DNA from: Paraburkholderia phenazinium
GTDB lineage: Bacteria; Pseudomonadota; Gammaproteobacteria; Burkholderiales; Burkholderiaceae
Direction: 5' to 3'
Assembly: GCF_900142845.1 (NCBI RefSeq)
Contig: NZ_FSRU01000002.1
Coordinates: forward strand, 1,054,001 to 1,118,000
DNA length: 64,000 bases
Part shown: positions 1 to 64,000 of the stretch, one piece after another
Numbering within the stretch: the stretch's first letter is position 1
How the letters are laid out: each line of letters begins with the position of its first letter
Notes under the pieces: model-generated
Database searches by the model: none
Told to the model about the DNA's origin: nothing
What the model saw: the letters and a program-made list of their open reading frames with translations, nothing else
Position numbers and translations under genes: made by a program

Positions 1-1
1 G

Positions 2-1147
2 GGCAGGCACCACGAAGCGCTAGCGGATTTCGCTACGGCGATACGCCTCGATCCCAGCCACGCGGACGCCCATTGCAATCGCGGCATGGCGCTGGAAGCG
101 TTGGGGCAATATACGGATGCACTCGGCCACTACGACGCGGCCATCGCGCTCTCGCCGAACCACGCGGCCGCGCATTTCAATCATGCGCTCTGCGATCTCA
201 CACTGGGGCGCTTCCGCGAAGGGTGGCCGGAACATGAATGGCGCTGGCAGACGGAACAACTCAAGTCGTCCGAACTGATTTCGGATAAACCGCTATGGCT
301 GGGGCAACAATCGCTGCGCGGCAAACGGATGCTCGTGCATGCCGAACAGGGCCTCGGCGACAGCCTGCAGTTTTGCCGCTATCTGCCGATGGTCGCCGAA
401 CTCGGCGCCACGCTGATCGTGCAGGTTCAGGCACCGCTCGTGCCGCTGATCAGGACAATGCCCGGCGTCGCCCAGGTGGTCGCGCAAGGCGAGGTGTTGC
501 CCGAGTTCGATCTTCATTGCCCGTTTATCAGCCTGCCGCTCGCGTTCGGGACCACGCTGGATACAGTGCCGTTCGTGCCGCGCTACGTGGCGCCCTCTGC
601 GCAGAAGACGCTAGCGTGGCAACGGCGTCTGGGCGTGAGGCAAGCGCTTCGCATCGGTCTGGTGTGGGCCGGCGGCCCGCACAGTTCGCGTGCGGTTCAG
701 CGCCCCGTCGATGCACGCCGGTCGATTCATCTGTCGAAGTTCGCCGGTCTGAACCTGCCCGGTGCGGCGTTTTTCAGCTTGCAGAAAGGCGAGCCGGCCG
801 TTTCGCAGTTACGGGAACTGGAGGCAGCAGGCTGGCGTGGGCCCGCCATCCTGGACCCTACCGCTGAACTAAACGACTTCGAGGACACGGCCGCGTTAGT
901 CGATCAGTTGGACCTGGTGATCTCGGTCGATACCTCCGTCGCGCATCTGGCAGGCGCGCTCGGCAAGCCGGTATGGCTGCTGAACCGCTTCGACACCTGC
1001 TGGCGCTGGATGACGGAGCGGGACGACAGTCCCTGGTACCCCAGCATGAGGATCTTTCGCCAACCGGCGGCGGGCGATTGGGAGAGCGTGATTGCGCAGG
1101 TCCGTGTGGAGTTGCAGCGTCTGTTAGACGGAGAGCCCGGACGCTAG
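2..1147 (+). CDS. TPR-containing glycosyltransferase-like protein (5' end missing)
   Basis: The reading frame is open at the left edge, so the gene is partial. Residues before the first internal Met (base 86) and just after it read as TPR helices (pattern A-AI-L-P-HA-AH-N-G-AL, repeated once). The rest resembles the glycosyltransferase family 9/41-like domain that commonly follows TPRs in Burkholderia proteins: a GLGDSLQF segment, and near the C-terminus DTSVAHLAGALGKPVW followed by a Trp-rich stretch, the usual nucleotide-sugar-side signature. It probably glycosylates a protein or surface glycan; the acceptor cannot be told from sequence. The stop at 1145-1147 converges with nasA on the other strand. 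Confidence 0.75.
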   Translation, partial: GRHHEALADFATAIRLDPSHADAHCNRGMALEALGQYTDALGHYDAAIALSPNHAAAHFNHALCDLTLGRFREGWPEHEWRWQTEQLKSSELISDKPLWLGQQSLRGKRMLVHAEQGLGDSLQFCRYLPMVAELGATLIVQVQAPLVPLIRTMPGVAQVVAQGEVLPEFDLHCPFISLPLAFGTTLDTVPFVPRYVAPSAQKTLAWQRRLGVRQALRIGLVWAGGPHSSRAVQRPVDARRSIHLSKFAGLNLPGAAFFSLQKGEPAVSQLRELEAAGWRGPAILDPTAELNDFEDTAALVDQLDLVISVDTSVAHLAGALGKPVWLLNRFDTCWRWMTERDDSPWYPSMRIFRQPAAGDWESVIAQVRVELQRLLDGEPGR

Positions 1148-1238
1148 CCACGCAAGCACGCATGGCTAGCATGGCATGGCGTGGCTCTGCACGGCGTCAT
1201 GTCATGCCACGCAGCCGGCACAGCGCAAGCCGCACGCT

Positions 1239-4200
1239 TCAATAAACATCGCGCACATAGCGCTTCTCCCGCGCCAGCCCGTTGACATATTCGAGCGCTT
1301 TCTCGTCGCTCATGCCGCCGTGGCCGGCCACCACCGCCTTCAAGGCCGCATCTACGTCTTTCGCCATCCGGCTGGCGTCGCCGCACACATAGAGATGCGC
1401 GCCGGACTCGAGCCACGCCCACAACTCCGCACCGTGTTCGCGCATCCGGTCCTGCACGTAGATCTTCTCGCTCTGGTCGCGCGAGAAGGCCAGGTCGAGC
1501 CGGTTCAGCAGGCCCTTCGCTCGCATCGTGTCCAGCTCGTCGCCGTAATAGAAGTCCGTCGCGGCATGCTGCTCGCCGAAGAACAGCCAGTTGCGGCCCG
1601 TGTCGCCGCGTGCCAGCCGTTCATGCAGGAAGCCGCGGAACGGCGCCACACCGGTGCCCGGTCCCACCATGATCATCGGCGTATCGCCGTCGTGCGGTGG
1701 ACGAAAATGTGCGGACTTTTGCACGTACACCGGGACGCTGACATCGCCTGCGCGATCCGCAAGGAAGGTCGACGACACGCCTTTGCGCTGGCGCCGGCCA
1801 TTGCTGTAGCGAACCGCGGACACGGTCAGATGGACTTCGCCCGGATGAGCCTTCGGACTCGACGCAATCGAATAGAGGCGCGGCTGCAGGCGCTTAAGCA
1901 CGCCGAGCAACTCCGGCGCCGTCAGCGTCACGGGAAACTCGTGCAGCACGTCGGCCAACTGTTGGCCCCACAACCATTTCTTCAGATCCGCCTTGCGGTC
2001 TTCGGCGAGCAAGGCGCCGAGTGCGCCGCTCGAATCGCGAGAGGCGATGAACGTCAGCGCTTCGTGACTGGGACGGGCAATTTCGTAGTGCTTGCCGAGT
2101 GCGTCGGCGAGGCGCATCTCCCCGGCGCCGCTGACATGGACCGCCGTATCCGCCGCGAGCCCGCTCAGGCCGATCAGCTCGTCGACGAGTTCCGGGCAGT
2201 TGCTCGGCCACACGCCCAGTGCATCGCCGACTTCGTACTCAAGGCCCGAGTCGCCGGTCGACAATGAAAAGTACCGCGTGTCCTTCGACGCGCCCTGCTT
2301 GTTAAGCCGCAAATTCGTCACGAGCCGCGAGGCCGCGGGATGCGCCTTGGTAGCCAGCGCGCCGGGCAGGACCGACGGGATCATGCCGTCTGCCGGCACG
2401 TCGTGAAGCGCGGCGTCTTCCTCCTTGATACGCGCGACGATCCGTTCGAGCCACGCGTCGGCAGCAGGTTGAAACTCCGTGTCGCAATCGACACGCGGCA
2501 GCAGACGCACCGCACCCAGCTCCGCAAGACGCGTATCGAGCGCCACGCCGTGTCCGCAAAACGCGTCGTAGTTGCGGTCGCCGAACGCCAGCACCGCGTA
2601 GCGCAGATTATCGAGGCGCGGCGTGTGCTCGGCCTTCAGTGCGCTCCAGAAACTCGCGCCGTTGTCGGGCGGATCGCCGTCGCCGAACGTGCTCGACATC
2701 AATAGCACATATTGCGCCTTGGCCAGTGCGGCGACGTCGTAATCCGCCATACAGGTGGTGCGAATCTCAAAGCCCGACTCCATCAACTGCGTCGCATACC
2801 GTTCCGTCAGCGATTCGATGTTGCCGGTTTGCGAGGCCCACAGCAGCAGCACCTTCGGCCGCGTCCGCGCAATCCGCACGGCGGATGAAGACAGGGCTGC
2901 GTCGGACGCGAGGAGTGGCGCGCCGCCCGGCGACGGTGTACCCGCATCGGCACGGCTGTAGAGACCCGCGAGCATCCCGTCGAACCAGAGCCGCGCCGAC
3001 ACCGGCAGCGGCGCGCTGGCCGGCAGCACCGGCACGCCGTCCGCGAGTCCGCCTGGGCTTGCACGCAAGCCGCCGATAAAGCCGGCGACGTAGGCACGTT
3101 GAGCGTCGTCGAGCCGGGGCGCCGGCATGTCCGGCAAACCGAGCAGGTTGACGAGGGCGTCGATTCGGGACATGTCCCTTTCCTTCGGAGAACTGACATC
3201 GTCCGCGAGCGCTGGCGCTGCGGTTTCGATGGCGGAGTGGATGTGGTCTGAGTCGCTGGAATCGTCCGCGTCGGCGGCCGGTTCAGGTGCGACCCTTGTC
3301 AGCGCCACTGAGCAGAACTTGAGTTCCGGCTGCTGCGAGATCGGGTCGACCGCGTCGTGGGTCACCGCGTTGATGCAGAGGTCGTCGCCGAACACGTCGT
3401 TCCAGTGCATCGGCGCGAAGCACGAACCGGCGCGCACGCGCTCGGTCACCACAGCGGGCAGCACCGCGCGGCCGCGCCGCGAACGCACTTCGACGCGGTC
3501 TTTCGCCGCGATGCCGAGCGCCGCTGCATCCTCCGGGTGAATCTCGATGAACGGCCTGGCGTTCAGTTTGTTCAGCATCGGGATCTTGCCGGTCTTGGTC
3601 ATCGTGTGCCATTGATGCTGCAAGCGGCCCGTGTTCAGTACGATCGGATATTCCGGCACCGGCATTTCGGCCGGCTCCGTATGCGGCCGCGCGAAGAACA
3701 CGGCCCTGCCGCTGGCGGTCGGAAAAACCAGCGCCGGTCGGCTGCCGTCTGGCCGTTCCTTCAACGTCTGACTGATACCGTCGTTCAGATAACGCAGCGG
3801 ATTGCGGTCGCGCATTGCAACCGGAGCGCCTGGCACCACCGACGCCCCCGGCGCGCACGGCCATTGCAGCGGCGTTTCCCGCAGCCGGGCGTAGCTCGCG
3901 CCGCGCAGGTCGTAACCGGTCTTCGGATTCGAAGCACGCGTGATCTCCGCGAAGACTTCCTCGGCCGACGCATACGTGAACGCCTCCGCGAAGCCCATTT
4001 CGCACGCCACCCGCGCGATGATCTGCCAGTCGGGCAGCGCCGCGCCCGGCGGGTCGATGGCCTTTTGCATGAGCGTCAGGTTGCGCTCGGAGTTGATCAT
4101 CACGCCTTCCGCTTCGGCCCACAGCGCGCCCGGTAGAAGCACGTCGGCATAGCGGTTGGTTTCGGTGTCGAGAAAGGCGTCTTGCGCGATCACCAGTTCC

Positions 4201-5465
4201 GCCGTCTGCAGTCCGGCAATCACGTTCTGCCGGTTGGCGACGCTCGCCACCGGATTGGTGCAGATGATCCAGCATGCCTTGATCTCGCCGGTCGCCATGC
4301 GCGAGAACATATCGATCGTGCCCTGCCCGACCGCCGTTCTGAGCGTGCCCGGCGCCACTTGCCACAGCGCCTCGACGAAGACCCGGTCCTCTTCCACCAG
4401 CACCGAACGCTGACCCGGCAGGCCCGGTCCCATGTAGCCCATTTCACGGCCGCCCATCGCGTTCGGCTGGCCCGTCAGCGAAAACGGCCCGCTGCCCGGA
4501 CGGCAGAGCTTGCCCGTCGCAAGATGCAGGTTGCAGATGGCGTTGGTGTTCCAGGTGCCGTGCGTGCTCTGGTTCAGACCCATGGTCCAGCAGCTCATCC
4601 ACTCCGGCGCGGTGCCGATCCATTGCGCGGCGGTACGGATATCCGCCTCGGGGATGCCGGTAATGGCCGCCACCTTCTCCGGCGTGTAGTCGGCGAGGAA
4701 GGCCGGCATGTCGTCCCAGCCTTCCGTGAAGGCGGCGATAAAATCCGGGTTCGTCTGACCGTTCTCGTGCAGCAGATGCAGCAGACCGTTCAGGAGTGCC
4801 AGGTCGGTGCCCGGCTTGATCTGCAGGAACAGGCTCGCCTTGTCCGCCGTCGTATTGCGGCGCGGATCCACCACGATCAGTCTGGCACCCGCCTTGACGC
4901 GCTCCATCATGCGCAGATACAGGATCGGGTGACAGTCGGCCATGTTGGCGCCGATCACGAAGAACAGATCGGCCTGGTCGAAGTCCTGGTACGAGCCCGG
5001 CGGACCGTCGGCGCCCAGCGAGAGCTTGTAGCCGCTGCCGGCGCTCGCCATGCACAGGCGCGAGTTCGATTCGATGTTGTTGGTGCCGACAAAGCCCTTG
5101 GCGAGCTTGTTCACGAGGTACTGCGCCTCGATCGACATCTGCCCCGACACATAGAACGACAGCGCGTCGGGGCCATGCGTGTCGAGCAGCGTACGCAGGC
5201 GCCGGCCGGTATCGGCGATCACCTGATCGAGCGGCAGCGGGATCGGATCGCTCTTGCGGTCGCCGCGTTGAAAAGCGTTTTCCAGACGTCCCGACTTGCG
5301 CAGCGCGACGTGGGCCGACGAGCCCTTGGTGCAGAGCCGGCCGAAGTTGGCGGGGTGTTCCTTGTCGCCGGTAATCTTCACGACGTGGCCGTCCTCGACC
5401 TGCAGGACCATTCCGCAGCCGACGCCGCAGTAAGGGCACACCGTCTTGACGCTAGCGCGGCTCAT
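1239..5465 (-). CDS. nasA: Assimilatory nitrate reductase fused to CysJ-like diflavin reductase
   Basis: Reduces nitrate to nitrite in the cytoplasm using molybdopterin, with electrons probably drawn from NADPH by its own C-terminal reductase. The N-terminus has a 4Fe-4S motif (CPYCGVGC, residues about 10-17, plus a Cys in GRLCTKG near 45), followed by a molybdopterin oxidoreductase and dinucleotide-binding domain to about residue 720. An acidic, Ser/Asp-rich linker leads to a CysJ-like segment (AQRAYVAGFIGGL), a flavodoxin domain (ASQTGNIESL, about 875), an FAD-binding domain (RLYSIASSP) and an NADPH-binding end (GPGTGVAPFRGF, YVCGDASRMA). About 1408 residues, so it is a full fusion rather than a NasA of about 900. 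A GTG at 5468 lies just before the ATG at 5465; an AGGT-type site sits upstream. Third gene after nirB and nirD, 18 bp from the nirD stop. Confidence 0.93.
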   Translation of the reverse strand: MSRASVKTVCPYCGVGCGMVLQVEDGHVVKITGDKEHPANFGRLCTKGSSAHVALRKSGRLENAFQRGDRKSDPIPLPLDQVIADTGRRLRTLLDTHGPDALSFYVSGQMSIEAQYLVNKLAKGFVGTNNIESNSRLCMASAGSGYKLSLGADGPPGSYQDFDQADLFFVIGANMADCHPILYLRMMERVKAGARLIVVDPRRNTTADKASLFLQIKPGTDLALLNGLLHLLHENGQTNPDFIAAFTEGWDDMPAFLADYTPEKVAAITGIPEADIRTAAQWIGTAPEWMSCWTMGLNQSTHGTWNTNAICNLHLATGKLCRPGSGPFSLTGQPNAMGGREMGYMGPGLPGQRSVLVEEDRVFVEALWQVAPGTLRTAVGQGTIDMFSRMATGEIKACWIICTNPVASVANRQNVIAGLQTAELVIAQDAFLDTETNRYADVLLPGALWAEAEGVMINSERNLTLMQKAIDPPGAALPDWQIIARVACEMGFAEAFTYASAEEVFAEITRASNPKTGYDLRGASYARLRETPLQWPCAPGASVVPGAPVAMRDRNPLRYLNDGISQTLKERPDGSRPALVFPTASGRAVFFARPHTEPAEMPVPEYPIVLNTGRLQHQWHTMTKTGKIPMLNKLNARPFIEIHPEDAAALGIAAKDRVEVRSRRGRAVLPAVVTERVRAGSCFAPMHWNDVFGDDLCINAVTHDAVDPISQQPELKFCSVALTRVAPEPAADADDSSDSDHIHSAIETAAPALADDVSSPKERDMSRIDALVNLLGLPDMPAPRLDDAQRAYVAGFIGGLRASPGGLADGVPVLPASAPLPVSARLWFDGMLAGLYSRADAGTPSPGGAPLLASDAALSSSAVRIARTRPKVLLLWASQTGNIESLTERYATQLMESGFEIRTTCMADYDVAALAKAQYVLLMSSTFGDGDPPDNGASFWSALKAEHTPRLDNLRYAVLAFGDRNYDAFCGHGVALDTRLAELGAVRLLPRVDCDTEFQPAADAWLERIVARIKEEDAALHDVPADGMIPSVLPGALATKAHPAASRLVTNLRLNKQGASKDTRYFSLSTGDSGLEYEVGDALGVWPSNCPELVDELIGLSGLAADTAVHVSGAGEMRLADALGKHYEIARPSHEALTFIASRDSSGALGALLAEDRKADLKKWLWGQQLADVLHEFPVTLTAPELLGVLKRLQPRLYSIASSPKAHPGEVHLTVSAVRYSNGRRQRKGVSSTFLADRAGDVSVPVYVQKSAHFRPPHDGDTPMIMVGPGTGVAPFRGFLHERLARGDTGRNWLFFGEQHAATDFYYGDELDTMRAKGLLNRLDLAFSRDQSEKIYVQDRMREHGAELWAWLESGAHLYVCGDASRMAKDVDAALKAVVAGHGGMSDEKALEYVNGLAREKRYVRDVY

Positions 5466-5483
5466 CACGTGCTCGACCTGTGT

Positions 5484-5831
5484 TTATACCGCGACCCAGA
5501 CCTGGCCGTCTTTGACCTGCGCGGCAAACGCGCTAACGGAATGCTCAGGCGCTTCAAGACACTCGCCGGTGCGCAGGTCGAAGTGCTGCTTGTAGATCGG
5601 CGAGGCCACTACGATGCGCTCGCCGAGGTTGCCGATCAAACCGCGCGACAGCACGGCGGCCTGCGAGCAGGGGTCGTAATTGTCGATGGCATACACGCCA
5701 CCCTCGCCTTGCGCGACATTGAACACCGCCACCTGCTTACCCTCGACGAGCGCGCACACACCGGTGTTGGGCACGATGTCGTCGAGCGCGCAGACTGGCA
5801 CCCAGTTAAGCGGATTCAGGTCGTGACTCAT
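5484..5831 (-). CDS. nirD: Nitrite reductase [NAD(P)H] small subunit
   Basis: Small partner of NirB in cytoplasmic nitrite reduction to ammonium. The 115 residues form a Rieske-type fold (VPVCALDDIVPNTGVCALVEG at the start, ASPIYKQHFDLRTGECLE later), but the position of the first Cys-x-His cluster pair reads NYDPCSQAAVLSRG. This is the normal cluster-less state of NirD. It lies 70 bp downstream of nirB and just upstream of nasA, so the three are one transcription unit. Confidence 0.95.
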   Translation of the reverse strand: MSHDLNPLNWVPVCALDDIVPNTGVCALVEGKQVAVFNVAQGEGGVYAIDNYDPCSQAAVLSRGLIGNLGERIVVASPIYKQHFDLRTGECLEAPEHSVSAFAAQVKDGQVWVAV

Positions 5832-5901
5832 GATGGATTTCCCGGCGTGATTGAGTGAACGGACAAATGAGTGAACGGCAAAGGCTTTAACAAAGGCGGC
5901 C

Positions 5902-8496
5902 TCAAACCGTCTCGACGATCACCGGAATCGGGAACGCCTTGGCAGCCTCGCGTTCGGCCGGCGTCGCGGGACGAATCTGGCCGCGCTCCTCGACGAAGGT
6001 CACGGTCTCGTCGACCTTTTCGCTGTTGACGAAGTGGCGGAAGCGCTTGCGGGTCTCGGGGTCGGTCACGGCCTTCTTCCACTCGCACTCGTAGGTGTCG
6101 ACCACGTTGCGCATTTCCGCTTCCAGCTCCGCGGCGAGTCCCAGCTTGTCGTGCACGACTACGTCGATCAGGTAGTCGAGCCCGCCCTCGAGGTTGTCGC
6201 GCCACACGCTGGTGCGCTGCAGACGGTCGGCCGTACGCACATAGAACATCAGGAAGCGGTCGATGTAGCGCACCAGCGTCTCACGGTCCAGATCCGCCGC
6301 GAGCAGTTCGGCGTGACGCGGCTTCATGCCGCCGTTGCCGCACACGTAGAGATTCCAGCCCTTTTCGGTGGCGATGATGCCAACATCCTTGCCTTGCGCT
6401 TCCGCGCATTCGCGGGTGCAGCCCGAGACGCCGAACTTGATCTTGTGCGGCGAGCGCAGGCCTTTGTAGCGGTTTTCGAGGCCGACGGCGAGCCCGACCG
6501 AGTCGCCCACGCCGTAGCGGCACCATGTCGAGCCCACACACGACTTCACGGTGCGCAGCGCCTTGCCGTAGGCGTGGCCCGATTCGAAACCGGCCGCGAT
6601 CAGTTCTTCCCAGACCAGCGGCAACTGGTCGACGCGTGCGCCGAACAGATCGACCCGCTGGCCGCCGGTGATCTTCGTGTAGAGGCCGTACTTCTTCGCC
6701 ACCTGGCCGACGGCGATGAGCCCTTCCGGCGTCACCTCGCCGCCGGGCATGCGCGGCACCACCGAATAGGTGCCGTCGCGCTGGATGTTGGCGAGGTAGT
6801 AATCGTTCGAGTCCTGCAGGCCGGCGTGTTCCTTCTTCAGGACGAACTCGTTCCAGCACGAAGCAAGAATGCTGGCGACGGTGGGCTTGCAGATATCGCA
6901 GCCGAGACCCTGTCCATGTTTTTCGAGCAGCGCGCCAAAGGTCTTGATGCCTTCCACGCGCACAATGTGATGCAGTTCCTGGCGCGAGTACGGGAAGTGT
7001 TCGCAGACGTGATTGTTGACGTCCATGCCCTGCTTCTTCATCTCGGCCTTCATCACCTGGGTGACGAGCGGCACGCAGCCGCCGCACGAGGTGCCGGCGC
7101 AGGTGGCCGTCTTCAGCGCGCCGATGCTGGTCGCGCCCGCGCACACCGCGGCGCAGATGTCGCCCTTGGAGACGTTATTGCACGAGCAGATCTGCGCGGC
7201 CTCCGGCAGCGCGTCGACGCCGAGACCCGGTTTGGCCTTGCCGTCGCTGGACGGCAGGATCAGGAATTCCGGCGCGTCGGGCAGCTCGATGCGGTTCAGC
7301 ATCATCTGCAGCAGCGTGCCGTATTCCGCGGCGTCGCCCACCATCACCGCGCCGAGCAACTGCTTGCCGCACTCTGAGACCACCAGCTTCTTGTAGACCT
7401 GCTTGCGCTCGTCGCTGAACTGGTACGAGCGGCTGCCTGGCGTCTTGCCGTGCGCGTCGCCAATGCTCGCCACGTCCACGCCCATCAGCTTGAGCTTGGT
7501 GCTCATGTCGGCGCCGGCAAAATCCGCCTCGTCGCCGAGCAATTGCTTCGCCGTGATGCGCGCCATCTCGTAGCCCGGCGCGACGAGTCCATACACCATG
7601 CCGTTCCACGCCGCGCATTCGCCGATCGCGTAGATGTCGGGGTCGCTCGTGCGGCAGGTGCCGTCAATCGCAATGCCGCCGCGCGGGCCCAGTTCGAGTC
7701 CGCAGGCACGCGCGATCTCGTCGCGCGGCCGGATGCCCGCGGAAAACACGATCATGTCGGTGTCGAGATGCGTGCCGTCGGCGAACTTCATGCGGTGCGT
7801 GCCCGCTTCGCCGTCGACGATTTCGAGCGTCTGCTTCGCCGTATGCACCTGCACGCCCAGTTCTTCGATCTTGCTGCGCAGGACCCGCCCGCCGCCTTCA
7901 TCGACCTGCACCGCCATCAGGCGCGGCGCAAACTCGACCACGTGCGCCGCCAGTCCCATGTCGTGCAGCGCCTTCGCGCATTCGAGCCCGAGCAGTCCGC
8001 CGCCCACCACCACGCCGGTTTTTGCGCGCGCGCCGCAGGCCTGCATCGCTTCGAGGTCTTCGATGGTGCGGTAGACGAAGCAGTCCTGACGATCGTTGCC
8101 TGCGATCGGCGGCACGAACGGCGACGAGCCGGTGGCCAGCACCAGCTTGTCGTACGACAGCGTCTCGCCGGTCGAGATGCGCACCGTGCGCGCCGCGCGG
8201 TCGACCGACAGCGCCTTCGCATTGAGCTTGAGCAGCACGTTCTCGCGCTCGAAGAAGCCGGGCTTGACGAGCGACAGGTCCTCCGCGGACTTACCGGAAA
8301 AGAATTCGGACAGATGCACGCGGTCGTAAGCGGGACGCGGCTCTTCGCACAACACGGTGATGTGCAGCGCCGACTTCGCCTCGTCCACCAGACATTCGAG
8401 GAGCTTGTGACCCACCATGCCGTGGCCGATCACCACCACGTTCATGACAGGGGCTTCATCCTTGCCCAACCCGGTTTCCAGCTCGATTCGCGACAT
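5902..8496 (-). CDS. nirB: Nitrite reductase [NAD(P)H] large subunit
   Basis: Siroheme enzyme reducing nitrite to ammonium with NAD(P)H. Order of domains: FAD/NAD-binding oxidoreductase (VVVIGHGMVGHKLLE at about 19-33, GGGLLGLECAKALHDMGL), a BFD-like 2Fe-2S domain (ICSCNNVSKGDIC, CAGTSCGGC), a ferredoxin-like half domain, and the siroheme/4Fe-4S site (CVGSTWC near 652 and CTREC near 692). 864 residues from the ATG at 8496. A second ATG at 8445 starts at the conserved MNVVVIGHG and is possible. The frame stays open upstream, but that region is the untranslated leader with a terminator. First gene of nirB-nirD-nasA, expressed from a sigma-54 promoter match through an ANTAR-type attenuator. Confidence 0.95.
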   Translation of the reverse strand: MSRIELETGLGKDEAPVMNVVVIGHGMVGHKLLECLVDEAKSALHITVLCEEPRPAYDRVHLSEFFSGKSAEDLSLVKPGFFERENVLLKLNAKALSVDRAARTVRISTGETLSYDKLVLATGSSPFVPPIAGNDRQDCFVYRTIEDLEAMQACGARAKTGVVVGGGLLGLECAKALHDMGLAAHVVEFAPRLMAVQVDEGGGRVLRSKIEELGVQVHTAKQTLEIVDGEAGTHRMKFADGTHLDTDMIVFSAGIRPRDEIARACGLELGPRGGIAIDGTCRTSDPDIYAIGECAAWNGMVYGLVAPGYEMARITAKQLLGDEADFAGADMSTKLKLMGVDVASIGDAHGKTPGSRSYQFSDERKQVYKKLVVSECGKQLLGAVMVGDAAEYGTLLQMMLNRIELPDAPEFLILPSSDGKAKPGLGVDALPEAAQICSCNNVSKGDICAAVCAGATSIGALKTATCAGTSCGGCVPLVTQVMKAEMKKQGMDVNNHVCEHFPYSRQELHHIVRVEGIKTFGALLEKHGQGLGCDICKPTVASILASCWNEFVLKKEHAGLQDSNDYYLANIQRDGTYSVVPRMPGGEVTPEGLIAVGQVAKKYGLYTKITGGQRVDLFGARVDQLPLVWEELIAAGFESGHAYGKALRTVKSCVGSTWCRYGVGDSVGLAVGLENRYKGLRSPHKIKFGVSGCTRECAEAQGKDVGIIATEKGWNLYVCGNGGMKPRHAELLAADLDRETLVRYIDRFLMFYVRTADRLQRTSVWRDNLEGGLDYLIDVVVHDKLGLAAELEAEMRNVVDTYECEWKKAVTDPETRKRFRHFVNSEKVDETVTFVEERGQIRPATPAEREAAKAFPIPVIVETV

Positions 8497-8510
8497 GATT
8501 TTCGTCCGGC

Positions 8511-8634
8511 AAATAAAAAGGCGTCCCGCGGATTCAATCGTCGAAGCGACTGAATTCGGGGGACGCCGTTGTCCAAAAGCCCGTGATCTATGGAGTGACT
8601 TTTGCTGCATGCTGGCCGGACCATCGTTGATCCG
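8511..8634 (-). promoter_or_regulatory. nirB leader: dual-hexaloop ANTAR-type antiterminator/attenuator
   Basis: Reading the minus strand from the predicted start site: hairpin P1 at 8617-8634 (CGGATCAACGATGGTCCG, six-pair stem with one G-U, loop AACGAT); hairpin P2 at 8561-8574 (GGACAACGGCGTCC, loop AACGGC); then an intrinsic terminator whose arms are 8561-8567 and 8520-8527 (GGCGTCCC pairing with GGGACGCC), followed by a U-rich tail at 8511-8519. P2 and the terminator share bases, so they exclude each other. Both loops have A at position 1 and G at position 4, the known requirement of ANTAR RNA-binding domains (NasR, NasT, EutV). The terminator ends 15 bases before the nirB ATG. Inferred role: nitrate-dependent antitermination. 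Confidence 0.85.
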
Positions 8635-8648
8635 CCGGGCAAACTTAC

Positions 8649-8663
8649 GCAAAGGCCATGCCA
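8649..8663 (-). promoter_or_regulatory. Sigma-54 promoter of nirB
   Basis: Minus strand TGGCATGGCCTTTGC matches the -24/-12 consensus TGGCAYG-N4-TTGC with exact spacing. The predicted start, near 8637, falls three bases before hairpin P1 of the leader, which supports both calls. Expected to need an enhancer-binding protein such as NtrC. Confidence 0.8.
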
Positions 8664-8761
8664 TGCGCGAGAATGCCGTGCTGCGACCGCAGCGGCGGGC
8701 GTCCCGGCTTGTCGCGGTGCATGGCCGCGCGCTGCCTGACGACGCATTTTGATGCGGCCCG

Positions 8762-8797
8762 GCACAACGCTGGTGCGGTGCAGCACTTCATCCGTGC
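8762..8797. promoter_or_regulatory. Two NtrC-like enhancer sites shared by nirB and cobA
   Basis: Two GCAC-N7-GTGC palindromes, at 8762-8776 and 8783-8797, match the NtrC half-site pattern and spacing. Their starts are 21 bp apart, two helical turns, as in paired NtrC enhancers. They lie between the divergent sigma-54 promoters, roughly 125-160 bp upstream of the nirB start and 85-120 bp upstream of the cobA start. Inference from pattern only. Confidence 0.6.
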
Positions 8798-8853
8798 AGG
8801 GTGTTGGGGCGCATGCGACGCGCTGCGCCAGCCAGAGGTACGCGGTAATCATC

Positions 8854-8868
8854 TGGCCTGGATATTGC
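8854..8868 (+). promoter_or_regulatory. Sigma-54 promoter of cobA
   Basis: TGGCCTGGATATTGC keeps the GG and GC of the -24 and -12 elements at exact spacing, with C for A at one consensus position. The predicted start, near 8880, is immediately before the first leader hairpin. Confidence 0.7.
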
Positions 8869-8880
8869 CTTTGATAGAAT

Positions 8881-9012
8881 GCGCGACAACGATGTCGACG
8901 CAACGAATCGCGCGACCCGAGGGCTGCAAGGCCCACGCGTCGCACTCATCAGACAGGCTCAGGACAACGGCGTCCCCTCGTTTAACATGACGAGCGGACG
9001 CCGTTTGCATTT
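8881..9012 (+). promoter_or_regulatory. cobA leader: dual-hexaloop ANTAR-type attenuator
   Basis: P1 at 8881-8901 has loop AACGAT (8888-8893) on a CGAC/GTCG stem extended by GCG/CGC across a bulged A. P2 at 8962-8975 is GGACAACGGCGTCC with loop AACGGC. A terminator-like hairpin pairs 8969-8981 with 8990-9002 (GGCGTCC-CTCGT with ACGAG-GGACGCC, one C-C mismatch) and is followed by GTTTGCATTT. P2 shares bases with its 5' arm. The U tail is weaker than in the other two leaders. The RNA continues about 75 bases to the cobA ATG. Confidence 0.75.
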
Positions 9013-9086
9013 GGCGAAGCGCGAGCCCTGACATTGCAGCCGCGACTGCAACAGCGGCAACGCGGAACAAGGACATCAACATCATC

Positions 9087-9878
9087 ATGGCAACCGGCAA
9101 GGTCACCTTACTCAGCGCGGGCCCGGGCGAGCTCGATCTGCTCACCCTGCGCGCCGCGCGGCTGCTGGCAAGCGCGGACGTCCTGCTGCTCGACGATCTC
9201 GTCAACCCCGAGATCGTGACGCTGGCGCCGCAGGCGCGCGTCATCCGGGTCGGCAAGCGCGGCGGCTGCAAGTCGACCCCGCAGGCATTCATCCAGCGGC
9301 TGACCCTGCGCTACGCACGCGCCGGACGGCACGTGGTGCGGGTGAAAGGCGGCGAGGCCCTGCTGTTCGGCCGCGCCGGCGAAGAGTTGAGCGAGTTGCG
9401 GCGTGCGCAGATTCCGTTCGAGATCGTCAACGGTATTTCATCGGGGTTTGCAGCGGCGGCGGGACTGGGCATTTCGCTCACGCATCGCGATCACTGCCAG
9501 GGCGTGACGTTCGTCACGGCGCATCTGCACGACGGCAGCGAACCGAACTGGGCCGCGCTTGCCGCTACCGGGACGACGCTTGCCGTCTATATGGGCATGA
9601 GCCGCATCGACAGTATCTGCGCAGCGTTGCTCGCGGCGCTGCCCGACGGCACGCCGGCTGCGGTGGTGCAATCCGCCGGCACGTCCGACGAGCGCCGCGT
9701 GCTGGCGACGCTCGCGACGATTGGCGCCGCTGCGCGTGAAGCGGGCCTCGGCAGCCCTGCGGTGATTCTGATTGGCGATGCGATCGGCGAGGCTGCGCTC
9801 AGCGTTGAACAGGCTTCGCCTGCGCCTGTGCCCGCTGCGGCGCCTGCCGGGTCCGATGACGAGCGCCGTTACGCGTAA
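9087..9878 (+). CDS. cobA: Uroporphyrinogen-III C-methyltransferase
   Basis: Makes precorrin-2 from uroporphyrinogen III, the entry to siroheme needed by NirB. 263 residues, the length of a stand-alone SUMT rather than the CysG fusion. Shows the SAM-binding start SAGPGELDLLT (residues 10-20) and the family loop VRVKGGEALLFGRAGEE (84-100); the usual Asp after KGG is Glu here. ATG at 9087. It is convergent with the binding-protein gene at 9887 and shares its upstream control region with nirB, which explains its role: siroheme supply when nitrate is assimilated. Confidence 0.92.
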   Translation: MATGKVTLLSAGPGELDLLTLRAARLLASADVLLLDDLVNPEIVTLAPQARVIRVGKRGGCKSTPQAFIQRLTLRYARAGRHVVRVKGGEALLFGRAGEELSELRRAQIPFEIVNGISSGFAAAAGLGISLTHRDHCQGVTFVTAHLHDGSEPNWAALAATGTTLAVYMGMSRIDSICAALLAALPDGTPAAVVQSAGTSDERRVLATLATIGAAAREAGLGSPAVILIGDAIGEAALSVEQASPAPVPAAAPAGSDDERRYA

Positions 9879-9886
9879 CGTCCACG

Positions 9887-10804
9887 CTACAACTGCGCAC
9901 CGTTGATCGGAAACAGCGGCTTGGCGTCTTTCGGCGACAACCCCCATTTCTTGAGCAGCATGTCGTAGACGCCATCCCTGCGCAACTTCAGCAGCGCCTG
10001 CTGCACGGCAGTGGCCAACTGCCTGCCTTTTTCGTCCACACCGAAACCGATACCGTACGGCGCCACCGGATTGAAATAGACGATCTTGTACTTCGAGGGG
10101 AATTTGTTCGCGTTGTAGGCGCCAACCGGCGAATCGACCCACGCCACTTCGCTCGCTCCCGTGGAAAGCGACAGGAGCGCCATGTTCGAGTCGGGATACG
10201 TGGCCACGACAAGCGGCTTCTTCCCCGCCTTGGCGCAGCGCTCGCTGATGCCGGCACTTTCCTGCATCGAGGCTGAGCCGCGCGGCAGCGCGACCTGCAA
10301 GCCGCACAGATCGTCGAGGGACTTCATCGACAGTGGCCTTGCCGGTGAGACGACAATCGTCTCGCCCATGTTCAGGTAATCGACAAAGGTCACGACCGGG
10401 TGCCGCGAAGTGAAATCGGCCAGGGAGAGCAGTACGTCGAAACGATTGGCACTGAGGCCTGGAATCAGCGCATCGAACGAAGACTGGGTGAGCCGCAGCT
10501 TCAGGTTCAGCACATCGGCGGCGGCGGCCAGCAGGTCCGGCGTGAAGCCGGCGATATCGCCGTCATCGTCGACGAACTTGATGGGCGCGACGTCGGGATT
10601 GACGCCGGCCGTGAGCGTCCCTCGATCGCGGTAAAACTTCGGCACCATCGCCGCGAGCGCGGCGTCTGCCTGGATAGGTGGGAGTTTCGGTGCGTCTTCC
10701 GCTCGCGCGGCCTGAGCGAAGAAGAGCGCCGCGATGAAGCATGCCCCCACAGGGACGACTGTTCGGGACCTCGCGATCCTGCCGAACAAAGGATGATGAC
10801 TCAT
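9887..10804 (-). CDS. Amino-acid-type ABC transporter substrate-binding protein
   Basis: Periplasmic receptor (bacterial extracellular solute-binding family 3). Starting at the ATG at 10804, with GAGG about ten bases upstream, it has a signal peptide ending AQAARAED near residue 35, then the family-3 pattern: TAGVNPDVAPIKFVDDDG, GFTPDLLAAAADVL, LIPGLSANRFDVLLS. 305 residues. Last gene of the operon formed by the permease, ATPase, monooxygenase and flavin reductase. The ligand is not evident; the linked monooxygenase suggests an organosulfur or N-substituted amino acid rather than a plain amino acid. Confidence 0.88.
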   Translation of the reverse strand: MSHHPLFGRIARSRTVVPVGACFIAALFFAQAARAEDAPKLPPIQADAALAAMVPKFYRDRGTLTAGVNPDVAPIKFVDDDGDIAGFTPDLLAAAADVLNLKLRLTQSSFDALIPGLSANRFDVLLSLADFTSRHPVVTFVDYLNMGETIVVSPARPLSMKSLDDLCGLQVALPRGSASMQESAGISERCAKAGKKPLVVATYPDSNMALLSLSTGASEVAWVDSPVGAYNANKFPSKYKIVYFNPVAPYGIGFGVDEKGRQLATAVQQALLKLRRDGVYDMLLKKWGLSPKDAKPLFPINGAQL

Positions 10805-10854
10805 GCTTGTCAAACCTCGATGATGAAACATGGCGGAACCTGCTGGCAAGCGGA

Positions 10855-11361
10855 CTAGGTCGCCCTGAGCGTGCTTTGGGCATAGTCGCGGTGATGCCAC
10901 AGGAGGCAGCCTGTGGCGACATCCTCGTTGACGGTGGCGTCGGCAATCTGCCCCACCATGATGCTGTGCGTAAAGCCGTTATGCACCGCCACCAGGCTGC
11001 ATTCGAATACGACCACGGCGTCGATCAAGGTGGGCACCCCCGTCCTGCCCTCCTCCCACTGGTCGGCTTCGAAACGCTCCGCGCCGCGCGACGAAGTAAA
11101 GCGCTTCGCCACAGGCATCTGATCCGCCGAGAGCAAATTCACCGCGAATTTTTTCGTGCGCAGGATAACGTCGTGCGCGGACGCCGTCTTGTTGACGCAG
11201 ACCAGCATGGTGGCGGGATCGACGGACAAGCTGCACACCGAGGTTGCAATCAGCCCCCACGGCAAGCCGGCCTCGCGCGTCGTGATAGCAGTGATGCCGC
11301 TGGCAAAGCAGGTCATGGCGTGGCGGAACGCGTCGGGGTTCACATGGGTGGTAATGGGCAT
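10855..11361 (-). CDS. NAD(P)H:flavin reductase-like protein
   Basis: 168-residue flavin reductase-like domain (start FASGITAITTREAG, middle SVCSLSVDPATMLVCVNKTAS, end GQIADATVNEDVATGCLLWHHRDY). Members supply reduced FMN to two-component monooxygenases. It lies 51 bp downstream of an NtaA-type monooxygenase in the same operon, its likely partner. Confidence 0.9.
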   Translation of the reverse strand: MPITTHVNPDAFRHAMTCFASGITAITTREAGLPWGLIATSVCSLSVDPATMLVCVNKTASAHDVILRTKKFAVNLLSADQMPVAKRFTSSRGAERFEADQWEEGRTGVPTLIDAVVVFECSLVAVHNGFTHSIMVGQIADATVNEDVATGCLLWHHRDYAQSTLRAT

Positions 11362-11412
11362 GGCTCTTACTCGAAGTTGATCAATGTCCTGCGTGCCGTG
11401 TCGGCGCCCGGC

Positions 11413-12729
11413 TCAATCGCCAAACCGTAACGGCTGGAGTCCAAGATTGCCGCGCAAGGTGCTCGACGCGTACTCGGTGCGAAACAGGCCGCGTTTGCGC
11501 AGTTCCGGAAGAATGAGTGCGACAAAATCGTCCAGACCGCCCGGCAAGATTGCGGGGCAGAGATTGAAGCCGTCCGCCGCGCCTTCCTTGAACCACGTCT
11601 CCATGTCGTCGACGATATCCGCTGCGGTGCCGATGAGTTGCCGCCCCCCCGAGGCTCTCAGCTTGTAGAGCTGCCGGATCGTCAGATGATCGCGCCGGGC
11701 CATGTCGAGCAGGCCTTCGCCGATACTGCTGACCGGCCCTGTGGCCACCTCCGGCACCGGCCCGTCCAGGTCGTAGCCCGACAGGTCGCCGAGCGTGCTG
11801 TAGAGCACCGCCAGACCGCTCAACGGATCGATCAGCTCCTGCAACTGGTCGAACTTGTCCTGGGCTTCCTGTCTCGTTCTGCCCACATAGGTGGTGAGTC
11901 CGGGCATGATCAGGAGTTGATCAGCGGTTCTTCCATATTTTTCCAGCCTACCCTTTAGGTCTGCGTAATATTTCTGAGCCGACAAGATATCGAAGGAGGC
12001 GCTGTACACCACGTCCGCGCTTTTCGCGGCGATCTCACGCCCGGCTTCAGCCGCCCCCGCCTGCACGATGACCGGACGCCCTTGCGGCGTGCGAGCGGAA
12101 TTCAGCGGCCCTCGCACGCTGAAATGCTTGCCTTTGTGATGCGGCACGTGAAGCCTGGATTCCTCGTAGAAGATCCCCGTCTCCTTGTTGCGGATGAAGG
12201 CGTCGTCTTCCCAGCTATCCCATAGTTTCTTCACCACATCGACGAATTCGTCGGCACGCTCGTAGCGCTCTTCGTAACCGAGGTGTTCGTCGCGGCTGAA
12301 ATTCCACGCTTCCTGCTGCGACCACGAGGTGACGACGTTCCAGCCGGCCCGGCCGCCGCTGATATGGTCGAGCGACGCGTACTTGCGGGCAATATGAAAC
12401 GGCTCGTTATAGGTGGTGGATGCCGTCGCCACCAGGCCGATGCGCGACGTGCACGCGCCGATGGCCGCGAGCAGTGTGAGCGGTTCGAGTTCGGCGTTCT
12501 TCGAGTCGCGGGCCAGCGAACCCTTGGGCGTATCGGAAGCGCGAACGCCGATGCCGTCGGCGAAGAAGATCATATCGAGCTTTGCGGCTTCGGCCTTGCG
12601 GGCGCTGTCGAGAAAGTACTGGAAATCGATCGCCCCGTCCGCCGGCACCTCCGGGTGCCGCCACGCCGCCATGTGATAGCCCAGATAACGCATCGAGAGG
12701 CCGATTCTCATCATTCCATCCTTGTCCAT
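11413..12729 (-). CDS. FMN-dependent monooxygenase, NtaA/SnaA/SoxA family
   Basis: Luciferase-like TIM-barrel enzyme using reduced FMN and oxygen. Evidence: RIGLSMRYLGYHMAAWRHP at the start, FFADGIGVRASDTP, the signature SGGRAGWNVVTSW, and GRPVIVQAGAAEAGREIAA, all typical of the nitrilotriacetate monooxygenase component A family. 438 residues; ATG at 12729 with AGGAG five bases upstream (a GTG directly precedes it). Relatives act on nitrilotriacetate, EDTA, dibenzothiophene sulfone or S-substituted cysteines (YtnJ of Bacillus). The operon resembles the Bacillus ytmI transporter-monooxygenase cluster, so C-S or C-N cleavage of an imported amino acid derivative is the best guess. Confidence 0.9.
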   Translation of the reverse strand: MDKDGMMRIGLSMRYLGYHMAAWRHPEVPADGAIDFQYFLDSARKAEAAKLDMIFFADGIGVRASDTPKGSLARDSKNAELEPLTLLAAIGACTSRIGLVATASTTYNEPFHIARKYASLDHISGGRAGWNVVTSWSQQEAWNFSRDEHLGYEERYERADEFVDVVKKLWDSWEDDAFIRNKETGIFYEESRLHVPHHKGKHFSVRGPLNSARTPQGRPVIVQAGAAEAGREIAAKSADVVYSASFDILSAQKYYADLKGRLEKYGRTADQLLIMPGLTTYVGRTRQEAQDKFDQLQELIDPLSGLAVLYSTLGDLSGYDLDGPVPEVATGPVSSIGEGLLDMARRDHLTIRQLYKLRASGGRQLIGTAADIVDDMETWFKEGAADGFNLCPAILPGGLDDFVALILPELRKRGLFRTEYASSTLRGNLGLQPLRFGD

Positions 12730-12781
12730 CACATCTCCTGGTCGATCAGATTATTGAAAACAAACCATCCTGCAGACGGCA

Positions 12782-13615
12782 TCAATCGCGAAGGTTCGAG
12801 ATGAAGCGCCTGCTGCGCTCCGTGCCGCCGCCGTTGAAAATATGGGCGGGCGAGCCTTGATCGACGATGCGTCCGCCATCCATGAACACCACACGATTCG
12901 ATACCTTGCGGGCAAATTCCATTTCGTGCGTCACGACGATCATAGTGGTGCCGGACATCGCCAGTTCCTTCATGACGTCGAGCACTTCGTTGACGAGTTC
13001 GGGATCGAGCGCGCTGGTCGGCTCGTCGAACAGCATGACTTCGGGTTCCATCGCAAGCGCCCGCGCAATCGCCACACGCTGCTTCTGGCCGCCCGAAAGC
13101 TGCGCGGGATAGTGATCGATCTTGTCGGCAAGGCCGACGCGCGCCAGCAGATAGCGGCCGCGCTCGACGACGTCCTTGCGCGCCGCGCCGCCGACGATGC
13201 GCGGTCCGGCGAGCACGTTGTCGAGCGCCGAATAATGCGGAAACAGGTGGAAGCCCTGAAAAACCATGCCGAAATAGCGGCGCTGGCGGTCGAGCTCCTT
13301 CTTGGGCAAACGGATGCGGCGAGCGCCGCGCATCTCGGTTCCGAGTACTTCGCCCTTAAAGGACACCGTGCCCGAATCGATCAGCTCGAGCATGTTGATG
13401 CAGCGTAGCAGCGTGCTCTTGCCGGACCCCGACGGTCCGATGATCGCCACGACGTCGCCCTTGTTCAGCGAGAAATCGATGGCGTGCAGCGCGGTGAAGG
13501 TCCCGAACGTTTTGGTGGCGGCGCGCATCTGCAGCAGCGGCGCGCGGCCCACGTCGCCTGGATGACCTGGATGGTCCGGATGATCCGGATGGCCGGCAAC
13601 GCTGGCGATGTCCAT
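12782..13615 (-). CDS. Amino-acid-type ABC transporter ATP-binding protein
   Basis: Energises the permease encoded immediately upstream. Walker [12 protein letters not shown], signature [15 protein letters not shown], Walker [15 protein letters not shown] and switch His in VVTHEME are all intact. 277 residues from ATG 13615, two bases after the permease stop. The N-terminus before the ABC domain is odd: a His-Pro-Asp/Gly run ([12 protein letters not shown]) encoded by four 9-bp repeats. Confidence 0.93.
13557..13592. repeat. Four 9-bp tandem repeats encoding a His-Pro run
   Basis: CCTGGATGA, CCTGGATGG, TCCGGATGA and TCCGGATGG follow one another. On the minus strand they encode the [12 protein letters not shown] stretch at the start of the ABC ATPase. 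The reading frame is kept for any copy number. Confidence 0.85.
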
Positions 13616-13617
13616 GA

Positions 13618-14472
13618 CTAGACTCCCTTGCCGAAGCGGCGTTCGAGAAGACTCTGCCCGCACATGGCGAGGCTCGTGAGAAACAGATACCAGAGGCAGG
13701 CGACGGTCAGGAGCGGGATGGTTTCGAAATTGCTCGAGTAGATGAGTTGCACCGTCGTCAGCAGTTCGACATAGCCGATCACCGAGGCAAGCGACGTATT
13801 CTTGAACATGGTGATAAGTTCGTTGGCGAGCGGCGGAATGATCACGCGCACCGCTTGCGGCATGACGACGTGCCACATCATGCGCAGGTCGCTCATCCCC
13901 ATCGCCTTGCAGGCTTCGCGCTGGCCTTTGTCGACGGCGCCCAGGCCGCCGCGAAAAATCTCCGCACTATGTCCGCCCAGATACAACGCCAGACCGAGCG
14001 TCGCGGCGCTGAAACGCGAGATGAGGTGGTTCGTGTCGATGTCGAACAGGTTCGCATGCAGGAACGGCAGCGGCAGGTACAGGCGTGGAATCAGCGCCGA
14101 GAGGAAGAACAGGAACAGCAGCATGGCGAGCGCCGGCGTGGCCCGGATGATCCAGATATAGACGTAGGCCGCGCCGCGCAGCACCGGGTTGTCCGCCATC
14201 CGGCAGGCCGCCACCACCACGCCGAGCGCGAGGCCGAGCACGCTCGCGAGGGCGGTCAGGATCAGCGTGTTCGCCAGCCCCGCCAGCACGCGCCTGTTGA
14301 AGAAGTAATGGGCGACGACGTCCCACTGCCAGCGCGGATTGTCGATGACCCACTCGTAGAACAGAACCAGCGCAATGCCGAACAGGCCATACCAGAGCCA
14401 GTCGGATTGCTTCGGCCGAGCGTGGATGCGTAGATCGACGGGGGGCTCGCCTTGCTTGTCGATGCAAGCCAT
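13618..14472 (-). CDS. Amino-acid-type ABC transporter permease
   Basis: Inner-membrane permease of the HisMQ family: several hydrophobic helices, and the cytoplasmic coupling loop [20 protein letters not shown] that contacts the ATPase. Start at ATG 14472 with AGGAG eight bases upstream; the frame is open further upstream (to 14550) but without a better ribosome site. 284 residues. First gene of the five-gene operon, divergent from a LysR gene. Confidence 0.9.
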
Positions 14473-14664
14473 GGGCGGCTCCTGTAGATAGACGGTTTCT
14501 TCATGCATGCGTTGATACGCCCTGGTAATGAAATAAGCGCAAACCCTCATCCGAACATAAAAAGCTATGGACTGGTCTTGCCGGCTGAGGCCCTTGTAAA
14601 TCAGGCATGCCCGAACAATAGGAAGTCAAAATGCGGATGGAAAATTCTTTTTTTTGCGAATACG

Positions 14665-14679
14665 ATAATATTTTGTTAT
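14665..14679. promoter_or_regulatory. LysR-type box (T-N11-A palindrome)
   Basis: ATAATATTTTGTTAT is an interrupted palindrome of the LTTR form, 13 bp upstream of the LysR GTG start and in the divergent control region of the transporter-monooxygenase operon. Likely autoregulatory site. Confidence 0.45.
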
Positions 14680-14691
14680 AGGGTCGACGCC

Positions 14692-15600
14692 GTGAAAATT
14701 CGCCAGCTCGAGGCGTTCCGCGCCGTGATGCTTTGCCAGACCGTGACGCGCGCCAGCGAGATGCTGCATATTTCCCAACCGGCAACCACGCGCCTGCTGG
14801 CGGATCTCGAGGAGTCCATCGGCTTTGCGCTGTTCGAACGTGTGAAGGGCCGGCTCTATCCGACGGTGGAGGCGCAAGCGCTCTATGAGGAAGTGCAGCG
14901 CTCGCTGGCCGGAGTCGACCGGATCGCGCGGGCGGCGGATGAAATCAGGGACCTGCGTCGTGGCACCTTGCAGATCGCGGCGGCACCGGCGATTGCGTTA
15001 TCGTTCCTGCCGCACGCGATTGCCGACTATCTGAAAACGCGGCCCGAAGCCCACGTCTCGCTCGCCGTGCATTCGTCCCGTACGGTGGTGGATATGGTGA
15101 TCGGCCAGCGCTGCGACGTCGGCTTCGCCATCCTGTCGATGAGCCGTCCGAGCGCGCACGGCGAGCGGCTGATTTCCACGCGGATGGTGTGCGCGTTGCC
15201 GGCGGGACACCGGCTATGCGCGCTCGAAACGATCCGGCCGGCGGATCTGGCCGGCGAGCGTTTCGTCGGCCATCCGCGCAGCGTCGAATCGCGCATCCAG
15301 ATCGATGCGTTGTTTGCCGCGCATGGGGTCGAGCTGAAACGGCAGATGGAGACCCAGGTGTCTCACGCGATCTGCGCGTTCGTCGAGGCGGGGGCCGGCG
15401 TCTCGGTGGTGGATGCGCTGAGTGCCTGGGGCTATCGCGGCACAGGCGTCGTCTTCAAGCCCTTTGAACCCAGCATCACCACCGACTTTGCGTTACTGAC
15501 GCCGTCGCAACGGCCGGCCCCGTTGTTGCTGAAGTCGTTCGCCGCGCATGTGCGGGCGTTCGCTCTGGCGCAACTCGGCCCCAGTGTCGTTGCCGAGTAG
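14692..15600 (+). CDS. LysR-family transcriptional regulator
   Basis: 302 residues from a GTG at 14692 (VKIRQLEAFRAVML). The N-terminal winged HTH is clear (TRASEMLHISQPATTRLLADLE), followed by a LysR substrate-binding domain. Upstream in-frame ATGs fall in AT-rich non-coding sequence and do not fit the family start. It is divergent from the ABC transporter/monooxygenase operon and is its likely regulator. Convergent with narK, 15 bp away. Confidence 0.88.
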   Translation: MKIRQLEAFRAVMLCQTVTRASEMLHISQPATTRLLADLEESIGFALFERVKGRLYPTVEAQALYEEVQRSLAGVDRIARAADEIRDLRRGTLQIAAAPAIALSFLPHAIADYLKTRPEAHVSLAVHSSRTVVDMVIGQRCDVGFAILSMSRPSAHGERLISTRMVCALPAGHRLCALETIRPADLAGERFVGHPRSVESRIQIDALFAAHGVELKRQMETQVSHAICAFVEAGAGVSVVDALSAWGYRGTGVVFKPFEPSITTDFALLTPSQRPAPLLLKSFAAHVRAFALAQLGPSVVAE

Positions 15601-15615
15601 CAGCAGAGCCCCACC

Positions 15616-17016
15616 TCACACTCCACTATCCGCCGTCACACCGGCCGCTGAAATCGGGCTCGCAACAACGACACTCTCGCCCGGCAGCGCCCATTTGAGC
15701 CAGCGCGCACGATGCAGCGCGACGAGCGCAAACGCGAGCGCCGACAGCACGCCGAACGTCGCGAAGCCCATCTGATAACTGCCGGTGCTTTCCTTGGCCA
15801 TGCCCATGATCACCGGCAGATAGAAGCCGCCGATGCCGCCGGCCGCGCCGATGATCCCCGACATCAGACCGGTCTTGCCCTTCCAGCGCTGCGGCACGAG
15901 TTGGAAGGTGGCGCCGTTGCCGAGTCCGAAGCATAGATAAGTGGCGATTAGCAGCGCGATGCCGGCCGGCAGCGGCGGCATCCACGCGGCGAACGCGAAG
16001 TCGCACAGCGAGATGCCGGCAAGCAGCAGCACCAGCGCCCGCACGCCCGAGATACGATCGGCGATCAGGCCGCCGACCGGACGCACCAGCGCGCCGGTGA
16101 ACGCGAGCAGCGACATGAACAGCCCCGCTTCGAGCTTGGGCAACTGATACAGCGACACCAGCAGGGTCGTCACATACGACGACATGCCGACGAAACCGCC
16201 GAACGTGATGCTGTAGACCAGCATCACGACCCACGTATCGCTCTCCGCCAGCACGCTGCGGTAGTGCTTCGGCAACACCGCGATGGCGAGCAGCGCACCC
16301 AGCACGGGCAAGAGCAGCACGCCCGTTTTGCCGCCGCCGAAGACACCCGCATGCACGGCCAGCACCAGCACGATCAAGCCGACGAGCGTGATGCAGAAGC
16401 TGCGCAAGGCGCGCGGCGCGCTGCCCGATTTGGGCCCGAGGTCCTTCGCCCAGAAAAACAGTGCGACCGCCGCGAGCGCCAGCAACGGCAGCGCCGCTCC
16501 TGCAGCCTTGGCCCAGCCGAACTGGTCGGCGAGACTCGGAAACAGGAAACCGTCCAGCACCGCGCCAATGTTGCCGGCGGCGGCGAGACCCAGCACGAGC
16601 CCTTGCACCTTCGGCGGATAGTTGCTGCCGGCCATCGGCAGGGCCACGGCAAAACTCGCGCCGCCTACGCCGAGGAACACGCCCAGCACCAGCAGCATCA
16701 CATAGGACGGCGGCGTCGGCGATAACAGCAGGACAACTGACGGTATAGCCGAGAGAGCCACGCCAAGCAAAGCAATGCGGCGGCCGTCGTAGGCCTGGTA
16801 CAGATTGCCGAGCGTCACCCGCAGAATGGCCGCGCCCAGCACCGGGACCGCGACGAGGAAGCCCAGTTCGGCGGGCGACATCGCGATGTCCTTGTGGATG
16901 AACGGCGCCAGCGGGCCGAACATCACCCATACGGTAAAGCCGGTATCGAAGTACAGAAAGCAGGCTAGCAAGGCGCGCCAGTTGCCGCTTGCCAGCGATT
17001 TGAATAGATGTTTCAT
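15616..17016 (-). CDS. narK: Nitrate/nitrite MFS transporter
   Basis: Twelve-helix major facilitator of the nitrate/nitrite porter family. Evidence: FDTGFTVWVMFGPLAPFI in helix 1, LGVGGASFAVALPMAGSNYPPKVQG, and the second nitrate-signature region GLGNGATFQLVPQRW plus GIIGAAGGIGGFYLPVIMG. 466 residues from ATG 17016 with GAGAGA upstream. Second gene after the P-box sensor-like protein (22 bp gap), so it is under the same sigma-54/attenuator control. Role: nitrate uptake for the NasA-NirBD pathway. Confidence 0.9.
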   Translation of the reverse strand: MKHLFKSLASGNWRALLACFLYFDTGFTVWVMFGPLAPFIHKDIAMSPAELGFLVAVPVLGAAILRVTLGNLYQAYDGRRIALLGVALSAIPSVVLLLSPTPPSYVMLLVLGVFLGVGGASFAVALPMAGSNYPPKVQGLVLGLAAAGNIGAVLDGFLFPSLADQFGWAKAAGAALPLLALAAVALFFWAKDLGPKSGSAPRALRSFCITLVGLIVLVLAVHAGVFGGGKTGVLLLPVLGALLAIAVLPKHYRSVLAESDTWVVMLVYSITFGGFVGMSSYVTTLLVSLYQLPKLEAGLFMSLLAFTGALVRPVGGLIADRISGVRALVLLLAGISLCDFAFAAWMPPLPAGIALLIATYLCFGLGNGATFQLVPQRWKGKTGLMSGIIGAAGGIGGFYLPVIMGMAKESTGSYQMGFATFGVLSALAFALVALHRARWLKWALPGESVVVASPISAAGVTADSGV

Positions 17017-17038
17017 GGTCTCTCTCGCAGGGTGAAGG

Positions 17039-17764
17039 CTATTGAAGGGCGCGGTCGGCACGGGCATGCCAACCTTGAGACGGCACGGCGCGGCGCGCTG
17101 AGGTCCCGCTCGCGCCGCTCGTATCGACGACGCTTTGAATCAGCTCGTCCATCTCTTTGATGATGTCGGCGAGCACGGTCGTGATCACCGCGAATTCGCG
17201 GCCGAATTTCCCCGCGCGCGCGGCCGAGATGCGCGCATTGAGCGCGACGATATTGGCCTGCATCGAAATGTTGCCAAGCCGCTCGGCGATATCCACCTGG
17301 CGTTTGGTGGCGGCGGCTTCGACGCCGCGCATCTCGTGCTGATAGGCGAGCGTGATTTCCTGCAGCAATTCGAGCAGCGGAGTCGCCTGGGCCACCAGTG
17401 CATCGACCTGGGGCTGCCGGTCGTCACCGCCCGCGGCAATGCTCAAGGCGGCGCGTTCAGCCTGCGCGACGAACTGCCGGATGCGCTCGTCGGCCCGGCC
17501 TTTGCCGAAGTAGACCTCGCGCAGCGCCTCGGAAAACACGCCGGGCAAGCGCTCGTTGCCGTGCACGAGCTCGGCATGCGCTTGCGCGAAACTGGCGAGG
17601 CAGCTCTTCAGCACCGCCAGCGCGGCGGCGTCGCCCAGCGCGGCGAGCAAGGCATGCAGCACGATGCGTTGCGAGAGCATGCGCTGCCGGCCCGACAGGT
17701 TGATAAGCTCGCCGATGACCGGTCCAGAGACGGCGTCGAGGCTTGAATTGGTCTGCTGTTTCAT
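17039..17764 (-). CDS. Soluble PilJ/P-box nitrate-sensor-like protein with truncated MCP tip
   Basis: 241 residues with no signal peptide or membrane helix. Residues 18-33 (GELINLSGRQRMLSQR) match the P-box found in NarX/NarQ and PilJ-type nitrate sensors. The middle is a helical PilJ-like domain with a second-helix half. Residues 164-215 carry a chemoreceptor hairpin tip (NIVALNARISAARAGKFGREFAVI), but the long MCP stalk and methylation helices are missing. It is first gene of an operon with narK and has the same leader type as nirB. A nitrate-responsive regulator is inferred; whether it binds nitrate or a NasT-like partner is unknown. ATG 17764 chosen over an upstream open frame that runs through the terminator. 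Confidence 0.8.
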   Translation of the reverse strand: MKQQTNSSLDAVSGPVIGELINLSGRQRMLSQRIVLHALLAALGDAAALAVLKSCLASFAQAHAELVHGNERLPGVFSEALREVYFGKGRADERIRQFVAQAERAALSIAAGGDDRQPQVDALVAQATPLLELLQEITLAYQHEMRGVEAAATKRQVDIAERLGNISMQANIVALNARISAARAGKFGREFAVITTVLADIIKEMDELIQSVVDTSGASGTSARRAVPSQGWHARADRALQ

Positions 17765-17854
17765 CGTGAACGTGGCTAGCCCTGCAGCGTGGATCCATTC
17801 GCCGCGCGGCCCCTTGCGGGAATCGCGGTGAGACGTGGTGCGCGAACGAAGCGC

Positions 17855-17995
17855 AAAAAAAAAGCGTCCCGAGTGCCCAGCACGCGCGCCGATTGCTCGG
17901 TGCACTTCTGGATACCCGGGACGCCGTTGTCCCTGCGGGCCGCCTCAAACGGGCGACCCCTCAAGTGTCAATACGATGAGGCCGCCGTTGACCTC
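17855..17995 (-). promoter_or_regulatory. pilJ-narK leader: dual-hexaloop ANTAR-type attenuator
   Basis: Minus strand: P1 at 17978-17995 (GAGGTCAACGGCGGCCTC, loop AACGGC), P2 at 17918-17933 (GGGACAACGGCGTCCC, loop AACGGC), then a terminator pairing 17918-17924 with 17864-17870 (GCGTCCC/GGGACGC) and a run of nine T at 17855-17863. P2 and the terminator's 5' arm overlap. P1 begins about two bases after the predicted transcription start. Confidence 0.85.
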
Positions 17996-18008
17996 GGTGC
18001 GTTGCAAT

Positions 18009-18023
18009 GCAATAGACATGCCA
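18009..18023 (-). promoter_or_regulatory. Sigma-54 promoter of pilJ-narK
   Basis: Minus strand TGGCATGTCTATTGC fits TGGCAYG-N4-TTGC exactly. The nirB promoter shares the preceding CGCATGGCATG context, suggesting common origin or strong shared selection. Confidence 0.8.
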
Positions 18024-18389
18024 TGCGACCGCGGGCGGTTGCGCCGGCAACGATATAAGCGCGTCGACGCGGCGCCCGGACGTTGAGGCAAAGCGCCGCC
18101 GCACAAGGCCGGACGCTTTACCGGAGAGTGCTTTCGGAAAGAACTTTGAGCCGGCAAAAGCAGCGTTTCCGCAACGCCGTCGGCGCGCGCGGCACCGGAC
18201 CAGCGAGCGCCTTCGCGGCGCGGGATGAATTGAGTTGGTGCAAGGTCGTGGTGCGTCGCACCATCATATGGCACCGCGCGGATGCCCAACCTGGCATGTC
18301 ACCGGGCAAGCAACTCCTGCGACGACGCGGTAACATCCGTACTCGCGCTTAAGCAAACACTGCGTAGCGTCCCAGTCCATAAAGACGGC
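18024..18389. other. Divergent intergenic region pilJ/MFS
   Basis: No gene is supported. It must hold enhancer sites for the sigma-54 promoter at 18009-18023. The best I see are imperfect GCAC-N7-GTGC-like elements near 18240-18272, spaced 18 bp apart, weaker than those at nirB. No clear sigma-70 promoter for the MFS gene was recognised. Confidence 0.4.
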
Positions 18390-19862
18390 ATGTCACAGCA
18401 CCCCAAGACAGTTCGACCCCTCGTCATCGCGTCGGTCATGGCATCCATGGCGATGGTCGCGATCGAAGCCACCATCGTCTCCACTGCGATGCCGCAGATC
18501 GTCACGCAACTCGGCGGCCTGCATCTCTACAGTTGGGTTTTCTCCTCCTTCCTGCTCGCGCAGACGGCGATGACCGTGGTGTTCGGCAAGCTCGCGGACC
18601 TGTATGGCCGCAAGCCCGTCGTCCTGATCGGCATTGCCATCTTTCTGGTGGGTTCGGTGCTGGCCGGCTTCGCCTGGTCGATGCCGGCCATGATCGTGTT
18701 CCGGCTGATCCAGGGAATCGGCGCCGGCGCCATCCAGCCGGTCACGCTGACCATCGTCGGCGACCTGTACCCGGCCCGCGAACGCGGCAAGATCCAGGGC
18801 TATCTCGCGAGCGTGTGGGCCATCGCGGCCGTGGTCGGCCCCATGGCGGGCGGCCTGCTGATCCGCGACCTGTCGTGGGCGTGGATCTTCTGGATCAACG
18901 TTCCCATCGGCCTCGCTTCCGCCGCGGGCTTCATCGCATTCCTGCACGAGCACGAGAAGCACGAGCGCCCGTCTATCGATATCGCCGGCGCGACCCTCTT
19001 CACGGTGTCGATCGGCGCGCTCATGATGGGGCTCACCGACGCCGGCACCTCCAGCAATGCGCTCGTCGCCTTCGAGTTCGCGCTGTTCGTCGCCTGCGGC
19101 GTCCTGTTCGTGTTGCAGGAACGCCGTGCCGCCGATCCGATGATTTCGTTTGCGCTGTGGGGCCATCGGCCCATCGCCGCGTGCAACGTCGCCACCGTGC
19201 TGTCGGGCATGGCGCTGATGGGCCTGACCAGTTTTCTGCCCATGTATGTGCAGGGCGTGCTGGGCCGCTCGCCGGTGGTGGCCGGTCTCGCGTTGACGAT
19301 GATGATGGTCGGCTGGCCGAGCGGCGCGACGCTCGCGGCCCGCTCCTTCCATCTGCTCGGGCTGCGGCGCACGCTGATCGGCGGCAGTCTGTTCCTGCCG
19401 ATCGGCGCTGTGTGCTTCGCCATCCTCGCGCCGGACAGCAGCCCGGTGCTGGCCGGTGTCGGCTCGCTGGTGATGGGCTTCGGCATGGGGATCGTCAGCG
19501 TCAGCTCGCTGATCCTGATTCAGGAGATCGTCAAGCCGTCCGAGCGCGGCAGCGCTACCGCGTCCAATCTGTTCTCGCGCAATCTGGGCAGCACGCTGGG
19601 CGCGGCCATGTTCGGCGCGGTGCTGAACTACGGGCTGGCTCACTCGTCCGCCGTCGGCGCGGTGACCGCGGACCAGCTCCGGCAGATTCTCGACGCGGCG
19701 CCGGGCAATACCGCGAGCGGCGCAGCCGTGCGGTTCGCCCTGCATCAATCGCTGCACCTGACCTTTGCATCGATCCTGGTGATCTCGTTCCTGTCGGTCG
19801 TCTCGGTGATGATCGTCCCGGCCATCAAGCTAAGCCAGGCGCGGGCGGCCTCGGCAAACTGA
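18390..19862 (+). CDS. MFS drug-type efflux transporter (DHA2-like)
   Basis: 490 residues from ATG 18390; about 14 membrane segments. Shows the MFS motif A (GKLADLYGRKPVVLIG), motif B region (RLIQGIGAGAIQPVTLTIVGDLYP) and motif C (WAIAAVVGPMAGGLLI, with the antiporter-type GP). This places it with EmrB/QacA-like proton-driven multidrug exporters; substrate unknown. Stand-alone gene. Confidence 0.85.
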   Translation: MSQHPKTVRPLVIASVMASMAMVAIEATIVSTAMPQIVTQLGGLHLYSWVFSSFLLAQTAMTVVFGKLADLYGRKPVVLIGIAIFLVGSVLAGFAWSMPAMIVFRLIQGIGAGAIQPVTLTIVGDLYPARERGKIQGYLASVWAIAAVVGPMAGGLLIRDLSWAWIFWINVPIGLASAAGFIAFLHEHEKHERPSIDIAGATLFTVSIGALMMGLTDAGTSSNALVAFEFALFVACGVLFVLQERRAADPMISFALWGHRPIAACNVATVLSGMALMGLTSFLPMYVQGVLGRSPVVAGLALTMMMVGWPSGATLAARSFHLLGLRRTLIGGSLFLPIGAVCFAILAPDSSPVLAGVGSLVMGFGMGIVSVSSLILIQEIVKPSERGSATASNLFSRNLGSTLGAAMFGAVLNYGLAHSSAVGAVTADQLRQILDAAPGNTASGAAVRFALHQSLHLTFASILVISFLSVVSVMIVPAIKLSQARAASAN

Positions 19863-20332
19863 AGCGTCGTCGTGAATGGCAATCCGCATCGGCACCTTCA
19901 CTGCACGATCTTCGCAGGTCGGATAGACTGCAAATACAGAACGACACCATAAGGGCAATACGAGGCCTGAAGATGCGCGAGGCGATTCACGCCACCGCAT
20001 CTCGCGCCAGCCATTGCCCCGCATTGAATTCAATTCTCTGACAAATATGCGAATGGAACCTCGAGACAGCTCCATCCCGATCGTTGCGGAATATCCCACA
20101 CTCATTTGCCTTCAGGCCGATATTCCGCGCCCCCGTATCGCGTTTGAATGCCGTTCGTCATTCAAACGCCCAATCCATTCCATGTGTGTCCCGCTGCACA
20201 GCTAATGCGAGCGAAGGCCCGTAGCGTGGTAACGCGTGCAATGGTTGCAACGCAACGATGTATGGCGCTTGCATGTGTGTCTTAAGAAAAAAGCTTCTGC
20301 AATAACAAGTCACTCAAGTGGTCGGAAATCCC
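19863..20332. other. 470-bp intergenic region with no supported gene
   Basis: Lower GC than its surroundings. A 63-codon frame at 20014-20205 has no ribosome site or recognisable protein pattern. Probably contains the pagL promoter near its right end; none stands out. Confidence 0.5.
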
Positions 20333-20899
20333 ATGCGATCGAATAACAGGTTCCTGAAAAGAAAGTTTATCCGCGCCCTCGCGCTTTGCGCGCTAACAGC
20401 CGGCTCTGCCGCGGCTCATGCCGACCAGTTTGGTGTACAGATTGCCGGCGGCGTCGCCGATCATGATATAAAAAAGGCCGATATCGGCTTGGTCTGGGAT
20501 CCAGGTTTAAGCTGGTGGGAAATCGGCGGGTATCACTTTACGGTGGTCGGAGAGGCGCACGTTGCCTACTGGGACATTCGCGAAAGCGACGCGGCCCATC
20601 CGGACATCTGGGAATTCGGCCTGACGCCGATGTTCCGCTTCATCAAGAGTGCGGGCTGGTTCCGTCCGTATATCGAAGGCGGCGTGGGCGTACGCCTCCT
20701 CTCGCATGTGCGGGAGACGGACGACCGCACCTTCTCGTCGGCGTTCCAGTTTGCCGACGTGATCGGCGTCGGCGCCCAGTTCGGCGCGCGTCAGCAGTAT
20801 CAGGCCGGGTTCCGCTTCCAGCATCTGTCGAACGCCGGTCTGGAACATCCCAACCCCGGCGCCAACTTCAGCGAAGTCTATCTGCAATACAACTTCTGA
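20333..20899 (+). CDS. pagL: PagL-like lipid A 3-O-deacylase
   Basis: Outer-membrane beta-barrel hydrolase that removes the 3-O acyl chain of lipid A. 188 residues from ATG 20333 (GGAAA seven bases upstream); signal peptide ends AAHA, mature from Asp31. The family block QHLSNAG holds the catalytic His164 and Ser166, and the protein ends with aromatic YLQYNF as barrels do. By spacing from Ser (12 residues, as in Pseudomonas PagL), the catalytic Glu position reads Asn178; the nearest acids are Glu171 and Glu181. Confidence 0.8.
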   Translation: MRSNNRFLKRKFIRALALCALTAGSAAAHADQFGVQIAGGVADHDIKKADIGLVWDPGLSWWEIGGYHFTVVGEAHVAYWDIRESDAAHPDIWEFGLTPMFRFIKSAGWFRPYIEGGVGVRLLSHVRETDDRTFSSAFQFADVIGVGAQFGARQQYQAGFRFQHLSNAGLEHPNPGANFSEVYLQYNF

Positions 20900-21062
20900 T
20901 CGCCGCGGCCGCACGCCCCGCTGCGGCGCCGGCACGCCGGCTTGCCCCTGCAAGCACAAGGTGTTCCTGATTCCGCTCAGCGCGTGCTATCGTTGTGTTG
21001 CAGCAAAGGACGGTTCACGCACCGTCGGGAACCGAACGCAACTCATCGTAGCGAGTGTCGCC

Positions 21063-21428
21063 ATGAGTGATGTACGCCTCCATCTGAGCCCACGCGATCG
21101 CGTGGAACTGCTGTGCTGGCTCACCTGCGGGAGCCTCGGCGCCTATTACCTCAATGAGACCTGGCCGGAACCGGCCTTTCACGTGCAGGCGGCTCACAAG
21201 TGGCTTGACCGGCACTTACGGGAAGCTGACTGGCTGAGCGTGGCCAAACTCTCCGCCCTCGCGCTGGAGATTGCGGGGCGGCACGCGCGCTTTGTCGAAG
21301 CGGAGTGGGCGCGCGACGCCGTCGAAGAAATTCTCGATACCGACGACCTCAATTTCCAGGCGCGCCTCGTCACCCAGGTGCTGGCCGACTGCCAGTACGC
21401 GCTGTCGGACAAGCGTATTGCGGACTGA
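21063..21428 (+). CDS. Small hypothetical protein (121 aa)
   Basis: Not recognised. ATG 21063 (MSDVRLHLSPRDRVELLCWL). Largely helical, soluble, with Trp and Leu at regular spacing and an acidic C-terminal half; no signal peptide or metal motif. Open from ATG to TGA with high third-position GC, so probably real. Lies alone between pagL and the TAXI receptor. Confidence 0.6.
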   Translation: MSDVRLHLSPRDRVELLCWLTCGSLGAYYLNETWPEPAFHVQAAHKWLDRHLREADWLSVAKLSALALEIAGRHARFVEAEWARDAVEEILDTDDLNFQARLVTQVLADCQYALSDKRIAD

Positions 21429-21602
21429 GCGCAAAGAGAGACGTTGTCGGCAAAACGGCCGCGCCAGGGTTTTCACGTAGCCGGCTATGGATCGCCTGTG
21501 TCTTTTTTAAGCCATCCTGAATAATAATCTCGGGCCGGTCAATCGTGACACGCCCCGCCCGGCCGGCTGCAAGACATGCGCCGCCCTCCGAACCGAGCTC
21601 AC

Positions 21603-22940
21603 ATGAGACATCATCGCCCGCGTCCTCCGACCTTCCCCGGCGAGCATTCCCATGCCGATCTGCGCGATCTGACCTTGACGTTCGCGCCGATTGCGATCTT
21701 CGTGGTGGTCGTCATCACGCTGGTGGTGTGGCTGGTGGATCCGGCGCCGCCGCATACGATCACGATGAGCGCCGGCCCGCACGACAGCTCGTTCCTGCTC
21801 GCCGCCGACGAATACAAAAAGATCCTCGCCCGCAACGGCGTGACGCTCAAGGTGCTGGAATCGGACGGCTCGCTGCAAAACCTGCAGCGCCTGCTGGACC
21901 CCAAACAGCATGTGGATATCGCGCTGGTGCAAGGCGGCGTCGCGGATGGCCTGGCCGCGTCTTCCCTGATGTCGCTCGGCAGCGTGTTCTATGACCCCAT
22001 CGTGGTGTTCTATCGCGGCACCGGCATCACGCGCCTCGCGCAACTCGAAGGCAAGCGGATCGCGATAGGTCGCGAAGGCAGCGGCACCCGCGAGCTGGCG
22101 CTCAAGCTGCTGGGAGCGAACGGCATCGCCCCGGGCGGCGACACGCCGCTCCTGCCCGACGACGGACTGCAGGCCGCAACCAAGCTGGTCTCGGGCGAGG
22201 TCGATGCCGCCATCCTGAACGGCGATTCGGCCACCCGCGCCTTGATGCTGCGGCTGTTGCGCGTGCCCGGCATCTCGGTGATGGACTTCGAGGAAGCCAG
22301 CGCCTATACGCGCCTCTTTCCCTATCTGGATGAGATCGACCTGCCGCCCGGCGTGCTCGACCTGCGCCACCGGATCCCCGCCGACACGGTCCACCTGATC
22401 AGCCCGACCGTCGAAATCGTCGCGCGCACCAACCTGCACCCCGCCATCTCCGATCTGCTGATCGAAGCCGCCCAGGAGATTCACGGCATGCCCGGACTCC
22501 TGCAACACGCGGGACAATTCCCCAGTCCGGTCGCGCGCGAATACCCGATCAGCGAAGATGCGCAGCGCTACTACAAGACCGGCAAGAGCTTTCTCTACCG
22601 CAATTTGCCGTTCTGGCTGGCAAGCGTCGGCGACCGCACGCTGGTCCTGCTGCTGCCGGTCGCAGTGCTGCTGTTTCCAGCCTTGCGTCTGATTCCCGCG
22701 CTGTATCGCTGGCGCGTGAGGTCGCGCATCTATCGCTATTACGGCTCGCTGATTGCGATTGAACGGGAAGCCTTGAAGGCGCCCTCAGAGGCGCAACGCG
22801 AGGCGCTGTTCCGTGAACTGGATCAGATCGAAGAGTCGCTCGACAGCCTGCGCATGCCGCTCGCCTACGCCGACACGTTTTACGTATTGCGCGAGCACGT
22901 CGGCTTCGTGCGCGCCCGCCTCGCCCAGGGCAATCCATAA
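21603..22940 (+). CDS. Membrane-anchored TAXI-family solute receptor
   Basis: TRAP-transporter-associated extracytoplasmic immunogenic (TAXI) family. A first membrane helix at about 28-45 (IAIFVVVVITLVVWLV) serves as anchor, then a two-lobed receptor domain (TMSAGPHDSSFLLAADEY, DIALVQGGVADG, IAIGREGSGTRELALKLL). A second hydrophobic segment (TLVLLLPVAVLLFPAL) near residue 345 leads to a basic, helical cytoplasmic tail of about 80 residues. No TRAP permease is adjacent. A start at 21576 is also possible. Confidence 0.8.
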   Translation: MRHHRPRPPTFPGEHSHADLRDLTLTFAPIAIFVVVVITLVVWLVDPAPPHTITMSAGPHDSSFLLAADEYKKILARNGVTLKVLESDGSLQNLQRLLDPKQHVDIALVQGGVADGLAASSLMSLGSVFYDPIVVFYRGTGITRLAQLEGKRIAIGREGSGTRELALKLLGANGIAPGGDTPLLPDDGLQAATKLVSGEVDAAILNGDSATRALMLRLLRVPGISVMDFEEASAYTRLFPYLDEIDLPPGVLDLRHRIPADTVHLISPTVEIVARTNLHPAISDLLIEAAQEIHGMPGLLQHAGQFPSPVAREYPISEDAQRYYKTGKSFLYRNLPFWLASVGDRTLVLLLPVAVLLFPALRLIPALYRWRVRSRIYRYYGSLIAIEREALKAPSEAQREALFRELDQIEESLDSLRMPLAYADTFYVLREHVGFVRARLAQGNP

Positions 22941-22980
22941 GCGCCGGCGTCACGGGCCTTCTCACCGCTCACGACAGCAA

Positions 22981-23029
22981 GCAGTAAGCAGTGAGCAGTG
23001 AGCAGTGAGCAGTGAGCAGTGAGCAGTGA
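22981..23029. repeat. Heptanucleotide tandem repeat (GCAGTGA)
   Basis: One GCAGTAA followed by six exact GCAGTGA copies, with partial units on both sides. Non-coding, about 105 bp upstream of the cydA ATG and 40 bp after the TAXI gene. Perfect short repeats of this kind vary in copy number by slippage. Confidence 0.9.
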
Positions 23030-23134
23030 GCGAACGCAGGTTAAGGGCAGCGCGGCGAAAAAACGTGTATGTTGCCTAGGTGCAACGGGGATCGCTCCGC
23101 CAACCCGACCCGCCCTCGTCTTCCGGAGACCGCA

Positions 23135-24526
23135 ATGATCAACCTCAGCGCGCTGGATCTTTCGCGACTGCAGTTTGCTTTCACGGTGTCGTTTCACATC
23201 ATTTTCCCTGCGATGAGCATTGGCCTCGCCAGCTTCATCGCGGTACTCGAAGCGGCCTGGCTGAAGACCGGCAAACTGCACTACAAGGAACTGTGCCTGT
23301 TCTGGTCGAAAGTCTTCGCGATCGGCTTCGGCATGGGCGTGGTGTCGGGCGTCGTGATGGCCTATCAGTTCGGCACCAACTGGGCGGGCTTTGCGAAATT
23401 CGCCGGTCCCATCACCGGTCCGCTGCTCACTTACGAGGTGATGACCGCGTTTTTTCTGGAAGCCGGCTTCCTCGGCATCATGCTGTTCGGCTGGGATCGT
23501 GTGGGGCGTCGCGCGCACTTCGGCGCCACCCTGCTGGTGGCCATCGGCACGCTGATCTCGACCTTCTGGATTCTCGCCTCGAATAGCTGGATGCAGACGC
23601 CCCAGGGCTTCGCGGTCGAGAACGGCCACGTAGTCCCGCTCGACTGGTTCAAGATCGTCTTCAACCCCTCGTTTCCGTACCGGCTCGCGCATATGGCGAT
23701 TGCCGCCTTTATCGTCGGCGCGCTGCTCGTCTCGGCCGCCGGCGCCTGGCACCTGCTGCGCGGCCGGCGCGATCCGGCGGTCAAGACCATGTTTTCGATG
23801 GCGCTGTGGCTGCTGCTGGTGCTCGCGCCGGTCCAGGCGCTGGTGGGCGATCAGCACGGCCTGAACACGCGCAAGTACCAGCCCGCGAAGATCGCCGCCA
23901 TCGAGGGCCTGTGGGAGACGGAACACGGCGGCACCGCGCTCAATCTGATCGGCTTTCCCGACATGCAGGCTGAAGAGACGCGCTACGCGATCCAGATTCC
24001 GCATCTGGGCAGCCTCATCCTGACGCATTCGTGGGACGGCGAAATTCGCGGCCTGAAGGAGTTTCCCAAGGAAGACCGGCCGGATTCGTCGGTTATCTTC
24101 TGGACCTTCCGCCTCATGGCCGGCCTCGGCATGCTGATGATCCTGCTGGCCGTGATCGGTCTGATCCTGCGGCGCGGCGGCCGCCTCTACGAAAGCCGCC
24201 TGTTCCAGTACTGCATGCTGGCGATGGGTCCGGCCGGCTTCATCACGCTGCTGGCCGGCTGGGTCACGACCGAAATGGGCCGCCAACCGTGGGTGGTGTA
24301 CGGCGTGTTGCGCACGGCGCAAGCGGTGTCGCCGGTGACCCAGCAGGACGTCAGCGTGTCGCTGATGATCTTCGTGATCGTCTACTTCCTGGTGTTCTGC
24401 ACGGGCATCTACTACATCCTCAAACTGCTGCGCATCGGACCGCCGTACGACGATGCGGCGCCACGCCCAACGCCGGGCGCCGATGCGAACAGCAGCGGCC
24501 GCCGGCCGCTCGCCGCGGTCGAGTAA
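23135..24526 (+). CDS. cydA: Cytochrome bd-type quinol oxidase subunit I (CioA-like)
   Basis: Quinol-oxidising, heme-bearing subunit of a terminal oxidase in the inner membrane. His21 in SFHIIFP is the heme d/b595 region ligand; b558 ligands are His in FPYRLAHMAI and Met in GWVTTEMGRQPW. The quinol loop contains GLNTRKYQPAKIAAIEGLWET and is short, as in cyanide-insensitive (Cio) forms rather than E. coli long-loop CydA. 463 residues; GGAGAC precedes the ATG at 23135. Confidence 0.93.
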   Translation: MINLSALDLSRLQFAFTVSFHIIFPAMSIGLASFIAVLEAAWLKTGKLHYKELCLFWSKVFAIGFGMGVVSGVVMAYQFGTNWAGFAKFAGPITGPLLTYEVMTAFFLEAGFLGIMLFGWDRVGRRAHFGATLLVAIGTLISTFWILASNSWMQTPQGFAVENGHVVPLDWFKIVFNPSFPYRLAHMAIAAFIVGALLVSAAGAWHLLRGRRDPAVKTMFSMALWLLLVLAPVQALVGDQHGLNTRKYQPAKIAAIEGLWETEHGGTALNLIGFPDMQAEETRYAIQIPHLGSLILTHSWDGEIRGLKEFPKEDRPDSSVIFWTFRLMAGLGMLMILLAVIGLILRRGGRLYESRLFQYCMLAMGPAGFITLLAGWVTTEMGRQPWVVYGVLRTAQAVSPVTQQDVSVSLMIFVIVYFLVFCTGIYYILKLLRIGPPYDDAAPRPTPGADANSSGRRPLAAVE

Positions 24527-24594
24527 CGCGGGCGGATACAAGAGGCGGCAAGCGGCGGCAAGCAGGACTCCACTCACCTGAACCGGAGCACAGC

Positions 24595-25593
24595 ATGGAC
24601 GTGACGACTATCTGGGCCGCGATCATCGCACTCGGGCTCTTCATGTATGTGGCACTCGACGGCTTCGATCTCGGCATCGGCCTGATCTTTCCGTTCTTTC
24701 CGGACGACGTCGAACGCGACCTGATGATCGGCACCATTGCGCCGGTGTGGGACGGCAACGAAACCTGGCTGGTGCTGGGCGGTGCCGCCCTGTTCGCGGC
24801 GTTTCCGGACGTGTATTCGATCGTGCTCTCGGCGCTGTATCTGCCGATCGTCACCATGCTCGTCTGCCTGATCTTTCGCGGCGTCTCCTTCGAGATCCGC
24901 GAGAAAGCGACCCGCACGAAGAACCTCTGGAACCTCGCGTTCATTGCCGGATCGGCCGGCGCGTCGTTCTTTCAGGGCGTGATTCTGGGCGCTTACCTGC
25001 AGGGCATTCCGGTCGCGAACGGCGTGTTCGCCGGACCGTCGTTCTTCTGGCTCACGCCCTTCAGCCTGCTGACCGGCTTTGGCTTGATGGCCACCTATGC
25101 GCTGCTGGGCGCCTGCTGGCTGATCATGAAAACGCAAGGCGACCTGCAGCGCCGCCTGCACGAGGTGGTGCGGCCGCTGACGATCGTGCTGCTCGCCTTC
25201 ATGGTGGTGGTCTCGATCTGGACGCCGCTCACCGACGCGAAAATCGCCCAGCGCTGGTTCGATTCGGGCCTGCTGCACCGCTTGCTGCCGGTGCCGTTTC
25301 TGGTCGCGATCACCGCGCTGTTCATGTTCCGCGCGTTGCGGCGCCATCACGACAACACGCCGTTTCTGCTGGCGCTGCTGCTGATCCTGCTCGGCTATCT
25401 CGGCCTGCTCGTCAGCATCTGGCCGTATGCGATCCCCAACGTCATGACGCTCCAGGAAGCGGCTGCGCCGCGCTCGAGCCAGCTCTTCACGCTGGTGGGC
25501 GCGGTCGTCATTCTGCCGGTGATCCTCGTGTACACGACGCTTGGATATCACGTGTTCCGCGGCAAGTCCGCACCCGGTGCGAAGTATCACTAA
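24595..25593 (+). CDS. cydB: Cytochrome bd-type quinol oxidase subunit II (CioB-like)
   Basis: 332 residues, about eight membrane helices. Family start TIWAAIIALGLFMYVALDGFDLGIG and the PVWDGNETWLVLGGAALFAAFP block are clear. 68 bp after cydA with GGAG upstream of ATG 24595. Forms the heterodimer core with CydA. Confidence 0.94.
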   Translation: MDVTTIWAAIIALGLFMYVALDGFDLGIGLIFPFFPDDVERDLMIGTIAPVWDGNETWLVLGGAALFAAFPDVYSIVLSALYLPIVTMLVCLIFRGVSFEIREKATRTKNLWNLAFIAGSAGASFFQGVILGAYLQGIPVANGVFAGPSFFWLTPFSLLTGFGLMATYALLGACWLIMKTQGDLQRRLHEVVRPLTIVLLAFMVVVSIWTPLTDAKIAQRWFDSGLLHRLLPVPFLVAITALFMFRALRRHHDNTPFLLALLLILLGYLGLLVSIWPYAIPNVMTLQEAAAPRSSQLFTLVGAVVILPVILVYTTLGYHVFRGKSAPGAKYH

Positions 25594-25613
25594 GTATGTC
25601 GAGGTGCGTTGCC

Positions 25614-25814
25614 ATGCGACTCTCCTGGCGCTCGACGCCACACACGTCAAACACGGCGGCGACGCAGCAGCCGCAAGCGGAGGCGGCGGCGCAGCCTGCT
25701 CACGGCCGGCTCAAGCGTGTGCTCTGGTTCGTCGCGCTGTGGTGCGCGGGCGTCGCGGGCGCGATGCTGCTTGCACTGCCGTTCCGTCTGCTGATGCAGG
25801 CCGCCATGCACTAG
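25614..25814 (+). CDS. DUF2474-type small membrane protein of the bd oxidase operon
   Basis: 66 residues: an Ala/Gln-rich start, then RLKRVLWFVALWCAGVAGAMLLALPFRLLM, one transmembrane helix in the DUF2474 pattern (small proteins placed after Cio-type cydB). GAGGTG seven bases before ATG 25614 decides this start over the in-frame ATG at 25596. Likely a CydX-like accessory subunit by position; no CydX sequence match is claimed. Confidence 0.7.
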   Translation: MRLSWRSTPHTSNTAATQQPQAEAAAQPAHGRLKRVLWFVALWCAGVAGAMLLALPFRLLMQAAMH

Positions 25815-25851
25815 GCGGCGGCGCGCTTCGCCTGCGCTGGAACTGCGACGC

Positions 25852-27207
25852 CTAGGTCCAGACGATAAAGCGCGTCCCCGAAGCCAGACTGCTGACCGTC
25901 AGCCGCCATTCGTGGGCCACGGCGATTTCCTTGCAGATGGCGAGTCCGAGGCCGGCGCCATCGTGCCTTGCACCGGGCGCGCGCCAGAACCGCTTGAACA
26001 GGTAGGGCAGATGTTCCTCGCGGATGCCGGGCCCCTGGTCGATCACTTCGATCGACACAGCGCCGATGACGAGCCGCACCACGCTGTTCGGCGCGGACAC
26101 GTTGAGCGCGTTTTCGACGATATTCTTCAGCAGGATGAACAGCGCGCTCCGGTCGGCCCACAGCGTAGCGGGGGCGTCGGCGGTGTCGAGTTCGAGCTTG
26201 ACCTGCTTCGCCGTGGCCTTGCGCTCGAGATACGCCAGCACGTCGCGCGCCACCTCGGCGGTGCTGATTTCGGCAAAGGTGAAATTCTGCGCTTCGCTGA
26301 CTTCGGCCAGATGCAACAACTGCCGGACCTGGCGCGCCATCAGGTCGATCTCGCGCAGCAGCAGTTCCTTGTCCGCGATTTCGGGCTGCAATTCGATCTG
26401 GCCGCGCACCAGCGTCAGCGGCGTCTGCAGTTCGTGCGCCGCCGAGGCGAGAAACTGCTGCTGCACGGTGAAGCCGTTTTCCAGTCTGCCGAGCGCCGCG
26501 TTGAAGGCGTGGATCAACGGCTTGATCTCGCTCGGCACGCCTTGCAGGGACAGCCGCGTCTTCAGGTTGCGCGGCGTGATCAGCGCGGCCGCGCTCGACG
26601 CCTCCCTGAGAGGCTTCAGGAGCCGATGCACGGTGACCGTCAAGGTGAGCCCGAAAATGATGGCCGCAATGAAGGTAATGGTCCTGACCGTGGCCGGAAT
26701 CTGCTTCACCTTCGAGCCGATCATCGCATCGACGAGGCGCGCGCTGGTCGCGGTCTGGGCATAAAAGAGCGACGATCCATGCTGGACCGGCAGCGTCATG
26801 ATGTCGAACGGCCTGCCGGCAATCGCGACCCGCTTGCTGGTCTCGACGATCGCGGCAGGGTCGCCTTGAATCCAGGGTCTCCCGTCCTGCGCGCCGGTCG
26901 AGGCGAGCAACACGTGACCCGTTGCATCGAGGACACGGTAGCGGATCTCCGTGGGCGCCGCGGCGAAAATCCAGGCCAGCCTCTCGGGCAAATTGACGGA
27001 CACAGGCCGGCCGGCGCCGTCAAAACCGACGCCGCTCGCGACCTGCAGCGCCTGTTCCTTCTGTTCGTGGCGCCCGAGCATCTGCTCCGGGAAGTGATTG
27101 AACGAGTAGGTCACGACCATAGCGAGCGCGCTCAGCGTGAGCGCCAGCGCGACGATGCTGGTCACCCACAGGCGCGCGGACAGGCTTCGGATCCAGTGAT
27201 TCAGCAT
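25852..27207 (-). CDS. Sensor histidine kinase
   Basis: 451 residues, QseC/TctE-like layout: TM helix at about 13-35, periplasmic sensor of about 120 residues, second TM (TITFIAAIIFGLTLTVTV), HAMP region, phospho-acceptor His258 in SAAHELQTPLT, and a HATPase domain with N box (LLKNIVENALN), DQGPGI and GAGLGLAICKEI. ATG 27207. Pairs with the response regulator encoded just upstream (53 bp) after mipA. Confidence 0.92.
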   Translation of the reverse strand: MLNHWIRSLSARLWVTSIVALALTLSALAMVVTYSFNHFPEQMLGRHEQKEQALQVASGVGFDGAGRPVSVNLPERLAWIFAAAPTEIRYRVLDATGHVLLASTGAQDGRPWIQGDPAAIVETSKRVAIAGRPFDIMTLPVQHGSSLFYAQTATSARLVDAMIGSKVKQIPATVRTITFIAAIIFGLTLTVTVHRLLKPLREASSAAALITPRNLKTRLSLQGVPSEIKPLIHAFNAALGRLENGFTVQQQFLASAAHELQTPLTLVRGQIELQPEIADKELLLREIDLMARQVRQLLHLAEVSEAQNFTFAEISTAEVARDVLAYLERKATAKQVKLELDTADAPATLWADRSALFILLKNIVENALNVSAPNSVVRLVIGAVSIEVIDQGPGIREEHLPYLFKRFWRAPGARHDGAGLGLAICKEIAVAHEWRLTVSSLASGTRFIVWT

Positions 27208-27260
27208 GGCGAATGAGCGTGACAAAGAGGCATGGCAAACGAGCGTGGCAAACGAGCGGC

Positions 27261-27962
27261 TCAGGACGGCGGCGCGCCGCCCGACCCGGCGCCCGCCTGC
27301 AGCGCGAAACCCGCGCCACGGAGGTTGGCCAGACGGATCGTGGTGCCCAGCGCCGTCAACTTCTTGCGCAGCCGATGCACGGTGACTTCCAGCGCGTTGG
27401 GCGTCACCGCTTCGCCGAGGCCCCACGCGGCATGCTCGAGGGTCGCATGGCGCACGGTCTGACCGGCCGCCTTCACGAGGCACAGCATGATCTGCAGTTC
27501 GGCCTGCGCGAGCGGCACCGAGCGGCTGGCACACCGCATGGCGTGCTGCTGCGGGTCGACGGTGAGGTCGGCGAATGCCGCCACCAGCGCAGTCAGCGCC
27601 GCCGGCCGCCGCATCAGCGTGCGCACGCGCGCCACCAGTTCGCTCATGGCGAACGGCTTGGTGACGTAGTCGTCGGCGCCGCTCTCGAGACCGTCCACCC
27701 GGTCGTGCAGCGCGTCGCGCGCGGTCAGCATCAGACAGGGCGTCATCTGGCCCGTGGCGCGCAAGCTGCGCAGAAACGCGAGGCCGTCGCCGTCCGGCAA
27801 GCCGCGATCGACGATCAGCACGGCGTACTCGGCCCGGCTCACGCCGTAGCGGGCCTCGGAGACGGTGTGGAACAGATCGGCTTCGATGCCCGCGCCCGCG
27901 AGCGCCTGCCGCACCATCTCCGCGAGGCGTTCGTGGTCTTCGACAATGGCAACTCGCGACAT
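27261..27962 (-). CDS. OmpR/QseB-type response regulator
   Basis: 233 residues. Receiver with acidic pair Glu8/Asp9, phospho-acceptor Asp52 (IVDRGLPDGDG) and Lys102 (VTKPF), then a winged-helix DNA-binding domain (TPNALEVTVHRLRKKL, IRLANLRGAGFAL). Between mipA (10 bp upstream) and its kinase. Confidence 0.93.
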   Translation of the reverse strand: MSRVAIVEDHERLAEMVRQALAGAGIEADLFHTVSEARYGVSRAEYAVLIVDRGLPDGDGLAFLRSLRATGQMTPCLMLTARDALHDRVDGLESGADDYVTKPFAMSELVARVRTLMRRPAALTALVAAFADLTVDPQQHAMRCASRSVPLAQAELQIMLCLVKAAGQTVRHATLEHAAWGLGEAVTPNALEVTVHRLRKKLTALGTTIRLANLRGAGFALQAGAGSGGAPPS

Positions 27963-27972
27963 GGCGCTGCGC

Positions 27973-28791
27973 TCAATTGAATTGATAAATGTAGCCGAGC
28001 CGGGCTGCAGGAAGGTAGCTGCGTCCGACGATCGGACTGTCGGTGACGCCGCTCGTGAAATGCGACACGCCAACGTCCAGCACCACCTTCTGACGGCGCG
28101 TGATGCTGTAGTTGACCCGCGTGCCGACCGACGTGTCGTAGGCCGCGCGTCCCGTGTACTCGGGACGCCCTGCCCGCGCCTCCGACGCCTGCACGCCGTA
28201 ATAGTAATCGACGTAGTCGCTGCTCAGCCATTCCACACTGGCATACGGTTCGATGGAATAGCGGCCGAGATCGAACGATTTGCTGAAATCGAGCTTGGCG
28301 CGTTCGCCGCGGTTGCCGCCCAGCAGATAGTCGGCGGAGAGCGTACCGAAGGCGCTTTTCCAGGCGAGCGCCGGGCCGTACCAGAACGTGCCGTTGCGGT
28401 TCTGCATGCCGTTCAGGATCGGCGCGTCGTCGTTCCGGTAGCCGTCGCCGACGGCGTAATCGCCGCGCAAGGCGACGCTCACGTTGTCCCACTTGCCGAT
28501 CTTCAGGTCGATGGTCGTGCCGAGCGCGTGGATCCATTTATTGTCGAACGAGATCAGCGGAATCGGCGTGAATTTCGTATCGCCGCTCTTGTACGGCGAC
28601 GCCGCCACGCCGGCGCCTACCCCGAGGCCCCAGTGCGTCACGTTGGTGGCGTTGCTGAGGACGGTGAAGCCGGAATCGTCCGCGCTGGCCTGCGCGTCGG
28701 CGCCGCCGTCGGCCCATGCGCTCGCCGTATGCAGCAGGACGGACGCCGCCGCCAGCAGCACAGGATACGCGCGACAAAAAGTTCTTTTCAC
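27973..28791 (-). CDS. MipA/OmpV-family outer-membrane protein
   Basis: 272 residues. Signal peptide ends SAWA near residue 27; the rest is amphipathic strands with family features (GVGAGVAASPYKSGDTKFTPIPLISFDNKWIH split over two strands, and a final aromatic YIYQFN). Family members act in murein-synthesis scaffolding or as outer-membrane/antimicrobial-response proteins. First gene of mipA-regulator-kinase, an arrangement in which the pair usually controls mipA. Confidence 0.88.
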   Translation of the reverse strand: MKRTFCRAYPVLLAAASVLLHTASAWADGGADAQASADDSGFTVLSNATNVTHWGLGVGAGVAASPYKSGDTKFTPIPLISFDNKWIHALGTTIDLKIGKWDNVSVALRGDYAVGDGYRNDDAPILNGMQNRNGTFWYGPALAWKSAFGTLSADYLLGGNRGERAKLDFSKSFDLGRYSIEPYASVEWLSSDYVDYYYGVQASEARAGRPEYTGRAAYDTSVGTRVNYSITRRQKVVLDVGVSHFTSGVTDSPIVGRSYLPAARLGYIYQFN

Positions 28792-28987
28792 AGTCGTTCC
28801 TAAAGTGATGGGATGAGACGGTCTCGACTTTAGGGGCGGCTGACTTACCGCTTACTTACTGCTTATTTACCGCGCTCGTCGCAGCGGCCGGCAGAAATCG
28901 CCGGACAGCGAACGCGCCAGTAAGTGCCGGGTAAGCCACGCGCATGCAACATGCACGGCTTGTCCCTCTCACGGCAAGGTCTTGCCC

Positions 28988-29332
28988 ATGAAACCTCGTA
29001 TTGCGACCGCGCTGCGTGCCCATTTCGTGCTGTTCTCGGTGTCGGCAGGGGTCGCAGGCGTCGTTTGTCTTGGCCTCATCCTGCTGCTCGGCATCGGCGA
29101 CGTCGACACGCCGGCATCGACCTACCTGGGTGGCATGCTGCTCGTCGCGGTCCTGATCATGCTGGTGTTGCGCCGGCGCGCACGTCACGCGTTCGATGCC
29201 GCGGAACGGGCGCGCAAGGTTCAGTTGCACGAACGACACGGCCTCGAGGAAGCATCGATTGCCGACGACTGCGCGCAACCGTGGCTCGTGCAGTTGCATC
29301 TCGAACTGCACGGCCATCATTGCCGGAATTGA
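28988..29332 (+). CDS. Small two-helix membrane protein (114 aa)
   Basis: Not recognised as a named family. Two hydrophobic helices (FVLFSVSAGVAGVVCLGLILLLG; YLGGMLLVAVLIMLVL) followed by a basic, His-containing cytoplasmic tail. ATG 28988 with AAGG upstream. Divergent from mipA. Confidence 0.5.
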   Translation: MKPRIATALRAHFVLFSVSAGVAGVVCLGLILLLGIGDVDTPASTYLGGMLLVAVLIMLVLRRRARHAFDAAERARKVQLHERHGLEEASIADDCAQPWLVQLHLELHGHHCRN

Positions 29333-29633
29333 TGGCGCGCCCTTGCAGTTCGCCTTCACCGTTCGTCCCCACCGCGAGGCACGCCTGCCACGCGCAAACG
29401 GTTTTGCCGCGCCGCCGCCGCGCTCGCACCGCGTTGCAAGCGGCTTACGCTTATTACCATCCGTTGCGGCCGGCCGGCGACCTTGCACCTCAACAGCAGG
29501 CGCCACGCGCGACATCGGTCGAGGCGCGCGAATACGGAAAATTTCAGCGGTTAATCTTGTTGCACTTACGTAACTCAAGACGGAAAACATAGGACTACAG
29601 TAAAGCCGTCTTCCCCCTCATCTGGAGGTCACC
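29333..29633. other. Intergenic region, nothing supported until the next ribosome site
   Basis: No gene or hairpin stands out. The final bases contain a strong GGAGG ahead of the ATG at 29634; TATA-like AT-richer sequence at about 29575-29600 may hold the promoter. Confidence 0.4.
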
Positions 29634-29954
29634 ATGAAAAGCAAACTGTTAGTTAGCCTCGGACTCGGGGCACTCATCCTCGGGGCGTCGCAAATGGCCA
29701 ACGCGGGCGTCTCGATCGGACTCAACCTCGCGGTGCCGCCGGTCTACGTCGCACCTGCCCCTGTCTACGTCGCACCCGCGCCGGTTTACGCGCCGCCGCC
29801 TCCGCCGCCCGCGGTCGCCTATCAACCGGTGCCGGTGGCCGCGTATCAACCGGTGGTCGCGACTTCCTTCGTGATCGGCTGGCACGGCGGTCAGTACTGG
29901 GACGGACGCCGCTGGTGGTCCCGTCATGACTGGTACGCCCATCGCCACTGGTAG
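29634..29954 (+). CDS. Small exported Pro/Tyr/Trp-rich protein
   Basis: 106 residues: signal peptide ending ANA near 24; a mature part with repeated YVAPAPV units and a poly-Pro run; an aromatic/basic end rich in Trp, His and Arg (GQYWDGRRWWSRHDWYAHRHW region). GGAGG lies seven bases before the ATG. This pattern recurs in short exported Burkholderia proteins of unknown function, probably periplasmic or envelope-associated. Confidence 0.75.
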   Translation: MKSKLLVSLGLGALILGASQMANAGVSIGLNLAVPPVYVAPAPVYVAPAPVYAPPPPPPAVAYQPVPVAAYQPVVATSFVIGWHGGQYWDGRRWWSRHDWYAHRHW

Positions 29955-30177
29955 AGCCACCGAAAGCCGCTGAAAGCCGCCGGCCGGCACGACCCGAGCC
30001 GGCCCGACCCGCCCGCGATCGTCGCGCAGTGTTACGCGCGCGTTCGCGGGCGAGCCGTTTCCCGTAGCGCTTCCGCTATCTCCCTCCGCTGAAAGGAAGA
30101 ATCGGTAATCCGTAGGTAACCACGAGCGGCACCCGCTCACCTAGACTCGCTCTCCAATGTTGTTCGGGAGCGCACTC

Positions 30178-30576
30178 ATGTCACAGCCGGTTGCCCTGGC
30201 GATTCATTCCCTGCATTCCTTCGAGCTGACCGGCGACGGTCAGTACCTGATGCTCAAAGGCAATCAGCCCGACAGCATCGCGTTGCACTACACGGTCATG
30301 CATGAGCTGCTGGCGGCCATCTCGAACGCGATTGGCTGGTCGGAGCGGGTTCGCCAGAAGAAGGACGACGTGAAGTTCGCCATGCCGTGCGAAGCGTGGG
30401 CCGTCGGCAAGGACAAAGGCGAGGCGAGCCACCTTCTGCTGACGTTTCGCTTGCCGGGCGGCGCTGAACTGTCGTTCCGGATGCATCGCGCCGACGCGCG
30501 CCATATGACCGAGGTGCTCTCGCTGGTGACGGGTCTCGCCAAGGTCAACGAAGCGCCCGGCGTACGCCTGCAATAG
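30178..30576 (+). CDS. Hypothetical protein (132 aa)
   Basis: Not recognised. ATG 30178; GGGAG upstream. Soluble alpha/beta composition, no signal peptide; pattern includes ALHYTVMHELLAAISNAIG and a strand-rich C-terminal half (LLLTFRLPGGAELSFRMH). Codon use is like its neighbours, so it is probably real. Confidence 0.6.
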   Translation: MSQPVALAIHSLHSFELTGDGQYLMLKGNQPDSIALHYTVMHELLAAISNAIGWSERVRQKKDDVKFAMPCEAWAVGKDKGEASHLLLTFRLPGGAELSFRMHRADARHMTEVLSLVTGLAKVNEAPGVRLQ

Positions 30577-30694
30577 CGCCGCCGTGCTCCCCGACGACCC
30601 GAAAACAAGCTGTCCAAAACTGCCGTCGCACATCAGACATCCGCGAAAGATGCGTCTGCGATCCTCCTATTGTGTGTCTCTCCTGTCAGCCTGT

Positions 30695-33010
30695 ATGAAC
30701 TTTGAAACACTATCGGCCCGCTGCGCCCGTGCGCTGACATTGGTCGGCCTGAGCGTCTCCTCGGTCTCGGCCTTCGCCACCACGCCGTTCGTGGTGCGGG
30801 ACATCCGGCTCGAAGGCTTGCAACGCGTCGAACCGAACACCGTTTTCTCGTACCTGCCCATCAAGCAGGGCGACACCTTCACCGACGACAAGGCTTCCGA
30901 CGCCATCCGCGCGCTCTATGCGACCGGCTTCTTCAACGACGTCAAGATCTCGAACGAAGGCGACGTCGTCATCGTGCAGGTGCAGGAACGCCCGGCGATC
31001 GGCACGATCGACTTCGCAGGCCTCCACGAATTCGACAAGGACAACCTGACCAAGGCGCTGAACTCGGTAGGGCTCTCGCTCGGCCGTTATTACGACAAGT
31101 CGCTGGTCGACCGCGCCCAGCAGGAGCTGAAGCGTCAGTACCTGACGCACGGCTACTACGCCGCCGAAGTCACGACCACGATCACGCCGATCGACCGTGA
31201 CCGCGTCGGCCTGCTGTTCTCGGTGATCGAAGGACCGAGCGCGAAGATCCGCCAGGTCAACCTGATCGGCAACAAGGTGTTCAGCGACAGCACGCTGCAC
31301 GACGAAATGCAGTTGTCCACGCCGAACTGGTTCTCGTGGTACACGAAGAACGACCTGTACTCGAAAGACAAGCTGACCACCGACCTCGAGAGCCTGCGTT
31401 CGTACTATCTGGATCGCGGCTACCTCGAGTTCAACATCGATTCCACCCAGGTCTCGCTATCGCCGGACAAGAAGGACATGTACCTCACGCTCACGATTCA
31501 CGAGGGCGAGCCGTACACGATTTCAGGCATCCACCTGTCGGGCAACCTGCTGGATCGCGAAGCCGAGCTGCAGAAGCTGGTCAAGATCAAGCCGGGCGAC
31601 CGCTTCTCGGCCGCCAAACTGAAGGCGGCCACCAAGGCGATGGTCGACAAGCTCGGCGAGTACGGCTACGCATTCGCCACGGTGAACGCGCAGCCGCAGA
31701 TCGACCAGCAGCATCACACGGTCGACCTGACGCTGCAGGTGGATCCGAGCCGCCGGGTGTATGTGCGGACCATCAACATCGTCGGCAATACCCGCACGCG
31801 CGACGAAGTGATCCGCCGCGAAATGCGCCAGCTCGAAAGCTCGTGGTTCGACTCGAGCCGCCTCGCGCTGTCGAAAGACCGCATCAACCGGCTTGGCTAC
31901 TTCACCGATGTCCAGGTCACCACCGTGCCGGTGGAAGGCACCGCCGACGAAGTCGACATCGACGTGAAGGTCACGGAAAAGCCGACCGGCTCCCTCACGC
32001 TGGGTCTCGGCTACGGTTCCGGCGAAGGCCCGATCATTTCGGCGGGCATCTCGCAGGACAACGTGTTCGGCTCGGGCACGAGCCTCGCGCTCAACGTCAA
32101 CACGGCAACCACGTTCCGCACGCTGACCGTGACCCAGGTGGACCCGTACTTCACGGTGGACGGCATCAAGCGCATTACGGACGTCTACTACAAGACCAGC
32201 GAGCCGCTCTATTACTCGAACGTGACCGATACGAGCTTCCGCATCATCACGCTCGGCGCAGACCTCAAGTTCGGCGTGCCGTTCTCGGAGTCGGACATGG
32301 TCTACTTCGGCACGGGCATCGAGCAGGACCGGCTCGACGTCGATGCGACCACGCCGCAAAGCTATATCGACTACGTGAACGACTTCGGCCGCGTGTCGAA
32401 CAACATTCCGCTGACGATAGGCTGGTCGCGCGACAATCGCGACAGCGCGCTGGTGCCGAGCCGCGGTTACTTCACCCAGTTCAACGCCGAGTACGGCACG
32501 CCGATCGCCACTACGACGTACTACAAGGCCGATCTCCAGGCGCAGTATTACTACTCGTTTTCGAAAGGCTTCGTGCTGGGCCTGAACTTCCAGGGCGGCT
32601 ACGGCAACGGCCTCGAAGGACAGCCGTATCCGATCTTCAAGAACTACTACGCCGGCGGTATCGGTTCGGTGCGCGGCTACGAGCCGAGTTCGCTGGGTCC
32701 GCGCGACGCGACCACCGGCGACCCGATCGGCGGCTCGAAGATGGTGGTCGGCAACGTCGAACTGACGTTCCCGCTGCCGGGCACCGGCTACGACCGCACG
32801 CTGCGCGTCTTCACCTTCGTCGACGGCGGCAACGTCTGGGGTTCGGAAGGCAGCAGCACGGGCGCCAACGGCTTGCGCTACAGCTATGGCGCCGGTCTCG
32901 AATGGATTTCGCCCATCGGCCCGCTCAAGCTCGACTTCGGTCTGCCGATCGTCCGGCACGCCGGCGACCAGTATCAGAAGTTCCAGTTCCAGATCGGCAC
33001 CGCATTCTGA
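30695..33010 (+). CDS. BamA-family outer-membrane assembly protein (paralogue)
   Basis: 771 residues with signal peptide ending SAFA near 27, five POTRA domains (start FVVRDIRLEGLQRVEPNTVFSYLP, typical of POTRA1), and a 16-strand barrel containing the lid-lock motif VRGYEPSSLGPRD and a terminal aromatic strand (FQFQIGTAF). This is full BamA architecture. The usual bamA neighbours (rseP, skp, lpxD, fabZ, lpxA) are absent, so it looks like a second copy; TamA is less likely, given five POTRAs. An upstream Met at 30650 is possible. Followed by a terminator. Confidence 0.88.
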   Translation: MNFETLSARCARALTLVGLSVSSVSAFATTPFVVRDIRLEGLQRVEPNTVFSYLPIKQGDTFTDDKASDAIRALYATGFFNDVKISNEGDVVIVQVQERPAIGTIDFAGLHEFDKDNLTKALNSVGLSLGRYYDKSLVDRAQQELKRQYLTHGYYAAEVTTTITPIDRDRVGLLFSVIEGPSAKIRQVNLIGNKVFSDSTLHDEMQLSTPNWFSWYTKNDLYSKDKLTTDLESLRSYYLDRGYLEFNIDSTQVSLSPDKKDMYLTLTIHEGEPYTISGIHLSGNLLDREAELQKLVKIKPGDRFSAAKLKAATKAMVDKLGEYGYAFATVNAQPQIDQQHHTVDLTLQVDPSRRVYVRTINIVGNTRTRDEVIRREMRQLESSWFDSSRLALSKDRINRLGYFTDVQVTTVPVEGTADEVDIDVKVTEKPTGSLTLGLGYGSGEGPIISAGISQDNVFGSGTSLALNVNTATTFRTLTVTQVDPYFTVDGIKRITDVYYKTSEPLYYSNVTDTSFRIITLGADLKFGVPFSESDMVYFGTGIEQDRLDVDATTPQSYIDYVNDFGRVSNNIPLTIGWSRDNRDSALVPSRGYFTQFNAEYGTPIATTTYYKADLQAQYYYSFSKGFVLGLNFQGGYGNGLEGQPYPIFKNYYAGGIGSVRGYEPSSLGPRDATTGDPIGGSKMVVGNVELTFPLPGTGYDRTLRVFTFVDGGNVWGSEGSSTGANGLRYSYGAGLEWISPIGPLKLDFGLPIVRHAGDQYQKFQFQIGTAF

Positions 33011-33031
33011 CGCGGCTGCCAGCTTCGCGAC

Positions 33032-33066
33032 AGGCCGCGCCTCTTCGATGCGCGGCCTTTTGCATT
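33032..33066 (+). terminator. Intrinsic terminator after the BamA paralogue
   Basis: GGCCGCGC (33033-33040) pairs perfectly with GCGCGGCC (33050-33057) around a nine-base loop, followed by TTTTGCATTT. It lies 22 bases after the stop. Confidence 0.8.
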
Positions 33067-33239
33067 TCTAACTAATCGCTTTCGTCGCATTACGTTTAAC
33101 CGACATGATGCCACTGTATCTTTCGGAGCGGACCGAACCGTTACCGTAGATTACGCAGCGCCCTCGTAGTAACTCCTCGCAATCTCTTCAACGCTCGCGA
33201 TGTGCGGCGACGCCGCCCCGGCACATTAAACTCCCACGC

Positions 33240-33962
33240 ATGGCTATCCAAATTCTGGTTGTCGACGACGACGCCGATCTGCGCGACCTGCTGCGCAACT
33301 ATCTGGGCGGTGCGGGCTTCGAAGTCTCCGTGCTGCACGATGCCGCCGCGCTGGAGCGCCGGCTCGAACGCGAACGTCCCGATCTGATCGTGCTCGACCT
33401 GATGATGTCGGACATCGATGGCCTGACCGCGCTGCGCAAATTGCGCGCCACCGGCGACGACCTGCCGGTTATCATCCTCACCGCCAAAGCCGACGACGTG
33501 GACCGGATCATCGGTCTCGAGCTGGGCGCGGACGACTTCCTTGCCAAGCCCTTCAATCCGCGCGAGTTGCTGGCCCGCATCCAGGCGGTGCTGCGGCGCC
33601 GCACGTCGCCGTCGGCGGCCGCGCCGGAACATCGCGAACCGTTCAGCTTCGGCGGCTTCATGCTCGACTTCCAGTCGCGCACGCTAAGCCAGCGCGGCCG
33701 GCCGATCATGCTGCCGGACAGCGTGTTCGCCTTGCTGCGCATCTTTGTGGACCATCCGCTGCATGCGCTTAACCGGGAGCGTCTGCTCGAATTGCTGCAC
33801 GGTCCGCAATACGACGGCACCGACCGCGGCATCGACGTCCAGGTGTGGCGCCTGCGCCGCATCCTCGAAGCCGATCCGTCCGCGCCGCGCTTCATCCAGA
33901 CCGTGCGCGGCCGCGGCTATATGTTCGTCCCGGCGGGCACCGCGCAGGAGGAGTCGTCATGA
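33240..33962 (+). CDS. OmpR-family response regulator
   Basis: 240 residues. Receiver with Asp10/Asp11, phospho-acceptor Asp53 (VLDLMMSDIDG), Lys103 (LAKPF), and an OmpR winged helix (DRGIDVQVWRLRRIL, IQTVRGRGYMF). It precedes the mdtABC-oprM operon and may regulate it. No kinase gene is adjacent: the ATGA overlap at 33959 opens only a 52-codon frame. Confidence 0.92.
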   Translation: MAIQILVVDDDADLRDLLRNYLGGAGFEVSVLHDAAALERRLERERPDLIVLDLMMSDIDGLTALRKLRATGDDLPVIILTAKADDVDRIIGLELGADDFLAKPFNPRELLARIQAVLRRRTSPSAAAPEHREPFSFGGFMLDFQSRTLSQRGRPIMLPDSVFALLRIFVDHPLHALNRERLLELLHGPQYDGTDRGIDVQVWRLRRILEADPSAPRFIQTVRGRGYMFVPAGTAQEESS

Positions 33963-34152
33963 CGCCGCCGCAACATCGCACGCAACGCTGCGACTCCGTC
34001 AAACCTTTGTCAAAGAGCGGCTCGATGGTGACAACGGACAGTAAACGTGGCACTTTGCGCAGTTGCGACAAATCCTGCTTTCCTGCTCCGGCCCGCTACC
34101 CCGAAGCGGGCACATGAACCGGTCCGCACAGGCAGTGTCAGTAGTTCTTGCC

Positions 34153-34176
34153 GGTCCGGCCAGGTTGGGCCGGACC
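34153..34176. repeat. Perfect hairpin in the mdtA leader
   Basis: GGTCCGGCC and GGCCGGACC form a nine-pair stem around AGGTTG. It lies about 40 bp before the mdtA ATG, with no U tract after it, so it is not a simple terminator. The loop lacks G at position 4, so it is not an ANTAR-type loop. Confidence 0.6.
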
Positions 34177-34217
34177 AAACCAATCTTCAATAGCAATAAA
34201 AGTTTTCGGAGAAGAAT

Positions 34218-35510
34218 ATGAGCGAAGCCGTGTCCACGAAGCCGAAGCGCTCGCGCCTCAGGCTCGTCCTGATCGCGGTCATCGTGCTGGTGCTGATTGC
34301 AGTCGTGGTCCTGCACGTGCTGCACCAGAAGAAGCCGGTGCGCGGCGCGCCGCCGCAAGTGGTGACCACGGCCGCCGCGACACTCGGCTCGATGCCGGAA
34401 ACGCTGAGCGAACTCGGCACGGTAACGCCGACCGCGACCGTCACGGTATTGCCGCAACTGAGCGGCTATCTGACCGCCGTCGGGTATCACGAAGGCCAGG
34501 ACGTGCAGAAAGGCCAGTTCCTCGCCCAGATCGATCCGCGCCAGTATGAGATCGACAAGCAGCAGGCCCAGGCCACGCTCGCCAAGGACCAGGCCTCGCT
34601 CGCCCAGGCCCGCTCCGACCTCGCGCGCTATACGCAGTTGAACGAGCACAAGTCGATCGCCGAGCAGACCTTCGTCGACCAGCAGTTTCTCGTCCAGCAG
34701 GACGAGGCCGCGGTCAAGTCGGACCTCGCCAACATTGCGCAGTTCGACCTCGATCTGACCTATTGCCGGATCACCGCGCCGGTGTCCGGGCGCGTCGGCC
34801 TGCGTCTGGTCGACCCGGGCAACTACGTGACGGCGTCGTCCTCGCCGGGCATCGTGGTGATCACCACAATGAAGCCGACCACGGTGCAGTTCACCGTGCC
34901 GCAGGACTCGCTCGCCAAGGTGCTGCAGCGCATGGGCACCGGCGCCGACCTGGCGGTCACGGCCTACAGCAGCGACAACTCGAAGGAGATCGCCACCGGC
35001 ACGCTGTACGCGGTGAGCAACCAGATGGCGACGGCCACCGGCACGGTGACCTTGCGCGCCACCTTCGCCAACGACGACGAGGCGCTGTTCCCGAACGAGT
35101 TCGTCAACGTCAAGCTGCTGGTCGACACGCTGCAGAACGCCGTGCTGGTCCCAACGCCGGCGGTGCAGACCGGCGCGCCGGGCGACTATGTGTACCTCGT
35201 GAACCCGGCCAACAGTACCGTCTCCGTGCATAAGGTCACGCTGGGACCGAGCGACGGCAAGAACACCGTGATTGCGTCGGGCCTGTCCGCCGGCGACGTC
35301 GTGGTGACGGACGGCACCGACCGCCTGAGCGACGGCGCGCCGATCAAGGCAGCGGCTGCACGGCCGGCCTCGGGTGCTTCCGGCGCCGAGGCAGGATCGG
35401 CGGCGCAAGCGGGGGCCGCGAGCGGCGCCCATGCCCATCACAAGCGGCCCCAGGGCGGCGCATCAGGGGCGTCCGGGGCCTCTGCCGATTCAGCCGACGC
35501 AGCTTCGTAG
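34218..35510 (+). CDS. mdtA: RND efflux periplasmic adaptor
   Basis: Membrane fusion protein joining the inner-membrane pump to OprM. N-terminal anchor (LRLVLIAVIVLVLIAVVVLHVL), lipoyl halves around VLPQLSGYLTAVGYHEGQDV and RITAPVSGRVGLRLVDPGNYV, a coiled-coil hairpin between them, then beta-barrel and membrane-proximal domains. 430 residues; the last 50 are an Ala/Gly/Ser-rich tail with HAHHK, not conserved in the family. GGAGAAG before ATG 34218. Confidence 0.93.
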   Translation: MSEAVSTKPKRSRLRLVLIAVIVLVLIAVVVLHVLHQKKPVRGAPPQVVTTAAATLGSMPETLSELGTVTPTATVTVLPQLSGYLTAVGYHEGQDVQKGQFLAQIDPRQYEIDKQQAQATLAKDQASLAQARSDLARYTQLNEHKSIAEQTFVDQQFLVQQDEAAVKSDLANIAQFDLDLTYCRITAPVSGRVGLRLVDPGNYVTASSSPGIVVITTMKPTTVQFTVPQDSLAKVLQRMGTGADLAVTAYSSDNSKEIATGTLYAVSNQMATATGTVTLRATFANDDEALFPNEFVNVKLLVDTLQNAVLVPTPAVQTGAPGDYVYLVNPANSTVSVHKVTLGPSDGKNTVIASGLSAGDVVVTDGTDRLSDGAPIKAAAARPASGASGAEAGSAAQAGAASGAHAHHKRPQGGASGASGASADSADAAS

Positions 35511-35528
35511 AAGCGGACCCATTCGCCG

Positions 35529-38500
35529 ATGAATATCTCCCGTCTGTTTATTCTTAGACCCGTAGCGACGCTGCTGCTGATGGTCGCCCTCGTGCTCGTG
35601 GGCCTCGTCGCGGTACGCGTGCTGCCGGTCTCCTCGCTACCGAACGTCGACTATCCGACCATCCAGGTGCAGACCTTCTATCCGGGCGCGAGCCCGGATG
35701 TGATGGCCACCACGGTGACTGCCCCGCTCGAGGTGCAACTGGGCGAGATCCCCGGCTTGCAGCAGATGACGTCCTATAGTTCGGACGGCGCCTCGGTCAT
35801 CACGCTGCAGTTCGACCTCTCGCTGAACCTCGACGTCGCCGAACAGAACGTCCAGCAGGCCATCAACGCGGCCAACAGCTACCTGCCGAGCGGCCTGCCC
35901 GCGCCGCCGACCTACGCCAAGGTCAACCCCGCCGACCAGCCGATCCTGACGCTCGCGGTGACCTCCACCTCGATGTCGCTCACGCAGCTCGAGGACGCCG
36001 CCAACAACCGCCTCGGCACCAAGATTTCGGAAGTGTCGGGCGTGGGTGTCGTGACGACGAGCGGCGGTAACGTGCCCGCCATTCGCGTCGAAGCCGATCC
36101 GCAAAAACTCGCCGCCTACGGCCTGAATATCGACGATCTGCGCACCCTGCTCAGCTACGTCAACGTGAGCCAGCCGAAGGGCAACTTCGACGGGCCGGAC
36201 CTCGACTACACGATCAACGGCAACGACCAGATCTCCGATCCGAAAGACTATATGGATACGGTGGTCGCCTACCAGAACGGCGCGCCGGTGTTCATGCGCG
36301 ACGTCGCGAAGGTGACCTCGGCCGCCCAGGACGTCGAGCGCGGCGCCTGGTACAACGGCACGCCCGCCATCGTGCTGAACGTGCAGCGCCAGCCGGGCGC
36401 GAACGTGATCGCCACCGTCAACCAGATCATGAAGCAGTTGCCGCAGCTCGAATCGACGCTGCCGGCCGGCATGAAGGTCACGGTGGTGTCGGACAGCACC
36501 GGCGTGATCCGCTCGTCGGTCTCCGACGCGGCGCTCGAACTGGTGCTCGCCATCGTGCTGGTGGTGGCGGTGATCTTCGTGTTCCTGCGCAACGTGCCGG
36601 CCACGATCATCCCGAGCGTGTCGGTGCCGGTTTCGCTGATCGGTACGCTGGCCGTGATGTACCAGCTGAACTACTCGATCGACAACCTCTCGCTGATGGC
36701 GCTGATCATCGCCACCGGCTTCGTGGTGGACGACTCGATCGTGATGATCGAGAACATCGTGCGCTATCTCGAGGAGGGCAAAACGCCGCTCGAGGCCGCG
36801 CTCGAAGGCGCCGGGCAGATCGGCTTCACGATTCTCTCGCTGACCATCTCGCTGATCGCCGTGCTGATTCCGCTGCTCTTCATGGGCGGCGTGATCGGGC
36901 GTCTGTTCAGCGAATTCGCGGTGACGCTCGCGGTCACCATCGTGCTGTCGGCGGTGGTTTCGCTGACGGTGGTGCCGATGCTGTGCGCGCGCCTCTTGCG
37001 CGCCCAGGCCGAGCGCCATCCGAGCCGCTTCGAGCGGATCAGCGAAGGGCTCTTCGACAAGACGCTCGCCGCCTACGAAAAGGGCCTGCGCTGGGTACTC
37101 GATCACCAGTTGCTCACGCTCGTGGTGTTCGTCCTTACCCTCGTGCTGACCGGCTTCCTGTACATCGTGATCCCGAAGGGCCTGTTCCCGGTGCAGGACG
37201 TCGGCGTGATCGAAGGCATCAGCGTGGCCGACAACTCGGTGTCCTACAAGGCGATGGTGACGCGCCAGCGGGCGCTCGCCGATCAGCTCCTGAAAGATCC
37301 CGATGTGGTCTCCCTCACCTCCTATGTGGGGATCGACGGCACCAACTCCACGCTCAACAACGGCCGCTTCCTGATCAATCTGCGCGATCACGACAAGCGT
37401 TCGGATACCGCGCAGGAGATTGCGCGGCGCCTGCAGACGGAAGTCGCCAATGTGCCCGGCATCAAGCTGTATATGCAGCCGGAGCAGGATCTGACGCTCG
37501 ACACCACGGTCTCGCCGAACCAGTACAGTTTCGTGCTGCGCGGACCGAGCCAGCAGGCCTTCCAGAAGTACGTGCCTGAACTGATCGCGCGCCTGCAGAA
37601 GATTCCGTCGCTCGCCGATGTGCAAAGCGATATGAATACCGACGGCATGAGCGTGAACGTCGAAGTGAACCGGCAACTGGCCGCGCGTTTCGGCATCACC
37701 CCGGCGACCATCGACAACGCCCTCTACGACGCGCTGGGTCAACGGATCGTCTCGACCATCTTCCAGCAGTCGGACCAGTACCGCGTGATTCTCGTCGCCA
37801 AGCCGGAGTCGCTGCCTAACGTAGGCTCGCTCGGCAATCTGTATCTGCCTAGCCAGACCAGCAGCACCGGCCAGGTGCCGCTGTCGGCGATCGCCAAGAT
37901 CCAGATCGTCAAGTCGCCGCTCGTGATCAGCCATCTGGCGCAGTTCCCGTCCGTCACCATCTCGTTCAACCTCGCGAAGGATGCGTCGCTGAGCACGGCG
38001 GTGAAGCAGATTCACGAGGCCGAAGCCGCGGTCAATCTGCCGCCGTCCATCACCTCGTCGCTGCAGGGCGCGGCCCAGGCGTTCCAGGACTCGCTCTCGA
38101 GCGAGGTGTACCTGCTGATCGCCGCCCTGGTGGCCGTGTATATCGTGCTGGGCGTGCTGTACGAGAGCTTCATCCATCCGGTGACGATTCTCTCCACACT
38201 GCCCTCGGCGGGGATCGGCGCGCTGCTGGCGCTGATGATCGCCGGCAGCGACCTCGACGTGATCGGCATCATCGGTATCGTGCTGCTGATCGGTATCGTC
38301 AAGAAGAACGCCATCATGATGGTGGACTTCGCGCTCGATGCCGAGCGCAATCACCACAAGCCGGCGCGCGAGGCGATTTTTGAGGCGTCGCTGCTGCGCT
38401 TCCGGCCGATCCTGATGACGACGCTCGCCGCCATGCTCGGCGCCCTGCCGATGCTGGTCGGCACCGGCACGGGTTCCGAACTGCGCCGTCCGCTGGGTCT

Positions 38501-38672
38501 TGCGATCATCGGCGGTCTCGCCCTGAGCCAGGTCCTCACGCTCTTCACCACGCCGGTCATCTATCTGTTCTTCGACCGCATGGCCGAGCGCACGCGGCGC
38601 TGGCGCAACCGCAACAAGCCGCAGGATCCGTCTGAAGGTACGCCTGCCGGTACGGCGGAGGACACGCCTTGA
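35529..38672 (+). CDS. mdtB: RND multidrug efflux permease, MdtB type
   Basis: 1047 residues with the RND fold: TM1 start NISRLFILRPVATLLLMVALVLVG, two large periplasmic loops, and the proton-relay region in TM4 (GFVVDDSIVMIENI, two adjacent Asp). C-terminal GIVKKNAIMMVDFAL and the RRPLG end are family signatures. Works with MdtC as a heterotrimer in E. coli. 18 bp after mdtA; overlaps mdtC by four bases. Confidence 0.95.
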   Translation: MNISRLFILRPVATLLLMVALVLVGLVAVRVLPVSSLPNVDYPTIQVQTFYPGASPDVMATTVTAPLEVQLGEIPGLQQMTSYSSDGASVITLQFDLSLNLDVAEQNVQQAINAANSYLPSGLPAPPTYAKVNPADQPILTLAVTSTSMSLTQLEDAANNRLGTKISEVSGVGVVTTSGGNVPAIRVEADPQKLAAYGLNIDDLRTLLSYVNVSQPKGNFDGPDLDYTINGNDQISDPKDYMDTVVAYQNGAPVFMRDVAKVTSAAQDVERGAWYNGTPAIVLNVQRQPGANVIATVNQIMKQLPQLESTLPAGMKVTVVSDSTGVIRSSVSDAALELVLAIVLVVAVIFVFLRNVPATIIPSVSVPVSLIGTLAVMYQLNYSIDNLSLMALIIATGFVVDDSIVMIENIVRYLEEGKTPLEAALEGAGQIGFTILSLTISLIAVLIPLLFMGGVIGRLFSEFAVTLAVTIVLSAVVSLTVVPMLCARLLRAQAERHPSRFERISEGLFDKTLAAYEKGLRWVLDHQLLTLVVFVLTLVLTGFLYIVIPKGLFPVQDVGVIEGISVADNSVSYKAMVTRQRALADQLLKDPDVVSLTSYVGIDGTNSTLNNGRFLINLRDHDKRSDTAQEIARRLQTEVANVPGIKLYMQPEQDLTLDTTVSPNQYSFVLRGPSQQAFQKYVPELIARLQKIPSLADVQSDMNTDGMSVNVEVNRQLAARFGITPATIDNALYDALGQRIVSTIFQQSDQYRVILVAKPESLPNVGSLGNLYLPSQTSSTGQVPLSAIAKIQIVKSPLVISHLAQFPSVTISFNLAKDASLSTAVKQIHEAEAAVNLPPSITSSLQGAAQAFQDSLSSEVYLLIAALVAVYIVLGVLYESFIHPVTILSTLPSAGIGALLALMIAGSDLDVIGIIGIVLLIGIVKKNAIMMVDFALDAERNHHKPAREAIFEASLLRFRPILMTTLAAMLGALPMLVGTGTGSELRRPLGLAIIGGLALSQVLTLFTTPVIYLFFDRMAERTRRWRNRNKPQDPSEGTPAGTAEDTP

Positions 38673-41600
38673 ACATCTCGGCGTTATTCATCCGGCGCCC
38701 GGTCGCGACGACGCTGCTGGCCGTCGCGATCCTGATCTCGGGGGCGCTCGCCTACTTCCGGCTGCCGGTCGCGCCATTGCCGAACATCGCCTTCCCGGTG
38801 ATCGTGGTGCAGGCCAACATGGCCGGCGCGAGCCCGGACATCATGGCCTCGACCGTCGCCGAGCCGCTCGAACGGCGTCTCGGCACGATTGCCGACGTCG
38901 AAGAGCTGACTTCGATCAGCTATGTCGGCTCGTCGATGATCGTGGTCGAGTTTGGGCTGAACCGCGACATCAACGGCGCGGCGCGCGACGTCGAAGCGGC
39001 CATCCAGGCGGCACGCGCCGACCTGCCGACCACCTTGCGCAGCAATCCGACCTATCGCCAGTACAACCCGGCGGATTCGCCGATCATGGTGCTGGCGCTG
39101 ACCTCGAACACGCTCACCAAGGCGCAGCTCTACGACTCCGCGGATTCGGTGATCCAGCAGCAGCTCTCGCAGGTCAACGGCGTGGGTCAGATCACGCTGG
39201 GCGGCGGTGCGTTGCCTTCGGTGCGGGTCGAGTTGCAGCCGGGCAAGCTGAATAGCTACGGCATCGGCCTCGAAGACGTGCGCGCGGCGATCGCCGCGGC
39301 GAATGCCGATAGCGCGAAGGGTCACCTCGACCAGGGCGACCAGCGCTACGTAGTGTTGTCCAACGACCAGATCACCAAGGCGGCGCCCTACCGCGACCTT
39401 GTGGTGGCGTACCGCAACGGCTCGCCAGTGCTGCTGCGCGACGTCGCCCAGGTCCGGGACTCCAACGAAAACATCCGCAACGCCGGGCTCTACAACGGCA
39501 AGTCGGCGGTGCTGGTGATCGTCTATCCGATGCCCGGCAGCAATGTCGTCAATACCGTCGCGCAGATCCGCAACGTGCTGCCGGCGATCGAGGCGACGCT
39601 GCCGCACAGCGTCCATGTGCAGGTCGCGGTGGACCGTTCGGAATCGGTGCGCTCCTCGGTGGCCGACACCGAACGCACGCTGTTCATCGCCGTGCTGCTC
39701 GTCGTGGGCGTGGTGTTCGTCTTCCTGCAGTCGCCGCGCGCCACGCTGGTGCCGGCGGTGGCGCTGCCGCTGTCGATCGTCGGCACCTTCGGGCCGATGT
39801 ACCTGCTCGGCTACAGCATCGACAACCTGTCGCTGATGGCGCTCACCATCGGCACCGGCTTCGTGGTGGACGATGCGGTGGTGGTGCTGGAAAACATCAC
39901 GCGCCACCTCGAAATGGGCCTGAGTCCGAAGGAAGCCGCGCTCAAAGGCAGCGGCGAAGTGGGCTTCACCGTGATCTCGATGAGCCTCTCGCTGATCGCG
40001 GTGTTCCTGCCGATCCTGCTGATGCCGGGCATCGTCGGCCTGCTGTTCCATGAGTTCGCGGTGACGCTGTCCGTCGCCATCCTGATCTCGCTCGTGATCT
40101 CGCTGACAGTCACGCCGGCGATGTGCGCCTATGTGCTGAGCCGCGACCGCGCCGGCCACTCGCAGGCGCGCTGGGCGGTGTGGGTCGAGGCGCAATTCGA
40201 GCGCTTCAAGAACGCCTACTCGCGTTCGCTCACGGCGGCGCTCGACCACGCGCTGCTGGTGATCCTGCTGCTGATCGGCCTGCTCGTCGCCAACGTGTTC
40301 CTGCTCAAGCTGCTGCCCGGCACCTTCTTCCCCGAGCAGGACACCGGCATTCTGATCGGCCAGATCATCGCCGACCAGAGCATCTCGTTCACGGCGATGG
40401 AAAAGAAGCTGGCCCAGTTGCAGGAGATCGTGCAGAAGGACCCGGCGGTGCAGTCGGTGGCGGGCTTTACCGGCGGCCGTGCGCTGAACACCGCTAACGT
40501 GTTCGTCGAACTCAAGCCGCTGGCGCAGCGCCATGCGTCCGCCACCGACGTGGTCAACCGTCTGCGGCCCAAGCTGAACGCGGTCTCGGGCGCGCGGCTC
40601 TTCATGCAGGCGCAGCAGGATCTGCGGATCGGCGGACGGCAATCGGCCGCCGAATACCAGTACACGCTGACGAGCGAAGACTCCGCGGCGCTGTTCGCCT
40701 GGACGCCCAAGCTCGTGACCGCGCTCGGCAAGATGCGCGGCGAGGTGCTCGACGTGAACTCGGACCTGCAGCAAAACGGCCTGCAGACCTACCTCACGTT
40801 CAACCGCTCCACGGCGGCGCGCTACGGCTTTGCGCCGAACCAGATCGACAACGTGCTGTACGACGCGTTCGGCCAGCGCACCGTGTCCACCATCTACAAC
40901 CCGCTCAATCAGTACTTCGTGGTGATGGAGGTGGCGCCGGAGTACTGGCAATATCCGCAGACGCTCAGCCAGATTTACCTGAGCACGGCGGCGGGCAATG
41001 CGACCGGCACCGCGCAGACCCAAATGCCGGGCGGCACCGTGTCCGGCGTGGTAGCGGCGAGCGCGGTCAGCACTGCCTCGAGTTCGTCGAGCACCAACTC
41101 GCTGAACTCGAATGCGGAGGCCAACGCGACCACCAACAGCATCTCGAACAGCAAGGGCGGCAGTTCGAGCGGCAGCGCGGACAGCACCTCGGCCGAAACG
41201 ATGGTGCCGTTACCCACGATGTCGAGCTACGTGAACAACCATACCTCGACTCAGGTGAACCACCAGAGCGGACTGGTGGCCGCGACGATCTCGTTCAACC
41301 TGCCGCCCAACGGCTCGCTGAGCACGGCCCAGGCGGCGATCGATACCGCCTCCCGCGAGATCGGCATGCCGGCCAGCATCCATGGTGCGTTTGCGGGTGC
41401 GGCGCAGGCCTATGCGCAGTCGACGGGCACCATCCCGTTGCTGATCATCGCGGCGCTCGGGGTGGTGTATATCGTGCTCGGCGTGCTCTATGAGAGTTCG
41501 ATCCACCCGCTCACGATCCTCTCGACGCTGCCCTCGGCCGGCATCGGCGCCACCCTTGCCTTGCTGATCTTCGGCACGCCGTTCTCGGTGATCGCGCTGA

Positions 41601-42013
41601 TCGGCATCATTCTTCTGATCGGTATCGTGAAGAAGAACGGCATCATGATGGTGGACGTGGCGATCCAGTTGCAGCGCAACGAAGGGCTGCCGGCCAAGGA
41701 AGCGATTCATGGCGCCGCCGTCGTGCGTCTGCGGCCGATCATGATGACCACCTTCGCCGCCGTACTCGGCGCGGTGCCGCTCGCGATCGGCATCGGCCAG
41801 GGCGCGTCGCTGCGCCAGCCGCTCGGTATCACGGTGATGGGCGGCCTGATCCTGAGCCAGGTGTTTACGCTGTACACGACGCCGGTGATTTACCTGTACC
41901 TGGACCGCTTGCGCTCCAGGCTCGTCAGGTGGTCCTCGGGACTGCCATGGAACCGCCAGGCCGAACAAATGGGGCCGCCGCGGCAATCGGGGCAAACGGA
42001 TACGAAGGCATGA
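38669..42013 (+). CDS. mdtC: RND multidrug efflux permease, MdtC type
   Basis: 1114 residues from a TTG start overlapping the mdtB stop (TTGA), chosen because NISALFIRRPVATTLLAVAI then aligns with MdtB. TM4 relay GFVVDDAVVVLENI and GIVKKNGIMMVDVAI are intact. It is about 70 residues longer than MdtB because of a Ser/Asn/Thr-rich stretch at about residues 771-848, in the second periplasmic loop. Overlaps the next gene by ATGA. Confidence 0.95.
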   Translation: MNISALFIRRPVATTLLAVAILISGALAYFRLPVAPLPNIAFPVIVVQANMAGASPDIMASTVAEPLERRLGTIADVEELTSISYVGSSMIVVEFGLNRDINGAARDVEAAIQAARADLPTTLRSNPTYRQYNPADSPIMVLALTSNTLTKAQLYDSADSVIQQQLSQVNGVGQITLGGGALPSVRVELQPGKLNSYGIGLEDVRAAIAAANADSAKGHLDQGDQRYVVLSNDQITKAAPYRDLVVAYRNGSPVLLRDVAQVRDSNENIRNAGLYNGKSAVLVIVYPMPGSNVVNTVAQIRNVLPAIEATLPHSVHVQVAVDRSESVRSSVADTERTLFIAVLLVVGVVFVFLQSPRATLVPAVALPLSIVGTFGPMYLLGYSIDNLSLMALTIGTGFVVDDAVVVLENITRHLEMGLSPKEAALKGSGEVGFTVISMSLSLIAVFLPILLMPGIVGLLFHEFAVTLSVAILISLVISLTVTPAMCAYVLSRDRAGHSQARWAVWVEAQFERFKNAYSRSLTAALDHALLVILLLIGLLVANVFLLKLLPGTFFPEQDTGILIGQIIADQSISFTAMEKKLAQLQEIVQKDPAVQSVAGFTGGRALNTANVFVELKPLAQRHASATDVVNRLRPKLNAVSGARLFMQAQQDLRIGGRQSAAEYQYTLTSEDSAALFAWTPKLVTALGKMRGEVLDVNSDLQQNGLQTYLTFNRSTAARYGFAPNQIDNVLYDAFGQRTVSTIYNPLNQYFVVMEVAPEYWQYPQTLSQIYLSTAAGNATGTAQTQMPGGTVSGVVAASAVSTASSSSSTNSLNSNAEANATTNSISNSKGGSSSGSADSTSAETMVPLPTMSSYVNNHTSTQVNHQSGLVAATISFNLPPNGSLSTAQAAIDTASREIGMPASIHGAFAGAAQAYAQSTGTIPLLIIAALGVVYIVLGVLYESSIHPLTILSTLPSAGIGATLALLIFGTPFSVIALIGIILLIGIVKKNGIMMVDVAIQLQRNEGLPAKEAIHGAAVVRLRPIMMTTFAAVLGAVPLAIGIGQGASLRQPLGITVMGGLILSQVFTLYTTPVIYLYLDRLRSRLVRWSSGLPWNRQAEQMGPPRQSGQTDTKA

Positions 42014-43545
42014 TGATGAAGATTGACTGCAAACCGCTGGCCAAACCGCTGGCCGCTTCCATCGCGCTGCTGCTGAGTGGCTGTATGGTCGGCCCGGACT
42101 ATCACCGGCCGCAGGTCAGCGTACCGGCGACCTACCGCGAGCTGCCGGGCTGGACCCAGGCCGAGCCGGCCGCCGCCGGACCCAAGGGCGCATGGTGGAC
42201 CGGCTTCAACGATCCGCTGATCGACCAGCTCGAACCGCTGGTCGAGGTCTCCAACCAGACCGTGCGCCAGGACTACGCGAACTATCAGGAAGCGCTGGCC
42301 GAAGTGAAAGTGGCGCGTGCCGGGCTGTTCCCGACGGTTGGCGTGACCGGCTCGGCCACCCGCGCGCGCGGCGCCACCAGCTCGACAACCTCGACGGCGA
42401 GCCGGGCTTACACGACCAACTCGGGCTCGCTCGAAGGCAATGTGAGCTGGGCGCCGGATCTGTGGGGTTCGGTGCGCCGCACGATCGAAGAGAATTCCGC
42501 CACCGCCCAGGCGAGCGAAGCGACGCTGGCGAACGCCACGCTCTCCGAGCAGGTGACGCTCGCGACCACGATCATCCAGTTGCGCACCAGCGACGCCAAT
42601 ATCGCGCTGCTGCAGGACACCGTCAAAGCGTATCAGCACTTTCTGGACGTGGTCTCGAATCAGGACAAGTACGGCACCATCGCGCCGTCCGACCTGATCA
42701 CCGCGCGTACCCAGCTCGAAACCGCGCAGTCCAGCCTGATCGCGCTCGGCGTGGCGCGCGCGCAGTACGCGCATGCGATTGCCGTGCTGGTGGGCAAGAA
42801 CCCCGAAGACCTGGACATTCCGTTCAACCCCACGATGCCCAGCTTGCCGTCGGTTCCGGTCGGCGTGCCGTCCACGCTGCTGCAGCGCCGCCCCGATATC
42901 GCCACGGCCGAGCGCCAGATGGCGTCGGAGAATGCGGCGATCGGCGTAGCGGTGGCCGCGTATTACCCGACGGTGTCGCTCTCGGCGCTGGACGGCTTCA
43001 CGCAGTCGCCGCTGGGCGGCCTGCTGCATATCGCCAACTACGTATGGTCGCTAGGCGGCAGCGCCACGGAAACGATCTTCGACGGCGGCGAGCGCAGCGG
43101 CGAAGTGGCGGCGGCCAAAGCCGCCTACGACGCGGCGGTCGCGAACTACCGCGGCACCGTGCTGACCGCGTTCGAAGATGTCGAAAACGATCTGTCCGGC
43201 TTGCGCATCCTGAGCCAGCAGGCCGATGCACTGGATGCCGCGGTGCGCGACGCGACCCGCGGCACCGAAATCGCCTTCAACGAATACCAGGCCGGCACCG
43301 TGGACTACACCACGGTGGCGACCGCCCAGGCCACTCAGTTGAGCAATCAGCAAACCGCGTTGAGCGTGCAGGAATCGCGGCTCGCCGATGCGGCTTCGCT
43401 GATCGGCGATCTGGGCGGCGGCTGGTCGGACGGCGCATTGCACGATCCGCGCAACCCGCGCGATTCGGATAAGGCGACGGCTCAGGCGGCGTCCGCAGCG
43501 GTCGGGGCTTCGGCGCCGGCCGCGCGGACCGGTAGTGCCGACTAG
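42010..43545 (+). CDS. Outer-membrane efflux lipoprotein, OprM/NodT family
   Basis: 511 residues from ATG 42010 (two further ATGs follow). Lipoprotein signal ends LLLSGC. Two OEP repeats with family phrases (MVGPDYHRPQVSVPATY; LAEVKVARAGLFPTVGVTG; LLQRRPDIATAERQMASENAAIGVAVAAYYPTVSL region). Tunnel component of the MdtABC tripartite pump and last gene of the operon. C-terminal 35 residues are Ala-rich and variable. Confidence 0.93.
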   Translation: MMMKIDCKPLAKPLAASIALLLSGCMVGPDYHRPQVSVPATYRELPGWTQAEPAAAGPKGAWWTGFNDPLIDQLEPLVEVSNQTVRQDYANYQEALAEVKVARAGLFPTVGVTGSATRARGATSSTTSTASRAYTTNSGSLEGNVSWAPDLWGSVRRTIEENSATAQASEATLANATLSEQVTLATTIIQLRTSDANIALLQDTVKAYQHFLDVVSNQDKYGTIAPSDLITARTQLETAQSSLIALGVARAQYAHAIAVLVGKNPEDLDIPFNPTMPSLPSVPVGVPSTLLQRRPDIATAERQMASENAAIGVAVAAYYPTVSLSALDGFTQSPLGGLLHIANYVWSLGGSATETIFDGGERSGEVAAAKAAYDAAVANYRGTVLTAFEDVENDLSGLRILSQQADALDAAVRDATRGTEIAFNEYQAGTVDYTTVATAQATQLSNQQTALSVQESRLADAASLIGDLGGGWSDGALHDPRNPRDSDKATAQAASAAVGASAPAARTGSAD

Positions 43546-43598
43546 GCAGTGTGGGCTAGCCGCGCGGCCGGCGGAGCTTGGGGCGCTCGGGGCGCTTG

Positions 43599-44750
43599 CT
43601 AGGCGCCGCTGCCGCCGACCGTCCTGATGCTCTTCCACTGCCCCTGCTCGACCTGGAACAGCGTGTACGGCGGCTTGATCAGGTCGCCATAGGGGTCGAA
43701 GGTAATCTTGCCTGTCACGCCGGTAAGCGTGACCTTCGCAAGACTGTCGACGATCTTCGCGCGGTCGAGCGAATCGGCGCTGTGAATCGCCTTGATCAGC
43801 GCGAGCGCGGCGTCATAGGCAAACGGCGCATACAGTTCGACATCCTGATTGAAGCGCGCCTTGTAGCGCTTGCCGAAGTCCAGCGCGGCGGGCAGCTTGT
43901 CGAGGGCCGGTCCCGGCTCCAGATCCTGCGTACCGTCGCCCGCCGCGCCGGCGATCTGCAGGAACGCGTTGCTCTTCAAGGCGCCCGCGCCGAACAGTTG
44001 CGCGTTCATGCCCAGCGAGCGCATCTGCTTGACCAGCATCGCGCCCTGCTCGTCCAGTCCGCCAAAGAAAATCAGATCGACGTTCTTGCTCTTCAGGGTG
44101 GTCAGGATGGAGCGGAAATCGACGGCCTTGTCGTTGGTGAACTCGCGATCGACCACGTTGCCGTTCGCTTCCTTGACGCCTTTTTCGAAGGCGTTGGCGA
44201 GGCCCTCGCCAAACGCCGTGCGATCGTCGATGATGGCGATGCGCTTCGCCTTCATCTGCTCCACCACGAAGTGACCCGCCACCACGCCGCCGATGCCGTC
44301 GTGGCCCATCGTACGAAACACGTTCTTGAAACCCTGTTTGGTCAGATCCGGATTGGTCGAGCCCGGCGTGATCATCGCGACGTCAGCCTGGTGGTAGACC
44401 GCGGAGGCCGGAATGCTGCAGCCTGAGTTGTAGTGGCCAATCACGCCGACCACGCCGTCGTCGACCAGTTTCTGCGCAACTTGCACCGCGACGTGCGGGT
44501 CCGCCTGATCGTCCTGCACGTCGAGCACGAAGGTGACAGGCTTGCCGCCGACCGTCGGATGCCTGGCGTTCTCTTCGTCGAGCGCCAGTTGCGCGCCGTA
44601 CTGCAAATCCTTGCCGACGCGGGCCACCGGGCCGGTCAACGGTCCGACAAAACCGATCTTGACGACTTCCGGATCGGCGGCCCACGACGGCGCCACCTGC
44701 GTGCCCAGCGCGCAGACGGCCAAACTCAACAGCCAATAGCGGCGATTCAT
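43599..44750 (-). CDS. Branched-chain amino-acid-type ABC substrate-binding protein
   Basis: 383-residue LivJ/LivK-like periplasmic receptor. Signal peptide ends SWAAD near 25; then VVKIGFVGPLTGPVARVGKDLQYGAQLALDEEN split over the first strand and helix, and VVGVIGHYNSGCSIPASAVY around the ligand cleft. No permease or ATPase genes are adjacent, so it must share a transporter or act alone. 100 bp downstream of the DadA-like gene on the same strand. Confidence 0.9.
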   Translation of the reverse strand: MNRRYWLLSLAVCALGTQVAPSWAADPEVVKIGFVGPLTGPVARVGKDLQYGAQLALDEENARHPTVGGKPVTFVLDVQDDQADPHVAVQVAQKLVDDGVVGVIGHYNSGCSIPASAVYHQADVAMITPGSTNPDLTKQGFKNVFRTMGHDGIGGVVAGHFVVEQMKAKRIAIIDDRTAFGEGLANAFEKGVKEANGNVVDREFTNDKAVDFRSILTTLKSKNVDLIFFGGLDEQGAMLVKQMRSLGMNAQLFGAGALKSNAFLQIAGAAGDGTQDLEPGPALDKLPAALDFGKRYKARFNQDVELYAPFAYDAALALIKAIHSADSLDRAKIVDSLAKVTLTGVTGKITFDPYGDLIKPPYTLFQVEQGQWKSIRTVGGSGA

Positions 44751-44850
44751 GATGCGCTCCTTGCGAGATATGACGTCGCGCGTGATGTCGGTGAACCGGT
44801 TCGATGCGCGACGCCTCGATACCGTCCTCTGGTGCTTGCCCTAAAACGTT

Positions 44851-46080
44851 TTAGAACCGCGTCGCCGCATACGGCGCGAGCTCGAGCGGCGGCGCGCGTC
44901 CCGCGACGAGGTCGGCCACGATCCGTCCGCTGATGCCCGCCAGCGTGAGTCCAAGATGCTGATGGCCGAATGCATAGATCACGCGGGCGCCGGCGCTCGA
45001 GCGGCCCAGCACCGGCACGCCGTCCGGCAGGCTCGGACGAAAGCCGAGCCAGTGGTTGTCGGGCGTCGCGAGCGTGGGCAATGCGCGTTTCGACGCGAAC
45101 GTCAGCAGGTCGAGCAGCGCACGATTGCGCGTCTCGTTGAAACCGCCCAGTTCGACCGTGCCGGCGACGCGCAGGCCATCGCTCATCGGCGTCATGTAAA
45201 AGCCGCGCTCGGCCCAGCCGACCGGCCGCGAAATCAGTTGCTGCGCGCCCGGATAGCGCACGTGATAACCGCGCTCGGTATCGAGCGGCACGGCATCGCC
45301 GCATTGCCGGGCGAACTGCGCGGAGCGCGCGCCGGTGGCAATCACGGCATGGCTGAAGCGTCTCGCGACGCCGTCGACCGTCAGCGTGGCGCCGTCCGCG
45401 GACGGCTGTACCGCGCTGACGCTTGAGCGCTCCAGCTTCAACCCTTGTGCCGCGAGCCGTTCATACAGCGCCTGCAAGAAGCCCTGCGGATCGGAAAAAT
45501 GCCAACTGTCCTTGAACAGCACGCCGCGCTCGAAAATCGGCGCGAGCGACGGTTCGAGCGCGCGAATATCGTTGCCGGCCAGCACATCGAAAGCGACACC
45601 TAGCTTCGACCGCAGACCGAGCGCGGCCTGCGCGGCGTCGAACGAAGCTGCGTTCGAGTACAGATAGAGGCACTCGCGCGGCCGTACGAAACGCGCCAGT
45701 TCCGGCTGTGCCAACAGCGGCGCATAACCGTCCTGGGCACGACCCAGCAAAGCAGCCAGCGCAGCCGCGCTCGCCTCGTAACGGCGCGGCAGCGAGCTGA
45801 TCAGGAAACGCGTGAGCCACGGCGCAAGCTGCGGCAGATATCCCCAGCGCAACCGAAACGGACTCTGGTTCGAGAGCAGAAAGCGCGGTAAATCGCGGAA
45901 CACCGAAGGGTTGTTCACCGGAATGCATGCGTAATGCGCAAAGGTCCCGGCGTTGCCGAACGACGCCCCCTGCCCGACACCCGACGGATCGAACAGCACG
46001 ACGCGATGACCGTCGCGCATCAGCGCCGCGGCGCTCGCAAGACCGATGAAGCCCGCGCCCACGATAGCGATCTCCGGCAT
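44851..46080 (-). CDS. DadA-like FAD-dependent amino acid dehydrogenase
   Basis: 409 residues from ATG 46080 (MPEIAIVGAGFIGLASA, Rossmann dinucleotide motif). DAO fold with FGNAGTFAHYACIP, the FAD contact near the N-terminus, and C-terminal GVPVLGRSSAGARVIYAFGHQHLGLTL. Fits D-amino acid or hydroxyproline-type dehydrogenases that feed electrons to quinone; substrate not determined. Between the LivK-like receptor and the divergent MocR regulator, consistent with amino acid catabolism. Confidence 0.85.
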   Translation of the reverse strand: MPEIAIVGAGFIGLASAAALMRDGHRVVLFDPSGVGQGASFGNAGTFAHYACIPVNNPSVFRDLPRFLLSNQSPFRLRWGYLPQLAPWLTRFLISSLPRRYEASAAALAALLGRAQDGYAPLLAQPELARFVRPRECLYLYSNAASFDAAQAALGLRSKLGVAFDVLAGNDIRALEPSLAPIFERGVLFKDSWHFSDPQGFLQALYERLAAQGLKLERSSVSAVQPSADGATLTVDGVARRFSHAVIATGARSAQFARQCGDAVPLDTERGYHVRYPGAQQLISRPVGWAERGFYMTPMSDGLRVAGTVELGGFNETRNRALLDLLTFASKRALPTLATPDNHWLGFRPSLPDGVPVLGRSSAGARVIYAFGHQHLGLTLAGISGRIVADLVAGRAPPLELAPYAATRF

Positions 46081-46431
46081 CACGGATGCCCCGTCTGCGG
46101 CGTGCCATGTGGCTCGAGGGACGGCGGAAAGCGCATGAAAAACTCCGGCTGACAGATTCCAGGAGATCGTCCAGCGGCGTCCCGATACGTCCGCCACCAG
46201 ACAAACCATGACACCTAGAATCACACAATATTTTTTTGTGTGCAATTAAAACGTGCATTGTGTGGTCCTGGCATTTTCCCTGGATGGTTTGAGGCAGGTG
46301 CGTGCGGTGTAGCCGCCGGGCCATGTGGCGGCGTGCTGGAAGACGTTACAGCAGGGCAGACGTGGTATAGAATCGCCCAAACTCCGCACAATCGCGGACA
46401 AAGCTGGTTTTGTATGGAGACATTCGTTCTT
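46081..46431. promoter_or_regulatory. Divergent control region dadA-like/mocR with a 21-bp palindrome
   Basis: CACACAA (46222-46228) and TTGTGTG (46236-46242) form a perfect palindrome with a seven-base AT spacer, a candidate operator. A TAGAAT at 46368-46373 may be a -10 for mocR. No gene is supported here. Confidence 0.4.
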
Positions 46432-47835
46432 ATGGCTTCTGGCAAACACGCAGGCCGCGCCGCCAACGGCGCGCCGGCCCAGGCGAAGCGCTCGACGTAT
46501 GTCGAGGTGTCCAGTTCGATCGAGAATGAGATCCGCAGCGGCGTGTATCCGCCGGGAAGCCGCCTGCCGCCCCAGCGGCAACTCGCTACCGAGCTGGGCA
46601 TCAATGTGTCGACGGTTTCGCGTGCGTACAAGGAGTTGCAACTGCGCGGGCTGGTGATCGGCAGCAAGCGGCGCGGTTCGCTGGTGACGGGCGGCGCGAT
46701 GCCGAGCGTCGAACCCGCCCACGCCACGAGCAATGCGCTGATCGATCTGACCGTGAACCGGCCCGCCACCGGCGAATTTCTGACCTGTCTCGCGCGCACG
46801 CTGGCGGACTTGCCGCACGATCCGCGCTACGCGCAATTGCAGGAATACCAGCCGCCGCAAGGACCGGCCTGGGCGCGCGCCGCCGGCGCCCGCTGGATGG
46901 CCGCGCCGGGTTTCGAGCCATCCATCGATCATGTGGTGGTCACGAGCGGCGCGCAGCACGGCCTGTATGCCGTGCTGAACAGCCTGATCGGCACGGACGG
47001 CGTGATCCTTGCCGATCAACTCACCTACTACGGACTGAAAGCGCTCGCGCCGGTGTTCCAGTTTGAAATCGTTGGCATTCCTAGCGACCGCGACGGCTTG
47101 CTGACCGACGAAGTTGAGCGTGCCTGCCGGCGCATGCCGGTGAAGGCGATCTTCACGGTGCCGAATCTGCAGAACCCGACCGTCACGACCATGAGTCTCG
47201 AACGCCGGATGGCGCTCGTCGATATTGCGCGCCGGCATGGCGTCGCGATTATCGAAGACGATGTCTACGGGCCGCTCGTGTCGCAGCGCCTGCCGACCCT
47301 CGCGAGCCTGTGTCCGGAGCTGACGTTCCACATTGCCGCGACCTCGAAGATTCTCGCACCCGGCCTGCGGCTGGGCTATCTGCTGAGTCCGCCGGACAGC
47401 TCGGCCTTGTGTGCGGAGGCGGTTCGCACGACCGCGTGGATGCCGGCGCCGATGTCGATGCTGATCGCTTCCATCTGGATCGAAGACGGCACCGCGCGCC
47501 ATATCATGGATGCGCAGCTCGCCGAGATTCGCGCACGCCAGGACCTCGCGCGTGAACTGCTGCCGCAGGAATGGCTGCAGACCGACCCGGCCTGCATGTT
47601 CGTGTGGCTGAAGTTGCCGCCGCCATGGCGCGCCGACGATTTCGCCGCCAACGCGAAGGCGCGCGGCGTGGTGGTGATGCCGTCGTCGGCGTTTGCCGTG
47701 GACCGCTCCGAAATCGAACACGGCGTGCGCATCAACCTCGCGTGCGCGACGAGCCGCGATCAACTGGTCAGCGCGTTACGGTTGTTGACGGGCACGCTCA
47801 AGGACCGTCCGAGAGCGCTGTTCGGGACGATCTGA
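46432..47835 (+). CDS. MocR-type regulator (GntR HTH plus aminotransferase-like domain)
   Basis: 467 residues. The N-terminal GntR winged helix (SSIENEIRSGVYPPGSRLPP, TELGINVSTVSRAYKEL) is joined to a class I aminotransferase-like domain with the PLP-lysine region AATSKILAPGLRLGYL and VPNLQNPTVTTMS. MocR proteins use PLP as a sensing cofactor and regulate divergent genes, here the DadA-like/receptor pair. ATG 46432 is preferred (GGAGA upstream); ATG 46414 is possible. Confidence 0.9.
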   Translation: MASGKHAGRAANGAPAQAKRSTYVEVSSSIENEIRSGVYPPGSRLPPQRQLATELGINVSTVSRAYKELQLRGLVIGSKRRGSLVTGGAMPSVEPAHATSNALIDLTVNRPATGEFLTCLARTLADLPHDPRYAQLQEYQPPQGPAWARAAGARWMAAPGFEPSIDHVVVTSGAQHGLYAVLNSLIGTDGVILADQLTYYGLKALAPVFQFEIVGIPSDRDGLLTDEVERACRRMPVKAIFTVPNLQNPTVTTMSLERRMALVDIARRHGVAIIEDDVYGPLVSQRLPTLASLCPELTFHIAATSKILAPGLRLGYLLSPPDSSALCAEAVRTTAWMPAPMSMLIASIWIEDGTARHIMDAQLAEIRARQDLARELLPQEWLQTDPACMFVWLKLPPPWRADDFAANAKARGVVVMPSSAFAVDRSEIEHGVRINLACATSRDQLVSALRLLTGTLKDRPRALFGTI

Positions 47836-48006
47836 TCGATCTGGGACGCGCGATGTGAGCGTCCGTCTTAAACTCGCGGACTGTATTGAGCCGGCTCCGA
47901 TGGGAATGAGGAATACCCGGGCGTGTCCAGCGTAAATTCTGCGGTTTGATCCGCGCTGGATTGGGCCTTCGTTAGATTCACTTCGGATAGCTAACGTGTA
48001 TGGAAT

Positions 48007-48043
48007 GAAGCATCTTCGCGACAACGTAACGCGAAGATGCTTC
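48007..48043. terminator. Perfect 14-bp inverted repeat between convergent genes
   Basis: GAAGCATCTTCGCG and CGCGAAGATGCTTC around ACAACGTAA, about 170 bp after mocR and 37 bp from the end of the glycine-rich gene. Only TGCTTTG follows on the plus strand, so it may be a weak bidirectional terminator. Confidence 0.5.
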
Positions 48044-48079
48044 TGCTTTGCCCGGGCGCTCTAGAGCCCGTTTGATGAC

Positions 48080-49039
48080 TTAGTGGCCGCCATGGCCGCC
48101 ACCGCAACCGCCGCCGGAGCCACCGGAGCCGGAGCCGGAGCCGGAGCCGCCTGAGCCGTGGCCACCGCCGCCGTTACCATGGCCGCCGGTGCCGTGGCCG
48201 CCTTCTCCATGGCCGCTGTCGCCGTGACCGCTTTCGCCGTGACCGCTGTCACCGTGGCCGCCGTCACCATGTCCGCCGTCGCCATGTCCGCCGTCGCCGT
48301 GACCGCCGTCACCATGTCCGCCGTCACCATGTCCGCCGTCACCATGTCCGCCGTCGCCGTGACCGCCGTCGCCATGTCCGCCGTCGCCGGCACAGCCACT
48401 GCCCGAACCACCACTGCCGGACCCACCACTGCCCGAACCACCACTGCCGGACCCACCACTGCCAGAACCACCACTGCCAGAACCACCACTGCCAGAACCA
48501 CCACTGCCAGAACCACCACTGCCAGAACCACCGCTGCCAGAACCACCGCTGCCGGACCCGCCACCCGCAGCCCCACTACCCGAACCATGACTTCCCGACC
48601 CGCCAGTGCCGGAACCACCACTTCCTTTGCCACCGTTGCCCGCACTGCCGGACCCCGTATCGCCGGCTCCGCCACTCCCTGACCCCTGGCTTCCCGCGGC
48701 CGCGCCGTTGGTGCCGCCCGGCGCGGTGCTGGCGCCGAATGCACTCTGCGGACCAACTGTCCCACCGAACCCCTCCGCATCCTGCCCACTGCCGATCAAG
48801 GCCTGTGGACCACCCAAGTCCTTTCGGCAACCCAGCGTCGCGGTTTCAGGACAATCTTGCGTGGGATTCTGCGCCAGCAGCAGACGCAAGGAACTTACCT
48901 CTCCTTTCCCCATTGGCGCAGTGTGCATCGTCTCCTGATTCGACTGGGCACAAGCCATTCCCGCATATAAGGTCACGGCGGTTGCAATCGCCACCCTGCA
49001 CATTCCGATTGCGTTTGATGCATTCTTATAGCTTTTCAT
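48080..49039 (-). CDS. Exported glycine-rich repeat protein
   Basis: 319 residues. Signal peptide ends MACAQ near residue 31, AGGAG seven bases before ATG 49039. A short unique region (to about residue 110) with two Cys is followed by about eleven GSGGS units, then a single Cys, about nine DGGHG units, and degenerate DSGHG/ESGHG/TGGHG copies ending in a His/Gly/Cys tail. Probably a disordered, surface or periplasmic protein; alternating His and Asp could bind metal. No family recognised. The reverse frames are also open through the repeats but lack a signal peptide. Confidence 0.8.
   Translation of the reverse strand: MKSYKNASNAIGMCRVAIATAVTLYAGMACAQSNQETMHTAPMGKGEVSSLRLLLAQNPTQDCPETATLGCRKDLGGPQALIGSGQDAEGFGGTVGPQSAFGASTAPGGTNGAAAGSQGSGSGGAGDTGSGSAGNGGKGSGGSGTGGSGSHGSGSGAAGGGSGSGGSGSGGSGSGGSGSGGSGSGGSGSGGSGSGGSGSGGSGSGGSGSGGSGSGCAGDGGHGDGGHGDGGHGDGGHGDGGHGDGGHGDGGHGDGGHGDGGHGDSGHGESGHGDSGHGEGGHGTGGHGNGGGGHGSGGSGSGSGSGGSGGGCGGGHGGH
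48160..48560. repeat. Two adjacent 15-bp tandem repeat arrays within the glycine-rich gene
   Basis: Roughly 48230-48385 repeats the DGGHG-coding unit, and 48390-48560 repeats the GSGGS-coding unit. Several neighbouring copies are identical at DNA level, so recent expansion is likely. Unit length is a multiple of three, so copy-number changes keep frame. Confidence 0.85.
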
Positions 49040-49100
49040 AACGTACTCCTAATCACTCATTCACAGTCATGTTTTAATAGGTCGTTCGAAGTCCCCCTAT

Positions 49101-49397
49101 CTACAGAATCCGGATCTTCGCGACCGTGTACGGCAGAACCATGTACTGCCCAAGCCGGCCTCGAAAGCCGGTCGTCGAACAGACTGGGATATGACGGAAT
49201 GGGATCCGTGCGCGCAGCACGTGCAACTCTACGACCTGACACAAATGGGATTCACCCCGTCTGACACCGACGCAAATCCACAGTAGTTGACCCGCTATAG
49301 GCTCACTGTTCGGCACCACACGCATGATCTGGATGCGAATAGGTTTACCCGTAAAAACAAGGCCAAAATCGTTAACTACCGATAAATTTACCGACAT
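49101..49397 (-). CDS. Doubtful small ORF in an AT-richer stretch
   Basis: 98 codons from ATG 49397, without a ribosome site. Not recognised. The surrounding 49040-49660 is clearly richer in A and T than the rest of the window and otherwise empty; a foreign or regulatory origin is possible. Listed only because no other gene explains this 620-bp gap. Confidence 0.2.
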   Translation of the reverse strand: MSVNLSVVNDFGLVFTGKPIRIQIMRVVPNSEPIAGQLLWICVGVRRGESHLCQVVELHVLRARIPFRHIPVCSTTGFRGRLGQYMVLPYTVAKIRIL

Positions 49398-49660
49398 AAA
49401 TACAGATCGGAATTTTTAATCAATCAATATGGATTCCAAATTAATCGATCGATAATAAGGGTCGGCTGAAACGACGAATGCATGAACAGGAGCGCTTGCC
49501 AATATGACCCGAACACCGGGACAGCAGAGGCATTCGTATGAAGGACGATCGTTGGAAACTGCAGCGCCGCGCGTCGATCAGCGCGCGGCGAATCAGGCGG
49601 AAGAAACGGTACAACCCGACGGTGCATCACGTCGGGCCAAAAACATCATCTGCAATGTTG

Positions 49661-50734
49661 CTACGCCCCCGCAGCGCCCACATGCGTATCGATCCATCGC
49701 AGGATCCAGTCCGCGACGTCGAGGTTATTGCGGTCCTGCATCATCATGTGCGTGTTGCCGTGAATCCCTTCGTCCGGCAATAGCACGAGTTGCGCGCGCC
49801 CACCGGCATGGTCCACGGCGTCGACGAAAGCGCGGCACGCTTTGAGCCGCGGCGCCCAACGCGGCGACAGATCGACGTAGTCGCCGAACAGCACGAGAAT
49901 CGGCAGCCTGGTGTAGGGCGTGAGATCGCCTGTCGCGGACGGACACTCCCCCGGCTCGATGGACACGATGCCGGCAATGCCCTGCGTGCTGATCGCCGCG
50001 GTCTGGAACGGATAGATGCCCGCTTGCGAATGACTGATCAGCACCGTATGGCCGAGGCGGATCGCAAGTTGCGAGAGCGCCGGAACGGTTGGATTGGGTG
50101 TGCCCAGCGACGGACTCCAGTCGGGCACCATCTGTTGCCAGAGGCTTGCCTGCGCATCGACTGGAAACTGCTCGCCGGGAAAGGTCTGCGGATATTGCGG
50201 TCCGAAACGGAAAATGGTCCACGCCGATTCATGCGACGCCGCAAAGACAGTCGGCAACTGCGAGATGGGCGCCTTACCGCTGCGCACCGCATTGATCGCG
50301 CTGATGTCGGTCGCCGAACGGCCGCGGTCGGACTGATCGATCACGTAGGTCGGATAGCCTTTGCGGACGAAGTATTCCTCCCAACCCATGCGCCCATCCG
50401 GCGTCGTCTCCCATGTCATGCCCGTCAGGCAGCAGCCATGGACGAGCGTGAGCGACAACGGCTTCGCGCCCGTGGGGATCTGGTAATGCACATACATCTG
50501 GTCGACGGTCACGGTGCCCGACGCAGCGTAGTTCGGCAACGTCGAGAGCGTATCGGAATGCACGTCGTGTCCGCCGATGAAGAAGCTCCCCTGCTTTGCG
50601 ATCGACATGGGGCCGGACAGCGCAGCGGCGCGATCGGGTGGGGACGCTGCGCAAGCGGCGAGCCCGATAGCGAATGCGGCGGCAAAGAGGATGGTGCCAA
50701 ACCGTTTTGCCGTATGTTCTCTCGTACGTACCAT
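49661..50734 (-). CDS. Lipoprotein-like alpha/beta-hydrolase (esterase)
   Basis: 357 residues. The N-terminal hydrophobic stretch ends in a lipobox-like IGLAAC near residue 28. Hydrolase features: oxyanion region LVHGCCLTGMTWE, nucleophile Ser in ISHSQAG, acid in SIEPGE or GDYVDLS, and the late His in GNTHMMMQDRNN. Resembles a family of secreted esterases with this GNTHMMMQD ending; substrate unknown. The AT-richer gap lies downstream of its 3' end. Confidence 0.82.
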   Translation of the reverse strand: MVRTREHTAKRFGTILFAAAFAIGLAACAASPPDRAAALSGPMSIAKQGSFFIGGHDVHSDTLSTLPNYAASGTVTVDQMYVHYQIPTGAKPLSLTLVHGCCLTGMTWETTPDGRMGWEEYFVRKGYPTYVIDQSDRGRSATDISAINAVRSGKAPISQLPTVFAASHESAWTIFRFGPQYPQTFPGEQFPVDAQASLWQQMVPDWSPSLGTPNPTVPALSQLAIRLGHTVLISHSQAGIYPFQTAAISTQGIAGIVSIEPGECPSATGDLTPYTRLPILVLFGDYVDLSPRWAPRLKACRAFVDAVDHAGGRAQLVLLPDEGIHGNTHMMMQDRNNLDVADWILRWIDTHVGAAGA

Positions 50735-50929
50735 GCAACTATCTCCTCGTTAGCAGTGGGTATCTCGACGATCGGGGCGGTCATGCGCCCACGCCATGAC
50801 GCGGTGCGAAGTATACGGTACGGCTGACAGTGGCGTTGCCCGCTACTTCATCGGCGTAGCAGCCGTTTGATGCGTAACCTTGAGTGCATGATCGCGACGC
50901 GGGGAAGCGGCCGGGCGCACCCCCATCGC

Positions 50930-51856
50930 CTACGCGAATCCCCCCACCCCACCGCCAAGATCGAGCGCAATGAAATCGACGAACGCACGAATCCGGTTAG
51001 ACATCTGGTGCCGCTGCGAATAGACCGCGAAGATATCGGCGTTCGGCGTCTCGTGATCGGGCAGCACCCGCACCAGTGAACCTTCGGCCAGGTACGGCTT
51101 GATGTCCCACTCGGCCCGCATCAGGATGCCGTGCCCTTCGAGCGCCCACTTCACGGCGATCTCGCCATCGTTGGTCGTCAGACTGCCGTTGATCCGCACG
51201 GCCTCCGTCTTGCGCGCCGCGCCCCGCCCCGACGTCAGGCGCCAGACACCATACGCCTCATCGCCCTGCCGGATGCCGATGCAGTTATGCCGGGTCAGGT
51301 CATGCGCCGTGACGGGCAAGCCGCGCGACGCGAGATACGCGGGCGCCGCACACAGCACCCGGCGATTCGCGGCAAGACGACGGGCGACCACCCGCGTGTC
51401 CGGCGGTTCGCCGAACCGGATGCAGACGTCGAACGCGTCGTCGGTCAGCGGCGGCGGCGTCACCGACAACTGCAGTTGCACCGACACCTGCGGATACTTC
51501 CCGACAAACCGCGAAATCGCCGGCGCGACATGGCTGCGACCGAAACCCAGCGTTGCGTTGACGCGCAACAAGCCTTTGGGGCTTTGCTTCGCGCTGCCAA
51601 GCAAGCCGGCCAGCTCGTCGATCTCATCGAGAATCCGCCGCGCGTGCTCCAGATACAACTCGCCCTCCGGCGTGAGCGTCATGCGCCGCGTCGTCCGGTT
51701 GACGAGCGCCACGCCGGCGCGCCGCTCCATCTGCGTCAGATGCTTGCTGATGGCCGCCGCCGTCAGCCCCAGTTCGCGCGCGGCGGCGCTCAGGCTGCCG
51801 GACGCCGCGAGCGTCGAAAAGAAGCTTAAGTCAGACGGTAGGACCGCTTCGCGCAT
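50930..51856 (-). CDS. LysR-family regulator (DmlR-like)
   Basis: 308 residues from ATG 51856 (an in-frame GTG at 51865 is an alternative). HTH: GSLSAAARELGLTAAAISKHLTQME; effector domain begins GLLRVNATLGFGRSHVAPAI, typical of the subgroup that includes DmlR. Divergent from the D-malate/tartrate dehydrogenase gene and probably its activator. Confidence 0.9.
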   Translation of the reverse strand: MREAVLPSDLSFFSTLAASGSLSAAARELGLTAAAISKHLTQMERRAGVALVNRTTRRMTLTPEGELYLEHARRILDEIDELAGLLGSAKQSPKGLLRVNATLGFGRSHVAPAISRFVGKYPQVSVQLQLSVTPPPLTDDAFDVCIRFGEPPDTRVVARRLAANRRVLCAAPAYLASRGLPVTAHDLTRHNCIGIRQGDEAYGVWRLTSGRGAARKTEAVRINGSLTTNDGEIAVKWALEGHGILMRAEWDIKPYLAEGSLVRVLPDHETPNADIFAVYSQRHQMSNRIRAFVDFIALDLGGGVGGFA

Positions 51857-51860
51857 GGCC

Positions 51861-51872
51861 TTCACTTGTGAA
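51861..51872. promoter_or_regulatory. Palindrome in the LysR/dehydrogenase control region
   Basis: TTCACTTGTGAA, a 12-bp perfect palindrome just upstream of the LysR ATG and about 100 bp from the divergent dehydrogenase start; candidate regulator site. Confidence 0.35.
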
Positions 51873-51973
51873 TTGAAGTTAAGGATGCTTTGAGTTTAGC
51901 ACCGGTTTTTGCGTCCGGCGCGCGGTAGAGTTCATTCGCATCGACACCCCCTAAAACCCAGAAGGACGGAGAC

Positions 51974-53095
51974 ATGAAGACCTATCGCATCGCAACCATT
52001 CCCGGCGACGGCATCGGCAAGGAGGTCGTACCGGCTGGCGCGCAAGTGTTGCAGGCCCTCGCGAACACCACGAAGTCGTTCGCCTTCGAGTTCGAAAACT
52101 TCGACTGGGGCGGCGACTACTACCGCCAACACGGCGTGATGATGCCCGCGGACGGTCTCGACGCGCTCCGTAACAAGGACGCCATCCTGTTCGGCTCCGC
52201 AGGCGACCCGGACATTCCGGATCACATCACGCTGTGGGGCTTGCGCCTGAAGATCTGCCAGGGCCTCGATCAATATGCCAACGTACGACCGACCCGCATC
52301 CTGCCGGGCATCGATGGGCCGCTCAAGCGCTGCCGGCCGGAAGACCTGAACTGGGTGATCGTCCGCGAAAACTCCGAGGGCGAATACTCGGGCGTAGGTG
52401 GCCGCGTCCACCAGGGGCATCCGATCGAAACGGCCACCGACGTGTCGATCCTGACGCGCGCCGGCGTCGAGCGGATCATGCGTTTCGCCTTCCGCCTCGC
52501 GCAATCCCGTCCGCGCAAGTTGCTGACCGTGATCACCAAGAGCAACGCGCAACGTCATGCGATGGTGATGTGGGACGAGATCGCCGTCGAAATCGCCAAG
52601 GAATTCCCGGACGTCACATGGGACAAGGAACTGGTGGACGCGGCGACTGCACGCATGGTCAATCGCCCCGCGACGCTCGACACGATCGTCGCCACCAATC
52701 TGCACGCGGACATTCTCAGCGATCTGGCCGCCGCACTCGCCGGCAGCCTCGGCATTGCGCCGACCGGCAACATCGATCCCGAGCGCCGCTATCCGTCCAT
52801 GTTCGAGCCGATCCACGGCTCGGCGTTCGACATCATGGGCAAGGGCCTCGCCAATCCGGTCGGCACGTTCTGGTCGGTCGTGATGCTGCTCGAGCACCTC
52901 GGCGAATTCGACGCGGCGAAGCGCGTCATGCAAGCGGTCGAAGCGGTGACGGCGGACACCTCGCTTCACACGCGCGATCTGGGCGGCACGGCCACCACGG
53001 CGCAAGTCACGGCCGCGGTCTGCGCGCTGCTCGAGAAAGCAGCCGCGCCCCACGCCAACGCAGCACAGCCAGTCCCGCTGGGGGACGCCGCCTAA
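51974..53095 (+). CDS. D-malate/tartrate dehydrogenase (decarboxylating)
   Basis: 373 residues of the isocitrate/isopropylmalate dehydrogenase family. IATIPGDGIGKEV at the start, RENSEGEYSGVGG (substrate loop of the tartrate/D-malate branch), and NLHADILSDLAAALAGSLGIAPTGNI (metal Asp residues and NAD site). Oxidises D-malate to pyruvate and CO2 or acts on tartrate; DmlA and TtuC cannot be separated by eye. GGACGGAG before the ATG. Followed by a matching MFS transporter. Confidence 0.92.
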   Translation: MKTYRIATIPGDGIGKEVVPAGAQVLQALANTTKSFAFEFENFDWGGDYYRQHGVMMPADGLDALRNKDAILFGSAGDPDIPDHITLWGLRLKICQGLDQYANVRPTRILPGIDGPLKRCRPEDLNWVIVRENSEGEYSGVGGRVHQGHPIETATDVSILTRAGVERIMRFAFRLAQSRPRKLLTVITKSNAQRHAMVMWDEIAVEIAKEFPDVTWDKELVDAATARMVNRPATLDTIVATNLHADILSDLAAALAGSLGIAPTGNIDPERRYPSMFEPIHGSAFDIMGKGLANPVGTFWSVVMLLEHLGEFDAAKRVMQAVEAVTADTSLHTRDLGGTATTAQVTAAVCALLEKAAAPHANAAQPVPLGDAA

Positions 53096-53127
53096 GCCCG
53101 CGAGGCCGTCCGCACACGGTCAGACCC

Positions 53128-53159
53128 CGCACCGTGCGCCCACCGCGTCGCACGGTGCG
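53128..53159. repeat. Inverted repeat after the dehydrogenase gene
   Basis: CGCACCGTGCG and CGCACGGTGCG form an 11-bp stem with a ten-base loop, 33 bp after the stop; no U tract. May be an mRNA 3' stabiliser or weak terminator within the dehydrogenase-MFS unit. Confidence 0.5.
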
Positions 53160-53351
53160 CACGGTGGACGCGCTCGAAGAAGCGCGCGGACCGACCGTCC
53201 CGCACCCACCGACACGACAAGCCAGCCGCCGCGCCACGCGGCCGCGTGAACTCGTCCGTCAGCAGCACCTATCGGGCAGCAGGCAAGCGGACTGCGCCTA
53301 CGCGCATCCCGCCTGTCATAGCGCACTGCTCACGCCTCCATGGAGGAGACA

Positions 53352-54662
53352 ATGATTGCCGATCTCGAAGCCCGGGTTTCCCGCAAGCTCATGCTGCGGA
53401 TCATTCCGTTTGTCATGCTGCTGTATTTCGTCAGTTTCCTGGACCGCGTCAACGTGGGATTCGCCGCGATGACGATGAACAAGGCCATCGGCCTGTCGCC
53501 GACGGCGTTCGGCCTCGGCGGCGGCCTGTTCTTCATCGGCTACTTCCTGTTCGAGGTGCCGTCGAATCTGATTCTTCATCGCGTCGGCGCACGCCTGTGG
53601 ATCGCACGGGTCATGGTGACGTGGGGCATCGTCTCGGCGGCCTCCGCTTTCGTGGTCGGGCCAACCAGCTTCTACGCGCTGCGCTTCGTGCTCGGTGTCG
53701 CGGAGGCCGGCTTCTTCCCCGGCATCATCCTGTACCTGAGCCTGTGGTTCCCGGTCCGTCAGCGCGCCGTGGCGGCGGCCTGGTTCATGGCGGCGGCGCC
53801 CATCTCGACGGCAATCGGCTCGCCCCTCTCCGGCGCGATCATGAAACTCCCGCCGCTCGCAGGCCTCGCCGACTGGCAAATGCTGTACATCCTTGAAGCC
53901 ATACCGGCCATCCTGCTTGGCTTCGTGGTCCTGAAGTACATGACGGACTCACCGTCGAAGGCGCACTGGCTGCAGGCCGAGGAACGCGCGTGGTTGATGG
54001 CGAAGCTGAAGACCGAAGCCGACGCCCGGGCGTCGCACGCGGGTCATACGGCCGGCGCGCTCGGCGCCTTGCGCGACCCACGGGTGCTGGCGCTCGCGCT
54101 GATTTACTTCGGCACCTCGGCGGGTCTGTACACGCTCGGCCTGTGGGCTCCACTGATCATCCGTCAATACGGTTTCGGCTCGTTTGAGACGGGCCTCATC
54201 GCCGGCATTCCGGGTGTGCTCGCCGTGATCGCGATGGTCCTGTGGGCCAGGCACTCGGACCGCACAGAGGAACGCACGTGGCACGTGGTGCTGCCGTGTG
54301 TGCTGGCGTGCCTGGGTTTCGTGCTGGTCGGCGGGGCCAGCACGGCCTTGATGGTGATTCTCGCGCTGGTCGTGGTGAATATTGGCATCAGCGCCGCGAA
54401 AGCACCGTTATGGGCCATGCCCAGCGTGTTTCTGTCCGGCGCGGGCGCGGCGGCGGGCATTGCCATGATCAACTCGGTCGGCAATCTCGGCGGCTTCGTC
54501 GGCCCGTTCGTGATCGGCTGGCTGAAGAACCTCACCGGCAGTTATTCGGCCGGGCTGTATGTGGTCGCCGCCACCCTGGCGGTATCCGCCATCGTCACCC
54601 TGATGCTGAGCCGGCAGACAAGGCCTGGCACCGCGCCGGCCGGCGAGCGGCACGGTCATTGA
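53352..54662 (+). CDS. MFS organic-anion transporter (ACS family, tartrate/D-malate type)
   Basis: 436 residues, twelve helices. Family features: LYFVSFLDRVNVGFAAMTMNK in helix 1 and GYFLFEVPSNLILHRVGAR, as in anion:cation symporters (TtuB, phthalate, glucarate). GGAGGAG six bases before ATG 53352 decides that start over ATG 53340. Its location suggests it imports the substrate of the dehydrogenase upstream. Confidence 0.88.
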   Translation: MIADLEARVSRKLMLRIIPFVMLLYFVSFLDRVNVGFAAMTMNKAIGLSPTAFGLGGGLFFIGYFLFEVPSNLILHRVGARLWIARVMVTWGIVSAASAFVVGPTSFYALRFVLGVAEAGFFPGIILYLSLWFPVRQRAVAAAWFMAAAPISTAIGSPLSGAIMKLPPLAGLADWQMLYILEAIPAILLGFVVLKYMTDSPSKAHWLQAEERAWLMAKLKTEADARASHAGHTAGALGALRDPRVLALALIYFGTSAGLYTLGLWAPLIIRQYGFGSFETGLIAGIPGVLAVIAMVLWARHSDRTEERTWHVVLPCVLACLGFVLVGGASTALMVILALVVVNIGISAAKAPLWAMPSVFLSGAGAAAGIAMINSVGNLGGFVGPFVIGWLKNLTGSYSAGLYVVAATLAVSAIVTLMLSRQTRPGTAPAGERHGH

Positions 54663-54825
54663 ACGTTCTGAATTGTCACGGATCGAAGCGATCATCAATA
54701 GACGCCGTCGCACCCCAATTCGCCCGCGGCTTTCGTCGCAGTACACTTGGCGTATTGAACGATTGAACGCATTGGGCCCAGACCAGACAGGCTTTGGTCC
54801 GGCATACGGTTTTCGAACGAGGGAG

Positions 54826-55728
54826 ATGTCCGTGGCAAATGACAAGATGCTGGCACAAGTAAGTGAAAAACCGGGCTTTTTTGCGGCCCTGGACCAGAGC
54901 GGCGGCTCGACGCCTGGCGCCCTGAAGCTCTACGGCATCCCGGAAGACGCCTACAACGGCGACGCCGAGATGTTCAAACTGATCCATGAGATGCGCGTGC
55001 GCATCATCACTGCGCCCGCCTTCACCGGCGACAAGGTGATCGGCGCCATTCTGTTCGAAGCCACCATGGACGGCCAGGCCGAGGGCAAGCCGGTGCCGTC
55101 CTTCCTGTGGGAAGACCGCGGCGTGGTGCCCTTCCTGAAGATCGACAAGGGACTGGAAAACGAAGCCGACGGCGTGCAGTTGATGAAGCCGATACCCGGC
55201 CTCGACGACCTGCTCGCGCGGGCGGTCAAGCTGGGCATCTTCGGCACCAAGATGCGCTCGGTCATCAAGCTGAATTCGCCGGAAGGTATTGCGGCCATCG
55301 CGAAGCAACAATTCGCGCTGGGTGCGCAGATCGGCGCACATGGCCTCGTGCCGATCCTCGAACCCGAGGTGTCGATCAAGAGTCCGGACAAGGCCGGCGC
55401 TGAGGCCACCTTGCGCGCCGAGCTGCTCAAAGGACTCGACGCCCTGCCGGACAGCAGCCGCGTGATGCTCAAGCTGACCATCCCCGATGTGGCGGATTTT
55501 TATCGTCCGCTGATCGATCATCCGCGCGTCGTACGCGTCGTGGCGCTTTCAGGCGGCTACACGCGCACCGATGCCTGCCGGCGGCTCGCTGCCAATCACG
55601 GCATGATCGCCAGCTTCTCGCGGGCCTTGATCAACGATCTCAAGGTATCGATGAGCGACAGCGAGTTCGACGCGACGCTGGCCGAGGGCATCGACGAGAT
55701 TTATCAGGCCTCGGTCGTTAAGGTCTGA
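54826..55728 (+). CDS. Fructose-bisphosphate aldolase class I
   Basis: 300 residues. Family start KPGFFAALDQSGGSTPGALKLYGI, Schiff-base Lys region VMLKLTIPD, and LSGGYTRTDACRRLAANHGMIASFSRAL near the end. This is the bacterial class I form of about 296 residues. The ribosome site GGGAG abuts the ATG; a GTG at 54832 has better spacing and may be the true start. The 3' end overlaps the convergent protease gene by 11 bp. Confidence 0.9.
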   Translation: MSVANDKMLAQVSEKPGFFAALDQSGGSTPGALKLYGIPEDAYNGDAEMFKLIHEMRVRIITAPAFTGDKVIGAILFEATMDGQAEGKPVPSFLWEDRGVVPFLKIDKGLENEADGVQLMKPIPGLDDLLARAVKLGIFGTKMRSVIKLNSPEGIAAIAKQQFALGAQIGAHGLVPILEPEVSIKSPDKAGAEATLRAELLKGLDALPDSSRVMLKLTIPDVADFYRPLIDHPRVVRVVALSGGYTRTDACRRLAANHGMIASFSRALINDLKVSMSDSEFDATLAEGIDEIYQASVVKV

Positions 55729-56761
55729 CGTTGCTAACGGGCAGCGAGGCGTCCTCGCTGCCCGTGATGCCTCGATCCAGCACCGCAGCAAGCTTCAGAC
55801 CGCTGGCGGCGAGCTTCGCCGTCACATGAACGCGCGGGGTATAACCGTATTCGAAGGCATTACGCGGACCGTCTCCGGTCGCACGCGAAAACATCCCCAC
55901 CACCTGGCCGTCCGCATCGAACACCGGCGAACCGCTGTTGCCCATCGAGCCGTCGAGGTCCGTCGTAAAGTAATCGGTCTCTTCGACGGCCGTGACCTTG
56001 CCGCTGGAGACCCGCAGCGAACCGTCAGCGTCCGTATAGTTCAGCTCGCTCAGCTTCTGCTCGTGGCGTGCGCTACGCAGCGGAAAGCCGGCCATCCATA
56101 CCGGGGCGCCCGGCGTCATGATCCGGTCGCTGAGTTCCAGCCACGCCTGAGGCGCAGGCTCGATACGAAGCAAGGCGGTGTCCTCGCGTAACTCGGCGCT
56201 ATGCGGGCCCGTCTTGCGCACCGCGCGCGCCGTGGGCGGGTTCGATACCAGCCAGACACCTTGTGCGTCCCGCCACTCCCACTCGCCATTCGCGCCGCGG
56301 TTCGCGATCTGTGCCCGCAGTGTTTTGCAGGGCGTTTCGACACCCTCCACACCGTCCTCTCGCTGATGGTTCGCCACCTCGGAGGTCACCAGGTGGTAGT
56401 TCGTCAGCACATAGCCATCGCGCGAAATCGCGAAGCCGCTGCCCCCGCCGTCCAGCTCGATGCGGGCCGGCCACACCGCATTGCGTCGCACCAGTTGCGC
56501 GAATTCGTAGCGCACCATGCCCATGGCGAAGACCGGATCGTCGATCTTTTTCATATCCTCTGCGGTAAAGAAGCGATACCAGCATTCCGAGCCGTCGGGC
56601 AAGGCTTCGTTGCGAGCAAGCGCCTGGGCCTCCTCGCTGCTGGAGGCGATGTCGATGACCAGAATCGTTCTGGGGAGGATGCGCACCATCGATGCGATCA
56701 GCCGCTCTTTATCGATGCCTGGAATTGTGAGTGCCGACGGGTCGAACATGCCTTCAGACAT
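55718..56761 (-). CDS. Trypsin-like serine protease without signal peptide
   Basis: 347 residues. Full triad: His in YVLTNYHLVT (about residue 123), Asp in EDTALLRIEP (about 194), Ser in GSMGNSGSPVFD (about 276). A unique N-terminal domain of about 100 residues precedes the protease core; no signal peptide or membrane helix is seen, so it looks cytosolic. Start uncertain: GAGGG abuts ATG 56761, and ATG 56749 is possible. Substrate unknown. Confidence 0.8.
   Translation of the reverse strand: MSEGMFDPSALTIPGIDKERLIASMVRILPRTILVIDIASSSEEAQALARNEALPDGSECWYRFFTAEDMKKIDDPVFAMGMVRYEFAQLVRRNAVWPARIELDGGGSGFAISRDGYVLTNYHLVTSEVANHQREDGVEGVETPCKTLRAQIANRGANGEWEWRDAQGVWLVSNPPTARAVRKTGPHSAELREDTALLRIEPAPQAWLELSDRIMTPGAPVWMAGFPLRSARHEQKLSELNYTDADGSLRVSSGKVTAVEETDYFTTDLDGSMGNSGSPVFDADGQVVGMFSRATGDGPRNAFEYGYTPRVHVTAKLAASGLKLAAVLDRGITGSEDASLPVSNVRP
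55737..55765. terminator. Strong hairpin at the aldolase/protease junction
   Basis: ACGGGCAGCGAGG and CCTCGCTGCCCGT pair over 13 bp around CGT, nine bases after the aldolase stop, inside the last codons of the convergent protease. No U run follows, so termination would be Rho-aided or the hairpin may protect the aldolase mRNA end. Confidence 0.5.
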
Positions 56762-56944
56762 ACATCCCTCATGACTTGAGTGGTTCGGGGCTGGACAATC
56801 GCTGCGAGCGAGCCGGAAATTATTCCGCAGACAAAACGTACTTAAATACGCCGGCAATCGCAAGGTGCAGAGCGAAACTTCGATTGAATGTTCGATAGCG
56901 GCGTCAGGCCAGCCTTGCCTTGCCTTGCGCGGCGACCGGAACGG

Positions 56945-57064
56945 CACTTCACCCGGCATATCCAGAACGAGGCGGCCGAACGCCTGCACCGCCAGGGTTT
57001 TATCGCCCTTGCCCCACAGCAGCCGGAATTCGGCCTCCGGCAAGGGCGGCAAGCCATTCGACAA
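56945..57064 (-). pseudogene. Possible LysR C-terminal remnant
   Basis: The frame after the transporter stop reads GLPPLPEAEFRLLWGKGD and KTLAVQAFGRLVLD, resembling the last 30-40 residues of LysR effector domains (LPPLP-x-E-x-x-L pattern). There is no HTH or other LysR part nearby. The rest of 56762-57082 shows nothing. Confidence 0.3.
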
Positions 57065-57082
57065 CGCAAAACCCGCCCGCCT

Positions 57083-58450
57083 TCACCGCAGAAACGCAAA
57101 CGCCGCCAGCGCCGTCATCACCGTGATGGCGCCGCCGATGCGGGTCGCGATCTGTGCAAACGGCATCAGTTCCATCCGGTTGGCGGCGGTCAGGATCGCG
57201 ACGTCGCCTGTGCCCCCGAGGCCGCTATGCGTCGCATTGACGATCGCCGCTTCCACCGGATACATGCCCACCAGCCTGCCGACGAAAAAACCCGTCACGA
57301 CGAGTGACAGCACTGTCGACACCGCCGTGACGATATTCACCCAGTGAAAGGCGGTGACGATTTCGCCCCAGGGCGTCATCGCGACGCTGATGGCGAACAT
57401 CAGCGGATAGGTGACGGCGCTCGAAAAGAACCCGTACATGAAGCGCGCACCGCCCTGAACGCGCGGCGACACCACCTGGAACAACTGGGCGGCGACCACC
57501 AGCACGAGCATCACCACCGGTGCGGGCCAGTCGAACCATTGATGCGCCAGCACGCCGAGCAGATATAACGCGATCGCCGTTGCTCCGGCTGCGGCAACCG
57601 AACTGACGTCGAACTCGAACGACGGCGGCGCCGGTTGCACGGCCTCGTCGTCCGCTTCCGCCACGGTCAGCCGCCCGTGGCCGGTCCACTTTGGCCGGCG
57701 GCCGCCGAGATAGCTCAGCAGGCCCGCACAGCAGATCGCGGCGATATTGCCAAGCATCACCGCCGACAACACCTGAGCGAACAGCGGCCCTTGCGCGACG
57801 CCCATGATCTGGGCATAGCCCGCCGAGAGCGGCAGCGCACCCTCGCCGACGCCGCCCGCCATGATCGGCACCACGACGAAAAAGAGCGCGTGCTTGAAGC
57901 CGAGTCCCAGCGCGCCGCCCACAGCCGTGCCGACCAGCGCCGCCACCACCGAGCCGCTCGCCACCGGAATGAAGATGCGCACGAAGCCTTTGATCAGCGT
58001 CTGCCGATCCATGCTGAGCACACTGCCGACGATGATCGCCGCGATGAACAGGTAGAGGAAGTTCGAGCGGTTCGTAAAGTCCGTCACTGCCTTCACGATG
58101 GGCAGCGGCATCAGCTTGTAGTACACCAGCATCGACGGAATGAAGGCCGCGAAGATCGAGGTTGCGCCGATGTGGCGAATCCACGGAATGCGCTTCGCCA
58201 GTTCCGCGCAGGTAAAGCCGCCGACCGCGACGAGTGCGATGCCGGTCGGCAGGTCCGAGGCCAGTTTGCCCTTGAGGGTCATCGCGCCGAGCACGGCAAT
58301 CAGCAGCAGATACACCGGCACGGGCAACGCCCCGACACGCCGGTCGAAAATCGCCCACCAGCGGTCCCTGAAGGTGTGCGCCGGCAATGGCGCTGCCTGG
58401 GTGCCGCCGCCTGGCGTGGATACGGTGCTGTGATGCGCGGCTGATTTCAT
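57083..58450 (-). CDS. 2-hydroxycarboxylate transporter (CitS/MaeN family)
   Basis: 455 residues from ATG 58450 (AGGAG upstream). About eleven helices and the two hallmark GGxG re-entrant loops: AGGVGEGALPLS and HSGLGGTGDVAIL, near the centre and the C-terminus. Family members move citrate, malate, citramalate or lactate with Na+ or H+. Last gene of the CitE/CoA-transferase operon, so it probably brings in that pathway's acid. Confidence 0.9.
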   Translation of the reverse strand: MKSAAHHSTVSTPGGGTQAAPLPAHTFRDRWWAIFDRRVGALPVPVYLLLIAVLGAMTLKGKLASDLPTGIALVAVGGFTCAELAKRIPWIRHIGATSIFAAFIPSMLVYYKLMPLPIVKAVTDFTNRSNFLYLFIAAIIVGSVLSMDRQTLIKGFVRIFIPVASGSVVAALVGTAVGGALGLGFKHALFFVVVPIMAGGVGEGALPLSAGYAQIMGVAQGPLFAQVLSAVMLGNIAAICCAGLLSYLGGRRPKWTGHGRLTVAEADDEAVQPAPPSFEFDVSSVAAAGATAIALYLLGVLAHQWFDWPAPVVMLVLVVAAQLFQVVSPRVQGGARFMYGFFSSAVTYPLMFAISVAMTPWGEIVTAFHWVNIVTAVSTVLSLVVTGFFVGRLVGMYPVEAAIVNATHSGLGGTGDVAILTAANRMELMPFAQIATRIGGAITVMTALAAFAFLR

Positions 58451-58494
58451 CTGCCTGGGTCTCCTCATCTCTCTATATGGATCAATCGTGCGCG

Positions 58495-59859
58495 TCAGAC
58501 CAGCAGCAACAACGCTGCGCCGTACACGATGGCGCCGACTACGAACGTCATCACCGTAAAGCCCAGCACGCGCTGCACGCCGATCCCCGCCATCGCCACC
58601 ACCGGCGCCGCCCAGAACGGCTGCATCATGTTCGACACCTGCTCGCCCATCGCGACGGCCATCGTCGTGGCCGGCACCGGCGCGTGCAAGGCCAGCGCCG
58701 CCGGCACCACGAACGGACCCTGCACGGCCCAGTGCCCGCCGCCGCTCGGGATAAAGAACGTGACGATCAGCGAACACACATAGCTCCAGAACGGCAGCGT
58801 GTGGGCATTCGAAATCGCAATGAAGAAGTGCGAGATCACATCGGGCAGTCCGGTCGCATCCATCATGCCCATGATGCCGCCGTACAGCGGGTACTGCAGC
58901 ATCATCGAACCGGTCTGCTTTGCGGCGTTCTTGACGGCATCCGCATAGGCCAGCGGATAGCCGTGCAGGATCACGCCCGCAATGAACATGACGAAGATCA
59001 CCGCGTTGACGCCCGAGAAGGCCAGGTGCTGCGTATAGGCCAGCACGAAAAACGCCACGCCGGCCACGCCGATAAACGCGCTGCCCAACCACGAATACTC
59101 GATCCAGCGCGCAAAGCTCAGCTTGCCCTGCGGCTTTTCACGCACGGGCGCGTCGGGGTGCTTTTCCGTATCCAGCACGACCGCATCCGCATCGTTCGGC
59201 TTGAGCAGCGCGAACACGAACGGCATTGCGACCAGCATCACCAGGGTCGGCACCAGATTGAAACGCGTGAACACCGTCGCGCTGAACGGCAGCACCTGGC
59301 CGGTCAGCTTCTGCACAACGTTCATGGAACTGCCGGGCGTCGATTGTGCGAGTGCAATCGAACTCGAAATGCCGCTTGCCCACACCACCCATCCCGAGAA
59401 ACCGGCCGCGACGATCCAGGCGAAATCGACGCGCATACGCTTGGCCACTTCGCGCGCGAGCAAGGCGCTCACCACGAGGCCGAGTCCCCAGTTGCAAAAC
59501 GATGCGACGGCCACCAGCACGAAGGTCAAGGTGGCGGCCTGCGCCGGCGTGCGCGCGAGCGACACCAGCGCCTTGAAGACGCGCTGCACGGGCGGCGCGT
59601 GAGCGAAGGCGTGGCCGGTGACGAGCACCAGCGTGATCTGAAACGCGAAGGTCAGGATATCGAAGAATCCCTTGTACCAGCCGCCGACCAGCCGCCCCAC
59701 CGACGCATGCGGCGCGAACACCGCCGAGATCGCGGCCACCAGGACCGTGATCAGGATCGCGAGGACGAACGGGTCGGGAATGGTCCGCTCGAACAGGCGG
59801 ATCGTCGCTTCGGTAAAGCTCGGTCTGCGTACCGGCGTGGCCGCGGTGTTGGGTTTCAT
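58495..59859 (-). CDS. Short-chain fatty acid transporter family protein (AtoE/TIGR00366-like)
   Basis: 454 residues, ATG 59859 with CAGGAGA upstream. Polytopic, with family phrases TIPDPFVLAILITVLVAAIS, ASFCNWGLGLVVSALLAREV and the late SGGGHWAVQGPFVVPAA. Sits 44 bp before the 2-hydroxycarboxylate transporter gene; two unrelated importers in one operon may handle different substrates or import and export. Confidence 0.88.
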   Translation of the reverse strand: MKPNTAATPVRRPSFTEATIRLFERTIPDPFVLAILITVLVAAISAVFAPHASVGRLVGGWYKGFFDILTFAFQITLVLVTGHAFAHAPPVQRVFKALVSLARTPAQAATLTFVLVAVASFCNWGLGLVVSALLAREVAKRMRVDFAWIVAAGFSGWVVWASGISSSIALAQSTPGSSMNVVQKLTGQVLPFSATVFTRFNLVPTLVMLVAMPFVFALLKPNDADAVVLDTEKHPDAPVREKPQGKLSFARWIEYSWLGSAFIGVAGVAFFVLAYTQHLAFSGVNAVIFVMFIAGVILHGYPLAYADAVKNAAKQTGSMMLQYPLYGGIMGMMDATGLPDVISHFFIAISNAHTLPFWSYVCSLIVTFFIPSGGGHWAVQGPFVVPAALALHAPVPATTMAVAMGEQVSNMMQPFWAAPVVAMAGIGVQRVLGFTVMTFVVGAIVYGAALLLLV

Positions 59860-60000
59860 GTAGTCCGGTCTCCTGAGATTCGTTGTGGCCCACGCGTTCG
59901 CTGCGCGTGAGGGTTGCAATGGGTTTTTGTGTGTCCGTTTTTTTGGCTTGTGACGCGTGGCTGGTTATTCGTGACCCATGCCGGCGCCGCAGCCGTTCGC

Positions 60001-60918
60001 TCAGGCCTCGAAGCCGTACAGTTGCGCCGCGTTGTCGACCAGGATACGGCGCCGCACGACGTCGTCATCGGTCCAGTCCGCCAGCAGATCGAACAGGTCC
60101 GCGTCGTCGGGCTTGCGCGTTTCCGTGGTGTGCGGCCAGTCGCTGCCCCATACGACCCGCTCCGGCAACGCGGCGATCCATGCGCGGGCCGTCGGTGTCA
60201 CATCCGCATAGCCGCCTTCGAGACCGACCGCCGAATCCAGATACGGGCCCGACAGCTTGACCCACACCCGGCCGTTGTCGGCCAGCTCGCGTACCACGTT
60301 GAAGGCGGGGTCGGTGCTGGCGGCGGGCAACGGCAGCCGCGCCAGATGATCGAAGACGATCGACGACGGCAGGCGCGCCAGCATGGCTCGATGCTCGACG
60401 ATCTGCGCCGCTGTCCAGTGCAGTTGAACATGCCAGCCCAGTTCGGCGACGCGGCGCGCGAGCGGCTCGACCATCGCGAAGCTGACCACGGCGTGCTCCG
60501 GGGTGTACAACGTGAAGCGAATGCCGCGGATGCCGCCTGCGTGCAGCGCGGCGAGTTCGGTGTCGGTGACGTCGGGCCGCAGGACGGCGACACCGCGCGC
60601 ATGCCCGGCGCCGAGTTGCCGGATCGCATCGAGCGTCACGCGATTGTCGGTCACGTAAGTGCGCGGCGTGACGATCACCGTGCGCTGGGTGCCGAGACGC
60701 GTCTGAACCGCACGATAGTCGTCGACCGTGGCGCCTTCGACGAAGCCCGCGCCATCGCCGGCAGCGAGAAAGCGCCGGTCGTAGATATGCATGTGCGCAT
60801 TGCACGCGCCCGCGGGCGCGGCGATGCGTGGGCGCTTGCCGTCAGCCGCGTGCGCACGGGTCGAACCGTTCACGCCGTCCACACCGTCCACTTTGTTGGC
60901 CTCGTCTCGAGTGTCCAT
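60001..60918 (-). CDS. TIM-barrel metal hydrolase, 2-pyrone-4,6-dicarboxylate lactonase-like
   Basis: 305 residues of the amidohydrolase 2 family. Metal ligand pair HMHIYD (NAHMHIYDRRF), then TLDAIRQLGAGHARGVAVL, FDHLARLPLP and VVWGSDWPHTT (final Asp/His). LigI and related lactonases share this layout. The first 35 residues, with VDGVDGVNG repeats, are not part of the fold. In the operon it may open a lactone of the transported acid. Confidence 0.82.
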   Translation of the reverse strand: MDTRDEANKVDGVDGVNGSTRAHAADGKRPRIAAPAGACNAHMHIYDRRFLAAGDGAGFVEGATVDDYRAVQTRLGTQRTVIVTPRTYVTDNRVTLDAIRQLGAGHARGVAVLRPDVTDTELAALHAGGIRGIRFTLYTPEHAVVSFAMVEPLARRVAELGWHVQLHWTAAQIVEHRAMLARLPSSIVFDHLARLPLPAASTDPAFNVVRELADNGRVWVKLSGPYLDSAVGLEGGYADVTPTARAWIAALPERVVWGSDWPHTTETRKPDDADLFDLLADWTDDDVVRRRILVDNAAQLYGFEA

Positions 60919-60986
60919 CGATCGTCTCCGTTTTTTCTCTATGCCGGCTACTTCGTCCGTCGGCTTATAGCGTCAACACGCCACCG

Positions 60987-62192
60987 TCACAGCACCGCGC
61001 GCTGCGCACGCAACGCCTCGATCTGCGCGTCCGTCAGGCCCGCATCCTTCAGGACCGCATCGGAATGCTGGCCGAACCCCGGCGCCGCGGCCGGCACAGG
61101 CGCAGGCGTCGCGCCGAAGCGGATCGGCTGCCTGAAGCCGCGATAGCGGCCCACCCCAGGATACTCGAAGGTACTCACCATGTCCTCGGCGAGCACTTGC
61201 GCGTCGTCGAACATGTCTTCGACGCTGCGCGCGGCCGCGCACGGCACCGCATCGCCGAAATGCGCTTCCCATTCGAACGCCGTCCGTGCCTGCAGCGCCG
61301 CGTGGAGTTGCGGAATGATCTCATCGCAATGCAGCGCGCGTTTGCGCACGCTGTCATAGCGCTCGTTCTGCGCGAGCGCATCCAGTCCGGTCTTCTCGCA
61401 CAGCGCCTGCCAGAAATGCGGCGTGTTGGCCGAGATGTAGAGATAACCTGCGCGCGTCGGATGAATGCCGGTGATGCCGCCCGAGCGCATGTCGCGGCCA
61501 ATCTCTTTCGGCTCGCCGTCGGCCCAGATCATCCGCGCGGACTGCATGGTCAGCGCGCTGCGCAGCAACGACACGCCGACATACTGGCCGGCCCCCGTGC
61601 GCTCGCGCTCGAACAGCGCCGACGACACCCCCGCCGCCACCAGCGCCGCCGCATAATAATCGACCACCGAGCCGTACAGTATCTCCGGCGGCCCGCCGTG
61701 TTTGCCCTGCATTGCGCACATGCCGGTCATGGTTTGCAGCACCTGGTCGTAGCCGGCTTTGTCCTTGTTGGGCCCCGTGTCGCCGTAGCCGGTCACCGCG
61801 CAATAGATCAGGCGCGGATTGACTTCGCGCAGTTGCTCGTAGGCGATGCCGAGCCGGGCCGGCACGCTCGGACGGAAGTTGTGCACCAGCACGTCCGCCT
61901 GTTCGACGAGGCGCAGCAGCACCGCGAGCGCTTCGGGTTGCTTCAGGTCGAGCGCGAGGCCGCGCTTGCCGCGGTTGATGCCGAGAAACGCGCGGCTTTC
62001 GGCTTCGAGCGTCGACGGATATTTGCGCAGGTTATCGCCCGAGGGCGGTTCGATCTTGATGACGTCGGCGCCCTGGTCGCCGAGTAGCGTGCATCCATAG
62101 GGGCCGGCGATGTAGGCGCTCAGATCGAGCACGCGTACGCCTGCGAGCGGGCCGGTTGCGTCGGAGCGCGCTGACTGCGGCGAGCGTTCCAT
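60987..62192 (-). CDS. Class III CoA-transferase (CaiB/BaiF)
   Basis: 401 residues from ATG 62192 (GGAG upstream). Start GPLAGVRVLDLSAYIAGPYGCTLLGDQGADVIKIEPP is the family N-terminus; the catalytic Asp lies in KAGYDQVLQ; GITGIHPTRAGYLYIS follows. Moves CoA from a donor such as succinyl-CoA to a carboxylic acid. Next to a CitE-like lyase, so the product is probably cleaved as its CoA ester. Confidence 0.92.
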   Translation of the reverse strand: MERSPQSARSDATGPLAGVRVLDLSAYIAGPYGCTLLGDQGADVIKIEPPSGDNLRKYPSTLEAESRAFLGINRGKRGLALDLKQPEALAVLLRLVEQADVLVHNFRPSVPARLGIAYEQLREVNPRLIYCAVTGYGDTGPNKDKAGYDQVLQTMTGMCAMQGKHGGPPEILYGSVVDYYAAALVAAGVSSALFERERTGAGQYVGVSLLRSALTMQSARMIWADGEPKEIGRDMRSGGITGIHPTRAGYLYISANTPHFWQALCEKTGLDALAQNERYDSVRKRALHCDEIIPQLHAALQARTAFEWEAHFGDAVPCAAARSVEDMFDDAQVLAEDMVSTFEYPGVGRYRGFRQPIRFGATPAPVPAAAPGFGQHSDAVLKDAGLTDAQIEALRAQRAVL

Positions 62193-62257
62193 GAGAGTCT
62201 CCGTATTGATCCAGTGTGTGGCGTGTGAACTGTGGGGTGATGTGCGAATGAAGCCCG

Positions 62258-62290
62258 GAATGAAGTGCGAAACGAAGTGCGAAACGAAGC
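62258..62290. repeat. Short 12-bp direct repeat upstream of the CoA-transferase gene
   Basis: GAAGTGCGAAAC occurs twice in tandem and is followed by a partial GAAGCGCG, in the gap between the lyase stop and the CoA-transferase start. Function unknown. Confidence 0.6.
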
Positions 62291-62295
62291 GCGCT

Positions 62296-63195
62296 TCAGC
62301 GTCCGGCATCGAGCGCGGCATGCTGGGCGCTGGTGAGCAGTCCCATTTGCCGCGCCTGGCCCACCAGCACCCGGGCCCGCTCGACAAACGGCGGGTCGAT
62401 CATCCTGCCGTCGACCACATAGGCCCCCACGCCCTTCTCGTCGGCGTCACGCGCGGCTTCGACGACGCGCACCGCGTGCGCGATCTCGTCGTCCGACGGA
62501 CGAAACACTTCGTTGGCCAGCGCGACCTGGCTCGGATGAATGCAGCTCTTGCCGAGAAAACCCATGGCGCGCGCCATTTCTGCTTCCTCGCGAAAACCGG
62601 CTTCGTCCTTGATATTGGCGAACGCGGAGTCGTAGGCGAACACACCCGCTTCCCCTGCCGCGATCCGCAGCGCGAACATCGCCTGACGGATTGCCGAGAG
62701 ATCGCGCCGCGCCATGCCGAGCGGTTCGAACAGATCGCCGAGGCCGAGTTGCAGGCCGGCTACCCGCGGATGCGCCCCGGCCAGTTCCGCGGCATGGCGG
62801 AAGGCTTTGGGCGATTCGATATTGAGCAGCAGCCGGATCGGCGTGGTCACGCCGTTGGCCTGCTCGGCGCGCTCGAGGGCCGCGGCGGCGACGCGGACAT
62901 CGTCCACGCTCGAGGGCTTCGGCAGATTGATGAGGTCGAGACCGGGGCGCACAACCGCGTTGAGATCGGCCGCGAAATGCGGCGTATCGAGCGCGTTGAC
63001 GCGAACGATCAGCACCTTGCCGGTATCGGCCACGGCGTCGGACAGCAGCAGCTCACGCAAAGCGAGCCGCGCCTGCGGCTTGCGTTCAGCGGCAACCGCA
63101 TCTTCGAGATCGAACGACAACGCGTCCGCCGCGCTCGCGAGCGCCTTGGCGAACAGCTCCGGCCGCGACGCCGGCACGAACAGCTTGCTTCTCAT
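62296..63195 (-). CDS. HpcH/HpaI aldolase family CoA-ester lyase (CitE-like)
   Basis: 299 residues. MRSKLFVPASRPELFAKAL, SFDLEDAVA (Mg-binding acid), LLLNIESPKAFRHAAELA and GKSCIHPSQVALAN are CitE/beta-methylmalyl-CoA lyase signatures. Splits a 3-hydroxyacyl-CoA such as malyl-, citramalyl- or citryl-CoA. First gene of the minus-strand operon, divergent from a LysR gene. Confidence 0.92.
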   Translation of the reverse strand: MRSKLFVPASRPELFAKALASAADALSFDLEDAVAAERKPQARLALRELLLSDAVADTGKVLIVRVNALDTPHFAADLNAVVRPGLDLINLPKPSSVDDVRVAAAALERAEQANGVTTPIRLLLNIESPKAFRHAAELAGAHPRVAGLQLGLGDLFEPLGMARRDLSAIRQAMFALRIAAGEAGVFAYDSAFANIKDEAGFREEAEMARAMGFLGKSCIHPSQVALANEVFRPSDDEIAHAVRVVEAARDADEKGVGAYVVDGRMIDPPFVERARVLVGQARQMGLLTSAQHAALDAGR

Positions 63196-63250
63196 GTCTC
63201 CAAATCCCGGTTCTGATTACCTGAAACCAGTCTACGTGCGAGTGAGATTT

Positions 63251-63273
63251 AGATAAACTATTCGCACCTATCT
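63251..63273. promoter_or_regulatory. LysR-type palindrome in the lyase/LysR control region
   Basis: AGATA (63251-63255) and TATCT (63269-63273) form an interrupted palindrome; ATAG/CTAT at 63281-63293 is a second, shorter one. They lie in the 103-bp divergent gap and are candidate LysR boxes. Confidence 0.4.
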
Positions 63274-63298
63274 TCAAACCATAGCAAATCTATCTTTT

Positions 63299-64000
63299 AT
63301 GGACATCGAATTCCTCGCCAATCTGCTGCTGGTGGTCGACAGCGGCTCGATGGCCGAAGCGGCCCGCCGCGTCGGCGTGACGGCGGCGGCCGTCGCGCAG
63401 CAGGTCCAGGCGCTAGAACGGGAATTGGGCGTACCGCTGCTGGTGCGGGCGGGACGCACGGTCATTCCGACTGAAGCGGGGCATCGCGTGATCGAGCGGG
63501 CGCGCGGTCTGGTTCGCGAGTTTTCCGACCTCAAGGCGTTTGCGCTGAAGGGGGAAGCGGCCGGCGAATTGCGTATCGGCACCATCACCACGGCTTTGCT
63601 GAGCCTGATGCCGGATGTACTCGCGCGCTTTGCCGCGGTGTTTTCGCAGGTAAAGGTTCTGATTCGCGCCGGCACCTCGATGGAACTCTACGAAACGCTG
63701 CTGCGCGGCGAGCTCGATGTCGCGGTTTGCCTGCACCCGGCGTTCACGTTGCCGAAGGCCTACGACTGGCATCTGCTGCGGGAAGAGCCGCTGGTAGTGC
63801 TGGCGCCTGCCCGCTTCGCCGCAGACGATCCCCATGAACTGCTGCGGCGCGAGCCGTTCATCCGCTACGACCGCTCGCTCGGCGGCGGCAAACAGGCGGA
63901 TGCTTACCTGCGGGCGGCACGCATCGCCCCGCGCGAATTGTTCGAGCTGAATTCGCTGATGGCGATCGCCATGATGGTCGATCGCGGTCTCGGTGTGTCG
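63299..64000 (+). CDS. LysR-family regulator (3' end missing)
   Basis: 234 codons, open at the right edge. ATG 63299: MDIEFLANLLLVVDSGSMAE, HTH EAARRVGVTAAAVAQQVQALE, effector domain from about residue 90 (GELRIGTITTALLSLMPDVL). Divergent from the CitE-like/CoA-transferase operon, its likely target. Confidence 0.9.
   Translation, partial: MDIEFLANLLLVVDSGSMAEAARRVGVTAAAVAQQVQALERELGVPLLVRAGRTVIPTEAGHRVIERARGLVREFSDLKAFALKGEAAGELRIGTITTALLSLMPDVLARFAAVFSQVKVLIRAGTSMELYETLLRGELDVAVCLHPAFTLPKAYDWHLLREEPLVVLAPARFAADDPHELLRREPFIRYDRSLGGGKQADAYLRAARIAPRELFELNSLMAIAMMVDRGLGVS

Follow-up and report, generated by a model that had tools for sequence, protein, structure and literature searches.

The leaders of eut, nasF and amiE carry dual-hexaloop ANTAR RNAs, in which a pair of hairpins with A1/G4 loops, the second of which (P2) overlaps a terminator, stands before nitrogen genes (Ramesh et al. 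2012, PMC3369931). The published search definition allows a variable linker between the two hairpins, and Burkholderia is among the genera with predicted matches (PMC3369931). The natural linker for EutV is 5-12 nt; linkers of 3 or 14 nt drastically cut induction (PMC3369931), and lengthening by 20 nt abolished antitermination in vitro (PMC8934654). From the EutV structure it has been argued that a single dimer is unable to contact the two loops of an RNA simultaneously, and a successive transfer from the recruitment hairpin to the antitermination hairpin was proposed (PMC8934654). Only dual hairpins are described in the available text of PMC3369931, PMC8934654, PMC8164766, PMC7496416 and PMC3369936. 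In Klebsiella, antitermination in the nasF leader is controlled by nitrate through P1 and P2 hexaloops and NasR, which combines a NIT sensor and an ANTAR domain in a single protein (PMC3369936, PMC7496416). Control of the nas leader by NasT/NasS has been published for Paracoccus denitrificans, with Azotobacter and Pseudomonas also named for this pair; the ANTAR regulator and its separate nitrate sensor serve nitrate assimilation targets that have an additional NtrC layer (PMC3795266, PMC5424462).

We analysed a 64-kb stretch of the Paraburkholderia phenazinium genome (hereafter the window) and found there the same A1/G4 hairpin pair, the same overlap between P2 and a terminator and nitrogen genes downstream. 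As in the NasS/NasT systems, an ANTAR regulator stands beside a separate putative nitrate sensor, whereas sensor and regulator are one protein in NasR. Unlike in Paracoccus, the regulator pair is not encoded near its presumed targets but on a different contig, and three leaders are present, including those of siroheme synthesis and of a PilJ/NarK-like operon. The linkers of 42-64 nt, against 5-12 nt in the described elements, and the hairpin that stands in the middle of some of them have no equivalent in that comparison. The long spacing, the third copy and a three-hexaloop form in relatives go beyond the known mechanism.

Three paired-hexaloop leaders in the window

The earlier note had claimed complete dual-hexaloop attenuators in the divergent leaders of nirB (minus strand) and cobA (plus strand). 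All the sequence features that it names are there: each leader combines two hexaloop hairpins, P1 and P2, with a terminator (Table 1), so that the observation of paired-hexaloop leaders with a terminator before both genes is confirmed. The loops read AACGAT in P1 and then AACGGC in P2, with A1 and G4, in both leaders. P2 overlaps the terminator as had been stated: the nirB 5' arm GGCGTCC is common to P2 and terminator, and the cobA terminator uses the 3' arm of P2. The word complete leaves out of account the length of the linker, outside the working range of EutV, and the middle hairpin, which in many relatives is a third hexaloop.

Table 1. Predicted leader elements and annotated genes in the window
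Feature	Position	Strand	Sequence or evidence
Sigma-54-type promoter of nirB (putative)	8649..8663	-	TGGCATGGCCTTTGC, GG-N10-GC; pattern match
nirB P1 hexaloop hairpin	8617..8634	-	CGGATC-AACGAT-GGTCCG; folding; covariation in relatives
nirB P1-P2 linker, 42 nt	8575..8616	-	weak hairpin only, AAAAGUC/GGGCUUUU
nirB P2 hexaloop hairpin, putative antiterminator	8561..8574	-	GGAC-AACGGC-GTCC
nirB terminator	8515..8567	-	5' arm GGCGTCC shared with P2, tail TTTTT; stem -30.0 kcal/mol
nirB, nitrite reductase large subunit	5902..8496	-	NCBIfam TIGR02374, 1149 bits
nirD	5484..5831	-	NCBIfam TIGR02378, 118.6 bits
Nitrate reductase-like protein fused to CysJ-like flavodoxin/FAD/NAD reductase	1239..5468	-	Pfam; NCBIfam mostly below cut-off
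Two NtrC-like sites	8762-8776, 8783-8797	.	GCAC-N7-GTGC; between the divergent nirB/cobA promoters
Sigma-54-type promoter of cobA (putative)	8854..8868	+	TGGCCTGGATATTGC; like element in relatives
cobA P1 hexaloop hairpin	8881..8901	+	GCGCGAC-AACGAT-GTCG(A)CGC, one bulged A
cobA middle hairpin	8912..8943	+	without A1/G4 hexaloop, within 64-nt linker; folding
cobA P2 hexaloop hairpin	8962..8975	+	GGAC-AACGGC-GTCC
cobA terminator	8966..9012	+	shares P2's 3' arm, poor U-tract CCGTTTGCATTT; stem -27.4 kcal/mol
cobA, uroporphyrinogen-III C-methyltransferase (siroheme supply)	9087..9878	+	NCBIfam TIGR01469, 246 bits, cut-off 185
Sigma-54-type promoter of third leader (putative)	18009..18023	-	TGGCATGTCTATTGC; pattern match
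Third leader P1	17978..17995	-	GAGGTC-AACGGC-GGCCTC
Third leader middle hairpin	17937..17959	-	GGGTCGCC/GGCGGCCC, loop not A1/G4, in 44-nt linker
Third leader P2	17918..17933	-	GGGAC-AACGGC-GTCCC
Third leader terminator	17855..17924	-	-42.2 kcal/mol, nine U
Operon behind third leader	15616..17764	-	PilJ-domain protein and NarK-like MFS transporter
PilJ-domain protein	17039-17764 (predicted start)	-	Pfam PF13675, 39.2 bits
NarK-like MFS transporter	15616-17067	-	TIGR00886, 269 bits, below 311.7 cut-off

A script scan for two A1/G4 hexaloop hairpins with a terminator arm complementary to P2 found three places in the window (nirB, cobA and 17928 on the minus strand) and none in any of 20 dinucleotide-shuffled windows. 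Each of the three leaders has two A1/G4 hexaloop hairpins with stems of at least 3 bp and a P2 that overlaps the 5' arm of a terminator, the U-tract being poor in cobA. The third leader (17855-18023, minus) was absent from the earlier note's list; PilJ domains, one of which is encoded behind it, bind nitrate in some chemoreceptors. The start of nirB was taken at 8496, with the open frame extending further upstream, and the nitrate reductase-like/CysJ-like fusion is a single protein of 1409 aa.

The nirB and cobA leaders fold better than all of their 200 dinucleotide shuffles each (z -3.6 and -4.7), and their terminator stems compare with -4.0 kcal/mol for P2. ViennaRNA draws a tetraloop in both P1 hairpins because A1 can pair with U6 in these loops; such pairing is impossible in AACGGC, the most frequent loop in relatives. 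A simple terminator scan of 8400-9150 returned no sites, presumably because the long stems hold mismatches that it disallows, and no Rfam family reached its gathering score over the whole window. A search of the genome with the model R1 returned the nirB leader (E 3e-16), the third leader (1e-9) and cobA (0.03) among 17 matches up to E 10. The best 10 of the 17 (L115-L124) were checked, the remaining seven lying at E 3.7 and up, and none of the seven non-leader loci among them, including C1:2091602 at E 0.007, has P2 and a terminator.

A TGGC-N7-TTGC site lies upstream of P1 in each of the three leaders, and transcription from these sites would start only a few bases away from P1. We name them after what we take to be the sigma-54 consensus. 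The start is predicted near 8637 for nirB, so P1 would stand at the very 5' end of that RNA, and near 8880 for cobA. The pattern is mildly enriched in the window (8 matches against 3.6 expected; 4 of 100 shuffles reach 8). In 85 of the 102 leaders from the window's family and in 34 of 51 other leaders the looser TGG-N10-GC precedes the first hairpin by 5-35 nt, against 11-12% of shuffles with a match anywhere in the upstream region. This placement points away from transcription starts downstream of P1/P2. The two GCAC-N7-GTGC sites between the divergent promoters are likewise named after the NtrC consensus as we presume it to be; the pattern is at chance frequency in the window (4 matches, 3.4 expected), and the tandem placing alone is suggestive.

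In named relatives the longest T run of the terminator is 3 in 14 of 28 cobA leaders, compared with 5-6 in 38 of 45 nirB-side leaders, and the cobA U-tracts of these 28 are poorer overall. This suggests that cobA termination may be leaky, which would give a basal supply of siroheme.

Conservation in relatives and a single ANTAR protein

The divergent leaders were followed in 51 named relatives found through cobA. Both are present in 27, the nirB-side leader only in 18, the cobA leader only in 1 and neither in 5, so that 45 of 51 have the nirB-side leader, as assigned by position rather than by the gene behind it. The 51 come from a set of 80 loci, without L061-L084, L041 and four loci that belong to other families. 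L041, a Pandoraea that we take to be a member of the window's family, has neither leader. A stricter terminator rule applied to 56 loci gave 20 with both, 24 with nirB only and 12 with neither, several cobA leaders being missed by it.

The earlier note had pointed to the different P1 stems of nirB and cobA as covariation-like. The difference is real, but it is not itself covariation since the two are separate leaders, and comparison of orthologues is the proper test. In an alignment of 32 leaders (A1; 32 of the 39 listed at that spacing), five of six P1 pairs change on both sides while the loops are kept; the first of the refuting outcomes set in the earlier note, a lack of kept loops or compensating stem changes in relatives, thus did not occur. 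The whole structure has a covariation score of 0.251 against 0.134 in shuffles, none of 500 being as high, and 98.8% of P1 and P2 cells are paired; shuffles reach 93.1%, and sliding the structure along the alignment leaves no more than 51.3%. P2 is nearly invariant in A1 (A-U/G-U at one pair) and has no covariation support of its own; a 3' arm that has to fit two structures would be expected to vary this little. Of the 102 leaders from the window's family 87 have a P1, which turns up in 4.4% of shuffles.

The genome (8.5 Mb, three contigs) has one ANTAR match (63.7 bits, cut-off 27.3), on contig C1, the window being on C2. The match lies in a REC-ANTAR protein, and an NMT1_2 protein comes next (PF00072 36.4, PF03861 61.6, PF13379 298 bits), which is the arrangement of NasT and NasS. 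Neither protein receives these names from an NCBIfam model at its cut-off, and we call them NasT-like and NasS-like from domain order and adjacency. Relatives of the regulator in the PDB are 1s8n (Rv1626), a 'putative antiterminator' (E 1.8e-19), 6wsh, a 'response regulator' (1.7e-16) that is presumably EutV, and 4akk, a 'nitrate regulatory protein' (4.3e-7).

By a hand tally of 150 family genomes, 93 have both a P2 14-mer and an ANTAR match, 1 (G048) has P2 only, 10 have ANTAR only and 46 have neither, a co-occurrence that is inflated by relatedness and genome size because most genomes below 3 Mb lack both. A lone P2 match is weak evidence, since a reversed control pattern of P2 matches in 45 of the 150 genomes (counted by eye). 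Two genomes of the window's family, G075 and G037, have 3 and 8 ANTAR matches.

Linker length and the three-hexaloop leaders of relatives

The linkers between P1 and P2 measure 42 nt in nirB, 64 nt in cobA (counted from the core P1 stem) and 44 nt in the third leader, outside the 5-12 nt within which eut works, a functional limit of EutV. They contradict the EutV spacing rule, which counts against our preferred explanation, namely that a NasT-like protein acts through both hexaloops. Linker lengths vary with the amount of stem counted: of 42 nirB-side family leaders including that of the window, 30 have 40-43 nt, 10 have 52-59 nt and 2 have 28-30 nt, and cobA leaders span 19 to 94 nt. Loop-to-loop distances gave no support for a periodicity in multiples of about 11 nt, as judged by inspection. 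The leaders L278 and L287 of the family genus g16 have an 84-nt linker with several hairpins inside, and the gene behind the leader in the genome of L278 is nirB (L293).

One way to reconcile this spacing with the preferred explanation, of which it is a sub-reading whose odds are not exclusive of it, is that the middle hairpin folds P1 and P2 close enough together for one NasT dimer or oligomer, so that the effective linker is short. We regard this as somewhat doubtful, though a serious possibility. Plain middle hairpins occur in cobA and the third leader as well as in the genus groups g11, where a long one occupies the middle position (L264-L270), and g24, and 63 of 82 family linkers fold more stably than their own shuffles (-12.5 against -10.2 kcal/mol). 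Averaged over single linkers, z reaches only modest values (-0.88 and -0.77); in the window, folding gives -21.2 kcal/mol (z -1.2) for cobA, -16.7 (z -1.6) for the third leader and -3.8 (z +1.25) for nirB, the linker of which is not obviously shortened by folding because its middle hairpin is weak. Against a shortening by folding, the outer unpaired length of the 82 linkers is not below that of shuffles (13.8 against 10.9 nt), and the plain hairpins show little covariation, with double changes in 1 of the 22 pairs predicted for alignment A4 and in 2 of the 20 for A5, of which one belongs to P1. The cobA middle hairpin likewise shows weak covariation in a comparison with four relatives.

Short- and long-spaced leaders occur together in five g24 genomes (G043, G077, G096, G024, G113) with one ANTAR match each, the upstream loop lying 22 nt or 55 nt before the P2 loop; one protein therefore presumably serves both. 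In G043 the short leader precedes an NMT1_2 gene adjoining the ANTAR gene and the long one precedes a NarK-like gene. For the G113 leaders L285 and L286 the script found no terminator, and the sixth g24 genome, G129, has a short-spaced leader only among the two loci fetched.

In 29 of 51 leaders from outside the window's family, 26 times together with P1, the middle position is taken by a further A1/G4 hexaloop hairpin, the third, whose stem counts at least 5 and which lies 16-30 nt before the P2 loop; the rate in shuffles is 0.2%. Leaders from outside the family come mostly from R1 and, later, from a second model, R2; the former is the one trained on P1-P2 loop-to-loop distances of 52-61, with a middle hexaloop in 5 of its 32 training sequences. 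At E <=0.001 R2, with three stems, has matches in 50 of the 369 class genomes and in 36 of the 299 phylum genomes, two-hairpin leaders included; it was trained on mostly triple leaders, and the proportions of triple, short and long leaders are not population estimates. By title, the named strains that carry this hairpin are Rugamonas, Duganella, Janthinobacterium, Pseudoduganella and Oxalobacteraceae bacterium AB_14, the four genera being, as we take it, Oxalobacteraceae. Ten proteins encoded downstream of non-family leaders comprise five MFS, four NMT1_2 and one without assignment; one genome has a NarK-like MFS gene (295 bits, below cut-off) and then nirB. Upstream of an MFS gene, the leader L155 (G560) strings together four A1/G4 hexaloop hairpins, three at -109, -57 and -21 and the fourth being P2.

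The middle hexaloop covaries, with both partners changed in four of eight pairs among 15 related leaders, 14 of them distinct (A2), and in three of four inner pairs among 26 diverse leaders (A3). RNAalifold, given alignment A3 alone, placed three hairpins at the same positions with double changes in 10 of 15 pairs. A2 consists of ten named and five unnamed leaders, all but L068 already known to have the middle hexaloop. A3 holds 26 of 42 leaders, from a set from which nine leaders without distal P1 had been dropped; left out were close relatives of its rows (L061, L065, L067, L076, L160) and short duals or leaders with an unclear middle hairpin (L137, L138, L140, L147, L149, L150, L152, L153, L171, L172, L176), which tilts the covariation results of A3 towards the middle hairpin. 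Because leaders entered A2 and A3 largely on the strength of this feature, its frequency rests on the 51-leader sample and its covariation on A2 and A3.

In the family sample, which is centred on nirB and cobA leaders, none of 102 leaders has a middle hexaloop. An absence from the whole family was not upheld, since five triple leaders of the family genus g3 (L250, L252, L255, L258, L260) were found among 40 further family loci. Of two g3 leaders followed up, L291 precedes an NMT1_2 gene and the frames tested behind L290 matched no family. L009, L024 and L029, which pass looser limits, were not counted as family triples because of poor loops. At the middle position the nirB-side leaders L017, L020, L022 and L059 (three titled Caballeronia, one Burkholderia) have GCCC-ATGAC-GGGC and L065, L076 and L077 have ACCC-AATGAC-GGGT, consistent with the loss of one loop base. 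A five-base ATGAT/ATGAC loop replaces the middle hexaloop in L144, L017, L020, L022 and L059, which belong to separate lineages. Many relatives have a third A1/G4 hexaloop in the middle, and the window's leaders are therefore probably a reduced version of a three-hexaloop element, the loss rather than the gain being our reading of its direction.

The same spacing would also fit a P1 that is a relic, with NasT acting in the window through P2 alone or with another partner in the linker, and in other lineages also through the hairpin adjoining P2; among class-level relatives a hexaloop 16-34 nt before P2 is indeed the sole partner found in 17 of 76 non-family leaders, a set that includes matches of the triple-trained model. 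This is improbable: P1 recurs in the family far above the shuffles, covaries with A1 and G4 kept and sits just behind the promoter-type site, whereas a relic would decay. That these are ordinary terminators resembling hexaloop elements by chance is very improbable and already contradicted at the level of sequence. P2-like 14-mers do occur alone in genomes, as the reversed control showed, but three leaders stand against 20 shuffled windows without even one, alongside conservation at the nirB position and covariation.

A probable sigma-54 and NasT-like switch among known leaders

The most probable explanation by a wide measure is a sigma-54 start, termination by default and antitermination by the NasT-like protein through the P1 and P2 hexaloops, and the ANTAR attenuator interpretation of the earlier note is supported. 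The nirBD-nitrate reductase operon, cobA and the PilJ/NarK operon would each start from a sigma-54 promoter under control by nitrogen limitation, and transcription would stop by default at the intrinsic terminator of the leader. Nitrate or nitrite would cause the NasS-like sensor to release the NasT-like REC-ANTAR protein, which would bind the A1/G4 hexaloops of P1 and P2. With P2 held, the terminator could not close and polymerase would read through. P1, the first RNA out of the polymerase, would likely be the loading site and P2 the antiterminator. The combination of sigma-54 promoters with NasT antitermination is known for nas operons and is the best reading of these leaders.

Two Rfam families, narK RNA (RF03032) and Pseudomonas sRNA P11 (RF00625), look like the same class of leader, although not so labelled in their Rfam descriptions. 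Their consensus holds GGCAC...UUGC or GGCAC...CUGC, a CAACG hairpin and CGACAAAGACGUCG or GGACAAAGGCGUCC; that of P11 also holds a GGACGCC terminator arm, and narK RNA is modelled with one hairpin and P2 unpaired. We read both as ANTAR leaders because the printed consensus has a promoter-like stretch, the CAACG hairpin and P2, and not because of score. In the window RF03032 gives 17.6 bits at nirB (E 0.67) and 14.6 and 14.2 bits for parts of cobA, below its gathering score of 43.2, and RF00625 gives 14.6 and 13.6 bits (E 0.8 and 1.4), below 70; the matches at 8520-8674 (minus) and 8842-9002 (plus) have E 0.67-4.1, and unrelated families score alike. In relatives the values are 32.0 bits (E 0.0095) for RF03032 on the best triple leader and 27.4 bits (E 0.014) for RF00625 on L127. 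P11 may simply be a terminated leader.

The open text of PMC3369931 holds no counterpart that we found to the third A1/G4 hexaloop of many relatives, and we found no description of a triple-hexaloop ANTAR element in the open-licence literature, which does not establish its absence from print. We put forward, tentatively and as a conjecture that we do not expect to hold in full, that proteobacterial nas leaders are a three-step relay, in which NasT would load on a distal hexaloop at the RNA's 5' end and move to a middle and then to an antiterminator hexaloop; that the lineage of the window lost the middle one, so that NasT bridges 42-64 nt; that the linker rule of EutV is not valid for NasT; and that narK RNA and P11 belong to the same class.

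The leaders described here are probably RNA on/off switches, predicted to be held open by a protein released by nitrate. The natural three-hexaloop, short-spaced and long-spaced leaders are ready constructs for testing how ANTAR proteins use two hexaloops.
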